The position numbers and the translations under genes were made by a program. A DNA stretch of 64,000 nt from Dehalogenimonas formicexedens (GTDB lineage: Bacteria > Chloroflexota > Dehalococcoidia > Dehalococcoidales > Dehalococcoidaceae), in the NCBI RefSeq assembly GCF_001953175.1, contig NZ_CP018258.1, positions 1,454,210 to 1,518,209 of the forward strand. Reading direction: 5' to 3'. A model generated the notes under the pieces. The model worked only from the letters and a program-made list of their open reading frames with translations, was not told where the DNA came from and did not search any database. Below, one piece after another: positions 1 to 64,000 of the stretch. The first letter of the stretch is position 1, and each line of letters opens with the position of its first letter.

Positions 1-608
1 ACAGCTTCGCCATCAAGAAGACGGCTGAAAAATCGTTCACTATCAGCATCGCCGCCGCCGACGCCATCCAGATCGTGAATACCAGCCTTCTTGATGGAAC
101 CGCCGGCAGCGTCTACACCGCCACTCTGACCGCGCTGGGCGGCCTCGCACCACTGACCTGGGCGGTTAGCGCCGGCACCCTACCTGCTGGGCTCACCCTC
201 GCTCCCGATACTGGCGTCATCTCTGGCACCCCCACCGCATCGGGTGATTTCCCAGTTACAGTGACCGTGACCGATGCTTCTACGCCAACAGGCAAGACAG
301 ATTCCCAGGTTCTCGCCATCCATATCGCTGCGGCGCCTGCCCTTCAGATCACCACGACCACCCTGGCTAACGGCACCCTGGGCGCCCCTTACAGCGCGAC
401 CGTCGCAGCCACCGGCGGTGTCGCGCCCCTGACCTTCGCCGTCACCGCAGGAACTCTTCCGGCTGGGCTTACCCTCAATCCGGCAACCGGTCTAATCTCC
501 GGAACGCCGACCGCGGCGGGCGATTCTGCGTTCACCGTCACCGTAACCGACAGCGCCACCCCGACTCATCTCACATATGCACAGGCGCTTGCCATCCACA
601 TCGCTTAA
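1..608 (+). CDS. Ig-like repeat surface protein, C-terminal part (partial)
   Basis: The frame is open from base 3 with no start in the window, so only the C-terminal part of a larger protein is seen. It holds two tandem repeats of about 90 residues, each with an L-x-x-G-T-x-G-x-x-Y-x-A opening and the phrase LPAGLTL followed by GxISGTPTAxGD. This is the signature of putative Ig (He_PIG/cadherin-like) domains found in secreted or cell-surface proteins. The last repeat ends at the stop codon and no C-terminal anchor is visible. A terminator follows directly, so this is the last gene of its transcript. The ligand and role cannot be told from the repeats. Confidence 0.85.
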   Translation, partial: SFAIKKTAEKSFTISIAAADAIQIVNTSLLDGTAGSVYTATLTALGGLAPLTWAVSAGTLPAGLTLAPDTGVISGTPTASGDFPVTVTVTDASTPTGKTDSQVLAIHIAAAPALQITTTTLANGTLGAPYSATVAATGGVAPLTFAVTAGTLPAGLTLNPATGLISGTPTAAGDSAFTVTVTDSATPTHLTYAQALAIHIA

Positions 609-633
609 TTTGCGGTTATTGTCATCGGGATAG

Positions 634-662
634 AAAAAGGGAGCCTCCGGGCTCCCTTTTTC
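634..662 (+). terminator. Rho-independent terminator after the Ig-repeat gene
   Basis: An A-rich stretch leads into GGGAGCC, a short loop and GGCTCCC, followed by a run of five T. It lies 26 bases after the stop codon at 608. Confidence 0.85.
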
Positions 663-764
663 GTTGCCTCTTCATGGTCAAACCCCGCCGTTCGGCCAGT
701 CTAATAACCCGGCATGCGGCGGTTATCCGCAGGGCTTTAACCGGAGTATATTATCGTTAAATTA

Positions 765-794
765 TTGACACTGATTTGAAAAGCCCTGTAATAT
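765..794 (+). promoter_or_regulatory. Sigma-70-type promoter of the HIT/ABC operon
   Basis: TTGACA at 765-770 and TAATAT at 789-794 are 18 bases apart, about 50 bases before the HIT start codon, in an AT-rich gap between two GC-rich genes. Confidence 0.55.
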
Positions 795-842
795 TTCGGT
801 GATTGGCGAAATACCGAAAATAACCAGCAAAGAGAGGTGGAA

Positions 843-1319
843 ATGGAACAGATCTGGGCGCCCTGGCGGATGCAGCTGATCGAAGGCCCCAAAAACGATG
901 GCTGCATCTTCTGCGATCTGCCACTTGAAGGCGACGATAGAAAGAAACTGATCCTGCACCGCGGCAAGGATGCCTTCGTCATCATGAACGCCTATCCCTA
1001 CACCGCCGGGCACTTGATGGTGGCCCCGTTCAGGCACGTTTCCCGTCTGGCAGACCTGACTACGGGCGAAAAAGCAGAGATCATGGAACTGGTTGCCCGG
1101 TGCGAGACCGTGTTGACGGAGGCAATGGGTCCCGAAGGGTTCAACGTCGGCTTCAACCTGGGGAAAGCGGCTGGAGCCGGAGTGGAAAAACACCTCCACT
1201 GTCATATCGTTCCCCGCTGGGTCGGTGACACCAATTTCATGCCGGTTCTCGGCGAAACCCGGGTCATCAACGAAGCCCTCGATAAGACGTATGAAAAATT
1301 GAAGGAGTATTTCAAATGA
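843..1319 (+). CDS. HIT family protein
   Basis: A 158-residue member of the histidine-triad nucleotide hydrolase/transferase superfamily, probably acting on dinucleoside polyphosphates or AMP conjugates in the cytoplasm. The H-x-H-x-H triad is at H117, H119 and H121 (HLHCHIVPRW). An N-terminal CxxC (CIFC, residues 21-24) suggests the zinc-containing Ap4A-phosphorylase-like branch. ATG at 843 is preferred over GTG at 837 because the AGAGAGG site at 831-837 fits it; the GTG lies inside that site. The stop overlaps the next start by four bases (ATGA), so it heads a four-gene operon with an ABC exporter. Confidence 0.9.
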   Translation: MEQIWAPWRMQLIEGPKNDGCIFCDLPLEGDDRKKLILHRGKDAFVIMNAYPYTAGHLMVAPFRHVSRLADLTTGEKAEIMELVARCETVLTEAMGPEGFNVGFNLGKAAGAGVEKHLHCHIVPRWVGDTNFMPVLGETRVINEALDKTYEKLKEYFK

Positions 1320-1567
1320 CCGACTCTGACATCCAGATCCTTAAAGACCTGGTCCCATTCCTCATCCCGGTATTCATTATCCAGGTTGTCCTGTGGGTGG
1401 TAGCCCTGGTCGACCTCGCCAAGCGTGAAAAGGTCAAGGGCGGCAGCAAGGTAGTATGGGTACTGGTGATCATCTTGCTTGAAATCCTCGGCCCGATCAT
1501 CTACCTCGTCTGGGGCCGCCATGTAGAAGACAAGGAGAGTGCCAATGGCTCCGGCGATAAAGACTGA
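1316..1567 (+). CDS. PLDc_N domain small membrane protein
   Basis: An 83-residue protein with two hydrophobic segments (about residues 13-35 and 45-67) separated by a charged KREKVKGGSK loop, with the W-x-L-x-I-x-x-x-x-x-x-G-P-I-x-Y pattern of the PLDc_N (phospholipase D nuclease N-terminal) domain. Despite the name such stand-alone domains have no known enzymatic activity. It is translationally coupled to the HIT gene and overlaps the following ABC ATPase gene by 23 bases, which suggests it is an accessory membrane part of the ABC exporter. That role is inferred from position only. Confidence 0.8.
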   Translation: MTDSDIQILKDLVPFLIPVFIIQVVLWVVALVDLAKREKVKGGSKVVWVLVIILLEILGPIIYLVWGRHVEDKESANGSGDKD

Positions 1568-2483
1568 AAAACTGACCAAGCGTTTCGGCGACATTGTCGC
1601 CGTCGACCGGCTCGATCTTACAGTCGATGAGCGCGCCGTCTTCGGTTTCCTCGGGCCCAACGGCGCCGGCAAGACCACTACAGTCAAGATGCTGACTGGA
1701 TTATCAGCGCCGACCGAAGGCAAGGCTTTCATCTGCGGCCAGGAAGTCACCCAGGGGTCGGTCGAAGTCCGCAAGAATTTCGGTTTTCTGCCGGACGTCC
1801 CCGCCTTTTACGATTGGATGACCGGAGAGGAATACCTGCGCTTCGCCGGCGAGCTTTACGGCATGACCAGCGGCGCCATCGGTAAACGCGCCGCTGAACT
1901 TCTTGAACTTGTTGAACTCAAAAAAGCCTCAAAGCGCAAGGTGGGCGGTTATTCCCGCGGCATGAAACAGCGCCTCGGCATCGCCCAGGCAATGCTCAAC
2001 CATCCTAAAGTGTTGTTCCTGGACGAACCGACCTCCGCCCTCGACCCCATCGGCCGGCGCGATGTCCTCGATCTCATCGGCAAGCTCAAGGAAGAAGCCA
2101 CCGTTTTCATGTCCACCCATATCCTATCTGACGTCGAAAGAGTCTGCGACCGCGTCGCCATCATCGATAAAGGAAAACTGCTGGTTACTTCGAGCGTCGA
2201 GGAATTGAGGCGGAAATATTCCAGGTCGGTATTCGAGATCGAATTCGACGAGGATGACAAGTCTTTCGCCGATGCCCTCCAAGCCAAACCCTGGTTCGTA
2301 AAATCCGAAAAAGCGGCTGTCAACGGCAACACGCCTCTCCTCAGAGTCACCGCCCAGGATGTCGCTGCCGCGCGCAAGGAACTGCCCCACCTTATCGCCG
2401 CAAGCGGCCTGACCCTGCTCCGGTACGAACTGGCTCAGCCCAGCCTTGAGGACATCTTCGTCGAGGTGGTGAACGGTAAATGA
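1545..2483 (+). CDS. ABC exporter ATP-binding protein
   Basis: A 312-residue ATPase of the ABC-2 (CcmA/NatA-like) exporter class. Walker A is GPNGAGKT (about residues 37-44), the signature is YSRGMKQRLGIAQAM, Walker B is VLFLDEPTSALD and the switch histidine is in STHILSD. A C-terminal extension of roughly 100 residues is typical of this class. The start is ATG 1545, spaced 5 bases from AAGGAGAG at 1532-1539; an in-frame GTG lies at 1539. It overlaps the permease by four bases. Substrate unknown. Confidence 0.93.
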   Translation: MAPAIKTEKLTKRFGDIVAVDRLDLTVDERAVFGFLGPNGAGKTTTVKMLTGLSAPTEGKAFICGQEVTQGSVEVRKNFGFLPDVPAFYDWMTGEEYLRFAGELYGMTSGAIGKRAAELLELVELKKASKRKVGGYSRGMKQRLGIAQAMLNHPKVLFLDEPTSALDPIGRRDVLDLIGKLKEEATVFMSTHILSDVERVCDRVAIIDKGKLLVTSSVEELRRKYSRSVFEIEFDEDDKSFADALQAKPWFVKSEKAAVNGNTPLLRVTAQDVAAARKELPHLIAASGLTLLRYELAQPSLEDIFVEVVNGK

Positions 2484-3241
2484 ACGGCTTTAAAACACTC
2501 CTGTTCAAAGAACTGAAAGAGCAGTTCCGCACCTACCGGTTGCTCATTGTCTCCGGGGTGTTCTTGTTCTTCGGCTTGACCACCCCCCTGATGCTCAAAT
2601 ACCTGCCGGAAATCATCAAGCTTGCGGGCGAAGACGTCACCGGCATCCCGCTGCCCCCGCCTACGGCGCTCGAGGCCCTGACCGAATACTCCGCGACAGC
2701 TCTGCAGGTCGGCCTTCTGGTGGTGATTCTGATCACCATGGGCGCCATTGCAGGTGAACGCAGCCGCGGCACCGCGGTGATGACGCTTTCCAAGCCTGTC
2801 GGTATCGGCGCTTTCGTCACCGCCAAGCTGGTGGCGATAAGCTCAACTTTCATCGCGGGGCTGGTCCTGGGGGGCATCGGTGCCTATGCCTATACAGTGA
2901 TGCTGCTCGGCGACGCCAATCTCAGCGGCTTTATCGGCCAGACACTGCTTCTGGCCCTGTTCATGGTTTTCAGTATTGCCACGACCCTGGTGTTCTCAGC
3001 CATGTTCCGCAATGCCCTTGCCGCCGGCGGCATTTCCATCGCCGTCCTGCTGACCGGTGCCGCAATAACCCAGGTTCCATACGTGGGACGGGTGATCCCG
3101 AATTCGCTCACAAGCTGGGGCAACCACCTGGTCGCCGGGCAAACCGGTGGCGCGGAATGGCTGGCGCTAGGTGTGACCGTTGCCCTGATCGCGTTAGCCG
3201 CCTACCTGGCGACAACGATCCTTAAGAGGAAAGAAATTTAA
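2480..3241 (+). CDS. ABC-2 type exporter permease
   Basis: A 253-residue integral membrane protein with about six hydrophobic segments. It carries the GERSRGTAVMTLSKPV stretch typical of ABC-2 (NosY-like) permeases, in the cytoplasmic loop that contacts the ATPase. Its ATGA overlap with the ATP-binding gene shows it is the partner permease. It ends the operon; a strong hairpin terminator follows about 50 bases later. Substrate cannot be inferred. Confidence 0.9.
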   Translation: MNGFKTLLFKELKEQFRTYRLLIVSGVFLFFGLTTPLMLKYLPEIIKLAGEDVTGIPLPPPTALEALTEYSATALQVGLLVVILITMGAIAGERSRGTAVMTLSKPVGIGAFVTAKLVAISSTFIAGLVLGGIGAYAYTVMLLGDANLSGFIGQTLLLALFMVFSIATTLVFSAMFRNALAAGGISIAVLLTGAAITQVPYVGRVIPNSLTSWGNHLVAGQTGGAEWLALGVTVALIALAAYLATTILKRKEI

Positions 3242-3292
3242 GATTCGAGATCGTCTCCATTAAAATAACATAATCGGATTTGGCTTCCCAAA

Positions 3293-3333
3293 GCGATGCC
3301 CGCGAATAAAATCGGCGGGCATCGCTGTTTGTG
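3293..3333 (+). terminator. Rho-independent terminator of the HIT/ABC operon
   Basis: An 11-bp perfect stem (GCGATGCCCGC at 3293-3303, GCGGGCATCGC at 3315-3325) followed by TGTTTGTGTT. The stem is strong but the U-tract is interrupted. Confidence 0.65.
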
Positions 3334-3389
3334 TTCGCCAAAGCTGGGTCTATACTGGTTTAAGAACTTCAAAATAACGGAGGATAACC

Positions 3390-4220
3390 TTGAAAAAGAT
3401 TTGGATGCCCGCAATCGTAGCCTTGATGCTTGTGTCGGCCGTGTTTTCAGTCACTTCCTGCAGTTCCGGGACAACGGGAGCCCAGGGACCCGCCGGTCCC
3501 GCCGGGCTCAGCATCTCTTCTGCTTCGGTCAATGCCGGCGGGCACCTGATAATTACCATGTCAAACGGGCAAACCATCGATGCCGGCAGCGTGGTCGGGC
3601 CTACCGGGGCTTCCACCGGCTCAGTGGGTGATTCGTTCGCCGGCGTCATCGCCCTGGTAGAACCCAAGATCGTCCGCATAGATTGCACCGTAGCCGGCGG
3701 CTTGGACTCCGGGTCCGGTACTATTATTGACGCCCGTGGTTACATCCTGACCAACGCTCATGTCGTCGCCGGGGCTACAGCCATCAAAGTCACCCTGAAA
3801 GACGGCACCATCCTGGCGGCAACCACCGTGGCTGCCGATACTGTTCAGGATATGGCAATCATTAAACTCACATCGACAAGAACCGACTTCCCGGTTATGA
3901 CCCTCGGGACGATGTCGGATTTCACCGTCGGTGATGAAGTCGTCGCCGGCGGCTTCCCCCTCGGCACCCAGCTTCCCGGGCCGGCCACTTTCAGCCAGGG
4001 TATGGTTTCAGCCATGCGGACTTACGACAACGCCAACTGGATCCAGATCGACGTCCCCATCAACCCCGGCAACAGCGGCGGCTGCCTGTTTACCCAGAGC
4101 GGCAGGATGATCGGCATTCCCAGCGCGGGCATCGACCCCGGACAGGACTTCGAGATGATCAACCTGGCCATCCCGATCAACCTGATAACCGCCTACATCT
4201 CCGCCAACGTCCCGAAGTAG
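3390..4220 (+). CDS. Trypsin-like serine protease, lipoprotein
   Basis: A 276-residue exported serine protease of the HtrA/Do-like (S1C) type without a PDZ domain. The N-terminus has a lipoprotein signal with lipobox VTSC (C24), so it should be lipid-anchored outside the cytoplasmic membrane. A short collagen-like GAQGPAGPAG segment follows. The catalytic triad is visible: H124 (TNAHVV), D154 (TVQDMAI) and S229 (NPGNSGG). The start is TTG at 3390 behind GGAGGA; a possible TATACT box lies at 3351. It forms a single-gene transcript between two terminators. Likely role: envelope protein quality control. Confidence 0.9.
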   Translation: MKKIWMPAIVALMLVSAVFSVTSCSSGTTGAQGPAGPAGLSISSASVNAGGHLIITMSNGQTIDAGSVVGPTGASTGSVGDSFAGVIALVEPKIVRIDCTVAGGLDSGSGTIIDARGYILTNAHVVAGATAIKVTLKDGTILAATTVAADTVQDMAIIKLTSTRTDFPVMTLGTMSDFTVGDEVVAGGFPLGTQLPGPATFSQGMVSAMRTYDNANWIQIDVPINPGNSGGCLFTQSGRMIGIPSAGIDPGQDFEMINLAIPINLITAYISANVPK

Positions 4221-4241
4221 TTTTTATCCCTCCGATAATTG

Positions 4242-4280
4242 AAAACGGGGTTTCAAAAAATGAAACCCCGTTTTCTTTTT
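4242..4280 (+). terminator. Terminator, possibly bidirectional
   Basis: Stem AAAACGGGGTTTCA pairs with TGAAACCCCGTTTT (4261-4274) around a small A-rich loop, with TTTT following on the plus strand and AAAA preceding. It sits between the convergent protease and beta-CASP genes and could serve both. Confidence 0.85.
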
Positions 4281-4314
4281 CCGCGTTCTTTTATAGGGTA
4301 ATCGGATCTTTCGT

Positions 4315-4379
4315 TCCGTTCGTGGTGAGCCTGGCTTGTCTTGGCTTGCCCCGACGATTCGGGGAGCGAAGTCGAAGAA
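4315..4379. repeat. Dispersed intergenic repeat, copy 1
   Basis: The segment shares CGTTCGTGGTG, a CTTGCCCCGAC...GGGGAG hairpin and a GAAGTCGAAG-like tail with 8451-8513. It is an intergenic repeat between convergent genes; no coding content is seen. Confidence 0.55.
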
Positions 4380-4429
4380 ACCATAGGCGGGACGCAGCTT
4401 TCGAACTACACCCCGATAAGCCCGTTCTC

Positions 4430-5812
4430 TTACAGTTCGAAGCTCTCGCCGTAAGCCGGCACGGTCACCGGCCAACCGGTGCGTTCCCGAAGCGCCTGGG
4501 CAAAGGAATTGGCGGAATCTTCTTCCGAATGGGTGATAAATATCCGTGTCGGGGATTTCCCGAGACCTGTAATCCAATCCATAAGTTCGGAGCGCCCGGC
4601 ATGCGCCGAGAGTCCTTGGAGCTGTTCCACCCGGGCTCTGACATCGTACATCTGCCCGAGGATTCTAACCGGGCTCTGCCCGTCGGTGATTGCCCGGCCC
4701 AGCGTCCCCCGGGACTGGTATCCGACAAACAGGATGGTACTCTCGGGTCGGGTGATATTGTTTACTAGGTGGTGCTTGATGCGGCCGCCCGTCGCCATCC
4801 CGGAGCCTGCAATGATGATGCAGGGTTTGGGGTCATGGGCGATAGCTTTGGATTCCTCCACCGACGCCGTCAGTTTGAGCCCCGGGAATCCGAAATTAGC
4901 GCTTTTCCCCGCCTCCGCTCCCAGTAACTCCGGGTGCCTGGAGAATATTACCGTAAGTTCGATCGCCATCGGGCTGTCGACGTAGACGGTCATCTTTGGA
5001 ATTTTTCCTGTTGCCATCAGCTTTTTCAGGAAGAAAAGCAATTCCTGGGTCCGTTCGAGGGCAAATGCCGGTATCACGACGTTGCCGCCCTTGCTGATCG
5101 TTTCATTGATCACCGAGGCAAGCGTTCCTTCGACGTCCGCCGCCGGGGGATGATCCCGGTCGCCGTAAGTCGCCTCCATCACCAGGTAATCCGGTACCGA
5201 AGGCGGGCGGGGTGCGGTGAGCAAGGTACTCTTGGGCCGCCCGATATCGCCGGAAAAGCACAGGCTCCTGGCTTTCCCCCGGGATTGGCATTCAAGATAG
5301 ACCATGGCAGATCCGAGCACATGCCCGGCGTTTTGGAGCGTAGCTTTCACCCCGGCGAATTCTATCGTCTCGCCGTATCTCACCGGATGGAAAAGCGGGA
5401 AGGTGTTTTTAGCGTCTTCGACGGTATAAAGGGGCAATTCGGGAAATGCGCCGCGCTGGCCTTCCCTTTCATGCCGGCGTTTCTTAAAATCCGCGTCTTC
5501 CTCCTGGATGCGGGCGGAATCAAGCAGCATCACCTCAGCCATTTCTAGTGTGGCATCGGTGGCATAAACCTTGCCCCGGAAGCCGTCGTGGACCAGCTTG
5601 GGCAACAGCCCGCAATGGTCCAGGTGCGCGTGGGTCAGGATAACCGCGTCGATTTCGGATGGCTTAAGAGGCGTCGGGTCCCAGTTGCGGGACAGGAATT
5701 CGCGTTCCTGGTACAGGCCGCAATCTACCAGCAGTTGGGTCTCGCTGCCTTCGAACAGGTAGCGGGATCCGGTGACATTGCCCGCCGCACCGAGGAAAGT
5801 GAGTTTTGGCAT
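4430..5812 (-). CDS. Metallo-beta-lactamase fold beta-CASP ribonuclease-like protein
   Basis: A 460-residue protein of the CPSF/Ysh1-like MBL family. The H-x-H-x-D-H zinc motif is HAHLDH (H61-H66), with the later metal ligands in FSGDIG and in the C-terminal LSAHAGRSEL and FITHSEED segments. A beta-CASP insertion and an RMMBL-type C-terminus are present, so RNA processing or degradation is the likely activity. It is distinct from the RNase J encoded at 9463-11223. Start ATG 5812 has no clear ribosome binding site. Monocistronic on the minus strand. Exact substrate unknown. Confidence 0.9.
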   Translation of the reverse strand: MPKLTFLGAAGNVTGSRYLFEGSETQLLVDCGLYQEREFLSRNWDPTPLKPSEIDAVILTHAHLDHCGLLPKLVHDGFRGKVYATDATLEMAEVMLLDSARIQEEDADFKKRRHEREGQRGAFPELPLYTVEDAKNTFPLFHPVRYGETIEFAGVKATLQNAGHVLGSAMVYLECQSRGKARSLCFSGDIGRPKSTLLTAPRPPSVPDYLVMEATYGDRDHPPAADVEGTLASVINETISKGGNVVIPAFALERTQELLFFLKKLMATGKIPKMTVYVDSPMAIELTVIFSRHPELLGAEAGKSANFGFPGLKLTASVEESKAIAHDPKPCIIIAGSGMATGGRIKHHLVNNITRPESTILFVGYQSRGTLGRAITDGQSPVRILGQMYDVRARVEQLQGLSAHAGRSELMDWITGLGKSPTRIFITHSEEDSANSFAQALRERTGWPVTVPAYGESFEL

Positions 5813-5920
5813 ATTCTTACGATAGCCGATAACAAGACGTTAAGCAAGCAAGGCCGCTTGGGTTTACAGCTTCACACGGACGAGGGACAGGCGGGACGGA
5901 TTCCATGATAATTTTAAAGT

Positions 5921-5956
5921 GGGGGGGGGGGGTAGCACAGGCATCCCTGCCTGTAC
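5921..5956. repeat. Poly-G tract followed by a REP palindrome
   Basis: Twelve G in a row (5921-5932) run into a GTAG-headed palindrome (CACAGGCA...TGCCTGT), the same REP type that flanks the RAYT gene at 33.5 kb. It lies about 110 bases upstream of the beta-CASP gene start. Nothing else is seen in 5813-6042. Confidence 0.75.
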
Positions 5957-6042
5957 AGGGTGGGGAGGCAATCACATTGAGGAATCGTCCAGGCTCGTTT
6001 CCCGGTCTTTCATGACTTGATCTACAACCCGCTCCGCGGGTT

Positions 6043-8337
6043 TCAGCGCAAAAGCGTGTTGTCGTCCGCCGGGACTTCCGCCCCGCCGTCATCCGTGTCC
6101 TGCCCCAGTGCTTCCTTGACCTCGTCGGCCAGCCTGGCTGCTCGCGGGTAGCCGATATGGAGCTTGCGCTGGAGGAATGACGCCGATATATTGCCTGATT
6201 CCTCGGCCAGCTGCATCGCGGTTTCGAACAGGCTGTCGCGCTGCTTGGCGGCGCCTCCGCCGGCGTTAGCCTGGGTTGAAGCCAGTTCCTCGACCTTGAG
6301 CATCGGGGAATTGGCGTCGGGGTGCTGGCCGTTCCAGAAATAGACCATCCGCTCCGTCTCCTGGTCGGAAACGTAGCAGCCCTGGAGGCGCTTGGGCTTG
6401 GCGGCGTCGGTCGGCATGTAAAGCATGTCGCCGCGTCCCAGCAGTTTTTCGGCGCCGATGGAATCCAGGATCGTCCGGGAATCCACCTGTGAAGTCACGG
6501 CAAAGCTGATGCGGGTGGGAAAATTGGCCTTGATCAGGCCGGTGATAACGTCCACCGAAGGTCGCTGGGTGGCCACCACCAGGTGGATGCCCACGGCCCT
6601 GGCCATCTGCGCCAAACGGCATAGCAAATGCTCAACATCATCGAACCCTGCCATCATCAGGTCGGCCAATTCGTCGATCACCAGCACCAGGTAAGGCATC
6701 TTCTCGATGCCCGGTTTCTTGTTATAAGCGTCGATGTTGCGAGCCGTCACCTCGGCCATGGTCTTGTAGCGCCGGTCCATTTCACCGGCCAGCCACTTGA
6801 GGGCGCCGATAGCCTTGTCCACGTCGACAATGACCGGCGCCGCCAGGTGAGGCATTGAATTATAAGGCGTCAGTTCGACGCGCTTGGGATCGACCATGAT
6901 GAACCTGACGTCGCTGGGAGTGTTGTTCATCAGGAGGCAGCAGATAAGGGCGTTTAAACACACTGTTTTGCCGGAGCCGGTGGCGCCCGCGATAAGCAGG
7001 TGCGGCATCTTGGCCAGGTCGCCGATCACCGCCTCGCCGCCCGCGCCCTTCCCCAGCGCGATCGCCAGCGGCGCCTTGGCTTTAAGCTTCTGGAAAGCCG
7101 TAGTCTCGATGACCGACCTCATGCTGACTGAACCCAGCATCGTGTTGGGCACCTCGATGCCCACTAAAGACTTGCCCGGGATAGGCGCTTCGATGCGGAT
7201 CGAAGGGGCGGCCAGGGCAAGGGCCAGGTCGTTTGAAAGCGAGGAAATGCGGTCAACCTTGACGCGTGTCCTGCCGGTCTCTACCTGTTTGGTGACCGGG
7301 TTGCCGTCTTTATCTTTCTCCTTGATCTCCTTGACTTTCCGGTCCCATCCCGGTTCAACGCCGAATTGGGTGACCGTGGGACCGGCGTTGATCTGCACCA
7401 CCGCCGCCTCCACCCCGTAGCTGCCCAGTGCCTCTTCGATCATCCGGGCCCGTTCCTGGTTGTCAGCCTCGCCGTATTCGATCTCGGGGGTATAATCCAG
7501 GATTTCCACCGGCGGCAGGCGCCAGCCGTCGGCGGTCAATAGAGTCGCTGTTTCGCCGTACTTTTTCCATACGTCCTGGGAGACCTGTTTCAGGTCGCGC
7601 GGCTCCCTGGCGTCCTTGTCAGATTTAGCCGCCGCTGCTTTCTCGACAGGCGGTTTTTCTTCCGCCTCGACCATCACCGAGGCCGGGATAGCCGTCTCCG
7701 GGGCTGGTTTTCGCTCTATGTTCTGCCGGTCGGGAGCTATCGCCTGCCTGAGAGTCGGCCGGTTGCCTGGGGTTCCCGCGGGATAAGCGGTTTCAGCCCC
7801 CGGCCTGTTCTTGTCCACCCTGAACGGCCGGCTGATTCCGCCGAACAGCCATTTGGTGACCGCCCATCCCGCCGCCGGGACCATCAATACCAGCGCTAAA
7901 ACGAACAAACCGGTAACCCGTACAAAACCGCCGGGCCCCGTATCTGAATTGATGATCGCATTGCCCACCGCGCCGCCACTGCCCATGATGCCGAGCAAGC
8001 CCCAGATGGAGGCGATCAGCACTATCGCGCCGATCCACCGGTACCAGTAGATAAAGGTTGTTTTGCGCGCAAATTCCAGGACGGCTTCGCGCTTGAAGAC
8101 CGCGATGGCAACAGTGATGCCAAGGATGAGGAGGATCAACCCCAAGCCGAAGACCGCCCCGATCGTGCTCCAGAACGAAATCACCAGGGCAATAAGTCCG
8201 AGGCCGATGACGACCTTGATCATCGTGACTGCGGTATCCGATTTGCCGGAATGGGATGGCCTGTCGGGCTTGGACCTTTTTCCCCCCATCCCTCCCCGGC
8301 TGTTGATATTGAGTTTGCTTTTTTTCTTAATTGACAT
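6043..8337 (-). CDS. ftsK: DNA translocase FtsK/SpoIIIE
   Basis: A 764-residue chromosome-segregation motor acting at the division septum. The N-terminus has four hydrophobic segments (about residues 36-170), then a linker rich in Ala/Pro/Lys, then the motor: Walker A GATGSGKT near residue 451, Walker B LVLVIDELADLMM. The C-terminal gamma winged-helix domain (FLQRKLHIGYPRAARLADE) reads KOPS-type polar sequences. ATG 8337 is preferred over GTG 8355 because GAAGG lies about 7 bases upstream of it. The protein ends with acidic residues. Monocistronic; function assigned with high confidence. Confidence 0.95.
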   Translation of the reverse strand: MSIKKKSKLNINSRGGMGGKRSKPDRPSHSGKSDTAVTMIKVVIGLGLIALVISFWSTIGAVFGLGLILLILGITVAIAVFKREAVLEFARKTTFIYWYRWIGAIVLIASIWGLLGIMGSGGAVGNAIINSDTGPGGFVRVTGLFVLALVLMVPAAGWAVTKWLFGGISRPFRVDKNRPGAETAYPAGTPGNRPTLRQAIAPDRQNIERKPAPETAIPASVMVEAEEKPPVEKAAAAKSDKDAREPRDLKQVSQDVWKKYGETATLLTADGWRLPPVEILDYTPEIEYGEADNQERARMIEEALGSYGVEAAVVQINAGPTVTQFGVEPGWDRKVKEIKEKDKDGNPVTKQVETGRTRVKVDRISSLSNDLALALAAPSIRIEAPIPGKSLVGIEVPNTMLGSVSMRSVIETTAFQKLKAKAPLAIALGKGAGGEAVIGDLAKMPHLLIAGATGSGKTVCLNALICCLLMNNTPSDVRFIMVDPKRVELTPYNSMPHLAAPVIVDVDKAIGALKWLAGEMDRRYKTMAEVTARNIDAYNKKPGIEKMPYLVLVIDELADLMMAGFDDVEHLLCRLAQMARAVGIHLVVATQRPSVDVITGLIKANFPTRISFAVTSQVDSRTILDSIGAEKLLGRGDMLYMPTDAAKPKRLQGCYVSDQETERMVYFWNGQHPDANSPMLKVEELASTQANAGGGAAKQRDSLFETAMQLAEESGNISASFLQRKLHIGYPRAARLADEVKEALGQDTDDGGAEVPADDNTLLR

Positions 8338-8450
8338 AACCGGCCTTCGCGCCACAGTTTAACAGGCCATTTTAGCGGTGTAAAGAGTACGAATTACTTG
8401 GCGAACGATAATAAAATTCCATTCCTGGCGAGCACTCAAAATATTCGTGT

Positions 8451-8513
8451 CCGTTCGTGGTGCTTGCCCCGACTTCAGTCGGGGAGCCTGCGCTGAGCCC
8501 GCCGAAGCAAGCA
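8451..8513. repeat. Dispersed intergenic repeat, copy 2
   Basis: Related to 4315-4379 (CCGTTCGTGGTG, CTTGCCCCGAC...GTCGGGGAG hairpin, CCGAAGCAAGC tail). It fills the gap between ftsK and the immunity-like gene. Confidence 0.55.
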
Positions 8514-8536
8514 TAAAGCGAGGCGGTGTATTTGAA

Positions 8537-9052
8537 TTAGCAATCGAATACCGACCAGCAGATTTCATTCCTCAACCGCTCATCGTCCAATACGAGATCT
8601 CTGATCTGCTCAGGGAGTTGTTCACGCTGCCATCGGCATTCTGCCCTCCCCGCGCTCTCGGCTTCACTCCTGAGAACCGCCGCGCCAGCAGCCTTGATCG
8701 CGTAAGCCGCGGCGCCGAGTTCATGCGCCGCCACGTGCGCCGTCACCGCCGCCTGACCTGCCGCGTATGCCGCCCACCGCGCAGCGCCCGTTAGGTCCCT
8801 GGCCGCCTCCATGGCATGTCCGCCCGCCGCTCGGGCTTCGGTCATCGTGATCTCCCCCCGCGCCCACGCCCTGGCCTGCTCGATAGCATGATGAGGTCTG
8901 GTGTCGGACGGTCGTGTCGACTCAAAGAAATGAAGTACATGTTCAGCGCAATCAGCCGCCCACAGGGCAAGGAGATGATGGTCGGAATCTGTCAGCGTCC
9001 CGCCGCGCCGGAGGGTAATGAACCGCGGATCACGGACTTTGGGCAGGATCAT
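8537..9052 (-). CDS. Putative immunity protein (Imm-5-like)
   Basis: A 171-residue, alanine-rich, helical protein. The pattern LALWAADCAEHVLHFFE, then RPxHAIEQARAWARGEI and AAGQAAVTAHVAAHELGAAAYA, matches proteins annotated as putative immunity proteins (Imm-5-like), which resemble suppressors of polymorphic toxins. No toxin gene is adjacent, so an immunity role cannot be confirmed; the family is also found as orphan genes. Start ATG 9052 lacks a strong ribosome binding site. Flanked by repeats on both sides. Confidence 0.6.
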   Translation of the reverse strand: MILPKVRDPRFITLRRGGTLTDSDHHLLALWAADCAEHVLHFFESTRPSDTRPHHAIEQARAWARGEITMTEARAAGGHAMEAARDLTGAARWAAYAAGQAAVTAHVAAHELGAAAYAIKAAGAAVLRSEAESAGRAECRWQREQLPEQIRDLVLDDERLRNEICWSVFDC

Positions 9053-9136
9053 ATTACGTGCTCCAAATCCAACCGGCGGCAGTTTTGGATTTTGCTTTTT
9101 GAGATTCGAATTTGTTTAGAATTTAGAAATTGGTGC

Positions 9137-9331
9137 TTAGCGCTTATTTGCCGGCATGCCCGATTTAAACAGCGTATAACCGATTTGAATCATCGCCAGT
9201 CCTACCAGCGATAAAATGAATTTCGTGACAATACTATCAATGATGGATCCGAGGTAGGCGGCATCCACAACGATGCTGGCCAGCAATATCGCCCCCGCGA
9301 TTCCGATAATCCCGCCGATTAGCATCTTCAT
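9137..9331 (-). CDS. Small membrane protein, uncharacterised
   Basis: A 64-residue protein with two hydrophobic stretches (about residues 4-24 and 35-56) and a short basic tail (SGMPANKR). I do not recognise a family. The reading frame is flanked by intergenic repeats and codon use resembles neighbouring genes. Start ATG 9331 is preceded on the minus strand by TCACTTAGCG, with no obvious ribosome binding site. Confidence 0.5.
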   Translation of the reverse strand: MKMLIGGIIGIAGAILLASIVVDAAYLGSIIDSIVTKFILSLVGLAMIQIGYTLFKSGMPANKR

Positions 9332-9350
9332 CGCTAAGTGACCCTCCCAT

Positions 9351-9396
9351 GGTGTCTTTGCGAGGCCCCGATTTTTCGGAGCCGGGCAATCTCACC
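9351..9396. repeat. GTCTTTGCGAG-type dispersed repeat
   Basis: The opening GTCTTTGCGAG and ending GGGCAATCTCA match copies near 11.9, 14.56 and 17.15 kb. The internal part differs (CCCCGATTTTTCGGAGCC hairpin). Confidence 0.6.
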
Positions 9397-9462
9397 TGGT
9401 TTGTCCGATTTTAGGTTATTTAAAGGTATTTAGGATTTATACATTAGTGCTTGGTGCTTAAC

Positions 9463-11223
9463 TTACACCGTCACCAGCACCGGCAGCACCATCGGCCTTC
9501 TGCGGGTGCGGTCGTAATAGAACTTCGAAAGTACGTCCCGTACCCGGTTGTTGATGACCGCCGAATCGGATATCCTCTGCTTTTCTTCCTCGAACATCCT
9601 GCTGACCATGTCCTTGCTCTCCTCCAGCAGCGCCCTCCCCGCCTCCGGGTCCACGAACCCCCTCGAAACAATGTCAGGCCGGACCGCCATCTGTCCCGTG
9701 GAAGCATCCAGGGTAATGATGGCGACGACTATGCCGTCCTGCGACAGCATTTTGCGGTTCCGCAGGACGACGCCGTTGATGTCGCCCACTGACACGCCGT
9801 CGACGTACACGTTCGATGCCGGAACGTGTCCGGTCACCTTGCCGCCGTTCGGCGAGAGTTCGAGGATATCGCCGTCCTCGAGGATGAAGATATTATCCGG
9901 CTGCACCCCCATCCCCTCCGCCAGCTTGGCGTGGAGCTTCAGGTGGCGGTATTCGCCGTGCACCGGCACGAAATACTGCGGCCGGATCAGGCTCTGGAGC
10001 AATTTAAGTTCTTCTTGCGAGGCATGCCCGTGGACGTGGACCTTGGCGATGCGGTCATAGTAGACTATGGCGCCCTGCTTGAACAGGCTGTCGATGGTTT
10101 TCGCGACCACTGATTCGTTGCCGGGGATGGGGGAGGCGGAAATGATGACCGTATCGCCCTGCTTGATCTGGACCTCGCGGTGTTCGCGGTTGGCAATGCG
10201 GACCAGCGCCGAAGTCGGTTCGCCCTGCGAACCGGTCGTCACCAGGGCAATCCGGTTCGGCGGCAGCCGGTGCATCTCGGAAAGCTCGCCGATAAGTCCG
10301 TCCGGCGCCTTGAGGTAACCCATTTTGAGCGCCATCTTGACGATATCGTTCATGCCGCGCCCGGCGATGAAGATCTTGCGGTTGTACAGCACCGCCGCGT
10401 CCATGACCTGCTGGATGCGGGAGACCAGGGAGGCAAAGGTCGTCACCAGCACCCTGCCCTTGGCGGCGCCCATGATCGTCGAAATCGTCTCGCCGACCAC
10501 TTTTTCGGATGGCGTGTAGCCGGCCAGTTCGACGTGCGTCGAATCGGCCATGAGCAGCAGCACGCCCTCGGCGCCGATCTGCCCCAGCCGCCCCAGGTCA
10601 GTCGGCCGGCAGTCCACCGGGGTATAGTCCAGCTTGAAATCGCCGGAATGGACGATCGTCCCCGCCGGCGTCCTGATAACCAGCCCCGCCGAGTCAGGGA
10701 TGGAGTGGCACATGGAGATGAATTCGATATTGAACAGCCCCAGGTCGATCCTTTCGCCCGGCTGGACGGCGTGAATCTTGACGTTGTGGACATGGGATTC
10801 CTTGAGCTTGACCTGGATCAGGCCCTGCGGCAGCGGCGCGCAATAGATCGGGACGTTGAGCTGCGGCAGGATGTAGGGCAGCGCGCCGATATGGTCCTCA
10901 TGGCCGTGGGTGATGATGATGCCGCGGATATTGTCCTTGCGTTCCTGGAGATAAGTGATGTCCGGGATGACCAGGTCCACCCCCGGCATGTCTTCTTCCG
11001 GAAACATCAGACCGCAGTCGATGATGATAATGTCGTCGCCGTATTCGACGACCATCATGTTCTTGCCGATCTCGCCCAGTCCGCCCAGCGGCACAATGCG
11101 GATCTTGGAACCCTGGCCGCGGTGAGGCGCCTGGGGTTGAGGTCTAGAAGCCGAAGAGGTTGAGTTGCCGGGCTTCCTGCGGCGGCGGTTTTGTTGCGAT
11201 TGGGATTGGGGCTGGTTGTTCAC
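9463..11223 (-). CDS. rnj: Ribonuclease J
   Basis: A 586-residue MBL/beta-CASP endo- and 5'-exoribonuclease central to mRNA turnover and rRNA maturation. The zinc motif is THGHEDH (H106-H111), followed by the beta-CASP domain (TGSQGEPTSALVRIA) and a C-terminal dimer domain. The first 40 residues form a Gln/Arg/Pro-rich, probably disordered extension before KIRIVPLGG. The start is GTG 11223, with GAGGA 11 bases upstream; no other in-frame start lies before the conserved core. It overlaps the 3' end of the glycosylase gene by 80 bases, so the two are cotranscribed. Confidence 0.93.
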   Translation of the reverse strand: MNNQPQSQSQQNRRRRKPGNSTSSASRPQPQAPHRGQGSKIRIVPLGGLGEIGKNMMVVEYGDDIIIIDCGLMFPEEDMPGVDLVIPDITYLQERKDNIRGIIITHGHEDHIGALPYILPQLNVPIYCAPLPQGLIQVKLKESHVHNVKIHAVQPGERIDLGLFNIEFISMCHSIPDSAGLVIRTPAGTIVHSGDFKLDYTPVDCRPTDLGRLGQIGAEGVLLLMADSTHVELAGYTPSEKVVGETISTIMGAAKGRVLVTTFASLVSRIQQVMDAAVLYNRKIFIAGRGMNDIVKMALKMGYLKAPDGLIGELSEMHRLPPNRIALVTTGSQGEPTSALVRIANREHREVQIKQGDTVIISASPIPGNESVVAKTIDSLFKQGAIVYYDRIAKVHVHGHASQEELKLLQSLIRPQYFVPVHGEYRHLKLHAKLAEGMGVQPDNIFILEDGDILELSPNGGKVTGHVPASNVYVDGVSVGDINGVVLRNRKMLSQDGIVVAIITLDASTGQMAVRPDIVSRGFVDPEAGRALLEESKDMVSRMFEEEKQRISDSAVINNRVRDVLSKFYYDRTRRRPMVLPVLVTV

Positions 11224-11785
11224 GTTTTCTTATATCCTCGAGTATATTAGGCAGTTTAAGCATATCCGCTTCTATGGTGGCGCGGAGCGATCCCTGGTGC
11301 AGCGCCGCCGCCGGGTGGTACATCGCGAAGCAGGTGTACTCGCCGCACTTTTGCGACTGGCCGTGGATGCGGGAGATGGTGACGCCCGGGAAAAACCGGG
11401 CCATCGAATACCTTCCCAGTGTCACGATTACCTTGGGCTTTATTATCTCCAGTTGGCGGTCGAGCCAGGGTTTGCAGGCTTCGATCTCCTCCGGCAGCGG
11501 GTCGCGGTTGCCCGGCGGCCGGTGTTTGACGATGTTGGTGATATAAACGTCCTCCCGCTTGAGGCCGATTGAAGTAATTAGTTGAGTCAGGAAATTGCCC
11601 GCCGCGCCGCAGAACGGCCTGCCCGTCCGGTCTTCATTGTATCCCGGGCCTTCACCGATAAACATTATCTCCGCGTGGGGGTTGCCTTCCCCGGGGACGG
11701 CGTTAGTGGTGTTTTTGTAAAGCCCGCAGCGCTGGCAGTTGTAAATCTCCCGGGCAAGTTCGCCCAGTGGGGTAATATCAACCAT
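11144..11785 (-). CDS. Uracil-DNA glycosylase, family 4, with substituted Fe-S ligand
   Basis: A 213-residue iron-sulfur uracil-DNA glycosylase that removes uracil from DNA. Motif 1 is GEGPGYNEDRTGRPF; motif 2 is YHPAA. The [4Fe-4S] ligands expected in family 4 are C17, C20, a third Cys in IVKCRPP and C104. Here the third position reads IVKHRPP, so H88 replaces Cys; C59 (PFCG) is an extra Cys nearby. The C-terminus ends in QLNLFGF, which resembles the QL-x-LF beta-clamp-binding motif. The last 80 bases overlap the RNase J start, so the clamp tail and the RNase J extension are encoded by the same DNA in two frames. Confidence 0.92.
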   Translation of the reverse strand: MVDITPLGELAREIYNCQRCGLYKNTTNAVPGEGNPHAEIMFIGEGPGYNEDRTGRPFCGAAGNFLTQLITSIGLKREDVYITNIVKHRPPGNRDPLPEEIEACKPWLDRQLEIIKPKVIVTLGRYSMARFFPGVTISRIHGQSQKCGEYTCFAMYHPAAALHQGSLRATIEADMLKLPNILEDIRKREQPAPIPIATKPPPQEARQLNLFGF

Positions 11786-11858
11786 GGCATTTACGATTAA
11801 AAGTCATTCGATGGCATATTAACATTGGAAGGGGGATGAGTCAATTGGCCTGTATGCC

Positions 11859-11978
11859 GTCGCGAGGAGCGCAGCGACGTGGTAATCCAAACCCATTGTC
11901 TTTGCGAGGAGTGCAGTGACGCGGCAATCTAAACCCATTGTCTTTGCGAGGAGCGCAGCGACGCGGCAATCTGCGGTT
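11859..11978. repeat. Three tandem copies of the GTCTTTGCGAG repeat
   Basis: Units of 39-42 bases starting at 11859, 11898 and 11940 share GCGAGGAG-GCAG-GACG and GGCAATCTAAACCCATT. The gap 11786-12111 holds only this array and a GCGAACG-rich tail; no gene is seen. Confidence 0.8.
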
Positions 11979-12111
11979 GGTTCATTAGGGGCGACCTGCG
12001 TTCGTTCGCCCAGTTTCCCTTTGCCTCGTCTGGTGTACCACACGCCAGTTGCCACGTATCTCGAGAATGAATTTGAACCGATCTAAATCCTAGTTAAGAA
12101 TCCCTTGAAGA

Positions 12112-12450
12112 TCAATACTTGAGGACGTCCCCCAACCTCTCCCCCCACATCCCCTTCAACATCTTCAGGTCTTCGATAAACTGCTCCTGGGTCTGGTCTT
12201 TCTTCTTTTCGAGTGAATCCAAAACCTCGAACCTGAACGCCTGCGCCCCGAACTCTTTCCAATCCTTGTCCATCTTGTAGTCGAAGCTGGCGTTGGTCGC
12301 CACCATGAAATTGAAGCTATTCTGCTTGGCCTGCAGGTCTGTCGCGTAATCGAGCAGGTACTTGTCGTTCATGGTGTTGACGACCCTGAACACCCCGCCG
12401 GTGATCTTCCTCTGCTTGTATTCGTTTATCAGTTCTTTCTTATCGCTCAT
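12112..12450 (-). CDS. GIY-YIG-related small protein
   Basis: A 112-residue protein similar in plan to the short GIY-YIG nuclease-family proteins found in clostridia and relatives: GGVFRVVNTMNDKYLLDYATDLQ replaces the usual GIY...YIG strand pair, then FGAQAFRFEVLDSLEKK supplies the conserved Glu. The first Tyr of the catalytic GIY is replaced (GVF), so nuclease activity is doubtful. Start ATG 12450 follows GGGGAAG. It is divergent from the YihY gene. Function unknown. Confidence 0.65.
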   Translation of the reverse strand: MSDKKELINEYKQRKITGGVFRVVNTMNDKYLLDYATDLQAKQNSFNFMVATNASFDYKMDKDWKEFGAQAFRFEVLDSLEKKKDQTQEQFIEDLKMLKGMWGERLGDVLKY

Positions 12451-12523
12451 ATTTTTCTTCCCCGTTAGATTCGTGCCGATTATATCGCGATGCCGGATTT
12501 TCGACTATCGCAACGTGCCAAGG

Positions 12524-12529
12524 TACAAT
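12524..12529 (+). promoter_or_regulatory. -10 box 6 bases before the yihY start (leaderless layout)
   Basis: TACAAT at 12524-12529 is followed by six bases and then GTG at 12536. Transcription would begin at or next to the start codon. A weak TTCGAC lies about 18 bases upstream of the box. Confidence 0.5.
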
Positions 12530-12535
12530 GGGATC

Positions 12536-13498
12536 GTGACCATCAAACAAACCGTCGCCAAGCTGAAAAAGAAGTACACCCCGACTTATGAACGTTGGCT
12601 CGCCAAGCCGCCCATCCAGTTGATCGTCAGGATAGCCAACCAGGCCGGCAACACCGGCGCCGGAGACCTGGCGGGCAATGTTTCGTTTAATGTCATCCTG
12701 TCACTGCTGCCTCTGCTTTTCGGTGTGCTCGCTATCTTCGCGTATTTTTTCAACAACATGGACTTCCAGGCTCGGTTGTTCGATTTCTTTTCTGCCAACC
12801 TGCCAACGTCGATCGATAATCTCCAGACCAACCTGGCGCGCATCGCGGATTCCAGGGCGGCGCTCGGCTTCGTTGGTATCGTCGGCAGCTTGTGGACGGG
12901 GATCAACATTTTCAGCAGCCTGGATGACGCCGTAAATCGCGCCTGGGGCATCCGGAAGTTCCGGCCGGTTTTTAAGTCGAAATTATTGGCTCTGGCGATG
13001 TTGTTTAGCTGCGGCTTGCTCTTTTTCTTTTCCATCGGGTTTTCAGGAGCGCTGGAATTTTTCCCGGATATCCCCCTTTTTAAGAGCGCGTTGGTCCAAA
13101 CCGCTGATTACATAGCCTCCTTCTTGTTGATGTTCCTACTGTTTTCCCTGGTCTACAAGATCTTCCCGAACGCCAAAACCACCTGGCGAGAGGTCTTCCC
13201 GGGGGCGCTGTTCGCCGCTGTCGCCTTCGAGCTAGCCCGCCGCTTTTTCTTTGCCTTTGCCGGAAACTCCGCCCGCTTCGAAGTCATCTACGGCAGCCTG
13301 TCGACGGTAATCCTGTTCATCACCTGGGTATACTACGCCTCGATGGTGACCATCATCGGCGCCATTTTTACTGTTGAGTACAATGCGTTGCGCCAGGAAC
13401 GCCGGGAGGGGACGTATCATGTCGTAAAGCCCGGCGAGTCCCACAACGCCCCGTATGAAGAAAAGGTCTTTGCGAAAACTCGAAATAAAGGGAAATAG
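12536..13498 (+). CDS. YihY/BrkB family inner membrane protein
   Basis: A 320-residue membrane protein with about six hydrophobic segments. The motifs AGDLAGNVSFNVILSLLPLLFG near the N-terminus, the SLWTGINIFSSLDDAVNRAWGI loop and the ITWVYYASMVTIIGA stretch are typical of the YihY/BrkB family, once mislabelled RNase BN. Function is unknown; some members are proposed transporters. GTG 12536 is chosen because a -10 box sits 6 bases before it and longer frames would run into the opposite-strand gene at 12112-12450. Confidence 0.88.
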   Translation: MTIKQTVAKLKKKYTPTYERWLAKPPIQLIVRIANQAGNTGAGDLAGNVSFNVILSLLPLLFGVLAIFAYFFNNMDFQARLFDFFSANLPTSIDNLQTNLARIADSRAALGFVGIVGSLWTGINIFSSLDDAVNRAWGIRKFRPVFKSKLLALAMLFSCGLLFFFSIGFSGALEFFPDIPLFKSALVQTADYIASFLLMFLLFSLVYKIFPNAKTTWREVFPGALFAAVAFELARRFFFAFAGNSARFEVIYGSLSTVILFITWVYYASMVTIIGAIFTVEYNALRQERREGTYHVVKPGESHNAPYEEKVFAKTRNKGK

Positions 13499-13578
13499 AT
13501 ATTTATTAAGGGTTTTTTGGGAATGAAAGTCCCACTTTTGTCGTCACGGTCAAATCATTCGATCATTTAGAAGCGTTT

Positions 13579-13755
13579 GTAGGGGCGAACGGCGTTCGCC
13601 CGCATCGTAGGGCACGTTGCGCGTGCCCTGGCTGAATCCTCAACATCATGCGCCCAAATCTTCCTTTGCGAGCCCGCGATGAAATGGGGGCTGGTAATCG
13701 TCCTCCCGAGGCACATCAAAAACCCTCTCGTAGGGACACGGCATGCCGTGTCCGC
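13579..13755. repeat. Three GTAGGG-headed palindromes
   Basis: Palindromes start at 13579 (arms GGGCGAAC/GTTCGCCC), 13607 (GGGCACG/CGTGCCC) and 13730 (GGACACGGC/GCCGTGTCC). Each begins GTAGGG. The 13499-13796 gap holds only these. Confidence 0.75.
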
Positions 13756-13796
13756 ATCTCTCAACGACGTTCCGTAAACATCGTTTGCGAAGCGGC

Positions 13797-14372
13797 TTAT
13801 TCGATGATGACATCCAGCCCGTTCAGCAATGACAGCGCTTCGGGCATGGAAAACTTGGTCTTCTTAAGGGTATTGACCCTGGCGTCGATGAAATAGTTTT
13901 TGGCGCCCTTGAAATCGGCGCCTGTTAGGTTGGTCTTGAAAAAGCGGCTGTTCTCGAAATCCGTTCCGGTGAAAATCGCCCCGGTCAAGTCGGCTTCGGT
14001 GAAATCGGCTTCCTTGGCCTCGCACCTGATCATCTTGATCCGGGGCGGCTTCAGCAGGCGAAAGTTGGAATAATTGAGTTTGCTGTCGGTGAATTCCAGC
14101 CCTTCGATGGCATCCGCTTTGGTCCAGTCGATGCCGATCAACTGAGAAGTAGTAAACTTCACTTCGATGAACCTGGTGTGGGGCACCTTGTCGGCGCTGA
14201 ACCGGCATTCGTTGATCTTGCACTCCAGGAATTTACATCCCTCGAAGGTGCAGTTCACGAAGCTGCATTTGTAAAACTGGCATTCCTCAAATTCGATGCC
14301 CTCGAACGCTTCTCCATCGAGCGACAGGGATGTAAAAGACTCCTGGTAATAGGCTTTCTTCTTGAAAATCAT
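13797..14372 (-). CDS. Pentapeptide repeat protein
   Basis: A 191-residue protein built from A(D/N)LXX-like pentapeptides with many Phe at the central position (FEECQFYKCSFVNCTFEGCKF, then ADFTEADLTGAIFTGTDF), predicted to fold as a right-handed quadrilateral beta-helix. Some family members mimic DNA and inhibit gyrase; nothing here points to that. ATG 14372 is chosen over an upstream TTG at 14435 because TATAAT lies exactly 6 bases before it, the leaderless layout seen at several genes here. A short non-repeat tail ends the protein. Confidence 0.85.
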   Translation of the reverse strand: MIFKKKAYYQESFTSLSLDGEAFEGIEFEECQFYKCSFVNCTFEGCKFLECKINECRFSADKVPHTRFIEVKFTTSQLIGIDWTKADAIEGLEFTDSKLNYSNFRLLKPPRIKMIRCEAKEADFTEADLTGAIFTGTDFENSRFFKTNLTGADFKGAKNYFIDARVNTLKKTKFSMPEALSLLNGLDVIIE

Positions 14373-14378
14373 ATCCGG

Positions 14379-14384
14379 ATTATA
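14379..14384 (-). promoter_or_regulatory. -10 box 6 bases before the pentapeptide gene
   Basis: On the minus strand TATAAT, CCGGAT and ATG follow each other directly. No good -35 box is seen 17 bases upstream. Confidence 0.5.
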
Positions 14385-14463
14385 CTCTTTCGCCAGACTC
14401 TTTGACCCGGATAAATATTTCTTGATTAGTCCCAATATGAGGTCTGCGGTTGGTCGATTTCCA

Positions 14464-14602
14464 GTAGGGGCGGGTTTTTAACCCGCCCGCCTGTCCGTCG
14501 TCATTGGTTTTTGTAGGGTGGGTGAAGTAAAACGTAACCCACCAGCCATAACACCCCCCTTTCGTCTTTGCGAGCCATCGGCTTGCCGGGGCGAAGCAAT
14601 CT
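14464..14602. repeat. Two GTAGGG palindromes and a GTCTTTGCGAG repeat
   Basis: A GTAG-headed palindrome with GGGCGGGTT/AACCCGCCC arms starts at 14464. A second, looser one (GGGTGGGT/ACCCACC) starts at 14513. A GTCTTTGCGAG...GCAATCTG element spans about 14563-14602. The same order recurs at 17150-17287. Confidence 0.75.
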
Positions 14603-14674
14603 GTGGTTCGTCGATCTCCCGCTCGGGCCGACCCACAGGTCACCCGTCCCATCCGGCCGGTCTATCTATCCAAC

Positions 14675-14703
14675 TTCACAGAGATGTCTGTATGCGTTAT
14701 AAT
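14675..14703 (+). promoter_or_regulatory. Promoter of the KamA-like gene with a 200-base leader
   Basis: TTCACA (14675-14680) and TATAAT (14698-14703) are 17 bases apart. The start codon at 14910 is about 200 bases downstream. The leader contains GGCGCACCG-rich segments but matches no riboswitch class that I recognise. Confidence 0.5.
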
Positions 14704-14909
14704 TGGTAACAAGGATCTTTGACGCCGTCTCTTGCCCCTTCGCGCGGCGCACCGTCTCTCTTCAGTAATCAATTCTTAAACCGGGTGCCGGTCCAAGTTC
14801 GCCGTCTCATCGCAATCGTTCGGAAAAATCCGGCGACCCTCGAGCGGTGGCTCATAACAGTATTTCAATGGATCATGTCATCCGGATTCCTAATTCAGGA
14901 GGTATTTGA

Positions 14910-16241
14910 ATGCAATACCACGCATATAGCGTTCATAATTTTAGGAGCATTCCGCAGATTGCCAATCTGACGCGGGAACAGATCGATGCCATCGAGGTGG
15001 TCGGTTCGGTTTTACCTTTCAAGACCAACAATTACGTCGTCGAAAACCTTATAGATTGGTCGAAGGCGCCTGATGATCCCATGTTCATCCTGACCTTTCC
15101 CCAAAAAGACATGCTTTCTCCGGAGCATTACGCCACCATGGAGAAACTCATTCTTTCAGGCGCCGATAAAGCCCGCATCAAGGAGGCCGCCGACGCCATC
15201 AGGCTGCAGCTCAACCCTCACCCCGCGGGCCAGATCGAACTCAACGTTCCTGTGTGGTGCGGCGAAACTTTGAGCGGCTTCCAACACAAGTACCGGGAGA
15301 CGGTGGTCTTCTTCCCCAGCCAGGGCCAGACCTGCCACGCCTACTGCACCTTCTGCTTCCGCTGGCCGCAGTTCAGCGGTATGGAAGGGCTGAAGTTTGC
15401 CTCCAGGGAGTCCGAACTGCTGGTCGATTACGTCAGGGGCAACCCGGGCGTCACCGACGTTCTTTTTACCGGCGGCGACCCTCTGATCATGAAAACCAAA
15501 ATCCTTGAATCGTACCTTCGGCCACTTCTGGAGGCCGACTTGCCCAACCTCAGGCACATCCGCATCGGCACCAAGGCGCTAGGCTACTGGCCGTACCGCT
15601 TCACCACCGACGACGATGCCGCCGGTTTGTTGTCGCTGTTCAGGGAAGTAAAGGCCGCCGGCAAGCACCTGGCGTTCATGGCTAACTTCAACCATCCGGC
15701 TGAACTTGAAGGTGAGGCCGTTGAAGAAGCCATAGCCAGGATTATAGAGACCGGGGCGGTGATCAGGACTCAATCACCCCTCTTGCGGCACATCAACGAT
15801 TCTCCCGAGGTTTGGGCTGGAATATGGCAGAAGCAGGTCGACCTGGGCTGCATCCCCTATTACATGTTCGTCGCCCGGGACACCGGCGCCCAGCGTTATT
15901 TCTCATTGCCCCTGGTGAGGGCATGGGAGATCTTCCGGGAGGCCTATCAGCGCGTCAGCGGCATTTGCCGAACCGTCCGCGGCCCGGTCATGTCCTGCCT
16001 CCCCGGCAAGGTGCAGATACTCGGGACCGCCGCCATCCAAGGCCAAAAATTGTTGACCTTCAGGATGATCCAGGGCCGCAATCCGGATTGGGTGGCTCGC
16101 CCATTTTTCAGCGAGTACGACGAGGCGGCTACCTGGTACACCGACCTGAAACCCGCCTTCGGCGAAGATTTCTTTTTCAAGGCTGAATTGGACGGGATTT
16201 TAAGGAATGGAGCGCATCACCAAAAACATGAATTCGAGTAG
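14910..16241 (+). CDS. KamA-family radical SAM protein (lysine 2,3-aminomutase-like)
   Basis: A 443-residue radical SAM enzyme. The [4Fe-4S] ligands are C142, C146 and C149 (CHAYCTFCF), followed by FTGGDPLIM for SAM binding. The overall layout and length match lysine 2,3-aminomutase, which uses SAM and PLP to move an amino group. I do not find the PGGGGK stretch that carries the PLP lysine in classical enzymes; the region reads SCLPGKVQI. Substrate is therefore open. The start ATG 14910 has GGAGG 8 bases upstream. No partner gene (ablB-like acetyltransferase) is adjacent. Confidence 0.8.
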   Translation: MQYHAYSVHNFRSIPQIANLTREQIDAIEVVGSVLPFKTNNYVVENLIDWSKAPDDPMFILTFPQKDMLSPEHYATMEKLILSGADKARIKEAADAIRLQLNPHPAGQIELNVPVWCGETLSGFQHKYRETVVFFPSQGQTCHAYCTFCFRWPQFSGMEGLKFASRESELLVDYVRGNPGVTDVLFTGGDPLIMKTKILESYLRPLLEADLPNLRHIRIGTKALGYWPYRFTTDDDAAGLLSLFREVKAAGKHLAFMANFNHPAELEGEAVEEAIARIIETGAVIRTQSPLLRHINDSPEVWAGIWQKQVDLGCIPYYMFVARDTGAQRYFSLPLVRAWEIFREAYQRVSGICRTVRGPVMSCLPGKVQILGTAAIQGQKLLTFRMIQGRNPDWVARPFFSEYDEAATWYTDLKPAFGEDFFFKAELDGILRNGAHHQKHEFE

Positions 16242-16363
16242 TCTGGAACCTGCCCCTTCGGCTTAAAAATACCAGCGGAAGGTCGATTCATGTACCTCAG
16301 GCTGGTATCATATGGGAAATCGAGGCCGTTTCACCCCTCAAATACATTCAGAAAGGACCCCCG

Positions 16364-16579
16364 ATGAAAGTATCTGAACTGATCGATGAACTGAAGAAGT
16401 ATCCCGCCGAGACGAGGGTACTGACGTTCGATCAAAAAGCTTGCTCCTTTGCCGAACCGGTCATTTCCTTCGACGATATGATCGCTGTCACCGAATTTGG
16501 GGCGGAGAAGATTTGCGAGCCGTCGAAAAAGTGGCAGTACAGCAGCGCCGCGCCTCTCAAGGTCTTGACCATCAGGTAA
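16364..16579 (+). CDS. Small conserved-looking protein, uncharacterised
   Basis: A 71-residue protein beginning MKVSELIDELKKYPAETRVL, a pattern seen in many short phage-like or housekeeping proteins that start with an LIxxLxxxPxxxxV helix-strand unit. It has two Cys and no membrane segment. The start follows GAAAGGA. An inverted repeat (ATACCAGC/GCTGGTAT, 16268-16309) lies upstream, after the KamA-like gene. Function unknown. Confidence 0.65.
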   Translation: MKVSELIDELKKYPAETRVLTFDQKACSFAEPVISFDDMIAVTEFGAEKICEPSKKWQYSSAAPLKVLTIR

Positions 16580-16600
16580 CCAGACCGTTACCGTCCGTCC

Positions 16601-17163
16601 CAATTCCGGTTTGTCATTCCCGCGAAAGCGGGAATCCATCTGCGTAGCGGCACGGCACGCCGTGCCCGTCACCCCCGTCGTTTTCGCGAGGCGCCAAAGT
16701 TCTTTCGTTCTATGTAAGGGCAAGGGGTGAGGTCGGCGTGTCATCTGTCGTTAGTCCGATCAGCCTTAATACATTCGTGGCATCAGGCATTGTCCAAACC
16801 CAAACCTCCCCAGGTTACCTGCCTGTCGCCCATTGCCATCCCCCAATTGTCATTCCGCGAAAGCGGGAATCCATCTACGTAGCGGCCCAGCACGGCACGC
16901 CGTGCCCGTCACCCGCAGTCGTCTTTGCGAGGCGCCAAACTTCCTTCGCTCTACGGTAAGGGCTAGGGGTGAGGTCGGCGTGTCATCTGTCGTCAATCCG
17001 ATCAACCTTAATGCATTCGTAGTCGTAGGCATTTCCAAACCGCCCCCAGGCTACCTGCCTGCCGCCCATTGCCATCCTCCCAATTGTCATTCCCGCGAAA
17101 GCGGGAATCCATCTGCGTAGCGGCACGGCACGCCGTGCCCGTCACCCCCGTCGTCTTTGCGAG
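16601..17163. repeat. 236-bp tandem repeat, 2.4 copies
   Basis: Copies begin with TTGTCATTCC at 16611, 16847 and 17084, giving periods of 236 and 237. Each carries a GGATTCCCGCTTTCGCGGG-type hairpin, a CGGCACGGC/GCCGTGCCC palindrome, a GGCGCCAAA stretch and GGTGAGGTCGGCGTGTCATCTG. The third copy stops at about 17163. Apparent short frames inside it are the repeat itself. The whole gap 16580-17660 has no gene. Confidence 0.85.
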
Positions 17164-17287
17164 CCATCGGCTTGCCGAGGCGAAGCAATCGCGGTTGGTT
17201 GAGTTTACCGGTAGGGGCGGGTTTTTAACCCGCCCGCCTGTCCGCCGTCCAGTGATTTTTGTAGGGTCGGTATAGCATAGCGACCCT
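17164..17287. repeat. Dispersed repeats upstream of rdhA
   Basis: Contains the end of a GTCTTTGCGAG element (GCAATCGCGG), a GTAG-headed GGGCGGGTT/AACCCGCCC palindrome at 17211 and a GTAGGGTCG...CGACCC palindrome at 17261. The order matches 14464-14602. Confidence 0.75.
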
Positions 17288-17510
17288 AACCAATTTGACC
17301 CACATTCTTTTCATTTTTGCGACGCGTACTCTACCGGCGCGAAGTATTATGCAATCGCTGCTTCCCCTTGTTCCGTTAAAATTCCCGGGATTCTAATCGG
17401 GGCCTTTCGGTCGCCAGATCTGTATTGAAAACCCTCTCGCAATTGACTCCAGAATGTAAAACGCCCTGCGACTTTTACATATTTGTTAATTATTTCTTAA
17501 TATAACCAAT

Positions 17511-17553
17511 TTTTAGCATAAATACCTATTAATCACTATAATTTACGCTAAAA
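17511..17553 (+). promoter_or_regulatory. Inverted repeat and promoter-like region upstream of rdhA
   Basis: TTTTAGCATAAAT (17511-17523) and ATTTACGCTAAAA (17541-17553) form 13-bp arms with one mismatch. TATAAT (17537-17542) lies between and partly inside them, so a repressor bound here would cover the promoter. The region from about 17440 to 17610 is strikingly AT-rich. Regulator unknown; none is encoded next to rdhA. Confidence 0.55.
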
Positions 17554-17660
17554 GTCCAATATTGATTAATACTTTAGTACGATGACAAATTGTAATTAAG
17601 CGGTTATTCTTGGAAACGGGTTGGATGAATTCCTTCGCTATTCTGAAAGGAGGTACCACA

Positions 17661-19076
17661 ATGTCAACATTTCATTCCACGGTCAGCCGGCGCGAATTCA
17701 TGAGGGCACTTGGTCTCACCGGGGCGGCTTTGGGGACCGCCGGGCTGGTTGCCCCGGTTTTCCATGACCTTGATGAAGTAGCCGCATCGACAGATTCTGT
17801 CGGACCAAAAATGCCATGGTACGTAAAAAAACGAGAAGCCTATAACCCTACGGTTCCTGTCGATTGGTCCTTGGTCAAGCCCTTTGATTCAGATGAGAGA
17901 AAGTCATGGCCTTATGAAAAGCGGCCGGCTACTCCCCCCGAAGTCTTCGAAGAACAGATGCTGAAGATCGATCCGAAACTCGATTGGAAAGATCCCAGAA
18001 GACAGGCTATGCAGAACGGGGCTAGAGCCAGCTTTTCGAGGAGCCACACCTACGGCGCGTGGCTGGGCGATCTGGGAGCCACCACCCCTGAAAAAGCCAA
18101 CTATCCTTCCTGGCAAGGCAATGTGGATGAAAACCATAAACTCCTTACCGGTGCCGTACGGTTTTTCGGGTCCCAGGGAGTGGGCCCGTTGGAACGCGAT
18201 GACAAGTTCATGAAAATGATGTTCAAGAAAAACGGAAATACAACCTACACCTTTGACAGCAGCATTTCGTTAGCAGAAGAACGGAAACTAGCTGGCAACG
18301 TGACAGAAAGAGCAATTCCGTCGTCTTATAACTGGGCATTTGTTTGGATTTTCCGGCAGCCGATGGACGCGACTCTGAGACAAGCTGGCGGCGGGGGTAA
18401 AAGCACCAGGAATCCCCTGGGTCTTGCCGAAAACTGGGCAATGGCCATTTCGTACAACAGGCTTGATATGGTCGAAGACCGTATCCAAAAATTCCTCCGC
18501 GGCCTCGGTTATCACGGTGTCGCCGGCGGAATGTCGGCGAACCTGCCCGGCAACTCCATGGCGATAATGTCCGGGTGGGCGGAGCACGTTCGGATGGGGC
18601 AGCCGGTCTCTTTCCCCCGCTGGGGCGTGACTGTTCGCGGGACCTACAAGATGATAACCAATCTCCCATTGCCGGCTGGACAACCGATCGACTTCGGCAA
18701 CTATGAATTTTGTAAGACCTGTGAAATCTGCTCAGAAACCTGTCCTTCTGGATCCATTCAAAGAGGGGATCCCACCTGGGATGGCAATCCTGTGGGCAAC
18801 CCAGCCCAGCAGTACGGATTTCTGGGGTGGCGAACTGAGTTTCAAACATGCCCGCACTGTCCGATATGCCACAGGATGTGTCCATTCAACGCCCTGGAGA
18901 CGGATGGTTATTCATTTGTCCATGATGTTGTCAAGGCGACGATAACAAATACCACCGTACTAAACCGGTTTTTCGCAAACATGGACAGAACTTTCAAGTA
19001 TTCGGAACTACCGGAAAGCGGTTACTGGGACGTCTTTGATAAACACCCGGTCTGGGGTTGGGATTCCCGAACTTAA
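17661..19076 (+). CDS. rdhA: Reductive dehalogenase catalytic subunit
   Basis: A 471-residue terminal oxidoreductase of organohalide respiration, which removes halogen from an organohalide using a corrinoid and two iron-sulfur clusters at the outer face of the membrane. A Tat signal is present (SRREFMRALG, R10-R11, then a hydrophobic stretch). The C-terminal cluster motifs are C351-x2-C354-x2-C357-x3-C361-P and C397-x2-C400-x2-C403-x3-C407-P. Length is normal for the Dehalococcoidia group. ATG 17661 follows a perfect AAAGGAGG at 17646-17653; an upstream TTG at 17610 is rejected. Substrate cannot be assigned by reading. rdhB follows 23 bases later. Confidence 0.95.
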   Translation: MSTFHSTVSRREFMRALGLTGAALGTAGLVAPVFHDLDEVAASTDSVGPKMPWYVKKREAYNPTVPVDWSLVKPFDSDERKSWPYEKRPATPPEVFEEQMLKIDPKLDWKDPRRQAMQNGARASFSRSHTYGAWLGDLGATTPEKANYPSWQGNVDENHKLLTGAVRFFGSQGVGPLERDDKFMKMMFKKNGNTTYTFDSSISLAEERKLAGNVTERAIPSSYNWAFVWIFRQPMDATLRQAGGGGKSTRNPLGLAENWAMAISYNRLDMVEDRIQKFLRGLGYHGVAGGMSANLPGNSMAIMSGWAEHVRMGQPVSFPRWGVTVRGTYKMITNLPLPAGQPIDFGNYEFCKTCEICSETCPSGSIQRGDPTWDGNPVGNPAQQYGFLGWRTEFQTCPHCPICHRMCPFNALETDGYSFVHDVVKATITNTTVLNRFFANMDRTFKYSELPESGYWDVFDKHPVWGWDSRT

Positions 19077-19099
19077 AAAAACGATCAGGAGGCAGAAAC

Positions 19100-19372
19100 A
19101 TGTTTTTCGTAGGTATGTTGATTACCGCCGTTGTGGCTGCATTCGTCATATGGGCAATGAAAAAAGGAATAAAATTTACATGGTATGAGTGGTTGCTTGG
19201 AGCCCTAACTATTCTATTCGCGCTGATGACTATTCAACACTATACCGGCTCCTTAGCGGAATATCAGGTTACGGCCGCAAAATTGGGAGGGCTGATGTTT
19301 GGCTCTATAACGCTGGTTCTACTGGCTGTAACAGTTCAATTTGTATGGCGCCACAATAAAGCTGTCCGATAA
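19100..19372 (+). CDS. rdhB: Reductive dehalogenase membrane anchor
   Basis: A 90-residue protein with three hydrophobic segments (about residues 3-20, 28-46 and 60-82), the size and layout of RdhB proteins that tether RdhA to the cytoplasmic membrane. CAGGAGG precedes ATG 19100 by about 7 bases. It is the second gene of the rdhAB transcript, which ends in a strong terminator. No MarR or two-component regulator gene is found beside the pair, unlike many dehalogenase operons. Confidence 0.92.
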   Translation: MFFVGMLITAVVAAFVIWAMKKGIKFTWYEWLLGALTILFALMTIQHYTGSLAEYQVTAAKLGGLMFGSITLVLLAVTVQFVWRHNKAVR

Positions 19373-19386
19373 CGGCTTGTTTTAAC

Positions 19387-19420
19387 ATAGGGGAGGTCTG
19401 ATAGACCTCCCCTATTCTTA
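19387..19420 (+). terminator. Terminator of rdhAB
   Basis: Perfect 13-bp stem: ATAGGGGAGGTCT (19387-19399), loop GAT, AGACCTCCCCTAT (19403-19415), then TCTTATTTTCTT. Confidence 0.88.
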
Positions 19421-19534
19421 TTTTCTTCGCTGTTGTATCGAAAATCTTAATCGTTCTTCCCAACTTGTTTAATTCTCGAACACCAATCCGGATAATGGAT
19501 TCAGCCTCCTCGTTACCCCCGCCCAAGTCCGATT

Positions 19535-19543
19535 TGCTATAAT
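19535..19543 (+). promoter_or_regulatory. Extended -10 promoter of glyA
   Basis: TGCTATAAT (extended -10, 19535-19543) lies 52 bases before the glyA start. No convincing -35 hexamer is seen, which is usual for extended -10 promoters. Confidence 0.45.
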
Positions 19544-19595
19544 AACCCCTGCTTCCTGCCGTAAAACCGGCCGGGACGATAACGAAAGGACTGAA

Positions 19596-20843
19596 GTGAC
19601 CAGACTGCGTTTTGACGATCCGGATATCTACAATGCCATCGCCGCCGAGGACAAGCGGCAGCAGGAAACGATCAATCTCATCGCCTCCGAGAACTACGCC
19701 TCCCGCGCCATCCTGCAGGCGCAGGGCTCCTCCCTGACCAACAAATACGCCGAGGGCTACCCCGGCAAGCGCTACTACGGCGGCTGCCACAACATGGACA
19801 CCATCGAGACCATCGCCATCGAGCGCTGCAAGGAGCTGTTCAAGGCCGACCACGCCAACGTCCAGCCCCACTCCGGCGCCCAAGCCAATATGGGCGCCTA
19901 CTTTGCCCTGATCAAGCCCGGCGACACCATCATGGGCATGAGCCTGTCGCACGGCGGCCACCTCACCCACGGCGCCAAGGTTAACTTCACCGGCAAGATG
20001 TACAACGTCGTCGCCTACGGTCTCGACCCGGAGACCGAGCGCATCAATTACGCCGAAATGGAAAAACTGGCCGATGAATGTCAGCCGAAGATTATCGTCG
20101 CCGGGGCCTCCGCCTATCCCCGCGTAATAGATTTCGAGCGCATCCGCAGGATCTGCGACAGGGTCGGCGCCAAGATGATGGTGGATATGGCCCACATCGC
20201 CGGCCTGGTTGCCGCCGGCGCCCATCCTACCCCCGTCCCCTACGCCGATGTGGTGACCTCGACTACCCACAAGACCCTCCGCGGTCCCCGCGGCGGTTTC
20301 ATCCTCTGCAAGGCTGAACTGGCCCACGCCATCGACGCCGCCATGTTCCCCGGCATCCAGGGCGGGCCCCTGATGCACGTCCTGGCCGGCAAGGCGGTCG
20401 CCTTCCGCGAAGCCACCACCCCTGAATTCGGCGACTACGCCCGCCAGGTGCTGGCCAATTCAAAGACGCTTGCCCGCGAACTCCAGAAGCATGGCTTCCG
20501 CCTTGTTTCCGGCGGCACCGACAACCACCTGGTCCTGCTAGATCTCACCGCCACCGGCGTCAACGGCAAGGACGCCGAGGAAGCCCTTGGCCGCTGCAAC
20601 ATCGTGGTCAACCGGAATACGGTGCCTTTCGTCATCAGCCAGAAGGCCACGGCTCCCAACGGCATGCGGCTGGGCACTCCGGCGGTCACCACCCGCGGTT
20701 TCGGCGAACCGGAAATGATCCAGATCGCCGCCTGGGTCCACGAGGTTATCAAGAATTTCGGCAATCCCGACATTGAAGCCCGCATCGCCGGAGAAGTCAG
20801 GGCGCTGACCGAAAAATTTCCCGTTCCCGGAATAACAGATTAG
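19596..20843 (+). CDS. glyA: Serine hydroxymethyltransferase
   Basis: A 415-residue PLP enzyme that converts serine and tetrahydrofolate to glycine and 5,10-methylene-tetrahydrofolate, the main one-carbon source. Conserved features: [10 protein letters not shown] near the N-terminus, [10 protein letters not shown], and the PLP lysine in [13 protein letters not shown]. Length is normal. Start is GTG 19596 behind GAAAGGA; the next ATG would remove conserved sequence. Monocistronic. Confidence 0.97.
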
Positions 20844-20916
20844 TATTGAAACCGAGTAAAACAACGAGCACGAACAACCACACTATCTTTCAAATCTTGG
20901 GTGGGGACTCCATCCC

Positions 20917-20954
20917 AGAGGTTTTGGCGAGCGGGGCTGCGAGCCAAAACCTCT
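20917..20954. other. 12-bp inverted repeat between glyA and prs
   Basis: AGAGGTTTTGGC (20917-20928) and GCCAAAACCTCT (20943-20954) form a perfect stem with a 14-base GC-rich loop. It may end glyA transcription, but no T-run follows. Confidence 0.5.
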
Positions 20955-21074
20955 TCAAAACAACACCCCTTCCATCGGCGAACAGAGTGAGACGAAGGGA
21001 AGGGGCAGGGGATAGGTTTCCACATCCCTGCATTTCGAATTTCGGATTTCGGGCTCCGGATTTAGAGGTAAACG

Positions 21075-22019
21075 ATGGATGAGATGAAGGTCTTCACCGG
21101 CAACGCCCACCCGGCATTAGCTAAAGCCGTGGTCGATTATCTCGGCATTCCGATGGGCAACAGTCAGGTCTTCCAGTTCTCCAACGAAAACACTTTCGTT
21201 AAGATCCTGGACAACGTCCGCAACCGAGATACCTTTGTCATCCAGCCTTTTTCGACACCGGTTAACCAGAGCATCCTCGAGATGCTGATCATGATCGACG
21301 CCCTGAAACGGGCTTCGGCCGGGCGTATCACCGCCGTCGTCCCCTACTACGCCTACGGCCGCACCGATAAGAAAGACCAGCCCCGCGTGCCCATCACCGC
21401 CCGTCTCCTTGCCGACTTGCTGACAACTGCAGGTGCCAACCGTTTGCTCACCGTCGATCTCCACGCCGCCCAGATCCAGGGCTTCTTCAACATCCCCGTC
21501 GACGAGCTCTCTGCGATGAGCCTGCTGACCACCTACATCAAGAAGATGAACCTGTCGCCTCTGGTGGTCGTCGCCACCGATATCGGTATTTCCAAGCGCG
21601 CCAGGGATTTCGCCGCCCGGCTTGACGCGCCCCTCGCCATCATCGAAAAACGCCGCCTCGGCAACGAGGACAAAACGGAAACCCTGAACATCATCGGCGA
21701 TGTCAAAGGCCGCATCGCCCTCACCGTCGACGACGAGATCGATACCGCCGGCTCTCTGACCAACTCGGTGCAGACGCTTTTAAATAACGGCGCCACCGAG
21801 GTCTACGCCTGCTGCACCCACCCGGTGTTGTCCGGTCCCGCCATCAAGCGCATCCAGGGATCGGCGGTCAAAGAAGTCATCGTCACCGATACTATCCCGG
21901 TGCTGGGTGAAAAACACATCGATAAGATCACCGTACTATCGGTGGCATCGCTCCTGGGTGAGGCCATCCACCGAATCCATACCGGCCTCTCCGTCGGCGC
22001 CATGTTCCAGCAGGAATAG
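21075..22019 (+). CDS. prs: Ribose-phosphate pyrophosphokinase
   Basis: A 314-residue enzyme that makes PRPP from ribose 5-phosphate and ATP for nucleotide, His and Trp synthesis. Recognisable are the YYAYGRTDKKDQPRVPITARL flexible loop, VDLHAAQIQGFF, and the PRPP-binding ALTVDDEIDTAGS. Start ATG 21075 follows AGAGGT; ATG 21084 is an alternative. It converges on the DUF2277 gene with only four bases between stops. Confidence 0.96.
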   Translation: MDEMKVFTGNAHPALAKAVVDYLGIPMGNSQVFQFSNENTFVKILDNVRNRDTFVIQPFSTPVNQSILEMLIMIDALKRASAGRITAVVPYYAYGRTDKKDQPRVPITARLLADLLTTAGANRLLTVDLHAAQIQGFFNIPVDELSAMSLLTTYIKKMNLSPLVVVATDIGISKRARDFAARLDAPLAIIEKRRLGNEDKTETLNIIGDVKGRIALTVDDEIDTAGSLTNSVQTLLNNGATEVYACCTHPVLSGPAIKRIQGSAVKEVIVTDTIPVLGEKHIDKITVLSVASLLGEAIHRIHTGLSVGAMFQQE

Positions 22020-22023
22020 GCCG

Positions 22024-22296
22024 CTAGCCGCGGCCAAACCGTTCGACCGCCCTGGCGTGCCGCTTGGCGGCCTCGATCTCCCTGTTCTTCGCCGGGGCCT
22101 CTGTCACCAGCGAATCCAGGAGTTTAGAAGTAGCCCGGGACACTTCCCTGATCGCCTGGTCGAAGGCTTTGTGATTGGCGGCGGACGGATTGGCAAAGCC
22201 GCTGACCTTGCGGACAAACTGCTGCGCCGCCGCGTTGACCTCTTCCTCGGTCGCCGGCGGATCGAAATTGAACAGCATGTGAATATTGCGGCTCAT
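22024..22296 (-). CDS. DUF2277 family protein
   Basis: A 90-residue protein that starts MSRNIHMLFNFDPPATEEEV and contains ASxQFVRKVSG and AFDxAIxEVSxAxxxLLDSL-like segments, the pattern of DUF2277. This family is widespread in actinobacteria and chloroflexi and has no known function. Its start overlaps the stop of the 22296-23102 gene by one base, so the two form an operon. Confidence 0.85.
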   Translation of the reverse strand: MSRNIHMLFNFDPPATEEEVNAAAQQFVRKVSGFANPSAANHKAFDQAIREVSRATSKLLDSLVTEAPAKNREIEAAKRHARAVERFGRG

Positions 22297-23102
22297 TATC
22301 TAGCCTCCCCGGGCTGATCTTCGGCCATTGTTCGATAATACCTGGCAAGCAGGAGACAGCTTTGTTCGGCGACATCTATAGCCGGGCCGCCGCCTGACCC
22401 AGGGACGAACCCGGCAAGCATGGTGCCGTTGAAATATGCTTTTTGAAACCTGCGCTTCAAGAAGTCGACGAGCGTATCGAAGTTGCAGGTGGTTGTGAGT
22501 TCCATCTTTTCACCTAGAAATGAATAATCGAAATCGAATTGGCAAATTTCCACCATCGGAGCGTCGGATTCGCGGCCGTACATTCGGACGAATTGTTCAA
22601 CGATTCCCAAGGGTTCATTTGTCTTGGTAGTAACGCGTTTCATCACCGGAATACCACCGGTCAGCATCGTGGCGGCAACATTTACTTTCATCGTGCTTTT
22701 GGCAACTGTGTCTTCCACAAAGTTACCGGTCCTGCGGCCTGCCAAGATTAGGAATACATCCGCGCCATTTAAGGTAAGATTTTTGCCGTCATGACTTGTG
22801 AAAATGGTTTGGTCATCATCTAAGTCGATTGAGAATGGGGTAATTTCAGGTGAAACTCCGCGCCTCAGTTCAGATTCGGCGATGGTGAAAGCAGCTACTT
22901 TCAAAACGGTCAGCGATTGTGCGGCTTGTCGGGCTTCATTGAGTTCCTTGAAATGTCCGATCATGCGGGGTAAACCGCCCGCGAGTTGAAACCGTATCTG
23001 GTAATCCGGTTGCTTTACGGCAGCAGCGATCTTGCTTACCAAATCCGGAGTCATTTCGGCTGGCGGCATCGCCGCCACATGGAAAATTTCTTCTCCGCCC
23101 AT
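22296..23102 (-). CDS. Uncharacterised 268-residue protein
   Basis: I do not recognise a family. The protein is soluble-looking, with a central DLDDDQTIFTSHDGKNLTLNG segment and a C-terminal helix (VAEQSCLLLARYYRTMAED). The stretch KVNVAATMLTGGIPVMKRVTT is mildly hydrophobic. TATACT lies exactly 6 bases before ATG 23102, the leaderless layout, and there is no ribosome binding site. It is the first gene of a two-gene operon with the DUF2277 gene. Confidence 0.7.
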   Translation of the reverse strand: MGGEEIFHVAAMPPAEMTPDLVSKIAAAVKQPDYQIRFQLAGGLPRMIGHFKELNEARQAAQSLTVLKVAAFTIAESELRRGVSPEITPFSIDLDDDQTIFTSHDGKNLTLNGADVFLILAGRRTGNFVEDTVAKSTMKVNVAATMLTGGIPVMKRVTTKTNEPLGIVEQFVRMYGRESDAPMVEICQFDFDYSFLGEKMELTTTCNFDTLVDFLKRRFQKAYFNGTMLAGFVPGSGGGPAIDVAEQSCLLLARYYRTMAEDQPGEAR

Positions 23103-23108
23103 GAATCC

Positions 23109-23114
23109 AGTATA
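23109..23114 (-). promoter_or_regulatory. -10 box 6 bases before the 23102 start
   Basis: TATACT, GGATTC and ATG are contiguous on the minus strand. The -35 region is weak. Confidence 0.5.
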
Positions 23115-23238
23115 TTACACCGCCAAACGGATGAATAATGTGAAAAAGTTCGACGCGTTATAAAGCGAAAGTAGCGGGAAAAATCAGGAAGGGCGGTGGG
23201 TTTGAGTTACTCATCGACGGCCGTCGCCGACAGATCAC

Positions 23239-23547
23239 CTAGAAAATGTTTAGATGAAGACCGCCGATTAACAGGGAGACGGCAGCGGCGTAAGTGACTG
23301 ATATCAACAGGATAAAAATTGTCGCGAACGCTATCAACAGTTTTGATCTTCTCGATATCCCAAACCCCAATAACCACGATGCCAACCCGACAGTCGCAAG
23401 GTCGAGCGCCGCTACCGCCGCCCTGTTCAACGTGAAACCATCAGAAATACCGGCTCCTATCGCGAATGCCAGGACGGGTAATGCCAATATAGTGAATACG
23501 ATCCAGCCGATTGCCGTCCCGTTGGGAGACCTGAAAAACCGGCTCAT
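23239..23547 (-). CDS. Small membrane protein, three segments
   Basis: A 102-residue protein starting MSRFFRSPNGTAIG with three hydrophobic stretches (about 13-36, 45-65 and 72-97). No family recognised. ATG 23547 is chosen because it overlaps the stop of the upstream gene by four bases (ATGA), a common sign of translational coupling; a TTG at 23589 would extend it. A basic SRRSK loop separates segments two and three. Confidence 0.7.
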   Translation of the reverse strand: MSRFFRSPNGTAIGWIVFTILALPVLAFAIGAGISDGFTLNRAAVAALDLATVGLASWLLGFGISRRSKLLIAFATIFILLISVTYAAAVSLLIGGLHLNIF

Positions 23548-23753
23548 TGACTCGTTAACGGCTCGTATAACTTGTTGACGAACCGGCAACCATCATTCGT
23601 CGGAGGTTTGAAAAGACACATTTTTTCAGGATTGTCTTTGGAATATTTGATACAACCCCAACATTGGCTGAACAAACGTGGCTTATGTGTCTGGCGGTAA
23701 GCAAGGCACAATCGATGCGCCTGTTCGAGAGTCAGAAGAGTTTTCTGGTTCAT
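23544..23753 (-). CDS. Small Cys-containing protein, uncharacterised
   Basis: A 69-residue protein with a CWGCIKYSKDNPEKMC segment and a further Cys in GCRFVNKLYE, spacing that suggests a metal site (C-x2-C-x11-C plus C). I do not recognise a named family. ATG 23753 is used, since a longer frame would run into the tRNA gene. It is coupled to the membrane protein gene by an ATGA overlap. Confidence 0.6.
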   Translation of the reverse strand: MNQKTLLTLEQAHRLCLAYRQTHKPRLFSQCWGCIKYSKDNPEKMCLFKPPTNDGCRFVNKLYEPLTSQ

Positions 23754-23773
23754 CGCGCTATTCTGAATGAAAC

Positions 23774-23848
23774 TGGTGGCGGCGGGTAGATTTGAACTAC
23801 CGACCAAGGGCTTATGAGTCCCCTGCTCTGCCGCTGAGCTACGCCGCC
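23774..23848 (-). tRNA. tRNA-Met (CAU), probably elongator
   Basis: A 75-base cloverleaf with acceptor GGCGGCG/CGCCGCC, discriminator A and an encoded CCA (23774-23776). The D-arm is GCUC...GAGC, the anticodon loop CUCAUAA gives CAU, and the T-arm is GGUAGUUCAAAUCUACC. The ACUCAUAA context resembles elongator tRNA-Met; a tRNA-Ile2 read through lysidine cannot be excluded. Position 31-39 is an A-G mismatch. Confidence 0.93.
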
Positions 23849-23941
23849 AGGGTGAACTTCGAACGCGACAGACAGTAATTCTATAATCCGCCGCCGACGG
23901 CTGTCAATCTTGATTCCGTTATATCTAAAGTACTAATTCCT

Positions 23942-23970
23942 TTGACCCCTAAACACATCACATGTATAAT
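23942..23970 (+). promoter_or_regulatory. Consensus promoter of the double-cubane reductase operon
   Basis: TTGACC (23942-23947), 17 bases, TATAAT (23965-23970). This is one of the best sigma-70 matches in the window and starts a leader of nearly 300 bases before the first gene. Confidence 0.75.
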
Positions 23971-24012
23971 TAAGCAAGAATCATCATCTTTATCATGAAG
24001 GAGGTGATAAGC

Positions 24013-24045
24013 ATGTCCAGGACGCCCTTCCACCGCCGCACCTGA
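24013..24045 (+). CDS. Possible 10-codon leader peptide (MSRTPFHRRT)
   Basis: ATG 24013 follows AAGGAGGTGATAAGC, an extended match to the anti-Shine-Dalgarno sequence, far better than the site of the real gene downstream. The reading frame is MSRTPFHRRT then UGA. It could also begin at an in-frame ATG at 23995 (MKEVIS extension). The peptide is rich in Arg and His. I propose a regulatory upstream ORF; there is no direct proof of translation. Confidence 0.4.
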   Translation: MSRTPFHRRT

Positions 24046-24182
24046 CGGGAAATTGATAGGCGCGCTTGCCGCGCCCCCGGGACTGCTTACGCCTCCCTGC
24101 CGTCGGGTGTTTTCGGCTAGTTTAGTCGAACATCTCATCTGTTTCATCGCGACGGCGGAGGCACCCCACCGTCTTTCTTTGA
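24041..24182 (+). promoter_or_regulatory. Structured leader with terminator-like hairpin
   Basis: CCTGACGG (24041-24048) can pair with a CCGTCGGG segment near 24101, enclosing a GGCGCG/CGCGCC hairpin. Further on, GACGGCGG (24151-24158) pairs with CCACCGTC (24166-24173, one mismatch) and is followed by TTTCTTT, like an intrinsic terminator inside the leader. With the short ORF this looks like an attenuator. No known riboswitch class recognised. Confidence 0.4.
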
Positions 24183-24271
24183 CGTCGTTCCGACGATCAC
24201 CGGACTACGGCCGCAGTCCCCTCGAAAACAGCCATTGGTTCAAAAACAAATAATTTCGAGAGGATTATGAC

Positions 24272-25546
24272 ATGGTTTTAACCGAAAACGAGCAGATGTG
24301 GGCAGACCTTGGTATCGACCTTCAAGCTCATGGTCAACTGATGAATGCCCTCGGTCCCATTTACCAGGACATTTACCTCAGCCAGAAAAACCGCCCCAAG
24401 GGCATGGGTTTTTACGATTTCGTCGTCGGAGACATCCACGGCATCCGGGTCAAGGAACTGCGTGAACACGCCAAATCCGGCGGCAAGGTGGTAGCCACCT
24501 ACTGCGTCTTCGTCCCGGAGGAATTCTGCTGGGCGGCGGGCGCCATACCCATCAGCCTCTGTGCCGGCACCGCCTTTTCCATTCCCGCCGCCGAAGAAGT
24601 GCTGCCCCGCAATACCTGCGCTTTGATAAAATCATCCTTCGGCTTCAAGCTGGGCAGGTTGTGCCCCTACGTCCAGGTTTCTCATCTCATCGTCGGTGAG
24701 ACCACCTGCGACGGTAAGAAAAAGATGTTCGAGCTCCTGGCCGAGCACCAGCCGGTCTACGTCATGGAGGTACCCAACAAGCGAGGACCCGCCGGCCGCG
24801 CCCTGTGGCAGCAGGAGGTCCGGGATTTCAAGGCCAGGATCGAAGAACTGACGGGCAACAAGATCACCGCCGAAAACCTGGCCGAGGCGATCAAGAAGGT
24901 CAACGCCCGCCGCCGGGAGTTCAAGCGCCTGTCGCAACTCAGGGCCGCCGACCCGGCGCCCATTTCCGGCAAGGACGCCCTCCTGGCCACCCAGGTGTCG
25001 ATGTACGATGACGTCGACCGCGAGACCCAGATCATGAAAGCTTTAAACGATGAACTCGAGGAGCGGGTCAAAAACGGGGTCGGCGTCTTCCCCAAAGGCG
25101 CCAAGCGCATCCTCATCTCCGGCTCCCCCATGGCTATCCCCAACTGGAAGCTGCACCACATCATCGAAAGCGCCGGCGCTGTAGTCGTCGGCGAGGAGTC
25201 CTGCACCGGCAGCCGCTTCTTCGATGAGCTCGTTCCCGAGGGTATCACCGACCTCGACGAGATGTTGACCGCACTGGCTGATCGATACTTGAAAACCAAC
25301 TGCGCCTGCTTCACCCCCAACTGCGAACGGCTGGACGACATCATCGGCATGGCGAAGGCCTTGAATGCCGACGGCGTCATTCACTACAACCTGCAGTTCT
25401 GCCACACCTACGCCAACGAGGCCATCCAGGTAGACAAGGCGCTGGAAAAAGCCGGCGTCCCGCTCCTGCGGATTGAGACCGACTATTCCGACGAGGACGC
25501 CGGGCAACTCAAGACCCGCATCGATGCCTTCCTGGAGACTTTATAA
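24272..25546 (+). CDS. Double-cubane-cluster anaerobic reductase (2-hydroxyacyl-CoA dehydratase family)
   Basis: A 424-residue iron-sulfur protein of the HgdB/BcrC superfamily. The Cys pattern (CVFVPEEFCWAAG, RLCPYV, TTCDGKKKMFE, EESCTGSRFFDE, TNCACFTPNCERLDD, QFCHTYANEA) matches double-cubane cluster proteins described from Carboxydothermus, which carry a [8Fe-9S] cluster and reduce small molecules at very low potential with ATP. The physiological substrate is unknown. Next come its ASKHA activase and YedF, the usual neighbours. ATG 24272 follows GAGAGG. Expression probably depends on the structured leader. Confidence 0.88.
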   Translation: MVLTENEQMWADLGIDLQAHGQLMNALGPIYQDIYLSQKNRPKGMGFYDFVVGDIHGIRVKELREHAKSGGKVVATYCVFVPEEFCWAAGAIPISLCAGTAFSIPAAEEVLPRNTCALIKSSFGFKLGRLCPYVQVSHLIVGETTCDGKKKMFELLAEHQPVYVMEVPNKRGPAGRALWQQEVRDFKARIEELTGNKITAENLAEAIKKVNARRREFKRLSQLRAADPAPISGKDALLATQVSMYDDVDRETQIMKALNDELEERVKNGVGVFPKGAKRILISGSPMAIPNWKLHHIIESAGAVVVGEESCTGSRFFDELVPEGITDLDEMLTALADRYLKTNCACFTPNCERLDDIIGMAKALNADGVIHYNLQFCHTYANEAIQVDKALEKAGVPLLRIETDYSDEDAGQLKTRIDAFLETL

Positions 25547-25558
25547 TAACTTCCAACT

Positions 25559-25745
25559 TTCCTCTCCCTCGATGGGAGAGGAATATATCAAATCCTTTTC
25601 AACATCCCTCTCCCTCGACGGGAGAGGGATGAGAGGGTGAGGGTGAAATGCTGCCCAAAATCCATATGAGAGTTTGTCGATGATCGCCGCCAGCCTTGAG
25701 TGTTTGCTTTCCCCCTTTCGTAAAGGGGGACTAAGGGGGATTTCC
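25559..25745. repeat. CCCTCTCCC-type repeats and an AAGGGGGACT element
   Basis: Two copies of TCTCCCTCGAYGGGAGAGG (25562 and about 25605) followed by GATGAGAGGGTGAGGGT, then a CCCCCTTTCG...AAAGGGGGACTAAGGGGGAT hairpin. They fill the gap between reductase and activase genes. Confidence 0.7.
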
Positions 25746-25780
25746 AGCGTGTCCAACGACCGAAAATTGAGCCAGGACCG

Positions 25781-26521
25781 ATGATCGCCGCCGGCCTCGA
25801 CGTCGGTTCCCGTACCATCAAACTGGTGCTGTTCGCCGAAGGTAAAGTTATCCATTCCGCCGTCGCCGACAGCGGTCTGAAGCCCGTGGACCGCTGCCGT
25901 AAGATTCTCGAAGGCCGCTCGTTCGACAAACTAATGGTGACCGGATACGGACGTGACCTGGTGGCGCCCGAATTGTCCGGCGCCACCATCTCCGAGATCT
26001 CCGCCCAGGCCGCCGCCGCCCGTTGGCTCTTCCCGGACGCCGGCAGCGTCATCGACATCGGCGGGCAGGACTCAAAGGTCATCCGGCTTTCGGCGGCAGG
26101 AGTCGCCAAGTTTGAGATGAACGACCGGTGCGCCGCCGGTACTGGCAAATTCCTGGAGATCATGGCCCGCGCCCTTGAGCTTTCCATCGACGACTTCGCC
26201 CAAACCGCCGCCGATGCCGAAAGATCCGTAACTTTGAACTCCCTCTGCACCGTCTTCGCCGAGTCCGAGGTCGTTTCCCTCATCAACAAGGGCGAGGACG
26301 CCCACGCCATCGCCCTCGGCCTGCACCAGGCCGTCGCCGCCCGCGTCGGTTCGATGGCAAAAAGGGTCGGCATGGCCGACCGTCTGGTCTTCTCCGGCGG
26401 CGGCGCTAAAAACCCCTGCCTGGTAAAATTGCTCGGAGAAAAACTAAACCTTAGAATATCCGTGCCTGACGAGCCTCAAATAACCGCCGCCCTCGGCGCC
26501 GCCATCATCGCCTCCCGTTGA
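25781..26521 (+). CDS. ASKHA-family ATPase activator of the double-cubane reductase
   Basis: A 246-residue activase of the BcrA/BadF/HgdC type. It hydrolyses ATP to drive electrons into the partner iron-sulfur enzyme. Motifs: GLDVGSRTIKLVLF (phosphate 1), VIDIGGQDSKVIRL, and the NDRCAAGTGKFLE segment with the Cys that, with a second Cys in LNSLCTVFAESE, holds the bridging [4Fe-4S] cluster of the homodimer. GGGAKN near the C-terminus binds adenosine. ATG 25781; a weak GAGCCAGGA lies upstream. Confidence 0.92.
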   Translation: MIAAGLDVGSRTIKLVLFAEGKVIHSAVADSGLKPVDRCRKILEGRSFDKLMVTGYGRDLVAPELSGATISEISAQAAAARWLFPDAGSVIDIGGQDSKVIRLSAAGVAKFEMNDRCAAGTGKFLEIMARALELSIDDFAQTAADAERSVTLNSLCTVFAESEVVSLINKGEDAHAIALGLHQAVAARVGSMAKRVGMADRLVFSGGGAKNPCLVKLLGEKLNLRISVPDEPQITAALGAAIIASR

Positions 26522-26525
26522 GTTT

Positions 26526-26655
26526 TCCTCTCCCTCGATGGGAGAAAAATTAAAGGAGAGGGTGAAGGGGAGAGGTGTGACGGGCGTCGTAGGGCCGGGG
26601 TTTTTAACCCGCCCGCCGCGTTTGTGCAGGGGCGAGCGGCCGCTCGCCCGCCCGG
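26526..26655. repeat. CCCTCTCCC-type repeat and two GTAGGG-type palindromes
   Basis: TCCTCTCCCTCGATGGGAG begins the segment. A GTAG-headed palindrome with GGTTTTTAACCC core starts at 26589, and a GCAG-headed GGGCGAGCGGC/GCCGCTCGCCC palindrome at 26626. Confidence 0.7.
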
Positions 26656-26722
26656 GGTGTGGTTGTGCCACTGCCCGGGAACTGATAACTGAATACTGCC
26701 AACTGACAACTAGGAGAATATA

Positions 26723-27301
26723 ATGCCTGATATCATCGATGCCCGCGGCAAGCCCTGCCCCCAACCCGTCCTTCTGGCCGCCGAAGCCCTCAAGTCATCC
26801 AACGACATAACCATCATCGTCGATAACCCTGGCTCACAGCAGAACGTAGCCAAGTTCGGCAAGACCCAGGGCTGTGAGTCCTCCGCCGAGGTCAAACCTG
26901 ACGGCATCTACATCCGTCTGACCAGGTCGGCTGTCGCCGCCAAACCCCAAGCCCCCACTGCCTTCGGGATCGTCATCTTCATCGGCTCGGACATCATCGG
27001 CCGCGGCGAGAATACTGAACTCGGCAGCCTGTTGATGCAGAGCTTCCTGAACACTCTCCAATCCCTGCCCAACCGCCCGGAGACCCTCCTCTTCATGAAC
27101 AACGGGGTCAAACTGGTGGCCGAAGGCTCCCACGTCCTCGGTGAGCTCAGGCAGCTTGCTGATTCAGGCATCGAGCTCCTCGCCTGCGGCACCTGCCTGT
27201 CCCGCCTCGGCCTGGCTAACAAGATAGCGATAGGTCAGGTTTCCAACATGTTCACCATCGCTGACACGATGATGCGGGCGTCAAAAGTGATTAGTCTTTA
27301 G
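26723..27301 (+). CDS. yedF: Sulfurtransferase-like selenium metabolism protein YedF
   Basis: A 192-residue two-domain protein. Residues 1-75 form a TusA-like domain (DARGKPCPQPVLLAAEAL, Cys 13 in CPxP). Residues about 80-190 form a DsrE-like domain with LLFMNNGVKLV and LACGTCLSRLGL. Proteins of this layout are annotated YedF and are often found near selenium or double-cubane reductase genes; the biochemical role is not established. It ends the probable operon of reductase, activase and YedF. AACTAGGAGAATATA precedes ATG 26723. Confidence 0.9.
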   Translation: MPDIIDARGKPCPQPVLLAAEALKSSNDITIIVDNPGSQQNVAKFGKTQGCESSAEVKPDGIYIRLTRSAVAAKPQAPTAFGIVIFIGSDIIGRGENTELGSLLMQSFLNTLQSLPNRPETLLFMNNGVKLVAEGSHVLGELRQLADSGIELLACGTCLSRLGLANKIAIGQVSNMFTIADTMMRASKVISL

Positions 27302-27342
27302 TTAATAAATCTCCTCTCCCGCTTATAACAGCCCTTCCTTTT

Positions 27343-27395
27343 TATTCCCTCTCCCATTTTGGGACAGGGCTTGAGGGTGAGGGCGTGCGGGAGAG
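27343..27395. repeat. CCCTCTCCC-type repeat
   Basis: TTCCCTCTCCCATTTTGGGACAGGG-type hairpin followed by CTTGAGGGTGAGGGCG; same family as the copies near 25.6, 41.57, 44.35 and 57.14 kb. Confidence 0.65.
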
Positions 27396-27402
27396 GACTC
27401 TC

Positions 27403-27431
27403 TTGACCCCTCACTCCCACCCTGTTACAAT
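27403..27431 (+). promoter_or_regulatory. Promoter of the enoyl-CoA hydratase gene
   Basis: TTGACC (27403-27408), 17 bases, TACAAT (27426-27431). Transcription should begin near 27438, immediately before the palindrome at 27441. Confidence 0.65.
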
Positions 27432-27440
27432 GCCGCCGTC

Positions 27441-27454
27441 TGAACGATCGTTCA
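27441..27454. promoter_or_regulatory. TetR-type operator palindrome
   Basis: TGAACGATCGTTCA is a perfect 14-bp palindrome at the predicted transcription start. A near-identical site (one base different) sits in the promoter at 59383-59398. Shape and symmetry fit TetR-family operators; no such regulator gene is in the window. Confidence 0.6.
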
Positions 27455-27464
27455 ACGTAATTAA

Positions 27465-28223
27465 ATGACGATAGATTTCACCACAGACGGCGCCTTCGCC
27501 GTTATTACTCTGAACCGCCCCGAGGCTTATAACGCCCTCGACCTCGCCAGTCTCCGCGCCCTTTCCGATGCTGTGGCTCGTTTCGAGTCTGACGGAAATC
27601 TCCGGGTCGTTATTGTCACCGGTACCGGCAAGGCCTTCAGCGCCGGCGCCGATATCGATGAGACCCTGCCCTTTATGAAGGAACATGGCACCAAAAGCCT
27701 GCCCCCCACGATCATGCGCGGCCAGACCGTAACAAAACCCATAATTGCCGCCGTCAATGGGCTTGCACTGGGCGGCGGCTTCGAACTGGCACTAGCCTGC
27801 GACCTCCGAATTGCCGCCGTTTCGGCCAGGTTTGGTTTTCCCGAGATCGGCCTTGGTCTCATCCCTGGCTGGGGCGGCACCCAGCGGCTGCCAAGGCTGG
27901 TGGGCGCAGGGCGGGCAGCCGAGATGATCCTCACCGGGCGAGCGATCTCCGCGGATGAAGCCGTCCGCATCGGCCTGGTCAACAAGGTCGTCAACGATAA
28001 TGAACTTTTGCCCGCGGCTCTTGAAATGGCCCGCGCCATCGCCGAAAAATCCGCGGCAGCGGTTGGATTGGCGAAGGAGGCTATTCATAAAGGTCTCGAT
28101 CTGCCTTTGAACCAGGCGCTTGACTTCGAGGCGGGGCTCGAAGATGCCGTTCTCCACACTCCCGGTTTTGAAGAAGGTATGCGGGCTTACCGCGAAAAGC
28201 GGCGGGCGCACAAAGGTCGGTAG
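27465..28223 (+). CDS. Enoyl-CoA hydratase/isomerase family protein
   Basis: A 252-residue crotonase-fold enzyme that hydrates 2-enoyl-CoA in fatty-acid or amino-acid related pathways. The oxyanion-hole segments GTGKAFSAGADI and VNGLALGGGFELALACD are present; the catalytic Glu pair corresponds to FGFPEIGLGLIPGWGGTQRLPR. The stop TAG (28221-28223) is the TAG of the first REP-like unit of the 49-bp array that follows, so the array touches the gene end. It pairs functionally with the dehydrogenase downstream. ATG 27465 has no strong ribosome binding site. Confidence 0.92.
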   Translation: MTIDFTTDGAFAVITLNRPEAYNALDLASLRALSDAVARFESDGNLRVVIVTGTGKAFSAGADIDETLPFMKEHGTKSLPPTIMRGQTVTKPIIAAVNGLALGGGFELALACDLRIAAVSARFGFPEIGLGLIPGWGGTQRLPRLVGAGRAAEMILTGRAISADEAVRIGLVNKVVNDNELLPAALEMARAIAEKSAAAVGLAKEAIHKGLDLPLNQALDFEAGLEDAVLHTPGFEEGMRAYREKRRAHKGR

Positions 28224-28446
28224 TTCAGGCATCCTTGCCTGCACTCAGAAAGTGCGGGCACAAAGATCGGTAGTTCAGGCATCCTTGCCTGCACCAAAAA
28301 GTGTGGGCACAAAGATCGTTAGTTCAGGCATCCTTGCCTGCACCAAAAAGTGCGGGCACAAAGATCGTTAGTTCAGGCATCCTTGCCTGCACCAAAAAGT
28401 GCGGGCACAAAGATCGTTAGTTCAGGCATCCTTGCCTGCACCAAAA
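28204..28446. repeat. 49-bp tandem array of REP palindromes (5 copies)
   Basis: The TAGTTCAGGC mark recurs at 28221, 28271, 28320, 28369 and 28418. Each unit has a GCGGGCACAAAGATCG segment, which resembles the last 17 coding bases of the hydratase gene, followed by a GTTAG/GGTAG head and a TTCAGGCATCC...TTGCCTGCA palindrome. Units are nearly identical and directly abutting, so this is a local amplification and not a CRISPR array. Confidence 0.9.
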
Positions 28447-28460
28447 AGGGGGTTTTCACA

Positions 28461-29315
28461 ATGCCCATCAAAAAAGTCGGCGTAGTCGGTTTCACCGGCG
28501 TCATGGGCGCGGGTATCGTTCAGCTTTGCGCCCAGTCCGGTTATCAGGTGGTCGGCTTTTCCCGCAACCAGGAGCGCACCAAGAAGGCGCTGGCGACTAT
28601 CGAAAAACATCTCTCCCGCCTGGTTGAAAAAGAAAAAATCTCCCCCGCCGATAAAGCCGCCGCCCTGGCGCGCATCTCGACGTCCGATTCGATGTCTGCC
28701 CTTGCCGATTGCGACCTCGTCATCGAGAGCGCCGTAGAGAACATGGAACTCAAGAAAGGGGTCTTCGCCGAACTGGATTCCGTCTGCCGCCCGGATGCTA
28801 TCCTGGCTACCAACACCTCTTCCCTGTCGATCATCGATCTGGCCATGGCCACCCATCGCCCCAACCAGGTCCTCGGCCTGCATTTCTTCAACCCGGCGCC
28901 CCTGATGCCGCTCCTTGAGGTCGTCAGGACCATCGCCACATCCGACGAGACGCTGGCCATAGGCAAAGCCTTCGGCGAGTCCTTGAACAAAACCATAATC
29001 GTCGCCCGCGACGCGCCGGGCTATATCGTCAACACCCTGCTTATTCCTTATCTCCTGAACGCCATCCGCATGCTTGATCGCGGCCAGGCCGCCCGCGAAG
29101 ACATCGATACTGCCATTAAAGCCGGATTGAACTACCCGATGGGCCCGCTGCAGGTCGCGGATTATATCGGGCTGGATGCCCTGCTGTTTATTGCCAATAT
29201 CATGTATGAAGAGTCAAAGGAGCCGCAGTACGCCGCGCCGCCTCTTTTAAAGAAGATGGTCACCGCCGGCTGGCTGGGCCGCAAGTCCGGCAAAGGCTTC
29301 TATGAATACCGGTAA
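28461..29315 (+). CDS. 3-hydroxyacyl-CoA dehydrogenase (3-hydroxybutyryl-CoA type)
   Basis: A 284-residue NAD-dependent dehydrogenase of the Hbd type, acting on 3-hydroxyacyl-CoA after the hydratase encoded upstream. The Rossmann loop reads VGVVGFTGVMGAGI, one residue longer than the usual GAGTMG. The catalytic core is NTSSLSI and LHFFNPAPLMPLLEVV; DAPGYIVNTLL begins the C-terminal helical domain. ATG 28461 follows AAAAAGGGGG directly after the 49-bp array, so the array supplies its upstream region. Longer upstream frames run through repeats and are rejected. Confidence 0.92.
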   Translation: MPIKKVGVVGFTGVMGAGIVQLCAQSGYQVVGFSRNQERTKKALATIEKHLSRLVEKEKISPADKAAALARISTSDSMSALADCDLVIESAVENMELKKGVFAELDSVCRPDAILATNTSSLSIIDLAMATHRPNQVLGLHFFNPAPLMPLLEVVRTIATSDETLAIGKAFGESLNKTIIVARDAPGYIVNTLLIPYLLNAIRMLDRGQAAREDIDTAIKAGLNYPMGPLQVADYIGLDALLFIANIMYEESKEPQYAAPPLLKKMVTAGWLGRKSGKGFYEYR

Positions 29316-29423
29316 TACCCGAAAAAAGACTTATCCCATCAAAAGCGCGAACTTTTGGCAGGGTGAATTGAGTTTTGGGATTTGTCCTGTGCTTGTTGCG
29401 GTTTTTTAGTCAATTGCCCGGCA

Positions 29424-29738
29424 CTAGCCGAGCCGCCACGCCAGTTCCCAGAACTGGTGCAGCACGTCGGGGTTCTCGGTGCCCAACAACCGCCTGACCT
29501 CTGAATCGATATCCTGGCTCAGACGGAGGCGCCACTGGGTCATTTGCCGTGAATTCGGCGCTACCAGCCCATGCTCCCAGTTGGCCAGTTCCTCTTCAGA
29601 AACCCCGAGGTTCACGGCGACATCGCGTCTTGGCTGGCCTGTCATCTCCCTGAGTTTGCCCAGCGACGGTCCGTCCCCGTTCCTGATGAGGGCGATGAGT
29701 CCGCTGACCTTGCTGAAATCAATCTCGCCGTGGTTCAT
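29424..29738 (-). CDS. XRE-like helix-turn-helix protein
   Basis: A 104-residue protein with a central HTH of the XRE type (LREMTGQPRRDVAVNLGVSEEELANWEHGLVAPNSRQM). It is probably a DNA-binding regulator. The N- and C-terminal flanks are not recognised. Start ATG 29738 follows GAGGTGG. It is divergent from the TauE-like transporter gene and could regulate it, which is only inferred from position. Confidence 0.75.
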   Translation of the reverse strand: MNHGEIDFSKVSGLIALIRNGDGPSLGKLREMTGQPRRDVAVNLGVSEEELANWEHGLVAPNSRQMTQWRLRLSQDIDSEVRRLLGTENPDVLHQFWELAWRLG

Positions 29739-29838
29739 CGAAGGCCACCTCGCCCCCTGCGGGGAATTATCCGGGATTTATCTTACGCGCGTGTTACCGG
29801 CCGCGCAAACGAATTATCCCTGAAACGCCAAAAGGTTT

Positions 29839-29844
29839 TATACT
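29839..29844 (+). promoter_or_regulatory. -10 box close to the TauE-like gene
   Basis: TATACT at 29839-29844 lies 11 bases before ATG 29856, allowing a leader of only about five bases. Confidence 0.4.
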
Positions 29845-29855
29845 TGTGGCCGTAA

Positions 29856-30644
29856 ATGGGCGAATCACTGATCAATAGCGGCTGGATCCTTCCGGTACTC
29901 CTGGTGATGGTAGGTTTGCTTGTCGGCACCTATGGCACCCTCATAGGTGTCGGCGGCGCCCTTGTGCTGGTGCCTCTGCTGCTTGTCCTGTATCCCCAGG
30001 CTACCCCCCAGGCCATTACCGCCGTTTCACTGCTGATCGTCCTCGTTAACTCCATCGGCGGGTCGATAGCTTACGCCCGCCAGAAACGTATCGATTACCG
30101 CACCGGCATCATTTTCGCCCTGGGTACGGTGCCCGGAGTCCTTCTCGGTATCTGGACGCTCAATTACGTATCGCGAAACCTTTTCGCCCTCATTTTCGGT
30201 TTGGTCATGATCGTCATCTCGGCGTTTCTGGTTGTCCGTTCTGAACCATCCAGGACTGCCGGTTTGGTAAACGGCAACTATGACTGCAATCGTCCGCTCG
30301 GATTTACCTTGAGTCTTGGGGCGGGATACCTAGCGGGGCTTCTGGGCATTGGCGGCGGTATCATCCACGTTCCGGTGATGGTCTACATTATGTGCTTCCC
30401 CACCCATATAGCCACCGCGACTTCTCATTTCATCCTGATCTTTACCGGCGCGACCGGAACTCTCACCCACCTCAGCCAGGGAAGTTTCGGATCCAATTGG
30501 CTTGTCATTGTCTGGCTGGCAGTCGGTGTGGTCGCCGGTTCGCAACTAGGTGCCCGGCTCTCAAAACGCATCCATGGAAAGGTTATCATCCGCCTGCTGG
30601 CGGTGGCTCTGGCGATAACCGGGCTGAGACTAGTGCTAGGGTAG
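29856..30644 (+). CDS. TauE/SafE family sulfite/organosulfonate exporter
   Basis: A 262-residue membrane protein with seven or eight hydrophobic segments. The two-fold motif GTYGTLIGVGGALVLVPLLL near the N-terminus and AGLLGIGGGIIHVPVMVY in the second half are typical of the TauE/SafE (DUF81) family of anion exporters. Substrate not determined. No ribosome binding site is visible; a -10 box lies just upstream. Confidence 0.9.
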   Translation: MGESLINSGWILPVLLVMVGLLVGTYGTLIGVGGALVLVPLLLVLYPQATPQAITAVSLLIVLVNSIGGSIAYARQKRIDYRTGIIFALGTVPGVLLGIWTLNYVSRNLFALIFGLVMIVISAFLVVRSEPSRTAGLVNGNYDCNRPLGFTLSLGAGYLAGLLGIGGGIIHVPVMVYIMCFPTHIATATSHFILIFTGATGTLTHLSQGSFGSNWLVIVWLAVGVVAGSQLGARLSKRIHGKVIIRLLAVALAITGLRLVLG

Positions 30645-30694
30645 TGCAGTTATGTTAAAATTAGTTAGCGCCAGAGTTCGACGAGGATAATCCT

Positions 30695-31645
30695 ATGGTC
30701 ATGGCACAAACATCAAAGCTGCCCTCAAAGCTCAAGATCGAGAGTGTTGATTTCGGAGGCCTTACCTGGTACGACATCGAAAGGCCGTCCGAAGCCGAGA
30801 CGGCGTATTTGGCCCAGAATTTCCCGTTCCATCCCCTGGACCTTGACGACGTCCTGTCAAAGCGCCAGCGCCCCAAGATAGACGAGTACAAAGACTATCT
30901 GTTCATGGTTTTCCACTTCCCCGTTTACAACAAAGTGGAGAAACTGCTGACGCCGTCGCAACTCTCGGTATTCATCGGTTCAAATTACGTGATTACCCTT
31001 CACGCCGGGGCATTGCGGCCGCTCACCCGGCTTTTCCGCGAATGCGAGTTGGATGACGAGTGCCGGAAGGAGTTTCTCACCCACGGCCCCGGCTACCTGC
31101 TTTACAGGATCGTCGACAGGCTGGTGGACTATTGCCAACCCATCGTCAACAAGATCCTTGAGAACATGGACCGGATAGAAGACGAGATCTTTGCCAAGCA
31201 CCGCGCCGGCACCGTCAAGGAAATATCGGTTCTCCGGAGAGACATCATCACCTTCCGCCGGACGATCTGGCCCATGCGTGCCGTGATCGCCTGCCTGGAA
31301 CCCAAGCTGAAACGCTATATCGATACCGATCTCAATGTCTATTTCGGCGATCTGATCGATCATACCGACAAGATCTGGGACAGTCTAGACGAGTGCAAGG
31401 AAGTCATCGAGGCCTTGTCCGCGACGTTCGATTCGATGTCCTACAACAACTACAACGCCGGTATCCGCACCCTTACCATCTTCGCCACCATTACCCTCCC
31501 GCTGCTGCTGGTCGCCAGCGTCTACGGCATGAACATCCCCCTGCCAGGACAGAACTCAGCCCACCCTATCATCATCGTCCTGCTGATTACCCTCGGCGCA
31601 ACGATATTTACCGCCCTGGTTCTCAAACGCCTTAAAATTCTGTAA
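30695..31645 (+). CDS. corA: CorA family magnesium/cobalt transporter
   Basis: A 316-residue protein with a large soluble N-terminal domain and two C-terminal membrane helices. The signature YGMNIP is present at the end of the first helix, which forms the pore. The stretch FRRTIWPMRAVI lies in the long stalk helix. Probable divalent cation uptake. ATG 30695 follows GAGGATAATCCT; ATG 30701 is an alternative start. Confidence 0.92.
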   Translation: MVMAQTSKLPSKLKIESVDFGGLTWYDIERPSEAETAYLAQNFPFHPLDLDDVLSKRQRPKIDEYKDYLFMVFHFPVYNKVEKLLTPSQLSVFIGSNYVITLHAGALRPLTRLFRECELDDECRKEFLTHGPGYLLYRIVDRLVDYCQPIVNKILENMDRIEDEIFAKHRAGTVKEISVLRRDIITFRRTIWPMRAVIACLEPKLKRYIDTDLNVYFGDLIDHTDKIWDSLDECKEVIEALSATFDSMSYNNYNAGIRTLTIFATITLPLLLVASVYGMNIPLPGQNSAHPIIIVLLITLGATIFTALVLKRLKIL

Positions 31646-31666
31646 CCGCCCGGAAAGGACCCGTTT

Positions 31667-32341
31667 TTGCGTATTTCTCCCCGTTTAATGGTCATCGCGG
31701 CTCTGTTTGTCACCTGTCTTATCACCGCCAATATCATCGCCGTCAAGCTCATCTCCGTCGGGTCGAACATCGTATTGCCGGCGGCCATCATCATCTTTCC
31801 CTTGAGCTACATCATCGGCGACATCCTGACCGAGGTTTACGGCTTCGCCTGGGCGCGGCGCGTTATCTGGCTCGGTTTTTTATGTAACCTGATTTTCGTT
31901 TTCTTCGCCTGGATCGGCGGTTTACTGCCCGGCGCTTCCTTCTGGCAGGGCCAATCCGCCTATGAAACAATCCTGGGCTACACCCCCCGCCTTCTTTTGG
32001 CTTCCTTCAGCGGATATCTTGTGGGCAGCTTCGCCAACGCGGCGGTGATGTCCAGGATGAAACTCTGGACCGGGGGTAAATACCTCTGGACGCGGACCAT
32101 CGGCTCCACCATCGTCGGCGAGGGTCTGGATTCAGCCGCTTTTATCACCGTTGCCTTCATCGGCACTCCCGCCTTCGCCCTGATGCTGATCGTATACCAC
32201 TGGGTTGCCAAGACCCTCATTGAAGCCGTAGCGACGCCGGTTACCTATGCCGTAGTCAATTATCTGAAAAAGGTCGAGGGGATCGATACTTTCGACCGTG
32301 AAGTCAGTTTTAATCCGTTCAAATTGGTTGATGCCAAGTAG
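31667..32341 (+). CDS. Queuosine precursor transporter (VUT/YhhQ family)
   Basis: A 224-residue membrane protein with about six hydrophobic segments. TANIIAVKLISVG, PLSYIIGDILTEVYGFAWARRVIWLGF and GEGLDSAAFITVAFIG match the YhhQ/VUT-1 family, which imports preQ0/preQ1 for queuosine tRNA modification. TTG 31667 is the start, with AAAGGA about 8 bases before it. It is followed with no gap by the metallo-hydrolase gene. Confidence 0.9.
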   Translation: MRISPRLMVIAALFVTCLITANIIAVKLISVGSNIVLPAAIIIFPLSYIIGDILTEVYGFAWARRVIWLGFLCNLIFVFFAWIGGLLPGASFWQGQSAYETILGYTPRLLLASFSGYLVGSFANAAVMSRMKLWTGGKYLWTRTIGSTIVGEGLDSAAFITVAFIGTPAFALMLIVYHWVAKTLIEAVATPVTYAVVNYLKKVEGIDTFDREVSFNPFKLVDAK

Positions 32342-33115
32342 ATGAAGATCAAATTCCTCGGCGCCCATAACTGCGAGACCGCCACCACCGGGATGATGTG
32401 CATCCTGGTCGATGACCGGGTCGTCATCGACGCCGGTTCCCTCACCCGCAACATGACGCTTGATGAAATGTTCAAAATCAAGGCTCTTCTTTTAACCCAC
32501 GGCCATCTCGACCATTTCCGCGATGTCGCCACACTGGGCATGAACCTGTTCCTGAACGGCCGGACCATTGACGTCTTCGGCAGCGAGAAAACCCGCGCCG
32601 CCATCTCGGAACACATTCTTAACGGCGCTATCTACTCGAAGTTTTTTGACAGCCCGGAAAACAACCCCACCCTTCGATTCAATACGGTCAAAGCCGGCGT
32701 CCCATTCAAGATAGACGGCTACGATGTGATGCCGGTCACCCTGCCCCACCCGGTCCCCGTCTTGGGCTACCAGTTAACCGACGCCTGGGGTAAAAATTTC
32801 TTTTACACCGGTGACACGGGGACGGGTCTGTCGCGTTGCGTTGAACAGATTTCTCCTGATTTCATGGCGGTTGATGTCACCGCTTCGTCTAAATACACTG
32901 AGTTTTTCTCGGTGCGCAACCAGCACCTGACTTCGGAAACGCTCGGCGGTGAATTGAAATCTTTCCGCCAGCTTAAAGGTTATCTGCCTCCCGTCGCCTG
33001 TGTCCACATGAGCCCCTTCGGCGAACCGGAGATCGCCGCCGAGATCGACGCGCTTTCAGCGGAGCTTTGCAGCCCGGTTTACCTGGCCCGCGAAGGCCTG
33101 ATCGTCGATCTCTAG
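32342..33115 (+). CDS. MBL-fold metallo-hydrolase (cAMP phosphodiesterase class II-like)
   Basis: A 257-residue metallo-beta-lactamase fold protein. The zinc motif is THGHLDH, with further ligands in LPHPVP, FYTGDTG and CVHMSPFG. The layout resembles class II cyclic-nucleotide phosphodiesterases, but the true substrate is not known. The start codon follows the stop of the transporter gene directly, so both are probably cotranslated. The REP cluster left of the RAYT gene begins 5 bases after the stop. Confidence 0.82.
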   Translation: MKIKFLGAHNCETATTGMMCILVDDRVVIDAGSLTRNMTLDEMFKIKALLLTHGHLDHFRDVATLGMNLFLNGRTIDVFGSEKTRAAISEHILNGAIYSKFFDSPENNPTLRFNTVKAGVPFKIDGYDVMPVTLPHPVPVLGYQLTDAWGKNFFYTGDTGTGLSRCVEQISPDFMAVDVTASSKYTEFFSVRNQHLTSETLGGELKSFRQLKGYLPPVACVHMSPFGEPEIAAEIDALSAELCSPVYLAREGLIVDL

Positions 33116-33120
33116 CCGCC

Positions 33121-33350
33121 GGTACCTCAGGCATCTTTAATTTCGGTAGCACAGGCATCCTGCCTGTGTGTATTCCTTAGTTCCGGTATCTCAGGCATCC
33201 CGCCTGTGAATCTCCGGGGTTCCTGTAGTTTCGGTAGCACAGGCATCTTGCCTGTGAGTTTCTAGGTTCCGGTAGCTCAGGCATCTTTGCCTGAACGTAC
33301 TCCGGCCATTCGGTATTCAATCATTCGTTATAACCGGCACCCCTGCCTGT
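33121..33350. repeat. REP cluster, left of the RAYT gene
   Basis: Copies lie at about 33145, 33185, 33233 and 33271, with a half-copy at 33121 and a decayed one near 33336. Most begin GGTAG and contain CAGGCATC...TGCCTG, a stem with a short loop. Confidence 0.88.
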
Positions 33351-33455
33351 CCAACAAAAAAGTTTCATCCTTGGCGTAAATCGGATATCCTATATCCGCG
33401 AACCTCCGACGGGCACATACAGGAAGCCGCCCGCTGCCAATTTGGCTGAAACGTG

Positions 33456-33983
33456 ATGACAAATTCAGAAAATCTCAAACCGGGAAACAGGTTGAGACCA
33501 TTATCGCAGCCGGAAGCACGCCGCCGGAACCTGCCCCACATCGAGGAACCCGGCAGTGTCTACTTTGTCACGTTCACCATTGCGAATAATAGAACTCTGG
33601 ATACCCCAGCCAAAAATGTCGTTTTCGATACTCTGCGCTTCCATTCCGGTACAAAGTATACTTTGTATGCCTGTGTCGTAATGGCTACCCACGCCCACGC
33701 CGTGATCCAACCTCTTAGAGAACAAACCACCGGGTCTTTTTATAGCCTGTCCCAAATTATGCACAGCATCAAGAGCTATTCCGCTAATGAGATAAATAAA
33801 CTCTTCGGGCAGAAAGGAAGTGTCTGGCTGGCCGAGACGTATGATCGGATCATCAGAGATGACAGCGAACTCAAAGAAAAGCTCGGTTACGTGGTCAATA
33901 ACCCGGTCAAAGCCGGCCTCGTTGAAAACCCGGAGGACTACTGCTGGCTGTTCTGTGTCGGCATTTCGAACTCCCTCCCGTAG
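33456..33983 (+). CDS. REP-associated tyrosine transposase (RAYT)
   Basis: A 175-residue Y1 transposase of the TnpA_REP type, a relative of IS200/IS605 TnpA that acts on REP palindromes as single strands. PGSVYFVTFTIANN is the first strand; the HUH motif reads THAHAVIQP; SQIMHSIKSYSANEIN and VWLAETYDRIIRDDSELKEKLGYVVNNPVKAGLV hold the conserved helix with the catalytic Tyr. It is flanked on both sides by REP clusters, the classic arrangement. The stop TAG is supplied by the GTAG head of a REP fragment at 33980. No accessory gene or IS ends are seen. Confidence 0.92.
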   Translation: MTNSENLKPGNRLRPLSQPEARRRNLPHIEEPGSVYFVTFTIANNRTLDTPAKNVVFDTLRFHSGTKYTLYACVVMATHAHAVIQPLREQTTGSFYSLSQIMHSIKSYSANEINKLFGQKGSVWLAETYDRIIRDDSELKEKLGYVVNNPVKAGLVENPEDYCWLFCVGISNSLP

Positions 33984-34271
33984 CACAGCATGCTCCTTTA
34001 AATCGTACCTCAGGCAACGTTATCTCAGTAACCGGTAGCTCAGGCATCCTTGCCTGAGCATACTCCAGTCCCCTCAGTGTTCAATCCTCCGGTACCACAG
34101 GCATTCCTGCCTGTCGGTATCTGAGACTCCGGTACCACAGGCATCCTTGCCTGTGAGTTTCTAGGTTCCGGTAGCTCAGGCATCTTGCCTGTGAACATTT
34201 CGGGTTCCGGTAGCTCAGGCATCTTGCCTGTGAACATCTCGGGTTCCGGTACCACAGGTATCCTTGCCTGT
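33979..34271. repeat. REP cluster, right of the RAYT gene
   Basis: Copies at about 34034, 34091, 34131, 34170, 34208 and 34248, plus fragments at 33980 and 34006. Heads are GGTAG or GGTAC; stems are CTCAGGCA/TGCCTGAG or CACAGGCA/TGCCTGTG. Spacers such as GAACATYTCGGGTTCC recur, showing tandem copying of palindrome plus spacer. Confidence 0.88.
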
Positions 34272-34308
34272 TGCCCGGGCCGACTTTGGGATGTATACCC
34301 CTCCCTTG

Positions 34309-34314
34309 TACAAT
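34309..34314 (+). promoter_or_regulatory. -10 box 6 bases before the Mut7-C gene
   Basis: TACAAT (34309-34314), six bases, then GTG 34321. It is the same arrangement as at 12524-12536. Confidence 0.5.
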
Positions 34315-34320
34315 CGAACT

Positions 34321-34797
34321 GTGGATGAACCCTGCTTCCTGGTGGACCAAAACGTCGGCAAACTGGCGCGCTGGCTGAGGCTCCTGGGATACGACGCTGC
34401 GTTCTTCACCGGCGAGGACGATAGCCGGATGGTTAAGCAGGCGCTTGCCGAAAACCGGATCATCCTCACCCGCGACACCGCCATTCAGTACCGTCGGGTG
34501 GCCACTTCCGGCCGCCTCAAGGTCGTGACTTTCGAGACCGAAGATGCCGAAGTCCAGATGCGCCAACTCCTCTCGCGGTTTCAACTTGTCGATTTCAGCC
34601 GCCCTTTCACCCGCTGCCTGGAAGACAATTCACTGTTGCGCCCGGTCGACAAACCCGCCGCTCTAAACCGGGTACCGGCTTACACTTTCAAGACCCAGGA
34701 TGAATTCATGGAGTGCCCGGTGTGCTGCCGCGTCTACTGGCGCGGCAGCCATTGGCAAGCCCTTGAACGCCGCCTCGCCCGGTTTCGCCATCAATAA
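34321..34797 (+). CDS. Mut7-C PIN-like RNase domain protein
   Basis: A 158-residue protein with a PIN-related Mut7-C domain (FLVDQNVGKLARWLRLLGYDA, ENRIILTRDTAI) and a C-terminal zinc ribbon (ECPVCCRVYWRGSHW preceded by a Cys in FTRCLED). A ribonuclease role is expected from the family. GTG 34321 is chosen because a -10 box ends 6 bases before it and no ribosome binding site is present; ATG 34291 is possible. Confidence 0.82.
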   Translation: MDEPCFLVDQNVGKLARWLRLLGYDAAFFTGEDDSRMVKQALAENRIILTRDTAIQYRRVATSGRLKVVTFETEDAEVQMRQLLSRFQLVDFSRPFTRCLEDNSLLRPVDKPAALNRVPAYTFKTQDEFMECPVCCRVYWRGSHWQALERRLARFRHQ

Positions 34798-34865
34798 CCC
34801 ATTTTGCCATTCGATGGTTCGTGTTTTTTCGGGATTTATATATTCGAATTTCGTATTTTGGGTTA

Positions 34866-34894
34866 TTGACCGCACTCGTGTCCGCTGCTACACT
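34866..34894 (+). promoter_or_regulatory. Promoter of nnrD with leaderless layout
   Basis: TTGACC (34866-34871), 17 bases, TACACT (34889-34894), then seven bases and ATG 34902. It is the best-supported case of a leaderless start here, since both promoter boxes are good. Confidence 0.65.
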
Positions 34895-34901
34895 CAATGC
34901 C

Positions 34902-36473
34902 ATGAAACTTGTAACTGCTGCCGAAATGCGCCTGCTCGAAAAACGCGCCTTGGAATCCGGAACAAGCTTTGGAGATTTGATGCACAACGCCGGCCGGGCT
35001 GTCGCTTCTGAAATCTGCGGTCTGTTCGATTCCTTTCCCGGAAAAAAAGCGTTGGTCCTGGTCGGTCCAGGCAACAACGGCGGGGACGGATTGGTGGCGG
35101 CGAGATTTCTGAATGATGCCGGGGCTATCACTCACGTGTATCTTCTGGCTCCCCGGGATCCGGGCGACCTCGTTTACAACGAGGCACTGGAAGCCGGCAT
35201 CTCGCCCATCGAAGTGGAGTCGGACGCTGGCTTTTCAAAGCTGCGGGAACTCCTCGGTGAAGCCGATGTCGTCGTCGACGCCATTTTCGGCACCGGCCTT
35301 GGCCGTCCCATCGGCGGCGCTTCAGCCGCGGCACTGACTCTCGTCGCGGAGGCCCGTAACCAACGCCCCGATATGGTCGTCATCGCCCTCGATCTCCCAT
35401 CCGGACTTAACGCGGATTCGGGAGAAATTGACGACTCAACTCTCGCCGTCGATTACACCATAACCCTGGGGTACGCCAAGCGCGGCTTTTTCCTTTTCCC
35501 CGGAGCGGATTACACCGGCCAGATCCTGGTGGCCGATATCGGCATCCCGGACGGTCTCGATGATGACATCCTGTCTGAGGTAATCGACGAACATGATGTT
35601 TTGTCCATCCTGCCCCTCCGCCCCTCGGACGCCCATAAAGGCTCGTTCGGCAAGGTCATGGTCGTTGCCGGTTCCACCGAATTTATCGGCGCCGCCTCGC
35701 TGGTTTGCCAGTCTGCCGCCCGCGCCGGCGCCGGTCTCGTCACCCTCGCCGCCAGGCAATCCCTTCATCCGGTATTCGCCGCCAAACTGGTAGAAACCAC
35801 TCACCTGCCGCTGCCGGAAACGGCGCACGGCGAATTCGCCTCCGAGGCCGCGGAGGTCGCCCTGGCGAGGCTGGTGAAATATGACGCCGCCGCTATCGGG
35901 CCCGGCCTGGGCCAGTCGCCTGACACCGTCGAGTTTGTCCATCAACTGCTGTCGGGCATTTCGGAAAACACCGGGCTGGTGCTCGACGCCGACGCCTTGA
36001 ACGCCTTATCTTTAACCCCGGACTGGTGGGATATTTTCAATCACCCCGCCGTGCTCACCCCACACACCGGCGAGTTTGCCCGCCTCAGCGGCCTGTCGAT
36101 CGGGGAAATCCTGGCCAACCGTATGGAGATCTGCCGCAAGAACGCCGCTTTATGGGGCAAGGTCGTCATCCTTAAAGGCGCTCACACCGTCGTCGCTTCA
36201 CCTGACGGCCGGATTGCCGTTTCTCCTTCAGCCAACCCGGGGCTTGCCAGCGGCGGTACCGGCGACGTCCTGACCGGCATCATCACCGGGCTTCTGGCGC
36301 AAGGCCTGGATGAATTCGATGCCGCCCGCGCCGGGGTTTACATCCACGCCATGGCCGGAGAATCGGTCCGCAACAACATCGGTGATACCGGTATGATCGC
36401 CTCCGACCTCCTGATCCAGATCCCGCGTGCCGTAAAATCGATCAAGGAGCATGACCATGCTTCTTGTCATTGA
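34902..36473 (+). CDS. nnrD: Bifunctional NAD(P)HX epimerase/dehydratase
   Basis: A 523-residue repair enzyme for hydrated NADH and NADPH. The N-terminal NAXE-like epimerase (LVLVGPGNNGGDGLVAARFL, VVDAIFGTGLGRP) and the C-terminal ADP-dependent dehydratase (HKGSFGKVMVVAGS, AIGPGLGQS, LTPHTGEFARL, NPGLASGGTGDVLTG) are both complete. ATG 34902 is taken from promoter position; a longer frame from 34821 runs through the promoter. The last 17 bases overlap a displaced copy of the coaX start. Confidence 0.96.
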   Translation: MKLVTAAEMRLLEKRALESGTSFGDLMHNAGRAVASEICGLFDSFPGKKALVLVGPGNNGGDGLVAARFLNDAGAITHVYLLAPRDPGDLVYNEALEAGISPIEVESDAGFSKLRELLGEADVVVDAIFGTGLGRPIGGASAAALTLVAEARNQRPDMVVIALDLPSGLNADSGEIDDSTLAVDYTITLGYAKRGFFLFPGADYTGQILVADIGIPDGLDDDILSEVIDEHDVLSILPLRPSDAHKGSFGKVMVVAGSTEFIGAASLVCQSAARAGAGLVTLAARQSLHPVFAAKLVETTHLPLPETAHGEFASEAAEVALARLVKYDAAAIGPGLGQSPDTVEFVHQLLSGISENTGLVLDADALNALSLTPDWWDIFNHPAVLTPHTGEFARLSGLSIGEILANRMEICRKNAALWGKVVILKGAHTVVASPDGRIAVSPSANPGLASGGTGDVLTGIITGLLAQGLDEFDAARAGVYIHAMAGESVRNNIGDTGMIASDLLIQIPRAVKSIKEHDHASCH

Positions 36474-36602
36474 CACCGAACGGTTCCCCCTTACTCAAAG
36501 AGCCTGTCCCCGCGAAAGCGTGGGAGGGACTAAGGGGGATCTAGCCGAGTAAGAACGATTCCGGATCGTTGAAAGATCGTACGATGCTACTTGTCATTGA
36601 TA
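36457..36602 (+). other. Duplicated coaX start flanking a repeat insertion
   Basis: ATGCTTCTTGTCATTGACA at 36457 and ATGCTACTTGTCATTGATA at 36584 are near-identical and 127 bases apart. The first copy overlaps the nnrD end and has AAGGAGC as ribosome binding site, but its frame stops early in the repeat. Between them lies a CCCCCTTACTC...GGGACTAAGGGGGAT repeat, as at 25.71 kb, and an AACGAT-TCCGG-ATCGTT inverted repeat at 36554-36570. Confidence 0.65.
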
Positions 36603-37351
36603 TCGGTAATACATCCATCTCGCTGGGTATCTACGACGGCGACAAACTAAAAATCAGCCTGCGTGTCGCCACCGTTTTGCACCGGATGCCGGATGAGTAT
36701 GCCTCATTGATGCTTCACCTGCTTGAGATCAACGGAATCGACCGGAAATCGATAGATAAAGTGGCCCTCTGTTCCGTGGTGCCGCCATTGACCAGCACCT
36801 TCGAGGATCTTTGCCGCAAGTATTTCAACGCCGACCCGTTGACGATCGGGGCGGGCACCAAAACCGGGGTCAAGATCCGCATGGACAACCCCCGCGAAGT
36901 CGGCGCCGACCGCATCGTCAATGCCGCCGCCGCCTTCCACCTTTACCACACTGCCTGCATCGTCGTCGACCTGGGTACCGGCACAACCTTCGACACGGTG
37001 TCCGCCTCCGGTGAGTTCATCGGAGGCGCCATCGCACCCGGCATCAACATCGCCGCCGAGGCTCTCACTTCCCGCACCTCGATGCTGCCCCGCATCGAAC
37101 TCCACGCCCCCGAAAAGGCTATCGGCACCTCCACGGTCAAAGCCATGCAGTCCGGCATGGTCTTCGGTTACGTCGGTCTTATCGAAGGCATCGTCGGGCG
37201 CATCCGTAAGGAACTGCCATCCCCGCCCACGGTCATCGCCACCGGCGGCTACGCCGAACTCCTGGCTTCGGAAACGAAGGTTTTCGATGCCGTCAGCCCG
37301 GACCTGACCCTGTTTGGTCTGCGCCTGATCTATTACATGAACCGGGCGTGA
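36584..37351 (+). CDS. coaX: Type III pantothenate kinase
   Basis: A 255-residue ASKHA-fold kinase that phosphorylates pantothenate in the first step of CoA synthesis. DIGNTSISLG (phosphate 1), DNPREVGADRIVNAAAA, VVDLGTGTTFDTV and GGAIAPGI are all conserved. ATG 36584 is preferred; an in-frame TTG lies at 36569. Neither has a strong ribosome binding site, in line with a displaced start. With coaBC downstream it marks a CoA-synthesis neighbourhood. Confidence 0.95.
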   Translation: MLLVIDIGNTSISLGIYDGDKLKISLRVATVLHRMPDEYASLMLHLLEINGIDRKSIDKVALCSVVPPLTSTFEDLCRKYFNADPLTIGAGTKTGVKIRMDNPREVGADRIVNAAAAFHLYHTACIVVDLGTGTTFDTVSASGEFIGGAIAPGINIAAEALTSRTSMLPRIELHAPEKAIGTSTVKAMQSGMVFGYVGLIEGIVGRIRKELPSPPTVIATGGYAELLASETKVFDAVSPDLTLFGLRLIYYMNRA

Positions 37352-37425
37352 TTCCCCGTTTGTAATTTTGGGTTTTGATATTTGGATTTGTTTCGGATTT
37401 CGATATTAGAATTTAGGATTTCGGA

Positions 37426-37818
37426 ATGATCCTTATCGTCGACGACTATCTGTTCCTCATCGGCGGTTTCATTGGGGTGGTTTGGGGCATCGCCCACCTC
37501 GTCCCCACCGGGGCAATAATCAAAATGTTCGGCCCCATCTCCGGAGAAAACAAGCGCATCCTCGCCATGTCCTGGATCGCCGAAGGGGTAGCTCTGATCT
37601 TCATCGGCGCCGTCGTTTCCCTGACTGTCGCCATCGCCGGAACCGAAAACGACGCCACCCGGATAGTCACCTGGTCAGCCGCCGCCGCCATGTTCGCTCT
37701 TGCGGGCGTAAACATATTCACCGGTTTTAGAACCTCCATCTTCCCCATAAAAGCCTGCGTTTTTGTCGATGGCGCGGCCGGTTTATTATTTTTTATCGGG
37801 AGTATTATTAATTCGTAG
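37426..37818 (+). CDS. Four-segment membrane protein, uncharacterised
   Basis: A 130-residue protein with hydrophobic segments at about 8-28, 44-66, 79-97 and 108-128. The first helix holds FIGVVWGIAHLVPTG. No family recognised with confidence. ATG 37426 lacks a clear ribosome binding site. Neighbour of another small membrane protein gene, but they are about 100 bases apart with a TATAAT at 37827-37832 between them. Confidence 0.65.
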   Translation: MILIVDDYLFLIGGFIGVVWGIAHLVPTGAIIKMFGPISGENKRILAMSWIAEGVALIFIGAVVSLTVAIAGTENDATRIVTWSAAAAMFALAGVNIFTGFRTSIFPIKACVFVDGAAGLLFFIGSIINS

Positions 37819-37921
37819 CAAAGGCGTATAATTATATACAAGTTTGTGCTCTGTTTGAGAGTCGTTCGCCAGCGAATGGAATTCCGGAGGAATCCGGTAA
37901 TAGCCGCTTAAGGAGCCAGGC

Positions 37922-38248
37922 ATGATCATCATCCTCTCCGGCGCCATAGTTACCATGGTCTGGGGTTTGTGGCGGGTAATGAACGGTAAAAAGTCGACCG
38001 AGATGCAGCAGAATCTCGGCCTCGCCGGTATCCTTGTCGGCGCCGTGGTCGCCATCTCGGCCAACTTCACCAGGTCCGATGCCGGCGTCATGACCCTGGT
38101 TGCGCTGTTGGCCGCCGCGGTGATGCTCGTCCTTGCCATCCTGTGTATCAGCGCCATCCGGCGTCCCGAAGGAGGGGCGAACACCATCGATCTCGCCGCG
38201 ATCATGATCGGCGTTTTTACTTTCCTGGTCGGCAGCGTTTTTCACTAA
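37922..38248 (+). CDS. Three-segment membrane protein, uncharacterised
   Basis: A 108-residue protein with hydrophobic stretches at about 1-18, 29-46, 54-77 and possibly 89-107. TAAGGAGCCAGGC provides a good ribosome binding site for ATG 37922. The gene lies 17 bases before coaBC and may be cotranscribed with it. No family recognised. Confidence 0.65.
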   Translation: MIIILSGAIVTMVWGLWRVMNGKKSTEMQQNLGLAGILVGAVVAISANFTRSDAGVMTLVALLAAAVMLVLAILCISAIRRPEGGANTIDLAAIMIGVFTFLVGSVFH

Positions 38249-38265
38249 AGTGACGGACAAGCTTA

Positions 38266-39488
<1,223 letters not shown>

Positions 39489-39489
<1 letters not shown>

Positions 39490-39800
39490 TGCCCCCGAAA
39501 ATTGAGATAACCCTCCAGCCCGTTTACCTGAAGAACGGCTACATTTACATCCCTGCGGCCTCGGGGTCATTCTTCCCGTCGGGAAAGCCTTTTTCGGTCC
39601 GGTCCATAACTATTGAAGAGCCCGGCGGGTCTTTCACCGCAGAACTCCAGTTCAATAGCAAGGGCTATATCTGAATCAACAAACTCCGCAAGTTCTTTGC
39701 GGCTTACCCGGATTTAAAGCCAGGCGATAGGTTAGAGATCACCGAAGTCGAGCATGGTTCTCGTTACGCCTCACTCCGATTATCTCATTCTGAATTTTAG
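39489..39800 (+). pseudogene. Small beta-rich protein gene with in-frame UGA
   Basis: Coupled to coaBC by a one-base overlap. The frame reads MPPKIEITLQPVYLKNGYIY onward to SKGYI, then TGA at 39672-39674, and continues as INKLRKFFAAYPDLKPGDRLEITEV to a TAG at 39798-39800 (103 sense codons around one UGA). The C-terminal part looks like a genuine DNA-binding-type or AbrB-like fold end (LKPGD), so the original gene spanned the UGA. A CGA-to-TGA change (Arg) is the simplest explanation. A 6-bp stem (CCGCAA/TTGCGG) with loop GUUCU begins 11 bases after the UGA. No family named with confidence. Confidence 0.6.
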
Positions 39801-39804
39801 GTCT

Positions 39805-39903
39805 TGTCATCCTGAATTTTTCCTTTGGCATCCTGAACACCCCCGGTGTGGCATCCTGAACACCCCCTGTGTGTCATCCTGAGCATAGCGAAGGATCTCA
39901 ATG
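39805..39903. repeat. CATCCTGA-type repeats
   Basis: CATCCTGA occurs at 39808, 39829, 39852 and 39874. The last copy continues as GAGCATAGCGAAGGATCTCAATG, a form that resembles the CTGAGC...GAAGAATCTCAATG part of the 162-bp repeat at 41.7 kb. Confidence 0.65.
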
Positions 39904-39924
39904 TCTCCCCTTCACATCTGGAAC

Positions 39925-40137
39925 TTAAATAGGATGAGAGGCCTTCTTCTTCACTTTGTAGCTCAAGCCGATGAAATAGAACCCGCCCAGCATCGAAACG
40001 ACATGAAACAGAACCGCCGGTATCTGGGATGTGAAGGTTGTCGCGTCTTTCGCGGCGACCGCCGCGATAATGGTGATGACTCAGACAATGCCGAGGCCGA
40101 AAAAGACGTATCCGAGTGTTTTGTAAAATGCGCTCAT
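39925..40137 (-). pseudogene. Small membrane protein gene B with in-frame UGA
   Basis: Begins MSAFYKTLGYVFFGLGIV, then TGA at 40081-40083 (codon 19), and continues VITIIAAVAAKDATTF to SYKVKKKASHPI and TAA at 39925-39927. The peptide has two or three hydrophobic stretches and reads as one protein across the UGA. AAAGGAG precedes ATG 40137. A perfect 7-bp stem (TCGCGGC/GCCGCGA) with loop GGUC starts 13 bases after the UGA. Either a Trp codon (TGG) mutated, or the UGA is decoded. Family not recognised. Confidence 0.55.
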
Positions 40138-40149
40138 CTCATCGCTCCT

Positions 40150-40335
40150 TTACTGCTGCACCGCGTTGACAAACATCCACAGCGCAAGCAGCGCAAAAAA
40201 GCCGTGGATGGCGTAACCGGTCATGGAATTTTTGCTCCAGGGTTTTTCTTTCCGGCGGAACACGCCCGCCATTACCATGACTATTCAGACCAGCTGAAAA
40301 ACGAACGCCAACGCTGCGCCGATCCACCATCCCAT
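40150..40335 (-). pseudogene. Small membrane protein gene A with in-frame UGA
   Basis: Begins MGWWIGAALAFVFQLV, then TGA at 40285-40287 (codon 17), and continues IVMVMAGVFRRKEKPW to WMFVNAVQQ and TAA. AAGGAGGTCACGAC gives an excellent ribosome binding site for ATG 40335. It lies 12 bases before gene B on the same strand. The UGA falls in the first membrane helix in a V-UGA-I context, much like V-UGA-V in gene B. A GGCGG/CCGCC stem with a 7-base loop starts 14 bases after the UGA. Confidence 0.55.
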
Positions 40336-40741
40336 GTCGTGACCTCCTTATGGGTTTTCTTTTCGACGAAAATCATAGAACCAGAGCGCTTCTCGCTCAA
40401 TGGCCTCAATACGGGATTTTTCCTGTACTTTTGGCTAGTTAAAAAATAACCTCATCCGGTCAGGACTGGATTGGAGGAGACTGACGACACCATCGATTGG
40501 GAGCCCGACGGGCTGCAGGTCGGGATCAGGCGTTAACCCATGATAAATGAACTGATGATTCCCGACCTCAGCTTCCGGGGTTCTCCGATCTTGTAGGGGC
40601 ACGGCATGCCGTGCCCGCCCCGATGTTCTCGTGCGTCTTCTAAATCGTTTCCTTGGAGCCTTGCCTGTGTTAGTTTATCCTTTTCCCGAAAATCCTTGCC
40701 TTGTGGTATACAATTAACTGATTCGGCAACAGGAGGCCCCT
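40336..40741. other. Gap with a gene remnant and a GTAGGGG palindrome
   Basis: No intact gene is seen. A short frame ending EETDDTIDWEPDGLQVGIRR and TAA at 40536 looks like the C-terminal remnant of a lost gene. A GTAG-headed palindrome (GGGCACGGC/GCCGTGCCC) spans 40593-40619. TATACAAT near 40710 may be the -10 box of the next gene. Confidence 0.5.
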
Positions 40742-41458
40742 ATGTTCGCCAAAAAGACAGTGGTCATCGCATCGGTTCTACTCGGCCTCCTTTTGTCTAT
40801 TGGGGTTTTCAGCATTTGCTATGCCAATTCGGCGCCGCCGCCCCGCATCGTGATCGTCGTCGACAATGCCCCACCCAACCTGGAACTCTCTATCGGCCAG
40901 ACCAAAGCGCACCGTGACAACCGCCTGACCACCGCCTATTTCGTCATTAATCCTTACTTCGAAAAATCAGCTGAATTCCGGCTGACCGTGACCAATGGCG
41001 CCGATACATTCGAGTTGCCCCTCGTGGGTGTCAAATACACCTACAACAATGTCTACACCCTCGACCTTTCCAACCGCCAGCTTACCAGCGGTCCGCCTGC
41101 CTCGAGGTTCATCTGGCTGCCCGTCACCATCCTTCTCACCCTGGCTCTGGAGGGGCTTGTCTTTTTCCTCTTCCGTTACCGCGTCGCCAGGTCATGGCTG
41201 ATTTTTGTCGTCATCAACGTTCTGACCCAGTTAGGACTGTATTATTGGCTGAGCCAGAACTCGAATTTTTTCGACAACTACATACTCTTTACCTACGTGA
41301 TCGGCGAATTCTTTGTGTTTATCATCGAGATCGTTGCGTTTGTCGTGCTGTTAAGGGAACACGGCAGGCTCCGCGCCGCCGCCTATGCTTTCACCGCCAA
41401 CCTCTTCAGCCTCTTCGCCGGTGGTTATCTTTTGATGGTCCTGCCCGCCAGTTTTTAG
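40742..41458 (+). CDS. Exported membrane protein, uncharacterised
   Basis: A 238-residue protein. An N-terminal hydrophobic stretch with an ANS-A site (about residue 29) looks like a signal peptide, followed by an extracytoplasmic beta-rich domain of about 90 residues, then four hydrophobic segments from residue 120 onward. I do not recognise a family. AACAGGAGG precedes ATG 40742. Downstream are only repeats. Confidence 0.75.
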   Translation: MFAKKTVVIASVLLGLLLSIGVFSICYANSAPPPRIVIVVDNAPPNLELSIGQTKAHRDNRLTTAYFVINPYFEKSAEFRLTVTNGADTFELPLVGVKYTYNNVYTLDLSNRQLTSGPPASRFIWLPVTILLTLALEGLVFFLFRYRVARSWLIFVVINVLTQLGLYYWLSQNSNFFDNYILFTYVIGEFFVFIIEIVAFVVLLREHGRLRAAAYAFTANLFSLFAGGYLLMVLPASF

Positions 41459-41468
41459 ATCGTCTCTT

Positions 41469-41605
41469 GTAGGGCCGACCTGCCGGTCGCCCGCCTGGTC
41501 GGTATCTTCCCCGGCTCGTGGCCTCCGCGAAAGCCGGACCTTTCTCCCCCTCCAACCTCCCTCGCCCCTTGAGGGAGAGGGATTAGAGGGTGAGGGGTAA
41601 CCATT
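41469..41605. repeat. GTAGGG palindrome and CCCTCTCCC-type repeat
   Basis: A GTAGGGCCGACC...GGTCGCCCGCC palindrome spans 41469-41494. TTGAGGGAGAGGGATTAGAG followed by GGTGAGGGGTAA (about 41573-41605) belongs to the CCCTCTCCC family. The 41459-42231 gap has no gene. Confidence 0.65.
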
Positions 41606-41720
41606 CCGGCCGGTCACCCGCCCGGTCGGGGTATATCGGCCTTGAGCTAGTGTCATACGGCGAATCCTTGGACGTGATCCATGAGCTTGCCCCTGACTCG
41701 ATTCACGGACGGAATCTATC

Positions 41721-42203
41721 GGAATTTGTCTTTCTGAGCCCTCGATGAAATCGAGGCGAAGAATCTCAATGCTTTCTGAGAGAGTGACATCTGTAAAACG
41801 CGATCTGCCACCTGACCTTCCGCCGTAAAATATATTTCCAAACGACCCCAAAAACGACACGAAACGCTTGACAGCCCTTTCGGGATTTGTCTTTCTGAGC
41901 CCTCGATGAAATCGAGGCGAAGAATCTCAATGCTTCTTGAGAGAATGCACCCTGCAAACCTTCACCTGCCACCTGACCTTCCGCCCTAATAATATATTTT
42001 CAAAGAGACCCCAAAAACGACACGAAACGTTTGACAGCCCTATCGGAATTTGTCTTTCTGAGCCCTCGATGAAATCGAGGTGAAGAATCTCAATGCTTCC
42101 CGAGAGAATGAACTCTGTAAAACGCCACCTGCCACCTGACCTTCCGCCCTAATAATATTTTTTCAAAGAGACCCCAAAAACGACACGAAACGCTTGACAG
42201 CCC
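41721..42203. repeat. 162-bp tandem repeat, three copies
   Basis: Copies begin with GGRATTTGTCTTTCTGAGCC at 41721, 41882 and 42045 (periods 161 and 163). Each contains an ATCGAGG hairpin, GAAGAATCTCAATGCTT, CACCTGACCTTCCGCC and ends with ACGACACGAAACGCTTGACAG-CCC (one T for C in the second copy). The TTGACA in the end motif is a perfect -35 hexamer. An inverted copy of that end lies at 50912-50935. Confidence 0.88.
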
Positions 42204-42225
42204 AAAGGAACTCCCGTGCTATAAT
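42194..42225 (+). promoter_or_regulatory. Promoter-like TTGACA and extended -10 at the last 162-bp copy
   Basis: TTGACA at 42194-42199 and TATAAT at 42220-42225 with a TG two bases ahead (TGCTATAAT). Spacing is 20, long for sigma-70. Six bases then separate the box from ATG 42232. Confidence 0.4.
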
Positions 42226-42231
42226 ACCGGC

Positions 42232-43209
42232 ATGGATGAATTAGAACGTTTGTATTATTGCGACTGTTCGCTCCCTATTGTTTCGCGGAACCGATGGAGA
42301 GTAAGTGAACCGATCACGTTTAACGACCATTTGACTTCGAAATCAATTTATACGATTGACGCAAAGCTGATTTCGGATGATTTGTTTCAGAATAAAAGAT
42401 TTTGCAGAAAGGTCAAACAATTCCGCCCCCCCCCGCCATCCCACCAAAAAACGGGGCTGGGAACTGGGAACTGAAAACTGTAAACTGATAACTGTCCACT
42501 CGTTCGAAATGAACGTATTGAATGAATTGTCCGCGCCAAGCGACGCAATCGTGATAAAGGCAGATTCCAATCGTGTCGTTTCGGGAAATCTTGAACCGTG
42601 CGCCCGGACAATTCACGCAATTCGGATGCTCAATCTTATCCCAACGTTTCGGATTTCACCCAGGTGGCGTAGGGGCGGGTTTTTTAACCCGCCCTCACCG
42701 AAGGGAATGGGCATTGAATTATTGGTATTACTTGAAATTGGTAGTATTGGTATTATTTTCCAGGGGTTTCAATCGTATTCTATGTACGCTACTTGGATTG
42801 CCCGCTGTGAGCCGGAAACCGATAACTTAAACTTCACCTGCCGGCATTTGTTTTTCTTGCCGGCGGAATATCGGTATTCGTTTTCTCACAATTACCCAAT
42901 CGGGGGACTTAGGGATTCGTTTCAGAAAAAACGCTTTTTCCCGAAAAAACAAAACACAAATCGGTTTGGGGGATTGGAACTTATTTGGGATCTGTCCCCG
43001 ACTGGATCGGGGATTGGGATCTGGAATTTCGATGTCGCACCAACGTTAATAGCCTGCTCATGAGAAAAACGAAAGCCATGAAACCCTTTGATTTCGAAAT
43101 CGAATCCCACGTTCAAACCGAACGTAAAAACGCGGCATTCGTTTCACAAAAAAAGGTTTTGGAAATATCGCCAAAACAATTCGAGGGATCTCGGGGCGCC
43201 GGATATTGA
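42232..43209 (+). other. Unexplained AT-rich element E1 with an 80-codon frame
   Basis: An 80-codon frame starts at ATG 42232 in leaderless position (MDELERLYYCDCSLPIVSRN...), but I recognise no domain and the end runs into a C9 tract. The rest to 43209 has no convincing gene. Phrases such as ATTCGTTTY-CA-RAAAAA recur at about 42385, 42890, 42915 and 43133. The part 43066-43165 resembles the minus strand of 50660-50790. A GTAG-headed GGGCGGGTT palindrome at 42669 has been inserted within. Likely a decayed or uncharacterised repeated element. Confidence 0.4.
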
Positions 43210-43267
43210 ATATTGGTAGTATCGGTAGTCTCGCCCGGCGTCCGCCGCCCGCTGCTTTTGCCCTCTG

Positions 43268-43276
43268 TGGTATAAT
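43268..43276 (+). promoter_or_regulatory. Extended -10 promoter of argF
   Basis: TGGTATAAT at 43268-43276, 28 bases before the argF start codon. Confidence 0.5.
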
Positions 43277-43304
43277 GGAGCATTATTCTTTTTGATGGTG
43301 ATCA

Positions 43305-44240
43305 ATGAAGTCCAAAGACTTTCTATCGGTAACTGATCTTGCCGGACATGAGATCCGGATGCTCCTGTCCGACGCCGCCAGTCTGAAAGCTCAAGGGTGG
43401 CAGACGACACTCTCCGGCAAGACGCTGGCTTTAGTCTTCGAAAAACCCTCCCTGCGCACCCGCGTCAGCTTCGAACTGGCGATGAAACAACTTGGCGGCG
43501 AGGCCATCTACCTCTCCCCCGCCGAGGTCGGCCTGGGCAAACGCGAGTCCGTCGCCGACGTCGCCCGTGTCCTTTCCCGCTTCGCCGACGCCATCGCCGT
43601 CCGGACCTTCGCCCAGGGCACTTTGGAGGAACTGGCGGAGTGGGCCGGCGTACCGGTGATCAATGCCCTGTCGGACTCCGAGCACCCCTGCCAGGCGCTG
43701 GCCGATCTCTTGACCATCTACGAGCACAAGGGCGAATTCCCCGGCTTGAAATTGGCCTTCGTCGGCGACGGCAACAACGTGGCCTCCAGCCTGGCGCTGG
43801 CCGCCGCGTCGGTCGGCCTGAATTTCACCATCGCCACGCCCAAGGGTTATGAATTGCCCGGCCGGGTGATGCAGAAAGCCCTCGACCGCGCCGCCGTCAA
43901 CGAATGTATCATCGATGCCACCTACGATCCCATTGCGGCCGTCCGGGACGCCGATATCATCTACACCGACAACTGGACTTCGATGGGTCAGGAGGCTGAG
44001 GCCGAGATTCGCCGCAAGGCCTTCAAAGGCTTCCAAATCGACGATCAAATGGTTTCGCTGGCCAAGCCCGACGCCATCATCATGCACTGCCTTCCCGCCC
44101 ATTACGGTGAAGAGGTCGCCGAGGGCCTCCTCAACAGCCCTCAATCGGTCGTCTTCGACCAGGCGGAGAACCGGCTCCACGTCCAGAAGGCGCTCCTCGC
44201 CGATATGCTCGGCGGCCTGTGTTTCCCCTGGCCCGGCTGA
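43305..44240 (+). CDS. argF: Ornithine carbamoyltransferase
   Basis: A 311-residue enzyme that joins carbamoyl phosphate and ornithine to citrulline in arginine synthesis. The carbamoyl-phosphate site FEKPSLRTRVSFELA, the HPCQALADLLTI motif and the ornithine site with HCLPAH are all present (in the usual order). Start ATG 43305 follows GATGGTGATC. Monocistronic, no other arg gene nearby. Confidence 0.96.
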   Translation: MKSKDFLSVTDLAGHEIRMLLSDAASLKAQGWQTTLSGKTLALVFEKPSLRTRVSFELAMKQLGGEAIYLSPAEVGLGKRESVADVARVLSRFADAIAVRTFAQGTLEELAEWAGVPVINALSDSEHPCQALADLLTIYEHKGEFPGLKLAFVGDGNNVASSLALAAASVGLNFTIATPKGYELPGRVMQKALDRAAVNECIIDATYDPIAAVRDADIIYTDNWTSMGQEAEAEIRRKAFKGFQIDDQMVSLAKPDAIIMHCLPAHYGEEVAEGLLNSPQSVVFDQAENRLHVQKALLADMLGGLCFPWPG

Positions 44241-44335
44241 TTTATGGAGACGGTAATTGAGGTCATGGGGTTGATCGGTGTTGCGGCGGCGCGTCAGTCG
44301 CCAGTTTTCGTTTGTTCCCGGTTCCTATCAAACAC

Positions 44336-44412
44336 CCATCCTGTTTTATCCCCTCTTTCTTTACGGGAGAGGGTCGGGGGTGAGGGCTTGAGTAAAGAAT
44401 TAAAGGAGAGGG
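44336..44412. repeat. CCCTCTCCC-type repeat between argF and der
   Basis: CCCCTCTTTCTTTACGGGAG with AGGGTCGGGGGTGAGGGC and a shorter AAAGGAGAGGGGGATC stretch that may double as the der ribosome binding site. Confidence 0.6.
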
Positions 44413-44428
44413 GGATCGGCGACAGTCG

Positions 44429-45742
44429 ATGACCAGCCAACCTTCCGTTGCCATCGTCGGCCGCCAGAACGTCGGCAAGTCCACCCTGCTAAACCGGTTG
44501 ACGGGCCGCCGCCAGGCCATCACCGAGGATTTGCCCGGCACCACCCGCGACCGGCTGTACATCCCCATGAACCATGCCGGACGGGACTTCGAACTGGTCG
44601 ATACCGGCGGCATGGAGCCCCTGCCGCAGGATACCATCGCCCGTTCCGTCAACGACCAGGTGCGTTCCGCCATGAAAGCCGCCAGTGTCGTCGTCTTCCT
44701 GGTGGATGCGAAGGCCGGACTCACCCCCCAGGACCATGAAATCGCCGACGAGGTCAGGAAGAGCGGTAAGCCGGTCGTCCTCGCCGTAAACAAAGCCGAT
44801 AACGCCAGATTATCCCTCCATGCCGCCGAATTTCACTCTCTGGGCTTCGGCGAACCCATGCCGGTGTCGGCTTTCCACGGCCGCGGCGTCGAGGACCTGC
44901 TCGACCGCGTCGTCGAACTCCTGCCGGAACCCGAAGCCGTCGCCAAGGCCGCGCCGGGCCTGCGCATCGCCATCGCCGGCCGCGCTAATGTCGGGAAATC
45001 TTCCCTCTTGAACGCTTTAGTCGGCGCGGAACGAATGATAGTCTCGCCCATTCCCGGGACAACCAGGGACTCTATTGATACACCTATTGACACCGCCAGC
45101 GGTTCTGTGGTACTTATAGACACCGCTGGCATAAGGCGCCGGGGCAAGATAGAACGTGGCGTTGAGGAATACAGCGTCATCCGCTCCCTGAACGCCATTG
45201 ACCGCGCCGACATTGTTTTAATTGTTTTAGATGCCAGCGAACCGGCGACCGCCCAGGACACCCACATCGCCGGATACGCTCGGGATCAGGGCCGGGGGTT
45301 AATCCTTGTCGTCAACAAGACCGATCTCCTAGAAAATGTGGACATGACTGAATACGACCGTAACATGGCCGCCCGGTTCAAGTTCATTCCCTACGCGGAA
45401 CGCCTTTACGTCTCAGCTCGCACCGGCGACGGCGTAGACCGGGTCATCCCCACCTCCTTCGAAATCCAATCGGAACGCGCCAAGCGCATCCCTACCCCGG
45501 ATCTGAACAGCCTGGTGCGTCAGGCGCTGGCCCGCCATGCCCCGCCGAGTGCCGGGGGCAAGCTCTTGAAAGTCCTTTACGCCACTCAGGTGGGCGTCTG
45601 TCCGCCGGAGATCGTGTTCTTCGTCAACGACCCGAAGCTCGTCCATTTCTCTTTCGAGCGTTTTCTGGAAAACCGGCTCCGCGAGGTCTTCGGTTTTGCC
45701 GGAACGCCGATCAAGTTCACGTTCAAATCCCGAGGTGAATAA
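44429..45742 (+). CDS. der: GTPase Der (EngA), ribosome assembly
   Basis: A 437-residue double GTPase needed for 50S subunit assembly. First G domain: GRQNVGKSTLLN, DTGGMEPL, NKAD; second: GRANVGKSSLLNAL, DTAGIRRRG, NKTDLL. A C-terminal KH-like domain (KLLKVLYATQVGVCPPEIVFFVNDP) completes the protein. It heads a probable operon with plsY and gpsA, since only three bases separate it from plsY. Confidence 0.97.
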   Translation: MTSQPSVAIVGRQNVGKSTLLNRLTGRRQAITEDLPGTTRDRLYIPMNHAGRDFELVDTGGMEPLPQDTIARSVNDQVRSAMKAASVVVFLVDAKAGLTPQDHEIADEVRKSGKPVVLAVNKADNARLSLHAAEFHSLGFGEPMPVSAFHGRGVEDLLDRVVELLPEPEAVAKAAPGLRIAIAGRANVGKSSLLNALVGAERMIVSPIPGTTRDSIDTPIDTASGSVVLIDTAGIRRRGKIERGVEEYSVIRSLNAIDRADIVLIVLDASEPATAQDTHIAGYARDQGRGLILVVNKTDLLENVDMTEYDRNMAARFKFIPYAERLYVSARTGDGVDRVIPTSFEIQSERAKRIPTPDLNSLVRQALARHAPPSAGGKLLKVLYATQVGVCPPEIVFFVNDPKLVHFSFERFLENRLREVFGFAGTPIKFTFKSRGE

Positions 45743-45745
45743 ATT

Positions 45746-46396
45746 ATGCTAGTCATCGAGCTTTTGCTTGTAGCCATAACCGCTTACCTCATCGGCAGCA
45801 TCCCATTCGGCTATCTCATCGCCCGGCGTAAAGCCAACGTCGATATCACCTCCATCGGCAGCGGTCGAATCGGCGCTACCAACGTATTACGCACCCTCGG
45901 GCGCAAGATGGCCATCCTGGTCGCCGGACTGGATCTGCTCAAGGGCATCACGGCCGTGTTGCTGGCCGGTGTCGTCATCGGCCACAATTACATTTTAGTC
46001 GGTGATTACCACGTGAGTATCCTGACCGCCCAGGTAATTGCCGCCCTGGCTGCGGTTATCGGCCACATTTTCCCCATCTTTAACCATTTCAAAGGCGGCC
46101 GGGGGGTGGCGACTTTCTTCGGCGGGTTCATCGCATTGTATCCCCTCGCTGCGATTTTCGGCGGCGAGGTCTTTATCATCGGAGCCGGACTGACCGGTTT
46201 CGCCTCGCTCGGCAGCATCGCCGGGGTCGCCGGAGCATACGCCGTGATGATTCCTCTTTCACTCCATTCCGGCCTTCCCATCGAATATCTCTTCTACTCG
46301 CTCATCGGCTCCACGATCATCGTGATCATGCACCGCGACAACATCCAGCGGCTGATTGCCGGCAAAGAGCGCTCTTTCACCGAAAAAGCCAGTTGA
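45746..46396 (+). CDS. plsY: Acyl-phosphate:glycerol-3-phosphate acyltransferase
   Basis: A 216-residue membrane enzyme that acylates glycerol 3-phosphate from acyl-phosphate, the first step of phospholipid synthesis. GSIPFGYLIA, GSGRIGATNVLR and the HIFPIFNHFKGGRGVAT motif are conserved. AGGTGAATAAATT precedes ATG 45746. It is placed before gpsA, which supplies its substrate, a common pairing. A second, divergent paralog lies at 58606-59310. Confidence 0.95.
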   Translation: MLVIELLLVAITAYLIGSIPFGYLIARRKANVDITSIGSGRIGATNVLRTLGRKMAILVAGLDLLKGITAVLLAGVVIGHNYILVGDYHVSILTAQVIAALAAVIGHIFPIFNHFKGGRGVATFFGGFIALYPLAAIFGGEVFIIGAGLTGFASLGSIAGVAGAYAVMIPLSLHSGLPIEYLFYSLIGSTIIVIMHRDNIQRLIAGKERSFTEKAS

Positions 46397-46439
46397 ATGA
46401 GCCGTTCGAGGCCGGGTTCCCAATGTTGGAAGTGGTAAT

Positions 46440-47507
46440 ATGCCCAAGGTCGTAATTGTCGGCGCCACCACCTGGGGAATAACCTTAGCCGCCGTCCTTG
46501 CCCGCAAGGATGGGGACCTGAGAATACTCACCCGGACCGAGGAAGAAGCCAGCCTGACCCGCGATAGCGTTTTCAGGACGCCTCGCCTGCCTGACGGCTT
46601 TATTCTGCCGCCGGGGATTACCGTCACCGCGGATACATCCTTAGCCATGAAAGACGCCGACGCGGTTATTATGGCCGTTCCGTCTCAGGCAATGAGACTC
46701 AACACCAGGCAGGTCGCGCCTTATATCGGTAAACGGACGCTCATCATCAGCGCGGGTAAAGGCCTCGAGATTGAGACCGGCAAGCGCATGTCCGAAGTTA
46801 TCTCCGACGAGACGCGCAAGGAGCACCACGCCAACATCTGCGTCCTCTCCGGACCGAACCTGGCCTGGGAAATCCTGGCCGGCAGACCCGCGGTCACTGT
46901 GATCGCCGCTGAAAAAGAGACCCGCGCCCGCCGTGGCGTCAGGCTGGTGACGGTGCCCAATTTCTGCGCCTTTACCAACACCGATGTCGTCGGCGTGGAA
47001 CTTGGCGGTGCTCTCAAAAACATCATCGCCCTGGGAGCCGGCATCGTCGACGGATTGGGCTACGGTGATAATACCAAGGCTGCTTTGTTGACCCGGGGCC
47101 TGACCGAGATCACCGCGCTGGCAACGGCGTTGGGCGCCAACCCTTTGACCCTCGCCGGTCTGGCCGGGCAGGGCGACCTGATCGCTACCTGTTCCAGCAA
47201 GCTTTCCCGCAACCACCAGGTCGGTGAGCGGCTGACCCGGGGGGAATCGCTTAAAGACATTCAGGCCAAAATGAACGGCATCGCCGAGGGTGTATCGACC
47301 ACCCTCGTCGCCTGGAACCTGGCCCAGAAATTGGGCATCGAGATGCCCATTACCGACCGGCTGTACCGGGTACTATACCAGGGTGAAGATGTTCGTGTAG
47401 CCGTTAAAGAGCTGATGGTGGTCACCGCCTCGCACGAGTTGGCGGGACGCAAATGGGGCCTGTTCAGCCTTTTCCGCAGGCGCAAAACCCCTGAAACGCG
47501 TCTTTAG
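46440..47507 (+). CDS. gpsA: Glycerol-3-phosphate dehydrogenase [NAD(P)+]
   Basis: A 355-residue enzyme that makes sn-glycerol 3-phosphate from dihydroxyacetone phosphate for PlsY. SAGKGLEIETGKRMSEV, GPNLAWEILAGRPAV, the catalytic-lysine stretch ELGGALKNIIALGAGI and LAGQGDLIATCSSKLSRNHQVG are conserved. The Rossmann loop reads GATTWG where GAGSWG is usual, so the second Gly is lost; an effect on cofactor choice is possible. GGAAGTGG precedes ATG 46440. The C-terminus has a short basic tail. Confidence 0.94.
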   Translation: MPKVVIVGATTWGITLAAVLARKDGDLRILTRTEEEASLTRDSVFRTPRLPDGFILPPGITVTADTSLAMKDADAVIMAVPSQAMRLNTRQVAPYIGKRTLIISAGKGLEIETGKRMSEVISDETRKEHHANICVLSGPNLAWEILAGRPAVTVIAAEKETRARRGVRLVTVPNFCAFTNTDVVGVELGGALKNIIALGAGIVDGLGYGDNTKAALLTRGLTEITALATALGANPLTLAGLAGQGDLIATCSSKLSRNHQVGERLTRGESLKDIQAKMNGIAEGVSTTLVAWNLAQKLGIEMPITDRLYRVLYQGEDVRVAVKELMVVTASHELAGRKWGLFSLFRRRKTPETRL

Positions 47508-47523
47508 CTTCGAAAAACGCTTG

Positions 47524-48627
47524 CTATTCTTCGCCGGTTGAGTCAGTAGGCGTGCCGAGACTCTTTCCCAGTTCTTCCAGGAGCTGCTTCTGTTTCTTGT
47601 TGAGCTTCTCGGGGGTGACTACTTTGACTTCAACCCATTCATCGCCAAAAACCGATGGCCGGTTAACCTGGGGCATGCCTTTGCCCTTGACCCGCAGCAC
47701 CTTTCCACTCTGAGTACCGGCCGGTACTTTCAACTTCGACGGTCCGTACAACGTCGGCACGTCCAGCTCGACACCGAGGGCGGCCTGAGCGAAATTCAAT
47801 GGCAGCTCGTAAACTACGTTATCGCCGTCACGCCGGAAGATCTTGTGGGCGGCGACCACAGGAGTGATGTATAGATCACCCGCGCCTCCGTTCCGGTCGC
47901 CCATGTTGCCAGCCCCGGAGATCCTGATCTGGTTGCCGTTATCGATGCCCGGGGGTATCTTGACCTTGATGGTCCTCGATGCCCGGTTTCGGCCGGAACC
48001 CTTGCAGGTAGGACATGGGTCGTTGATGATCTGACCCTCGCCGCGGCAGCGTGGACAGGTCACGACATTGGTGAAACGCCCGAAAACGCTGCGCTGCACC
48101 TGGTAAACTTTACCCTGTCCTCCACACTCGGAACACTTGGTTGGCGTGGTCCCTTCCTTGGCGCCGGTACCCTTGCATGTCTCGCAAGCCTCGATGCGCT
48201 GGACGTTGACCTCTTTTTCGATGCCCGTCGAGGCTTCTTCAAGTGTGATGTTGAGCTTGTAGTTAAGGTCGGAACCGCGGCGCGGCCCCTGGCCGCCCTG
48301 GCCCCCCATGCCGCCGAAAAAGGTCTCGAAAATCTCGCCCAGTCCGCCGAACCCCGCGAAGTCCTCGAAACCCCCAGTACCTCCGCTGAACGGTCCGCCC
48401 GCTGCCCCGGCATGGCCGAAGCGGTCATAAGCAGCGCGTTTGTTGGCATCGGAAAGCACCGAGTAAGCCTCGTTAATCTCCTTGAATTTGGCCTCTGCGT
48501 CGGCTTCTTTATTGCGGTCGGGGTGATATTGGAAAGCAAGTTTGCGGAAGGCTTTTTTCAAATCATCGTCGGTGCAGGTGCGCACTACACCGAGCACTTC
48601 GTAATAGTCGCGTTTTGCTGTAGCCAT
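47524..48627 (-). CDS. dnaJ: Chaperone DnaJ
   Basis: A 367-residue type I J-protein. J domain with HPD (YHPDRNKEA), G/F-rich linker, and four CxxCxGxG zinc repeats ([32 protein letters not shown]), then the C-terminal substrate-binding part. It activates DnaK; no dnaK or grpE is adjacent, nor is a CIRCE element visible upstream. CGAGGGAAACC precedes ATG 48627. Convergent with gpsA. Confidence 0.97.
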
Positions 48628-48786
48628 GGTTTCCCTCGTTGAATGATTAGACTAACGTATCATTCTATCGCAAATTGGGGGAAAAAGCCATTCTCAATCG
48701 TAAGCCGTGCCGGAATTCTTCTCGGTTTGGAAAAAATATGGATTGAATTTCAGCCCGGGATGAAGCCTAGTTCTTGCCCCAGGTTG

Positions 48787-49356
48787 TCAGCCTTTGATCT
48801 CGTTGCCAACGCTGAAGGCCTTGGCGATGACCTCACCGAGGCCTTGATACTGTGATTGGCCGGTGGTGTAGGCAATCGGGTCTATCTTGGACACATCGGC
48901 CTTGCCGTTGGTCAGGCATTCTTCAGAGATATGGCACTCGGTGATCCGGCCGATGACCAATATGTGGCTGCCAAGTTCCACCGTCTGGTGCACCACGCAC
49001 TCCAGGTTAACCGGACAGGACTCTATCAGGGGCGCGCCGTTCAACTGCCCGAAAAAGATTTTGAACCCGCATCTGGCCGTCTTGTCGGCTTTTGAGCCGG
49101 AGACTATACCGCAGTAGTCGGCTTCCCTGACAAGCCGGGTGTTCGGAATATTGACTGAAAAGCTCTTGTTTTCGTTGATTCCCTTCAGGGTGTGCCGCGT
49201 GGGTCTGATGGCTACGGAAACCATGGCGGGTTCCCCGCAAGCGACGCCGCCCCACACTGCTGTCATAAAGTTGGGTTTGCCCGCGACCATGCTGCCGATC
49301 AGCAGGGTGGGCATAGGATAAATCAGCGCCTGGGGCCCCAGTTTAAGTTTGGCCAT
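48787..49356 (-). CDS. Flavin reductase-like domain protein
   Basis: A 189-residue FMN-binding split-barrel protein of the flavin reductase (FlaRed) family. YPMPTLLIGSMVAGKPNFMTAVWGG is the typical first strand pair, AIRPTRHTLKGINENKSFSVNIP the FMN loop, and HILVIGRITECHI a core strand. Such proteins may act as flavoprotein reductases or as oxidoreductases of unknown substrate. AAGGAGTGATATG context precedes the start. Part of a minus-strand run with an FMN-reductase-like gene and ybeY. Confidence 0.88.
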   Translation of the reverse strand: MAKLKLGPQALIYPMPTLLIGSMVAGKPNFMTAVWGGVACGEPAMVSVAIRPTRHTLKGINENKSFSVNIPNTRLVREADYCGIVSGSKADKTARCGFKIFFGQLNGAPLIESCPVNLECVVHQTVELGSHILVIGRITECHISEECLTNGKADVSKIDPIAYTTGQSQYQGLGEVIAKAFSVGNEIKG

Positions 49357-49379
49357 ATCACTCCTTGGAAATTCCCGGG

Positions 49380-49949
49380 TTATTGTACCAGCTTGCTCCC
49401 CGCCTCGAAAGCCCGTTCCAGTGCCCCGGGAACGTTCCTGATGGCCCCGGCTTCATCGACATCGGAAAACAGCAGCTCGCCGGCGTATTGGACATCGAGG
49501 ACGATGAAGAGAGCTTTAATGGTTGCCCTGGCGGGTTCGAAAAGGGTTTGCCCCTTACGCCCGCCGACGGAAATGAAAAAGCCTTTCCGGGGCTTGACCG
49601 GTTCGACGGGCGGCTGTTTCAAAAGGTATTTGCGAGCCCATATGCATTGGCACCGGTCTATGGCAGCCTTAAGTTGGGCAGTTATCGACATGAAGTGCAA
49701 TGGGGAAGCGACGACGATGACATCGGCGGCGGACAAAGCGTCGTAGATCAGGGTCATGTCGTCATTAATCTTGCACTCGCCGGTGCGGGAGCAGTAGTCA
49801 CAGTGCAGACAGCCCGAAATGTTCAGCTCGGCGACTTCGATAACGCGGGTTTCGGCTCCGGCATCCCTGGCGCCTCGCAGAAATTCGTAGAGGAGCTGCT
49901 CCGTGTTGCCGCCCATCCGGGGGCTTCCGGACAGGCCGAGGACGTTCAC
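49380..49949 (-). CDS. NADPH-dependent FMN reductase-like flavodoxin protein
   Basis: A 189-residue flavodoxin-fold protein. GLSGSPRMGGNTEQLL is the phosphate loop for FMN; CLHCDYCSRTGECKINDDM is the Cys cluster found in iron-sulfur flavoprotein-like members, and SPLHFMSITAQLKAAIDR the second FMN loop. An electron-transfer role is expected. Its start overlaps ybeY stop by four bases, so ybeY and this gene are coupled. Confidence 0.88.
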   Translation of the reverse strand: MNVLGLSGSPRMGGNTEQLLYEFLRGARDAGAETRVIEVAELNISGCLHCDYCSRTGECKINDDMTLIYDALSAADVIVVASPLHFMSITAQLKAAIDRCQCIWARKYLLKQPPVEPVKPRKGFFISVGGRKGQTLFEPARATIKALFIVLDVQYAGELLFSDVDEAGAIRNVPGALERAFEAGSKLVQ

Positions 49950-50431
49950 GAAAGCTCGGACTCCAGGGTTTTCAAAATCTGCAATTCGCGGTCTTCCATG
50001 ATGACGGCGTCGGCTTCAATCTCGTGGTCGAAACCGAGGAGATGCATGATGCCGTGGATCAGCAGCCGCGCCAGTTCCCGCTTAAGTGAATGCCCGTACT
50101 CCGCGGCCTGGATCTCCGCCTGGGGGAGCGAGATGACAACTTCACCGAGGTTGATACCGCCGTTGAGCGCCGGGGGAAAATCCGGGTGGGTGGTAGCGTC
50201 GGCGGAGGCTTCTTTGACGAAGAAGGAGAAGGAAAGCACATCGGTCGGACAGTCCTTCTTCCGGTAAACGCGGTTCAACTCCCGGATTTTATCCTGGCCG
50301 GTGATATAGATGCCGACCTCGGATGACGCCTCGGCGCACTGCGCGATGAGGATGCGCCGGGCAATAGCCCGCAGCCAGGGAACAGACAGGGACTTTTTAA
50401 ATTCTTTGTCGACGGTGATATCGATTCTCAT
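49946..50431 (-). CDS. ybeY: Endoribonuclease YbeY, 16S rRNA maturation
   Basis: A 161-residue metallo-RNase. The zinc motif HGIMHLLGFDHE is intact; FLNREYRGKDYPTDVLSF is replaced by the equivalent LNRVYRKKDCPTDVLSFSF. It processes the 3' end of 16S rRNA and takes part in ribosome quality control. ATG 50431; first gene of a small operon with the flavodoxin-like gene. Confidence 0.95.
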   Translation of the reverse strand: MRIDITVDKEFKKSLSVPWLRAIARRILIAQCAEASSEVGIYITGQDKIRELNRVYRKKDCPTDVLSFSFFVKEASADATTHPDFPPALNGGINLGEVVISLPQAEIQAAEYGHSLKRELARLLIHGIMHLLGFDHEIEADAVIMEDRELQILKTLESELS

Positions 50432-50503
50432 GTCAAATGCATTATAGCGTAAGGTACATATACTGTCAGCATTCGGCGGTCAGTGCGTGACTTCGGCCTT
50501 CCT

Positions 50504-50935
50504 TCAGATACAAAAATGACTGAAACGACTCTTTGAAGCGTTGTCGAGAAAACAAAGGAAACAATTCCCTGAAGCAAGAACCGAATAATACCAATTCTCC
50601 AAAACTACCAATCCTCGCCCCGCCAATATTCCCGGGCTCTCGGGGGGAATTACATGGGCTATTCCCTGCCGCTGCGTTTCACCCGCCCTACCGGCTATCT
50701 CCAAAAACGTTTTTTGCGAAACGAATGCCGGGTTTTTACGTTCAGGTTGAACGTGGGATTTGTTCCCGATAACAAATGGTTTCAAAGCTTTCGTGTTCTT
50801 TTGTAGAGAGTATCGGCTTGTCACCCGGAAATCCCCTTTGATTTTTCAACAATCGCCTTTTATAGAATATATGTACTGACCGTTTATAGTACCAGTGTTC
50901 TTAATCTGATGTCAAGCGTCTCGTGTCGTTTTCCC
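50504..50935 (-). other. Element E2, inverted relative of the 42-43 kb element
   Basis: Read on the minus strand, it begins with AAAACGACACGAGACGCTTG-ACA (50912-50934), nearly the end of the 162-bp repeats. About 130 bases later comes a block related to 43066-43165 (TCCCACGTTCAA, GAACGTAAAAAC, CGGCATTCGTTTC). A 106-codon frame covers part of it, but I see no recognisable protein. The rest of the 50432-51126 gap is AT-rich and holds no gene; TAAAAT near 51087 may be a -10 box for the kinase gene. Confidence 0.45.
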
Positions 50936-51126
50936 ACGAATATTTTGTTATGTCAACATCGCGACCAATCACGAATTCTCGTCGCCATCCTCTCCGGAAC
51001 AGGGTTTCGGTTTTCATAGCAAGGGGATTTGGACGAAAATGTTGGATGTTCGGGGCATTAAGTGTTCCCTTAATTAAAAAACCTGTAAAATAAAGCAGGC
51101 ACAGGTATCTTAATAGGTTAGACGAT

Positions 51127-52764
51127 ATGCTTTTGAAACTTATGCGGCTAAACGTTCCTGCGTGGCTGAGCTATTCTCTTGCTTTTGGTTTCGTCGCATT
51201 TGCAACCTGGTTAAAAGTCCTCGCCGAACCCAACGTCATCCCGCAAAATGTGCCCATAACTTATTTCTTAGCAATAGTCCCAGCCGCAATTTTTCTTGGC
51301 ATGGGACCAGCAATTGCAGCTTGCATACTGAGTCTTTTTGCCTTTGACTATTTTTTTGTTTCACCACTGCATACGCTATTAGATCTTTCACACACCGAGA
51401 ATCTTCCGATCTTAGCTATATTTTTATTCGTTGGTATTTTATTCAGTTATCTTACATCGAATCTGCGCCAGGAAAACATCAAAGCGAACAAAGAAATAGA
51501 GATCCGCAAAGAAAAAGAAACGGAACTTAAAAAACTAAAGGAAAATCTAGAATTTCAGGTTGAAGCCAGAACCAACGAGTTACAAGAAGCATTGGAAAAT
51601 GTCGGACACGAAAGATCGCTGTTAACAACGGTGATGAACAGCGCCGGGGATTCCCACCTGGTATTTCTCGACAAAGATTTCAATTTTGTGCTGGTTAACG
51701 AAACATACGCCAAATCGTGCGGCTATAAACCAGAAGAAATGATCGGCAAAAACCATTTCGCCCTGTATCCTCACGAAGAAAATCAAGCCATTTTCACCAA
51801 AGTTCGGGACACGGGCATCTCCGTTTCCTACCGTGACAAGCCATTTGAGTTTCCCGATCAACCGGAACGCGGTACCACCTATTGGGACTGGACTCTCGTT
51901 CCCATTAAAAATGATAGCGAAGTACAGGGGCTTGTGTTCAGCCTGACCGAAACGACCAACCGGAAAAAGGCGGAACAGTCACTGGAGTCATTCAACCAGG
52001 AACTCGAGCGCCGGGTCGATGAGCGGACACTCGAACTGATCGAAGCCCGTGACGCGCTGTTAGAGCAATTGGCGCTTCGCGCCAAGGCCGAAGAGTCCTT
52101 AAGGTCCCTGTCATCCCGGCTTCTCAACATCCAGGAAGAAGAGAGGCGTTTGATCGCCAAGGAATTGCATGACGAGGTCGGTCAGAACCTGACTGTACTC
52201 AAGATGCTTCTGGGTAGGGCCATTCAAGGAGTCCCCAATGAAGCAAAAACTCTTTTAAAAAGCGCATCGGGGACGGTAACCGAACTTATCAAAGAAATCC
52301 GGACGTTATCAATGTCATTGAGACCTAGTGTCCTGGACGATCTGGGGCTTGTGCCCGGGTTAGAATCTCTTTTCAAGCAAATCAACACTCTTGCCGGGCT
52401 TTCGATACACTTTGAGCATGACGAGATCGAAGGGTTACATCAAGACGTTTCCCTTGTCGTATATCGGATTATTCAGGAGGCACTAACCAATATCATGCGC
52501 CACGCGGGCGTTAAGGAGGCTTCGGTCTCTATTAAAGCTAACGACGGCCAGATCGCACTCAAAATCGAAGACCAGGGGATAGGTTTTGAACAATCTTCCC
52601 TTCAAATCAACAGGTCGACAGGCCTCTCAGCCATGAAAGAACGCGCTGCCCTGGTGGGTGGAAGACTTGCGATAGAATCTGAACCGGGGAAGGGAACGAA
52701 GATCGAGGCAATTTTGCCGATATCACCAGCGTCTGGGCTCGAGAACCGCCACACGGTTGAATAG
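51127..52764 (+). CDS. NarL-type sensor histidine kinase (DUF4118-PAS)
   Basis: A 545-residue membrane sensor kinase. Four hydrophobic segments (about 10-115) form a DUF4118-like sensor, followed by a coiled coil (to about 160), a PAS domain (about 165-275), a second coiled coil and HisKA_3 with the phosphoacceptor in KELHDEVGQNL, then HATPase_c with GTKIEAILP near the end. Kinases of this class pair with LuxR-type response regulators; none is adjacent. Signal unknown. Confidence 0.92.
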   Translation: MLLKLMRLNVPAWLSYSLAFGFVAFATWLKVLAEPNVIPQNVPITYFLAIVPAAIFLGMGPAIAACILSLFAFDYFFVSPLHTLLDLSHTENLPILAIFLFVGILFSYLTSNLRQENIKANKEIEIRKEKETELKKLKENLEFQVEARTNELQEALENVGHERSLLTTVMNSAGDSHLVFLDKDFNFVLVNETYAKSCGYKPEEMIGKNHFALYPHEENQAIFTKVRDTGISVSYRDKPFEFPDQPERGTTYWDWTLVPIKNDSEVQGLVFSLTETTNRKKAEQSLESFNQELERRVDERTLELIEARDALLEQLALRAKAEESLRSLSSRLLNIQEEERRLIAKELHDEVGQNLTVLKMLLGRAIQGVPNEAKTLLKSASGTVTELIKEIRTLSMSLRPSVLDDLGLVPGLESLFKQINTLAGLSIHFEHDEIEGLHQDVSLVVYRIIQEALTNIMRHAGVKEASVSIKANDGQIALKIEDQGIGFEQSSLQINRSTGLSAMKERAALVGGRLAIESEPGKGTKIEAILPISPASGLENRHTVE

Positions 52765-53014
52765 GCGCAAGGCCGACACAGTTCCTCCAGACAAAAGAGG
52801 CCCACTGGATTCCCCATTTTTGCGCGCAATGACGGGGTTATGGAACCAGGTGGGCGACCCAATGGGTCGCACCTACTGATGATCCAATACCGGATAGGCC
52901 GCGCTTTATGCCCACGCAAACAATTACGATCATTAATTAACATATTGACACCCAAGGATTCAGGTGTTAATTTATCACAGGCTCGGTAAACGTCACCGAA
53001 AACCGGAGAACATC

Positions 53015-56000
53015 ATGACAGGCTATACCGGTAAAGACTTTAACCTCTTGTTCTCGAAGATGAGTGAAGGGGTTGCCATCCATGAACTCATCTTTGACAG
53101 CGCAGGAAAGCCGGTCGATTACCGCATTCTGGATGTGAATCCAAGTTTCGAAACCTTAACTAGCATCCCAAAAAGCAAGGCGGCCGGCGCCAGGGCTTCC
53201 GAGATTTATGGCACCGGAACCGCTCCCTTCTTGGAAATCTACTCACGGGCCTCATCTTCAGGCAAACCAGAATCCTTCGAAACATATTTTCCGCCCATGG
53301 AAAAGTATTTTTCGATTTCGGTTGTTTCCATGCACCATGGAGTCTTCGCAACCATATTCAATGACATTACGGAACTCAAGAAAGCAGCGAACCGCACCGA
53401 GCAGTTGAACCAGTTCCTGCTGGCCCTGCGAAACGTCAACCAGTTGATCACCCATGTGAAACGAGACCCCCAGCGTTTGATCGACGAGATCACCCGGACG
53501 CTGGTCCAGAGCTGCAACTACTCACACGTCTGGATGGTCCTTCTGAACCGGGACCATCAGGCGACAGCCGTCACTTCATCCAGTCCTTCCGAGTATTGGG
53601 ACAAATTGAACCAGGAATTCAAGAAAGATAATATCCCTCCATGCGCAAAAGACGCCATAGAAAAAGGCAAGACCGTAGTGGTCAGCGCGATTTCGGATTA
53701 CTGCACCCATTGTCCCCTCGCGAGGAGCGAGATCACCAAGCTCGTCGCCCCGTTAGTTCACGATAACAAGCTCTGGGGCGTTATCGCCGTCGACATAGCC
53801 TCGGGCGCTTTTATCGGCGAAGAGGAATTGAGTCTTTTCGACGAGATGGCCGGAGATATCGCCTTCGCCTTAAGCGACATCGAAAACGAAGAAGCCAGGA
53901 TCAGAACCGAAAAAGCTTTGGCAGAGTCCGAGATCCGGTATCACTCCCTGTTCAATAACAGCAACGACGCCATATACGTCCACATCGAGGGAATCACCGG
54001 GCGATTCATCGATGTAAACGACCGAGCCTGCCAATTACTGGGCTACAGCCGCGAAGAATTGCTGGAGATGTGCCCGAATGACATCAATGACCCGGATTAT
54101 TTCAGTCGAATGCCCGAGAATCCGGAGAGCCTGCTCAAAGACGGAAAAGGCGTCTTTGAAATGGTCCATGTCGCCAAAGACGGGAGGCGCATACCTGTCG
54201 AACTGAGCACCGGACCCTTGACCCTCGGCGGGGTTTCGCTCTATATGACCATCGCCAGGGACCTGACCGAACGTAAAAAGACGGAAGCCGAGCTCAAGAA
54301 CTTGTCCAAATTCCCGGAAGAAAACCCCAATCCCGTGGTGAGAGTAGCCGAAGACGGTACCCTCCTGTACGCTAACCCGGCGAGTTCACCGGTTATTGAA
54401 TTTTTTGGCGCTTCAACCGGTGAAAAAGTCAGGGATGACCTTGGCACCATGGTCAAGGCGGTTCTTGGCGGCCAAACTCCGGACCGACTGGAAATCAAAT
54501 GGCAGGACAAGATCTACCGTTTCGTGCTGGCGCCGATCAGCGAATCCAGATATGTCAATTTTTACGGCGAGGATATCACCAAGAGAAGGAAGTCTGAGAA
54601 GGCGCTGGCCGAAAGTGAAAGCCGCTTCCGCTCCTTGTTCGAGCACATGATCAACGGCTTCACCTACTGCCAGATGATATTCGAGGGAGATAATCCGGTC
54701 GACTTCATCTACATTCAAGTCAACGAGGCATTCCCCGTTCTCACCGGACTTGACAATGTCACCGGCAAAAAGGTCTCGGAAGTTATTCCGGGCATCCGAG
54801 AGTCCGACCCAATACTCTTTGAAAGATACGGCCGGGTGGCTTTAACCGGAATTCCCGAACGTTTCGAGACTTACGTCGAAGCGTTGAAAATGTGGTTCGA
54901 GATCGCGGTGTACAGCCCGGCCAAAGGCTATTTCGTGGCCGTGTTCGATGTCATCACCGAAAGAAAAAAAGCTGAAGCCGAGCTTGTCCGCTTCAATCGC
55001 CTTTACGATGTTCTGAGCCAGGTCAACCAGGCAGTTGTCCGGGCAAACGACAGTGCGTCTTTCCTGGATACCACCTGCGATATCATGGCGGACCGCGGGG
55101 GTTTCGATCTGGCTTGGATCGGACAACTCAAACCGGATTCAAAATCCATAATTCCGATCTCTGCGGCGGGCAAGGCAAGGGATTACCTCGATGGTATCGA
55201 CGTTATTGCCGATGATTCGCCTAAGGGAAGAGGCCCAGTGGGTATGAGTATCCGGCATAAAGCTCCTTATATCATCGAAAACTTCATGACTGATAAGCGA
55301 GCTGCTTACTGGAACAACCGCGCCCGTGCTTTCCATTTCGGGGGTGTCGGCGCTTTCCCGATTTTCGTCAACGGAGATATATGGGGCGCACTGGGAGTGT
55401 ATTCTTCAACCGTCGGCTACTTCGGTGATAAAGAGGTCAAACTGCTCGAGGAGGCCGCCGGCGATATCGGTTTCGCCCTTCAAAACATCGAAAGAGAACG
55501 TCTTAGGATCGCCGCGGAATTCAGAATTCAAGCCGCCGCAGACGAATGGATGACGACCTTCGATTCTATCAAAGACATGGTCGCCATCGTTGACCAGGAT
55601 CACATCATCAGACGTGTGAACAGGGCTTTTTCGGACATGTTAAACGCTGCTCCTGGGGATTTGCTGGGACAACATTGTTATAAGGTCATCCACTGCATGA
55701 ACCAGCCTCACCCATCATGCCCCCATGCCAGAACCCTGATTTCGCGAAAGGCCGAATCCAGCGAATATTTCGATAAAAAACTGAAAAAGTGGGTCGAAGC
55801 CAGTTCTTCGCCGATTTTCGACGACGACGGCGCTCTGGTCGGTTCCGTCCATATCATCAAGGATATCTCGGCACGAAAACGCGCTGAAGAGGAAAAGCAA
55901 CTGCTCAGAGACAAGGCTGAGATCGCCAGCCGCCTAGCGACGGTGGGTGAGATGGCCGCGGGAATCGCCCATGAAATCAACAACCCGTTGACGGGCGTAA

Positions 56001-57028
56001 TCGGATTCTCGGAGATGCTGATGGACCAGGATGTTACTCCGGAAATCAAGGAACAACTCCAGATAATCAACGACGGCAGTAAAAGGGTAAAAGACATCGT
56101 CAAGCGGATGCTGACGTTCGCCCGCCAGTCCAAGCCGATGAAAAGCCGGATCGATATCCATGAACTTATCGAAAACACGCTGGAAATCCGCGGCTACGTC
56201 CTTAAGACCGCCAATATTGAAGTGGCGAGGGACTACGGGCAGGACCTGCCGTGGATCACCGTCGACCCGGGCCAGTTGCAGCAGGTGTTTCTCAACCTGA
56301 TAGTCAACGCCGAGTACGCCATGAAACAAAACCAGGGTATAAAGGGAATTTTGACCGTCAGCACCCGAAAAAAAGCCGACAAAATGGTCCTATCCTTCAG
56401 CGATAACGGCTGCGGGATGTCGAAGGAAACCGTAGGCAAGCTGTTTCAGCCCTTCTTCACCACTAAAAACCCGGGAGAGGGCACCGGGCTGGGGTTGAGC
56501 GTGTCGCGTTCGATCATCCTGGAACACGGCGGCGAGATACAGGTTGAAAGCAAGCCCGGATCAGGCAGCACGTTCACCGTGGAACTTCCAATCAACGCTG
56601 AACCCGAGGTAATCGAGGAGACAGCCCCGGAAGATTCAGGCATTCCGACTTCCAACACAAAAGCGCGGGTAATGGTTATCGATGACGAACCTGCGGTCAG
56701 GTCGCTTATCGAAAAAATCCTGGTGAGGGAAGGCCATTCCGTCCAAAACATTGAGAACCCGAACGACGTACTTGAAATTCTTAAAGAGACTGCCTTTGAC
56801 GTCATCCTGCTGGACATCAGGTTGCCGGGTATCAGCGGAATAGAGTTATACGGCGATATCATCCTGATTCATCCCGAATTGAAAGAAAAGGTCATCTTTA
56901 TCACCGGAGATACCGCGGATGCCAACGTCAGGGAATTCATCGCCAATCACCGTGCGAACTGGATAACCAAGCCGTTTGACCGCGCCACTTTCCTGAAGAA
57001 GTTCAACGAGGTTTTGCTCAGGAAGTGA
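53015..57028 (+). CDS. Multi-PAS/GAF hybrid sensor histidine kinase
   Basis: A 1337-residue soluble hybrid kinase. Approximate order: PAS (1-115), GAF (145-300), PAS (310-430), PAS (435-530), PAS (535-650), GAF (655-830), PAS (850-960) with CYKVIHCMNQPHPSCPHA, HisKA with HEINNPLTGVIGFSEML, HATPase_c (GEGTGLGLSVSRSII), and a receiver domain with DILLLDIRLPGISG-like DVILLDIRLPGISGIEL. No membrane segment is seen, so it probably senses a cytoplasmic signal such as redox state or a ligand. ATG 53015 follows GGAGA; an in-frame start at 52964 is less likely. Confidence 0.92.
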   Translation: MTGYTGKDFNLLFSKMSEGVAIHELIFDSAGKPVDYRILDVNPSFETLTSIPKSKAAGARASEIYGTGTAPFLEIYSRASSSGKPESFETYFPPMEKYFSISVVSMHHGVFATIFNDITELKKAANRTEQLNQFLLALRNVNQLITHVKRDPQRLIDEITRTLVQSCNYSHVWMVLLNRDHQATAVTSSSPSEYWDKLNQEFKKDNIPPCAKDAIEKGKTVVVSAISDYCTHCPLARSEITKLVAPLVHDNKLWGVIAVDIASGAFIGEEELSLFDEMAGDIAFALSDIENEEARIRTEKALAESEIRYHSLFNNSNDAIYVHIEGITGRFIDVNDRACQLLGYSREELLEMCPNDINDPDYFSRMPENPESLLKDGKGVFEMVHVAKDGRRIPVELSTGPLTLGGVSLYMTIARDLTERKKTEAELKNLSKFPEENPNPVVRVAEDGTLLYANPASSPVIEFFGASTGEKVRDDLGTMVKAVLGGQTPDRLEIKWQDKIYRFVLAPISESRYVNFYGEDITKRRKSEKALAESESRFRSLFEHMINGFTYCQMIFEGDNPVDFIYIQVNEAFPVLTGLDNVTGKKVSEVIPGIRESDPILFERYGRVALTGIPERFETYVEALKMWFEIAVYSPAKGYFVAVFDVITERKKAEAELVRFNRLYDVLSQVNQAVVRANDSASFLDTTCDIMADRGGFDLAWIGQLKPDSKSIIPISAAGKARDYLDGIDVIADDSPKGRGPVGMSIRHKAPYIIENFMTDKRAAYWNNRARAFHFGGVGAFPIFVNGDIWGALGVYSSTVGYFGDKEVKLLEEAAGDIGFALQNIERERLRIAAEFRIQAAADEWMTTFDSIKDMVAIVDQDHIIRRVNRAFSDMLNAAPGDLLGQHCYKVIHCMNQPHPSCPHARTLISRKAESSEYFDKKLKKWVEASSSPIFDDDGALVGSVHIIKDISARKRAEEEKQLLRDKAEIASRLATVGEMAAGIAHEINNPLTGVIGFSEMLMDQDVTPEIKEQLQIINDGSKRVKDIVKRMLTFARQSKPMKSRIDIHELIENTLEIRGYVLKTANIEVARDYGQDLPWITVDPGQLQQVFLNLIVNAEYAMKQNQGIKGILTVSTRKKADKMVLSFSDNGCGMSKETVGKLFQPFFTTKNPGEGTGLGLSVSRSIILEHGGEIQVESKPGSGSTFTVELPINAEPEVIEETAPEDSGIPTSNTKARVMVIDDEPAVRSLIEKILVREGHSVQNIENPNDVLEILKETAFDVILLDIRLPGISGIELYGDIILIHPELKEKVIFITGDTADANVREFIANHRANWITKPFDRATFLKKFNEVLLRK

Positions 57029-57055
57029 TCCAACAGCATTCAGCAACCGGCTACG

Positions 57056-57172
57056 TCAACGGATTCCGGCTTCAGCCGGAATGACAAATGACCGAAAATC
57101 CGTTGAGCTAACGATCGGGCCTCATACAAACCCTCACCCTACCCTCTCCCGCAAGAATGCGGGCGAGGGAAC
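57056..57172. repeat. Nested inverted repeat and CCCTCTCCC-type repeat
   Basis: TCAACGGAT (57056-57064) and ATCCGTTGA (57098-57106) enclose a TTCCGGCTTCAGCCGGAA hairpin, followed by a CCCTCACCC...CTCTCCCGCAAG...GGGCGAGGGA hairpin. It separates convergent genes and may terminate the kinase transcript. Confidence 0.6.
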
Positions 57173-57178
57173 CAAACG

Positions 57179-58432
57179 TCAAGGGTGAATGACCGGCCAG
57201 AGCCAGTTGAAAGGCGAAAAGACCCAGAACAGGATCACATGGACGGTCATGAACACCGCGAGGGTCACGCCGGTAATCTTCTTCCAGTTGCGGCGCCTGC
57301 TCCAGGCAACCAGCCGATCTTTAAACCGGGGCTTGTTGTCGATGGAAAGCAGTAGCTGACGGGGGCGTTTTGCCCAGGCCATGGCTTTGTCTATGAACAG
57401 GGCAAGCCCAAGTATTATGCCTCCGACGATGGGCACGAAGTAAAAGATATATGTAATGCGATTGGTGATGCCGCCGATGATGATCCAAAGGATCAGGGTG
57501 GCAAAAATCCAGGCGGCGGCGAAGACCGCCGCCTCGTTGCGTCGCCACCATGAAAGCCAGGTTGTCCATCCGAATACTGGGATAGTCGCAGCCCAGACAG
57601 TGGGGGTCACCGCCGACATATACTGGGGCGTCCACCAGAACGGCATGACGTGATACCCGAGTACCCATTGCCAGGGGTGGAGGGCGGAGGGATGGGTCGA
57701 ATTGGCAAAGGTGATGGTGGCGGGGATGGTGAACAACTGGGCGGCCCGGGTTAGCGGGTTGCTCCATTCCCCGGCCAGGGCGAATTCCATCACCGGCACC
57801 GCCAGGATGGCGACAACGTAAGCCACGAGACCGGAGACCGCCAGCTGGAGCGCCTTATCCCGGCGGAACACCAGCCAGTGGATGCCGATGATGACGATCC
57901 CCAGCAGCCCGGTGAGTTTGACAAGTGTAGACATGACCAGGAACACGACCGCCAGGGGGTATCTCCGGGCGAGATAAGCCCATAGGCCGGCCAGCATGAA
58001 AAAGACATTGAAGATGTCCAGCATCGCCACCGAGGCCATGGTGAAAACCGAGTTCTCGAAAGCGAACAAGGTAACGGCTAAATTGGTAGCGAGGTTGGAA
58101 AAATTGAACCTTCTCAGGATGAGGTAAAAGAAGAATACAGAACCGACGCCAAAAAGCGCCGGCATGAAACGCCAGCCGAACTGGTTGTCGCCGAAGACCT
58201 GCATTCCGAAAGTGATGATGACCTTCCCGAGTGGAGGGTGTTCCGGCTGGTGTAAAACTCCCTGTACCAAATAGTCGCGCGCCGACACGATATAGTATTG
58301 CTCATCCAGCACCAGGTCCTTGGGAAACCACAGGAGCCCCAGGTGCAGGATCATCGATGCGATGAGAATGGCCAGAAGCCATGCATGCTTCCAACCGGCA
58401 AAGCGTTTAAGCGCGGTTTTTATCTTTGTCAT
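57179..58432 (-). CDS. Glycosyltransferase family 39-like membrane protein
   Basis: A 417-residue integral membrane protein with about ten hydrophobic segments. FPKDLVLDEQYYIVSARDYL in the first loop holds the D-E pair typical of GT-C enzymes, and HPPLGKVIITFGMQVFGDNQFGWRFMPALFG matches PMT/ArnT-like family 39 members that use a polyprenyl-phosphate sugar. It probably glycosylates protein or lipid at the outer face of the membrane. ATG 58432 lacks a strong ribosome binding site. No other glycan genes are nearby. Confidence 0.88.
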   Translation of the reverse strand: MTKIKTALKRFAGWKHAWLLAILIASMILHLGLLWFPKDLVLDEQYYIVSARDYLVQGVLHQPEHPPLGKVIITFGMQVFGDNQFGWRFMPALFGVGSVFFFYLILRRFNFSNLATNLAVTLFAFENSVFTMASVAMLDIFNVFFMLAGLWAYLARRYPLAVVFLVMSTLVKLTGLLGIVIIGIHWLVFRRDKALQLAVSGLVAYVVAILAVPVMEFALAGEWSNPLTRAAQLFTIPATITFANSTHPSALHPWQWVLGYHVMPFWWTPQYMSAVTPTVWAATIPVFGWTTWLSWWRRNEAAVFAAAWIFATLILWIIIGGITNRITYIFYFVPIVGGIILGLALFIDKAMAWAKRPRQLLLSIDNKPRFKDRLVAWSRRRNWKKITGVTLAVFMTVHVILFWVFSPFNWLWPVIHP

Positions 58433-58605
58433 TAATTAAGGCCGCTAATAAACATAACGACCGGAGATCGTTACCGTTAGCCCCTTGAACGCAAAACGAT
58501 AAGATTTCCCGGTTAGGGGTGTTAAAACCAATCGTCAAATAATAACACAAGAAGCCTTTTGCTGCTTTACAACGGCCTTTTGAGTCGTATTTGATCGCCC
58601 TTTCC

Positions 58606-59310
58606 TCAGGCTTCCGCCGCTATCGGGCGGTCAAGCAGCAGGCGAGACCAGAAAATTTGGCCTCGAGGAAAACTGGTCGCCAGGTCCGCTGAAAGCCCCG
58701 CGGTCAACCGTCTTACCATCACGAGAACGAAAAGAGCCGCAAACCCGGCTACCACGGCCGTTGATTCATTCAAAAGGTAAGCCGCCAGCGGCAAGACCAG
58801 GAAGGCGACGCCCACTCCCAGGGGCAAGGCGTTGCTTTGGCCGGCGCCGGTCCGTAAGCGCTGCTCCCGCGGGACGCCCTTCAACCGGAATGCCTTGATG
58901 ACCTTGGAGATGATCGCCAGAAAAACCGGAGTGAGACAGATCATCGCCGGCCAGAAAGCCAGGTTTGCCGCGGCTCCGAAACCGGTGGTATTGCCCTTTT
59001 CACCGTCGAATTTCTTGAACACCGGCCACATCTGACCGCAGGTAGCCGCCAGAGCCGCCAGGACAACGATCGGGATTTCAAAATCCAGGGAACGGGCCAG
59101 CCAAACGGTGCCGATTCCTTTCAAAACGTCGATAGCGCTGGCCGACAGCCCCCAAACCGGGCCGGCTTTCTTCCAGATGGCGTGGTGCAGGTCACCCACG
59201 GGTTCGATATGGTGGTACTTCGCCATCAGAAGAAGCTGGGGGAAGGCGCCGATAAAGTACGCCGCGACCAGGACCGCGATGTTTGAGACTATGGTTCCCT
59301 CCAGAAGCAT
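58606..59310 (-). CDS. Divergent PlsY-like acyltransferase family protein
   Basis: A 234-residue membrane protein similar to PlsY in layout: five or more hydrophobic segments, AYFIGAFPQLLLMAKYHHI in place of GSIPFGYLIA, and MWPVFKKFDGEKGNTTGFGA in place of the FPVFxxFKGGKG motif. The GSGNxGATN segment of true PlsY is not conserved (GDLHHAIWKKAG), so glycerol-3-phosphate acylation is doubtful. True plsY is at 45746. Divergent from the degV gene and likely controlled by the same intergenic operator. Confidence 0.75.
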   Translation of the reverse strand: MLLEGTIVSNIAVLVAAYFIGAFPQLLLMAKYHHIEPVGDLHHAIWKKAGPVWGLSASAIDVLKGIGTVWLARSLDFEIPIVVLAALAATCGQMWPVFKKFDGEKGNTTGFGAAANLAFWPAMICLTPVFLAIISKVIKAFRLKGVPREQRLRTGAGQSNALPLGVGVAFLVLPLAAYLLNESTAVVAGFAALFVLVMVRRLTAGLSADLATSFPRGQIFWSRLLLDRPIAAEA

Positions 59311-59376
59311 TGAATAAGGCTAAAACGTTCACATTATAAATCCGCCGATGTTGATTTTGATAGTCCAAAAAAAGTC

Positions 59377-59406
59377 TTTACATTGAACGATGGTTCAAGT
59401 TATTAT
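59377..59406 (+). promoter_or_regulatory. Promoter with TetR-type operator in the spacer
   Basis: TTTACA (59377-59382), then TTGAACGATGGTTCAA (59383-59398) exactly filling the spacer, then TATTAT (59401-59406). The palindrome core differs by one base from the site at 27441-27454. It lies upstream of degV and in the divergent region of the PlsY-like gene. Confidence 0.6.
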
Positions 59407-59503
59407 AATAACCATCCGCAACCCCCACTCAAGCGTCCAATTCTTTCGTGTCGATACCCGGAGTAACCCTTCCCAGCGAATTTGAGACCGGAGGGCAGCC
59501 AGG

Positions 59504-60340
59504 ATGACCGTTAAAATAGTCACCGACACCACCGCAGATTTACCCGCTTCTATCGTGGCAGAACTTGGTATTAAAGTAGTACCCCAGTACGTCAGATTCG
59601 GCGAAAAGGTTTACCGGGACCTGGTCGAGATTTCTCACGATGAATTTTACCGGCGCCTGCAGAGCGATTCCGTCCACCCGAGCACGTCTCAACCCTCCCC
59701 TAAGGATTTTGTCGACGTATACAAATCCATCCTGCCGGCCAAAGACGGCATTATCTCCCTCCACCTATCCAAGAAGCTCAGCGGCACCTACGATTCGGCG
59801 CTCCAGGCCAAGCAAATGATGACCAAAGAAGCCAACATCGAAGTGATAGATACCCAGTCGGTTTCCATGGGCCTGGGGCTTTTTGCCATCATGGCGGCGA
59901 GAATGGCCAAGCAGGGCGCTTCCCTGGCTGAAATCGCCAGCGCGGTCAACGACGCCATCCCGCAAGTCCGGCTGCTGGGCATTTTCGACACCTTAAAGTA
60001 CCTGGCGGCGGGCGGCCGGATCGGGAAAGCCAAGGCCTTGCTGGGATCCATTCTTTCGGTAAAACCCGTCCTGACAGTGAAAGAAGGCGAAATGCACCCG
60101 GCCGGCCAGGTCAGGAGCCGGTCCAAAGGCATCGACCGGTTGGTGGAGTGGACCCGGACGGTGGGGAAAATCGCCGATCTGGCGGTGGTGCATACCACTA
60201 CCCCCGATGAAGCCATGGCGCTGGCCGACCGCCTGGGGGTATATTTCCCCAAAAACCAGATCATCATATCGCGGTTAGGCGCTGCGTTGGGGGCCCACGC
60301 CGGCCCGGGGACACTGTTCGTGGTAACGCGCTCGACGTAA
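59504..60340 (+). CDS. DegV family fatty-acid-binding protein
   Basis: A 278-residue DegV/FakB-like protein, a family that binds fatty acids and, in Firmicutes, presents them to the kinase FakA for phosphorylation. TDTTADLP at the N-terminus, STSQPSPKDF (fatty-acid loop) and LHLSKKLSGTYDSA are typical. A fakA homolog is not in the window. GGAGGGCAGCC precedes ATG 59504. The TetR-type operator upstream fits a role in lipid metabolism. Confidence 0.93.
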   Translation: MTVKIVTDTTADLPASIVAELGIKVVPQYVRFGEKVYRDLVEISHDEFYRRLQSDSVHPSTSQPSPKDFVDVYKSILPAKDGIISLHLSKKLSGTYDSALQAKQMMTKEANIEVIDTQSVSMGLGLFAIMAARMAKQGASLAEIASAVNDAIPQVRLLGIFDTLKYLAAGGRIGKAKALLGSILSVKPVLTVKEGEMHPAGQVRSRSKGIDRLVEWTRTVGKIADLAVVHTTTPDEAMALADRLGVYFPKNQIIISRLGAALGAHAGPGTLFVVTRST

Positions 60341-60387
60341 ATTGCCCGTTGATTCTCCGGCGGAATTGAGCGGATAATAGTCCCGCT

Positions 60388-61062
60388 TTGAACCTCAAGA
60401 CGGAAATTACGCTTATCCGCTCTTGCCGGCGGACGCTGGCGATCGAATTAAGACCCGATTCGACTCTTTTAGTCCGGGCGCCGCGGCGCCTGAGCCTGAA
60501 AGAAATCCACCGCTTCATCCTGGGCCATGAAAGCTGGATCACGCGGAAAAAGGCGGAGCTTGCCTCCAGGCCTGAACCGGCCAAGAAACAGTTCCTTGAA
60601 GGTGAGGAATTCCCGGTACAAGGCCAATCCTGCCGGTTGAAGCTGGTGGAATCGGCGTCCTCCTGCGTCAACCTTTCCGGCAACCGGTTGGTCTTTCCGA
60701 TACAACTTCTGCCCACCGCCCGTGAGTCCCTGACGAAATGGTACCGCGAGTATGCCCGCAGCTATATCACCGACCGGGTCAGGCACTACGCCCGTATCAT
60801 GGCTTGCTGTCCTTCGTCGCTTAGAATCACCAGCCCGAGGCGGCGATGGGGCTCCTGCGGCCCGGCCGATTCGCTTAACTTCAACTGGCGGCTGGTTATG
60901 GCGCCGCCGGAGATCATCGACTACGTGGTGGTGCATGAACTGGCCCATATCCGGTACAAGCACCACGGCCCGGAGTTCTGGCGCTTTGTCGGCGCATACT
61001 TCCCGGGACACAAAAATGCCCGGCGCTGGTTGAAGGACCATGGCCACCAACTGGATTTTTAG
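60388..61062 (+). CDS. YgjP-like M48-related metallopeptidase (DUF45)
   Basis: A 224-residue protein. The zinc motif is VVHELAHIRYKHHGPEFW (HExxH plus a downstream His/Glu), preceded by RRRWGSCGPADSLNFNWRLVMAPPEIIDYV, both typical of the YgjP/DUF45 family. Its substrate is unknown. TTG 60388 is the only plausible start; a GATAAT box about 9 bases before it may mean a very short leader. Confidence 0.9.
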   Translation: MNLKTEITLIRSCRRTLAIELRPDSTLLVRAPRRLSLKEIHRFILGHESWITRKKAELASRPEPAKKQFLEGEEFPVQGQSCRLKLVESASSCVNLSGNRLVFPIQLLPTARESLTKWYREYARSYITDRVRHYARIMACCPSSLRITSPRRRWGSCGPADSLNFNWRLVMAPPEIIDYVVVHELAHIRYKHHGPEFWRFVGAYFPGHKNARRWLKDHGHQLDF

Positions 61063-61127
61063 CGCGAATGGTATTGAAACGCGCCTGGGAAGTGCTAGAA
61101 TTACCCCACAGGTTTTGGACTGAGGTT

Positions 61128-61514
61128 ATGCAGGAAATAAAACCGAAAACCCGGGTACTGGTAGTGGATGACGAGACCGCGATTCTGCGGTTCGTCAGCG
61201 CGGGCCTGGAGCTGGCGGGTTACCTGCCGGTATCCACCACCGACTGCGATGAAGCTCTCAATATTGTCAGATCAGGAAACGCCGACATCATGCTCCTGGA
61301 CATTTTCATGGCCCCGGTAACCGGTTTCGACGTGTTGACCAAGCTCAGAGAATTTTCAGACCTGCCGGTGATTGTCTTCACCGCCCGGGACGACGTCGGC
61401 GAATTTGCCAAAGAAGCCGGGGCTGACGACTACCTGGGCAAGCCCTTCAAACCGGGAGACCTCTCCGGGAAGATCGAGGAAGTCATGGCGCGGCGCGGCG
61501 CCAAAGCCGGCTAG
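61128..61514 (+). CDS. Single-domain response regulator
   Basis: A 128-residue stand-alone receiver domain (CheY-like). The acidic pair DD is in VLVVDDETAIL, the phosphoacceptor Asp in IMLLDIFMAP, Thr in VIVFTARDD and Lys in YLGKPFKPG. Output must come through protein interaction. GAGG lies three bases before ATG 61128; a longer frame from 61068 is possible. Could be served by one of the sensor kinases at 51-57 kb, but this is not shown. Confidence 0.9.
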   Translation: MQEIKPKTRVLVVDDETAILRFVSAGLELAGYLPVSTTDCDEALNIVRSGNADIMLLDIFMAPVTGFDVLTKLREFSDLPVIVFTARDDVGEFAKEAGADDYLGKPFKPGDLSGKIEEVMARRGAKAG

Positions 61515-61548
61515 CACTAGGCAGCGCACCGGTCACCCGGCGCCTTGA

Positions 61549-61926
61549 TCAGGCCGGGCTGTGGCCGGCGCGAGCGGGCAAGTCCGAGGCAATCTTCCGG
61601 ATGACTACTTTTTCCGCGGCGGATGCGCCGTCGTGCAGTTCCTCGATAATACTGGCCAGCGCCTTCCGGGCTTTCAGGGACAACCGAGGGTCGGCTTTGA
61701 TGGCCGGAATCAGCCCTGACAGAATAGACTCCCTGCCGGTGACCAGGTAGTCTATGGTAACGCCCAGTTCTTCGGCGAGTTTCTCCAGCATTGAGAGTGA
61801 CGGCAGCCTTTTGTTTTGCTCGATGGCAGAGATATGCTGGGGAGTAATGTGAAGTCCGTTGGACAGGTCCTGCTGGGTGAGTTTCAGATCGAGGCGCTTG
61901 GCCTTGATCCTGTCGCCGATAGACAT
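61549..61926 (-). CDS. XRE-family transcriptional regulator
   Basis: A 125-residue protein with a clear N-terminal HTH (IKAKRLDLKLTQQDLSNGLHITPQHISAIEQNKRLPSLSMLEKLAEELGV) followed by a helical tail of about 60 residues. ATG 61926 is preferred; a longer frame to 61965 exists. It is divergent from the receiver gene at 62089, with an inverted repeat in between that could be its own operator. Confidence 0.9.
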   Translation of the reverse strand: MSIGDRIKAKRLDLKLTQQDLSNGLHITPQHISAIEQNKRLPSLSMLEKLAEELGVTIDYLVTGRESILSGLIPAIKADPRLSLKARKALASIIEELHDGASAAEKVVIRKIASDLPARAGHSPA

Positions 61927-62004
61927 GGGGCATCCCTGCCTTATATAAAGTATTTTTACCGGCACAAATCTTAACAGGCTTATGTGAAGTAGCGCAATGA
62001 GCCA

Positions 62005-62039
62005 ACTACAAGTTGATTTTGTAATTGGAATTTTGTAGT
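62005..62039. promoter_or_regulatory. Inverted repeat in the XRE/receiver divergent region
   Basis: ACTACAA (62005-62011) and TTGTAGT (62033-62039) frame further TTTTGTAATT half-sites in an AT-rich stretch. Candidate operator for the XRE regulator. Confidence 0.4.
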
Positions 62040-62088
62040 GTATAGTGAAATTAACAAGTTAAACTTAATATTTTAACTCGGCAGGACA

Positions 62089-62499
62089 TTGGATAAAGGC
62101 AAGACAACCATTCTGCTGGCTGATGACCACGCCATAGTAAGGCGCGGTATCAAAGCCCTTCTGGAATACGAACCGGACTTCATCGTGGTGGCGGAAGCCA
62201 GCGACGGTCTTCAGGCTTTAGAACAGCTGGAAGCGGTCAAGCCGCATATCCTGGTGACCAACCTGAGCATGCCGAACATGAGCGGTATCGAGCTGCTCAA
62301 GGCGATGAAAAAAAGGAATATCCCGACTCGATCGATAGTCCTTTCAATGTGCGGCGACAGCCCTTATATTACTGGAGCTTTCGATGCCGGGGCATTCGGC
62401 TACATCCTCAAGGAATCCGGGGTAGAGCACCTGGTCACCGCCATCCGCGAGGCTCAGATGGGCCGCAGGTACCTCAGTCCGCCACTTTCTACCGGTTAA
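62089..62499 (+). CDS. Receiver-only response regulator with Asn at the phosphosite
   Basis: A 136-residue NarL-type receiver domain with no DNA-binding domain. The acidic pair is in LLADDHAIVRRG and the Lys in YILKESG, but the phosphoacceptor position reads VTNLSMPNMSG, with N58 where Asp is expected. It is therefore probably not phosphorylated in the usual way. The stop comes right after the receiver (YLSPPLSTG); the downstream DNA does not encode an HTH in any frame that I can see. TTG 62089 is the likely start behind CAGGACA. Possibly a pseudo-receiver that acts by binding. Confidence 0.8.
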   Translation: MDKGKTTILLADDHAIVRRGIKALLEYEPDFIVVAEASDGLQALEQLEAVKPHILVTNLSMPNMSGIELLKAMKKRNIPTRSIVLSMCGDSPYITGAFDAGAFGYILKESGVEHLVTAIREAQMGRRYLSPPLSTG

Positions 62500-62632
62500 C
62501 CGGAATTCCCGGCTTACAGGGGATCCCGGCCGCATGACGCTTTTAACAGCCCCTTAATGGTGCCCCTTCACAGGTTGGAAGTCGCCAGGCCCGATGATAG
62601 TATTGAGGTACCAACCTAAAAGGAGGGCTTCG

Positions 62633-62899
62633 ATGTCCACCGAGAAATTCACCGTCTCCGGCGACAAGGTGGTCGGCAAGGTCAAGGAAATCATCCATCA
62701 GGGCAATATCCGGCGCGTCCGTTTGATCCATGAGGGTAAGGCTATAATCGATATCCCCCTCTCGGTGGGGGCTCCGGCGGCCGCCGTCGGTATCCTGGCG
62801 GCGCCTCTCCTGGCGGCGGTCGGCGCATTCGCGGCGCTGGTAACCGAGACGACTATCGAGGTCGAGAAGACCGACGAAAAGCCCGCGGAAACTAAATAG
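62633..62899 (+). CDS. DUF4342 family protein
   Basis: An 88-residue protein starting STEKFTVSGDKVVGKVKEIIHQGNIRRV, then a beta strand (IDIPLSVG) and a hydrophobic stretch (about 44-68) with TTIEVEK. This matches the DUF4342 layout; function unknown. AAAAGGAGGGCTTCG gives a strong ribosome binding site for ATG 62633. Confidence 0.85.
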   Translation: MSTEKFTVSGDKVVGKVKEIIHQGNIRRVRLIHEGKAIIDIPLSVGAPAAAVGILAAPLLAAVGAFAALVTETTIEVEKTDEKPAETK

Positions 62900-63017
62900 G
62901 CCGAAAGAATTATACCCTTCCAGGGCTGCCCTCCGGCTTAACTTTTCGGTTAAGTATCCGTACCCGGTCTTGATATCGTTAACCTCCGGTGGTAACATAG
63001 GCAGGTTGGAGGAAGGT

Positions 63018-63578
63018 ATGCGCCTACGCCAGTACGACCCTGAAAAACCGGCATCATACCTTAAACTGGTTGGCTCCGTAATTCATAACTTCGGGGATTT
63101 CCATCACCCCGAAGACATCATCCGGATGGTAGGCCGTGACCGTCTAACCGACGTGACCCACGCCCCAGAGCTGGGCGAGGCGGCGATCCGGCTTTACGAC
63201 GGCGGCGACCAGCGCATTTTCCAGTTCAAGGAATCCGCTAACCGCGGCGGCAGCTTCGATGTCTTGTTCCACGGCGGCCGTCTCGAAAGCTTCCGCGCCC
63301 AGCTGTTTTTTGAAGGGATGCTGGGTAAACCGGGGGCGTTCATTTTCTCCAGCCTGAGGCTGGGGCCGCTGGTCTCGGCGGTGGTCGGGGGAAAAGCCAA
63401 CATCAGTTTTGACGCTTCATCGGGCCATTTTTTCTGCCATTACGGAAACCTGGTCATTTCATATACCAGCGAACAGGAAATGGGCATCCCAAGCATTTCA
63501 ACTTCCGTCCTCTGCCGACGGACGTGCCCGGTAGACATGTTCTCCGGGCGCGAGCAACTGCGGTTTTCCCTTCCCTGA
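63018..63578 (+). CDS. Uncharacterised 186-residue protein
   Basis: I do not recognise a family. The protein is soluble-looking and beta-rich in the middle (GGSFDVLFHGGRLESFRAQLFFEG), with a C-terminal part carrying three Cys (HFFCHYG, LCRRTCP). ATG 63018 follows GGAGGAAGGT. It lies between the DUF4342 gene and polA. Confidence 0.65.
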   Translation: MRLRQYDPEKPASYLKLVGSVIHNFGDFHHPEDIIRMVGRDRLTDVTHAPELGEAAIRLYDGGDQRIFQFKESANRGGSFDVLFHGGRLESFRAQLFFEGMLGKPGAFIFSSLRLGPLVSAVVGGKANISFDASSGHFFCHYGNLVISYTSEQEMGIPSISTSVLCRRTCPVDMFSGREQLRFSLP

Positions 63579-63624
63579 ACCCCGCTTGCCACCGGGAAAT
63601 CAGCCGAAGACCCGCGTTTTCTGG

Positions 63625-63630
63625 TATAAT
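63625..63630 (+). promoter_or_regulatory. Extended -10 box 6 bases before polA
   Basis: TGGTATAAT ends at 63630; TTGGAT follows, then ATG 63637. Leaderless layout, with no ribosome binding site. Confidence 0.55.
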
Positions 63631-63636
63631 TTGGAT

Positions 63637-64000
63637 ATGACCCATCGTGCCGAACCGGCCCCCAGCAAACCTCGAATCGTCCTTTTCGACGCCAGCGCCC
63701 TGGTGCACCGCGCTTTCCACGCCTTCGCCCACGGGCGGCAGCTCACTATCTCCGGAACCGGCGAAGTCACCTCAGCGGTCTTCGGTTTCACCAATATCCT
63801 GCTGAAGGTCCTGGCCGATCTTAAGCCCGACTGCTATGCTATCGCCTTCGACCGCAAGGGGCCGACCTTCCGACACGAGATGTCGGCAGAATATAAGGCT
63901 CACCGCCCGCCGACCCCGAGTGAACTCATAACCCAGTTGGGCCGGGTGCACCAGTTGGTGGAGGCCTTCGACATGCCGATATTCGAACAACAGGGTTACG
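63637..64000 (+). CDS. polA: DNA polymerase I, N-terminal part (partial)
   Basis: The first 121 residues of DNA polymerase I, cut by the window end. VLFDASALVHRAFHAF is the start of the 5'-3' exonuclease domain with its metal-binding Asp, followed by FGFTNILLKVLADLKPDCYAIAFDRKGPTFRHEMSAEYKAHRPPTPSEL, the conserved flap-nuclease core. Polymerase domain lies beyond the window. TATAAT lies 6 bases before ATG 63637, so the mRNA is predicted to be leaderless. Confidence 0.93.
   Translation, partial: MTHRAEPAPSKPRIVLFDASALVHRAFHAFAHGRQLTISGTGEVTSAVFGFTNILLKVLADLKPDCYAIAFDRKGPTFRHEMSAEYKAHRPPTPSELITQLGRVHQLVEAFDMPIFEQQGY

Follow-up and report, generated by a model that had tools for sequence, protein, structure and literature searches.

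Are three adjacent small genes, each interrupted by a single in-frame UGA, broken genes, or is the UGA read as an amino acid? The genes lie in a window of 64,000 nucleotides, the whole stretch of DNA analysed, from the closed 2,092,789-bp genome of Dehalogenimonas formicexedens, whose genus degrades chlorinated solvents. An earlier note on this DNA had described the three frames, taking pseudogenes as the default and recoding of UGA as selenocysteine (Sec) or Trp as an alternative. On re-reading the sequence, the frames and all UGA positions were confirmed. The first gene, g1 (39489-39800, plus strand), has 103 codons with its UGA at 39672-39674 (plus strand; Sec62 if decoded as Sec). The other two, predicted to encode two-helix membrane selenoproteins, are g2 (39925-40137, minus strand), with 70 codons and a UGA at 40081-40083 (minus strand; Sec19), and g3 (40150-40335, minus strand), with 61 codons and a UGA at 40285-40287 (minus strand; Sec17), whose product would read MGWWIGAALAFVFQLV-U-IVMVMAGVFRRKEKPWSKNSMTGYAIHGFFALLALWMFVNAVQQ.

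Each UGA is followed by a hairpin resembling the bacterial SECIS element (bSECIS): at 39686-39702 on the plus strand for g1 (CCGCAA-GUUCU-UUGCGG, the same in three genomes), at 40050-40067 on the minus strand for g2 (7-bp stem, loop GGUC) and at 40254-40270 on the minus strand for g3 (6-bp stem, loop CGUGU). The distances of 11, 13 and 14 nt from UGA to hairpin previously given for g1, g2 and g3 were correct, as were stems of 6 and 7 bp for the first two; the g3 stem, described as 5 bp, has 6 because a G-U pair adds one. The loops, earlier placed at 18-21 nt, begin 17, 20 and 20 nt from the UGA; G occupies their first or second position, as claimed. The published bSECIS model describes a loop of 3-9 nt, a stem of at least 4 bp, G in the first two loop positions and a distance of 16-37 nt from the UGA (PMC13188914). 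Checked against it, the three window genes and almost every homolog fit in loop size, stem, G position and spacing, with g3 of one genome, G004, fitting only with a 6-nt loop and a 4-bp stem. Folding energies in the window were -13.5 kcal/mol for g2, -9.9 for g3 and a marginal -7.4 for g1, compared to a published search threshold of -7.5 kcal/mol or lower (PMC13188914), which is missed by g1, by g3 in three species and by g2 in the genome W425.

The warning that such hairpins arise by chance was fair: 11.5% of the 2,135 TGA triplets on both strands of the window are followed by a comparable hairpin, so hairpins alone are weak evidence. The hairpin at 24043, offered in support of that warning, is unrelated to g1, g2 and g3. 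It follows a short leader peptide, MSRTPFHRRT*, which together with the GC-rich hairpin occupies 24013-24120, upstream of a 424-aa gene at 24272, and which is identical in another genome, G005. This hairpin looks like a leader or attenuator and was rejected as a selenoprotein element.

Decoding of UGA as Sec calls on the sel genes, and the search for them that the earlier note had proposed found selA, selB, selC and selD in the genome. selB scored over the cut-off of its family model and tRNA-Sec over its gathering score; the selC-selD-selA-selB locus spans 2,056,145-2,061,139, in which selB was checked and selD and selA were read from gene order and sequence. All eight Dehalogenimonas genomes carry selB over the cut-off and a SelD with its own in-frame UGA and hairpin. 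These SelD elements served as positive control for the hairpin analysis, and their energies also lie near the -7.5 kcal/mol line. selB was absent from three genomes of the neighbouring genus Dehalococcoides, which are also without g3-g2.

Comparison of genomes separated the three genes, previously grouped as alike, into a widespread pair, g3 and g2, and an unrelated coaBC-linked domain, g1. The g3-g2 unit was found in eight genomes, namely five from Dehalogenimonas, a MAG from elsewhere in Dehalococcoidia and two Chloroflexota from beyond that class, with g2 directly after g3 in all of them; selB is over the cut-off in all eight, including W425, G605 and G521. Within Dehalogenimonas, g2 occurs in 5 of 8 genomes with the UGA always at the same codon, and g3 occurs in the same five, its UGA always present. 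A pattern scan for g3 through 84,980 species, one genome per species, contributed a single further genome, the MAG W425. Its g3 (61% identity) precedes a g2 with just 29% identity, and both genes have the UGA in the matching column. The two genomes outside the class, G605 (74% complete) and G521, came from a profile search through 400 Chloroflexota genomes and again have g3 followed by g2 and UGA in both; no standard start codon was found for g2 in G521. Viral contigs and plasmids were also searched for g3 and yielded nothing. Identity among homologs falls to 41% for g3 and 21% for g2 with the UGA still kept, and the homologous codon is UGA in all 16 g2 and g3 genes (8/8 for each). This conservation goes far beyond chance, unlike single hairpins.

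The invariance of the UGA bears directly on the default reading, that each gene is a recent pseudogene in which TGG or CGA became TGA. Such changes are common, and a truncated g1 remnant does exist in one genome (G009). Nevertheless, the UGA is invariant in up to eight species from several lineages, and no homolog was found with Cys, Trp, Arg or any other sense codon at that column among the 16 g2 and g3 genes; the alignment of homologs that the earlier note had suggested revealed no intact frame with Trp or Arg there. Conservation in 8/8 genomes refutes the pseudogene reading for g2 and g3, and with the UGA kept in 3/3 g1 genes as well, the comparative data reject it as the default.

The hairpins of the pair were conserved together with the codon. 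They lie at a fixed distance after the UGA across genomes. All eight genomes have the same g3 loop and 3' arm (CGTGTTCCGC), while the g2 stem has been rebuilt in three different ways between lineages with its position and GUC loop kept. Counting the U of UGA as 1, G25-U26 is present in 16/16 elements and U17 in 15/16. Among codons for amino acids invariant in five species, 5/6 in g2 and 5/7 in g3 are frozen within the hairpin region, compared to 5/22 and 3/24 outside it, and such frozen synonymous sites speak against pseudogenes. Synonymous reshuffling seldom produced hairpins as stable (P 0.001-0.14 for g2, 0.04-0.10 for g3 and <0.01 for g1). Formal covariation analysis detected no double compensatory changes in the g3 stem, since the g3 element is nearly invariant.

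Hairpins 3' of stop codons can also promote readthrough, and the elements could in principle be stimulators rather than SECIS, with the UGA read as Trp or by another near-cognate tRNA; W is indeed found near the UGA column in one distant relative of g1 (L069). However, UGG occurs in no g2 or g3 homolog though the families are old, selB accompanies the pair in every genome, and the hairpins agree with the bSECIS model in loop and spacing (PMC13188914). Of the two forms of recoding put forward earlier, Sec is thus the one supported, and reading as Trp or by a near-cognate tRNA is very unlikely.

Selection on the protein sequence extends past the UGA. Compared to G005, pN/pS before and after the UGA was 0.14 and 0.10 for g3, 0.29 and 0.16 for g2, and 0.20 and 0.28 for g1. 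Within the genus the ratios are low and similar on both sides, also in a Jukes-Cantor version, and rise with distance because synonymous sites saturate. The low ratios on both sides indicate that translation continues past the UGA and that the downstream part is retained, and they show none of the relaxed selection of a pseudogene; taken with the invariant codon, they leave recent inactivation of each gene extremely improbable. When UGA codons conserved in G005 were screened across the window, g3, g2 and g1 were among the 10 lowest dN/dS of 59. By itself this ranking does not decide the matter, since G005 is too closely related and the antisense frames of real genes mimic coding constraint.

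A 182-aa ORF on the opposite strand (39901-40449) would fit a reading in which the UGA really ends translation, only the short N-terminal peptides are made and the downstream frame is kept for another reason, such as an antisense gene. That ORF is interrupted in G005, G010 and G006, however. In the sense frame, purifying selection continues beyond the UGA and a transmembrane helix carrying an invariant His is retained there; a true stop has next to no likelihood. The pseudogene, Trp readthrough and antisense-gene readings were all rejected. Because the anatomy is conserved and the machinery is present, we infer that SelB and Sec-tRNA(Sec), together with the hairpin just after the UGA, would decode UGA as selenocysteine in g1, g2 and g3. 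For g2 and g3, decoding as Sec is highly likely.

The start of g1 overlaps the stop of coaBC (TGATG), a gene with Flavoprotein and DFP domains located directly upstream (38266-39489, plus strand). Only three full-length homologs were found (window, G005 and G004), all in Dehalogenimonas, and UGA and hairpin are the same in all three. The DNA around the UGA is nearly identical in the three species, including about 40 upstream bases (window 39632-39672), and this upstream near-identity exceeds what a hairpin alone explains. Its distant relatives extend CoaBC at the C-terminus in other Dehalococcoidia, form part of other proteins, or occur as independent proteins. Three such CoaBC proteins of other Dehalococcoidia (L068, L072 and L075) end in an additional domain of ~95 aa that is related to g1; this domain was also observed in other proteins (L070, L076) and alone in L069, and neither g1 nor L069, the two examples scanned, matched a Pfam model. 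In weak alignments read by hand, g1 carries a single additional residue compared with these distant relatives; it coincides with the UGA and falls between a strand (GYI) and a helix (LRKFF). Near that column the relatives carry W, Q, K and others, with no Cys. A single-sequence structure model of g1 was poor (pLDDT 52). From these comparisons, g1 would be a small coaBC-coupled domain that gained a Sec between beta strand and helix. It is probably a selenoprotein, the least certain of the three.

The proteins of the pair are very small, 60-62 aa for g3 and about 66-79 aa for g2. Each has two hydrophobic stretches, of which the second is less pronounced in some g3 proteins. The Sec would sit midway along helix 1, and helix 2 contains an invariant His (His44 in g3, His45 in g2). 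A model of g3 from a two-sequence alignment is a helical hairpin (pLDDT 72). Alignment of g2 against g3 by hhalign placed Sec on Sec and His on His with a probability of 86%, which fell to 46% with the Sec column masked; g2 and g3 are probably distant paralogs, a relationship not secure once that column is masked. In 8/8 genomes positive charges are located in the loop of g3 and at the ends of g2, and this opposite bias predicts opposite topologies for the two proteins under the positive-inside rule. We suggest that g3 and g2 could form an antiparallel pair, giving a small four-helix bundle with two Sec in mid-membrane, each aligned with a conserved His of helix 2. As to role, an intramembrane redox site or a ligand site for soft metals or metalloids can be proposed with low confidence. 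We likewise put forward only tentatively that g2 and g3 are Sec-only families, for which nature has no Cys form, and that they assemble into an antiparallel heterodimer whose two Sec-His sites lie within the membrane, an intramembrane selenium chemistry not described before; if true, a membrane-embedded Sec with a partner His would be unusual chemistry.

The genes around the pair vary and do not point to its function: its neighbour in Dehalogenimonas is coaBC, G004 has two rdhA ahead of it, and different genes flank it elsewhere. The G004 arrangement (L043:826-4358), with g3-g2 immediately preceded on its own strand by two genes for reductive dehalogenases bearing Tat signals, raises the alternative that g3-g2 is a split RdhB-like membrane anchor for reductive dehalogenases, with Sec incidental, and rdhB is absent beside most Dehalogenimonas rdhA (PMC4918011). 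No rdhA is adjacent to the pair in the window, W425, G605 or G521, however, and neither protein matched a family in Pfam or NCBIfam, libraries that may hold no RdhB model; an anchor role is improbable. Two other observations were made at this locus. An adjoining 238-aa protein with an N-terminal hydrophobic segment (window 40742-41458) has no Pfam or NCBIfam match and is poorly conserved (43% to G005). Between g1 and g2, at 39805-39900, several direct repeats such as GGCATCCTGAACACCCCC and GTCATCCTGAGCATAGCGAAGGATCTC resemble a dispersed intergenic repeat.

Neither g2 nor g3 gave a match over cut-off in Pfam or in NCBIfam release 20.0, which holds many recent selenoprotein models, and both are absent from a 2026 inventory of 119 prokaryotic selenoprotein families (PMC13188914 Table 1), in which families lacking a profile were judged by name. 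On these grounds g2-g3 appears to be a previously unlisted pair of tiny membrane selenoproteins, which may have been described in other journals or in database annotation. The selenoproteins named for Dehalogenimonas are formate dehydrogenase and SelD (PMC4918011, PMC13390414), a number that g1, g2 and g3 would more than double.

All known selenoproteins are stated to have Cys homologs, and published finders assume them for every selenoprotein family (PMC12013277, PMC5330540). No Cys homolog was detected for g3 in 400 genomes of the phylum or in the pattern scan of 84,980 species, or for g2 in 393 genomes of the class; distant Cys forms of either may exist outside the sampled phylum genomes. 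As far as searched, the premise of Cys homologs fails for these two old, paired families, in which each member found has UGA. Families of this kind would be missed by design by finders that require Cys/UGA pairs, suggesting that more small Sec-only proteins may be present among genes called "truncated" or left unannotated.

Known systems resemble the three genes in part. AbrB/MazE-type domains show a weak match to residues 75-91 of g1 and share its strand-helix layout, but the match is below cut-off and g1 groups with the C-terminal domains fused to CoaBC in other Dehalococcoidia. Paired small multidrug resistance (SMR) transporters have opposite topologies and are, like g2 and g3, adjacent small membrane proteins with opposite charge bias. 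g2 scored a very weak 22.1 bits against the SMR model, far below its cut-off of 200, and g2/g3 were rejected as SMR transporters, having two helices rather than four and Sec and His at the centre. The MerT-like mercuric transport protein (PF02411) and the YeeE/YedE thiosulfate transporter (PF04143) have listed Sec forms, are membrane proteins and possibly bind soft atoms, as g2 and g3 might; the pair differs from both in lacking a Pfam match, in having two helices only and a partner His, and in always comprising two genes. Compared to bacterial selenoproteins in general, g2 and g3 stand apart in being shorter than 80 residues and located in the membrane, with no CxxU or UxxC motif, no listed family and no Cys homolog found. 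With SelD and the formate dehydrogenase FdnG of the same genus they share a UGA followed at the right distance by a hairpin with G or GU at the start of its loop, in genomes that carry the sel genes.
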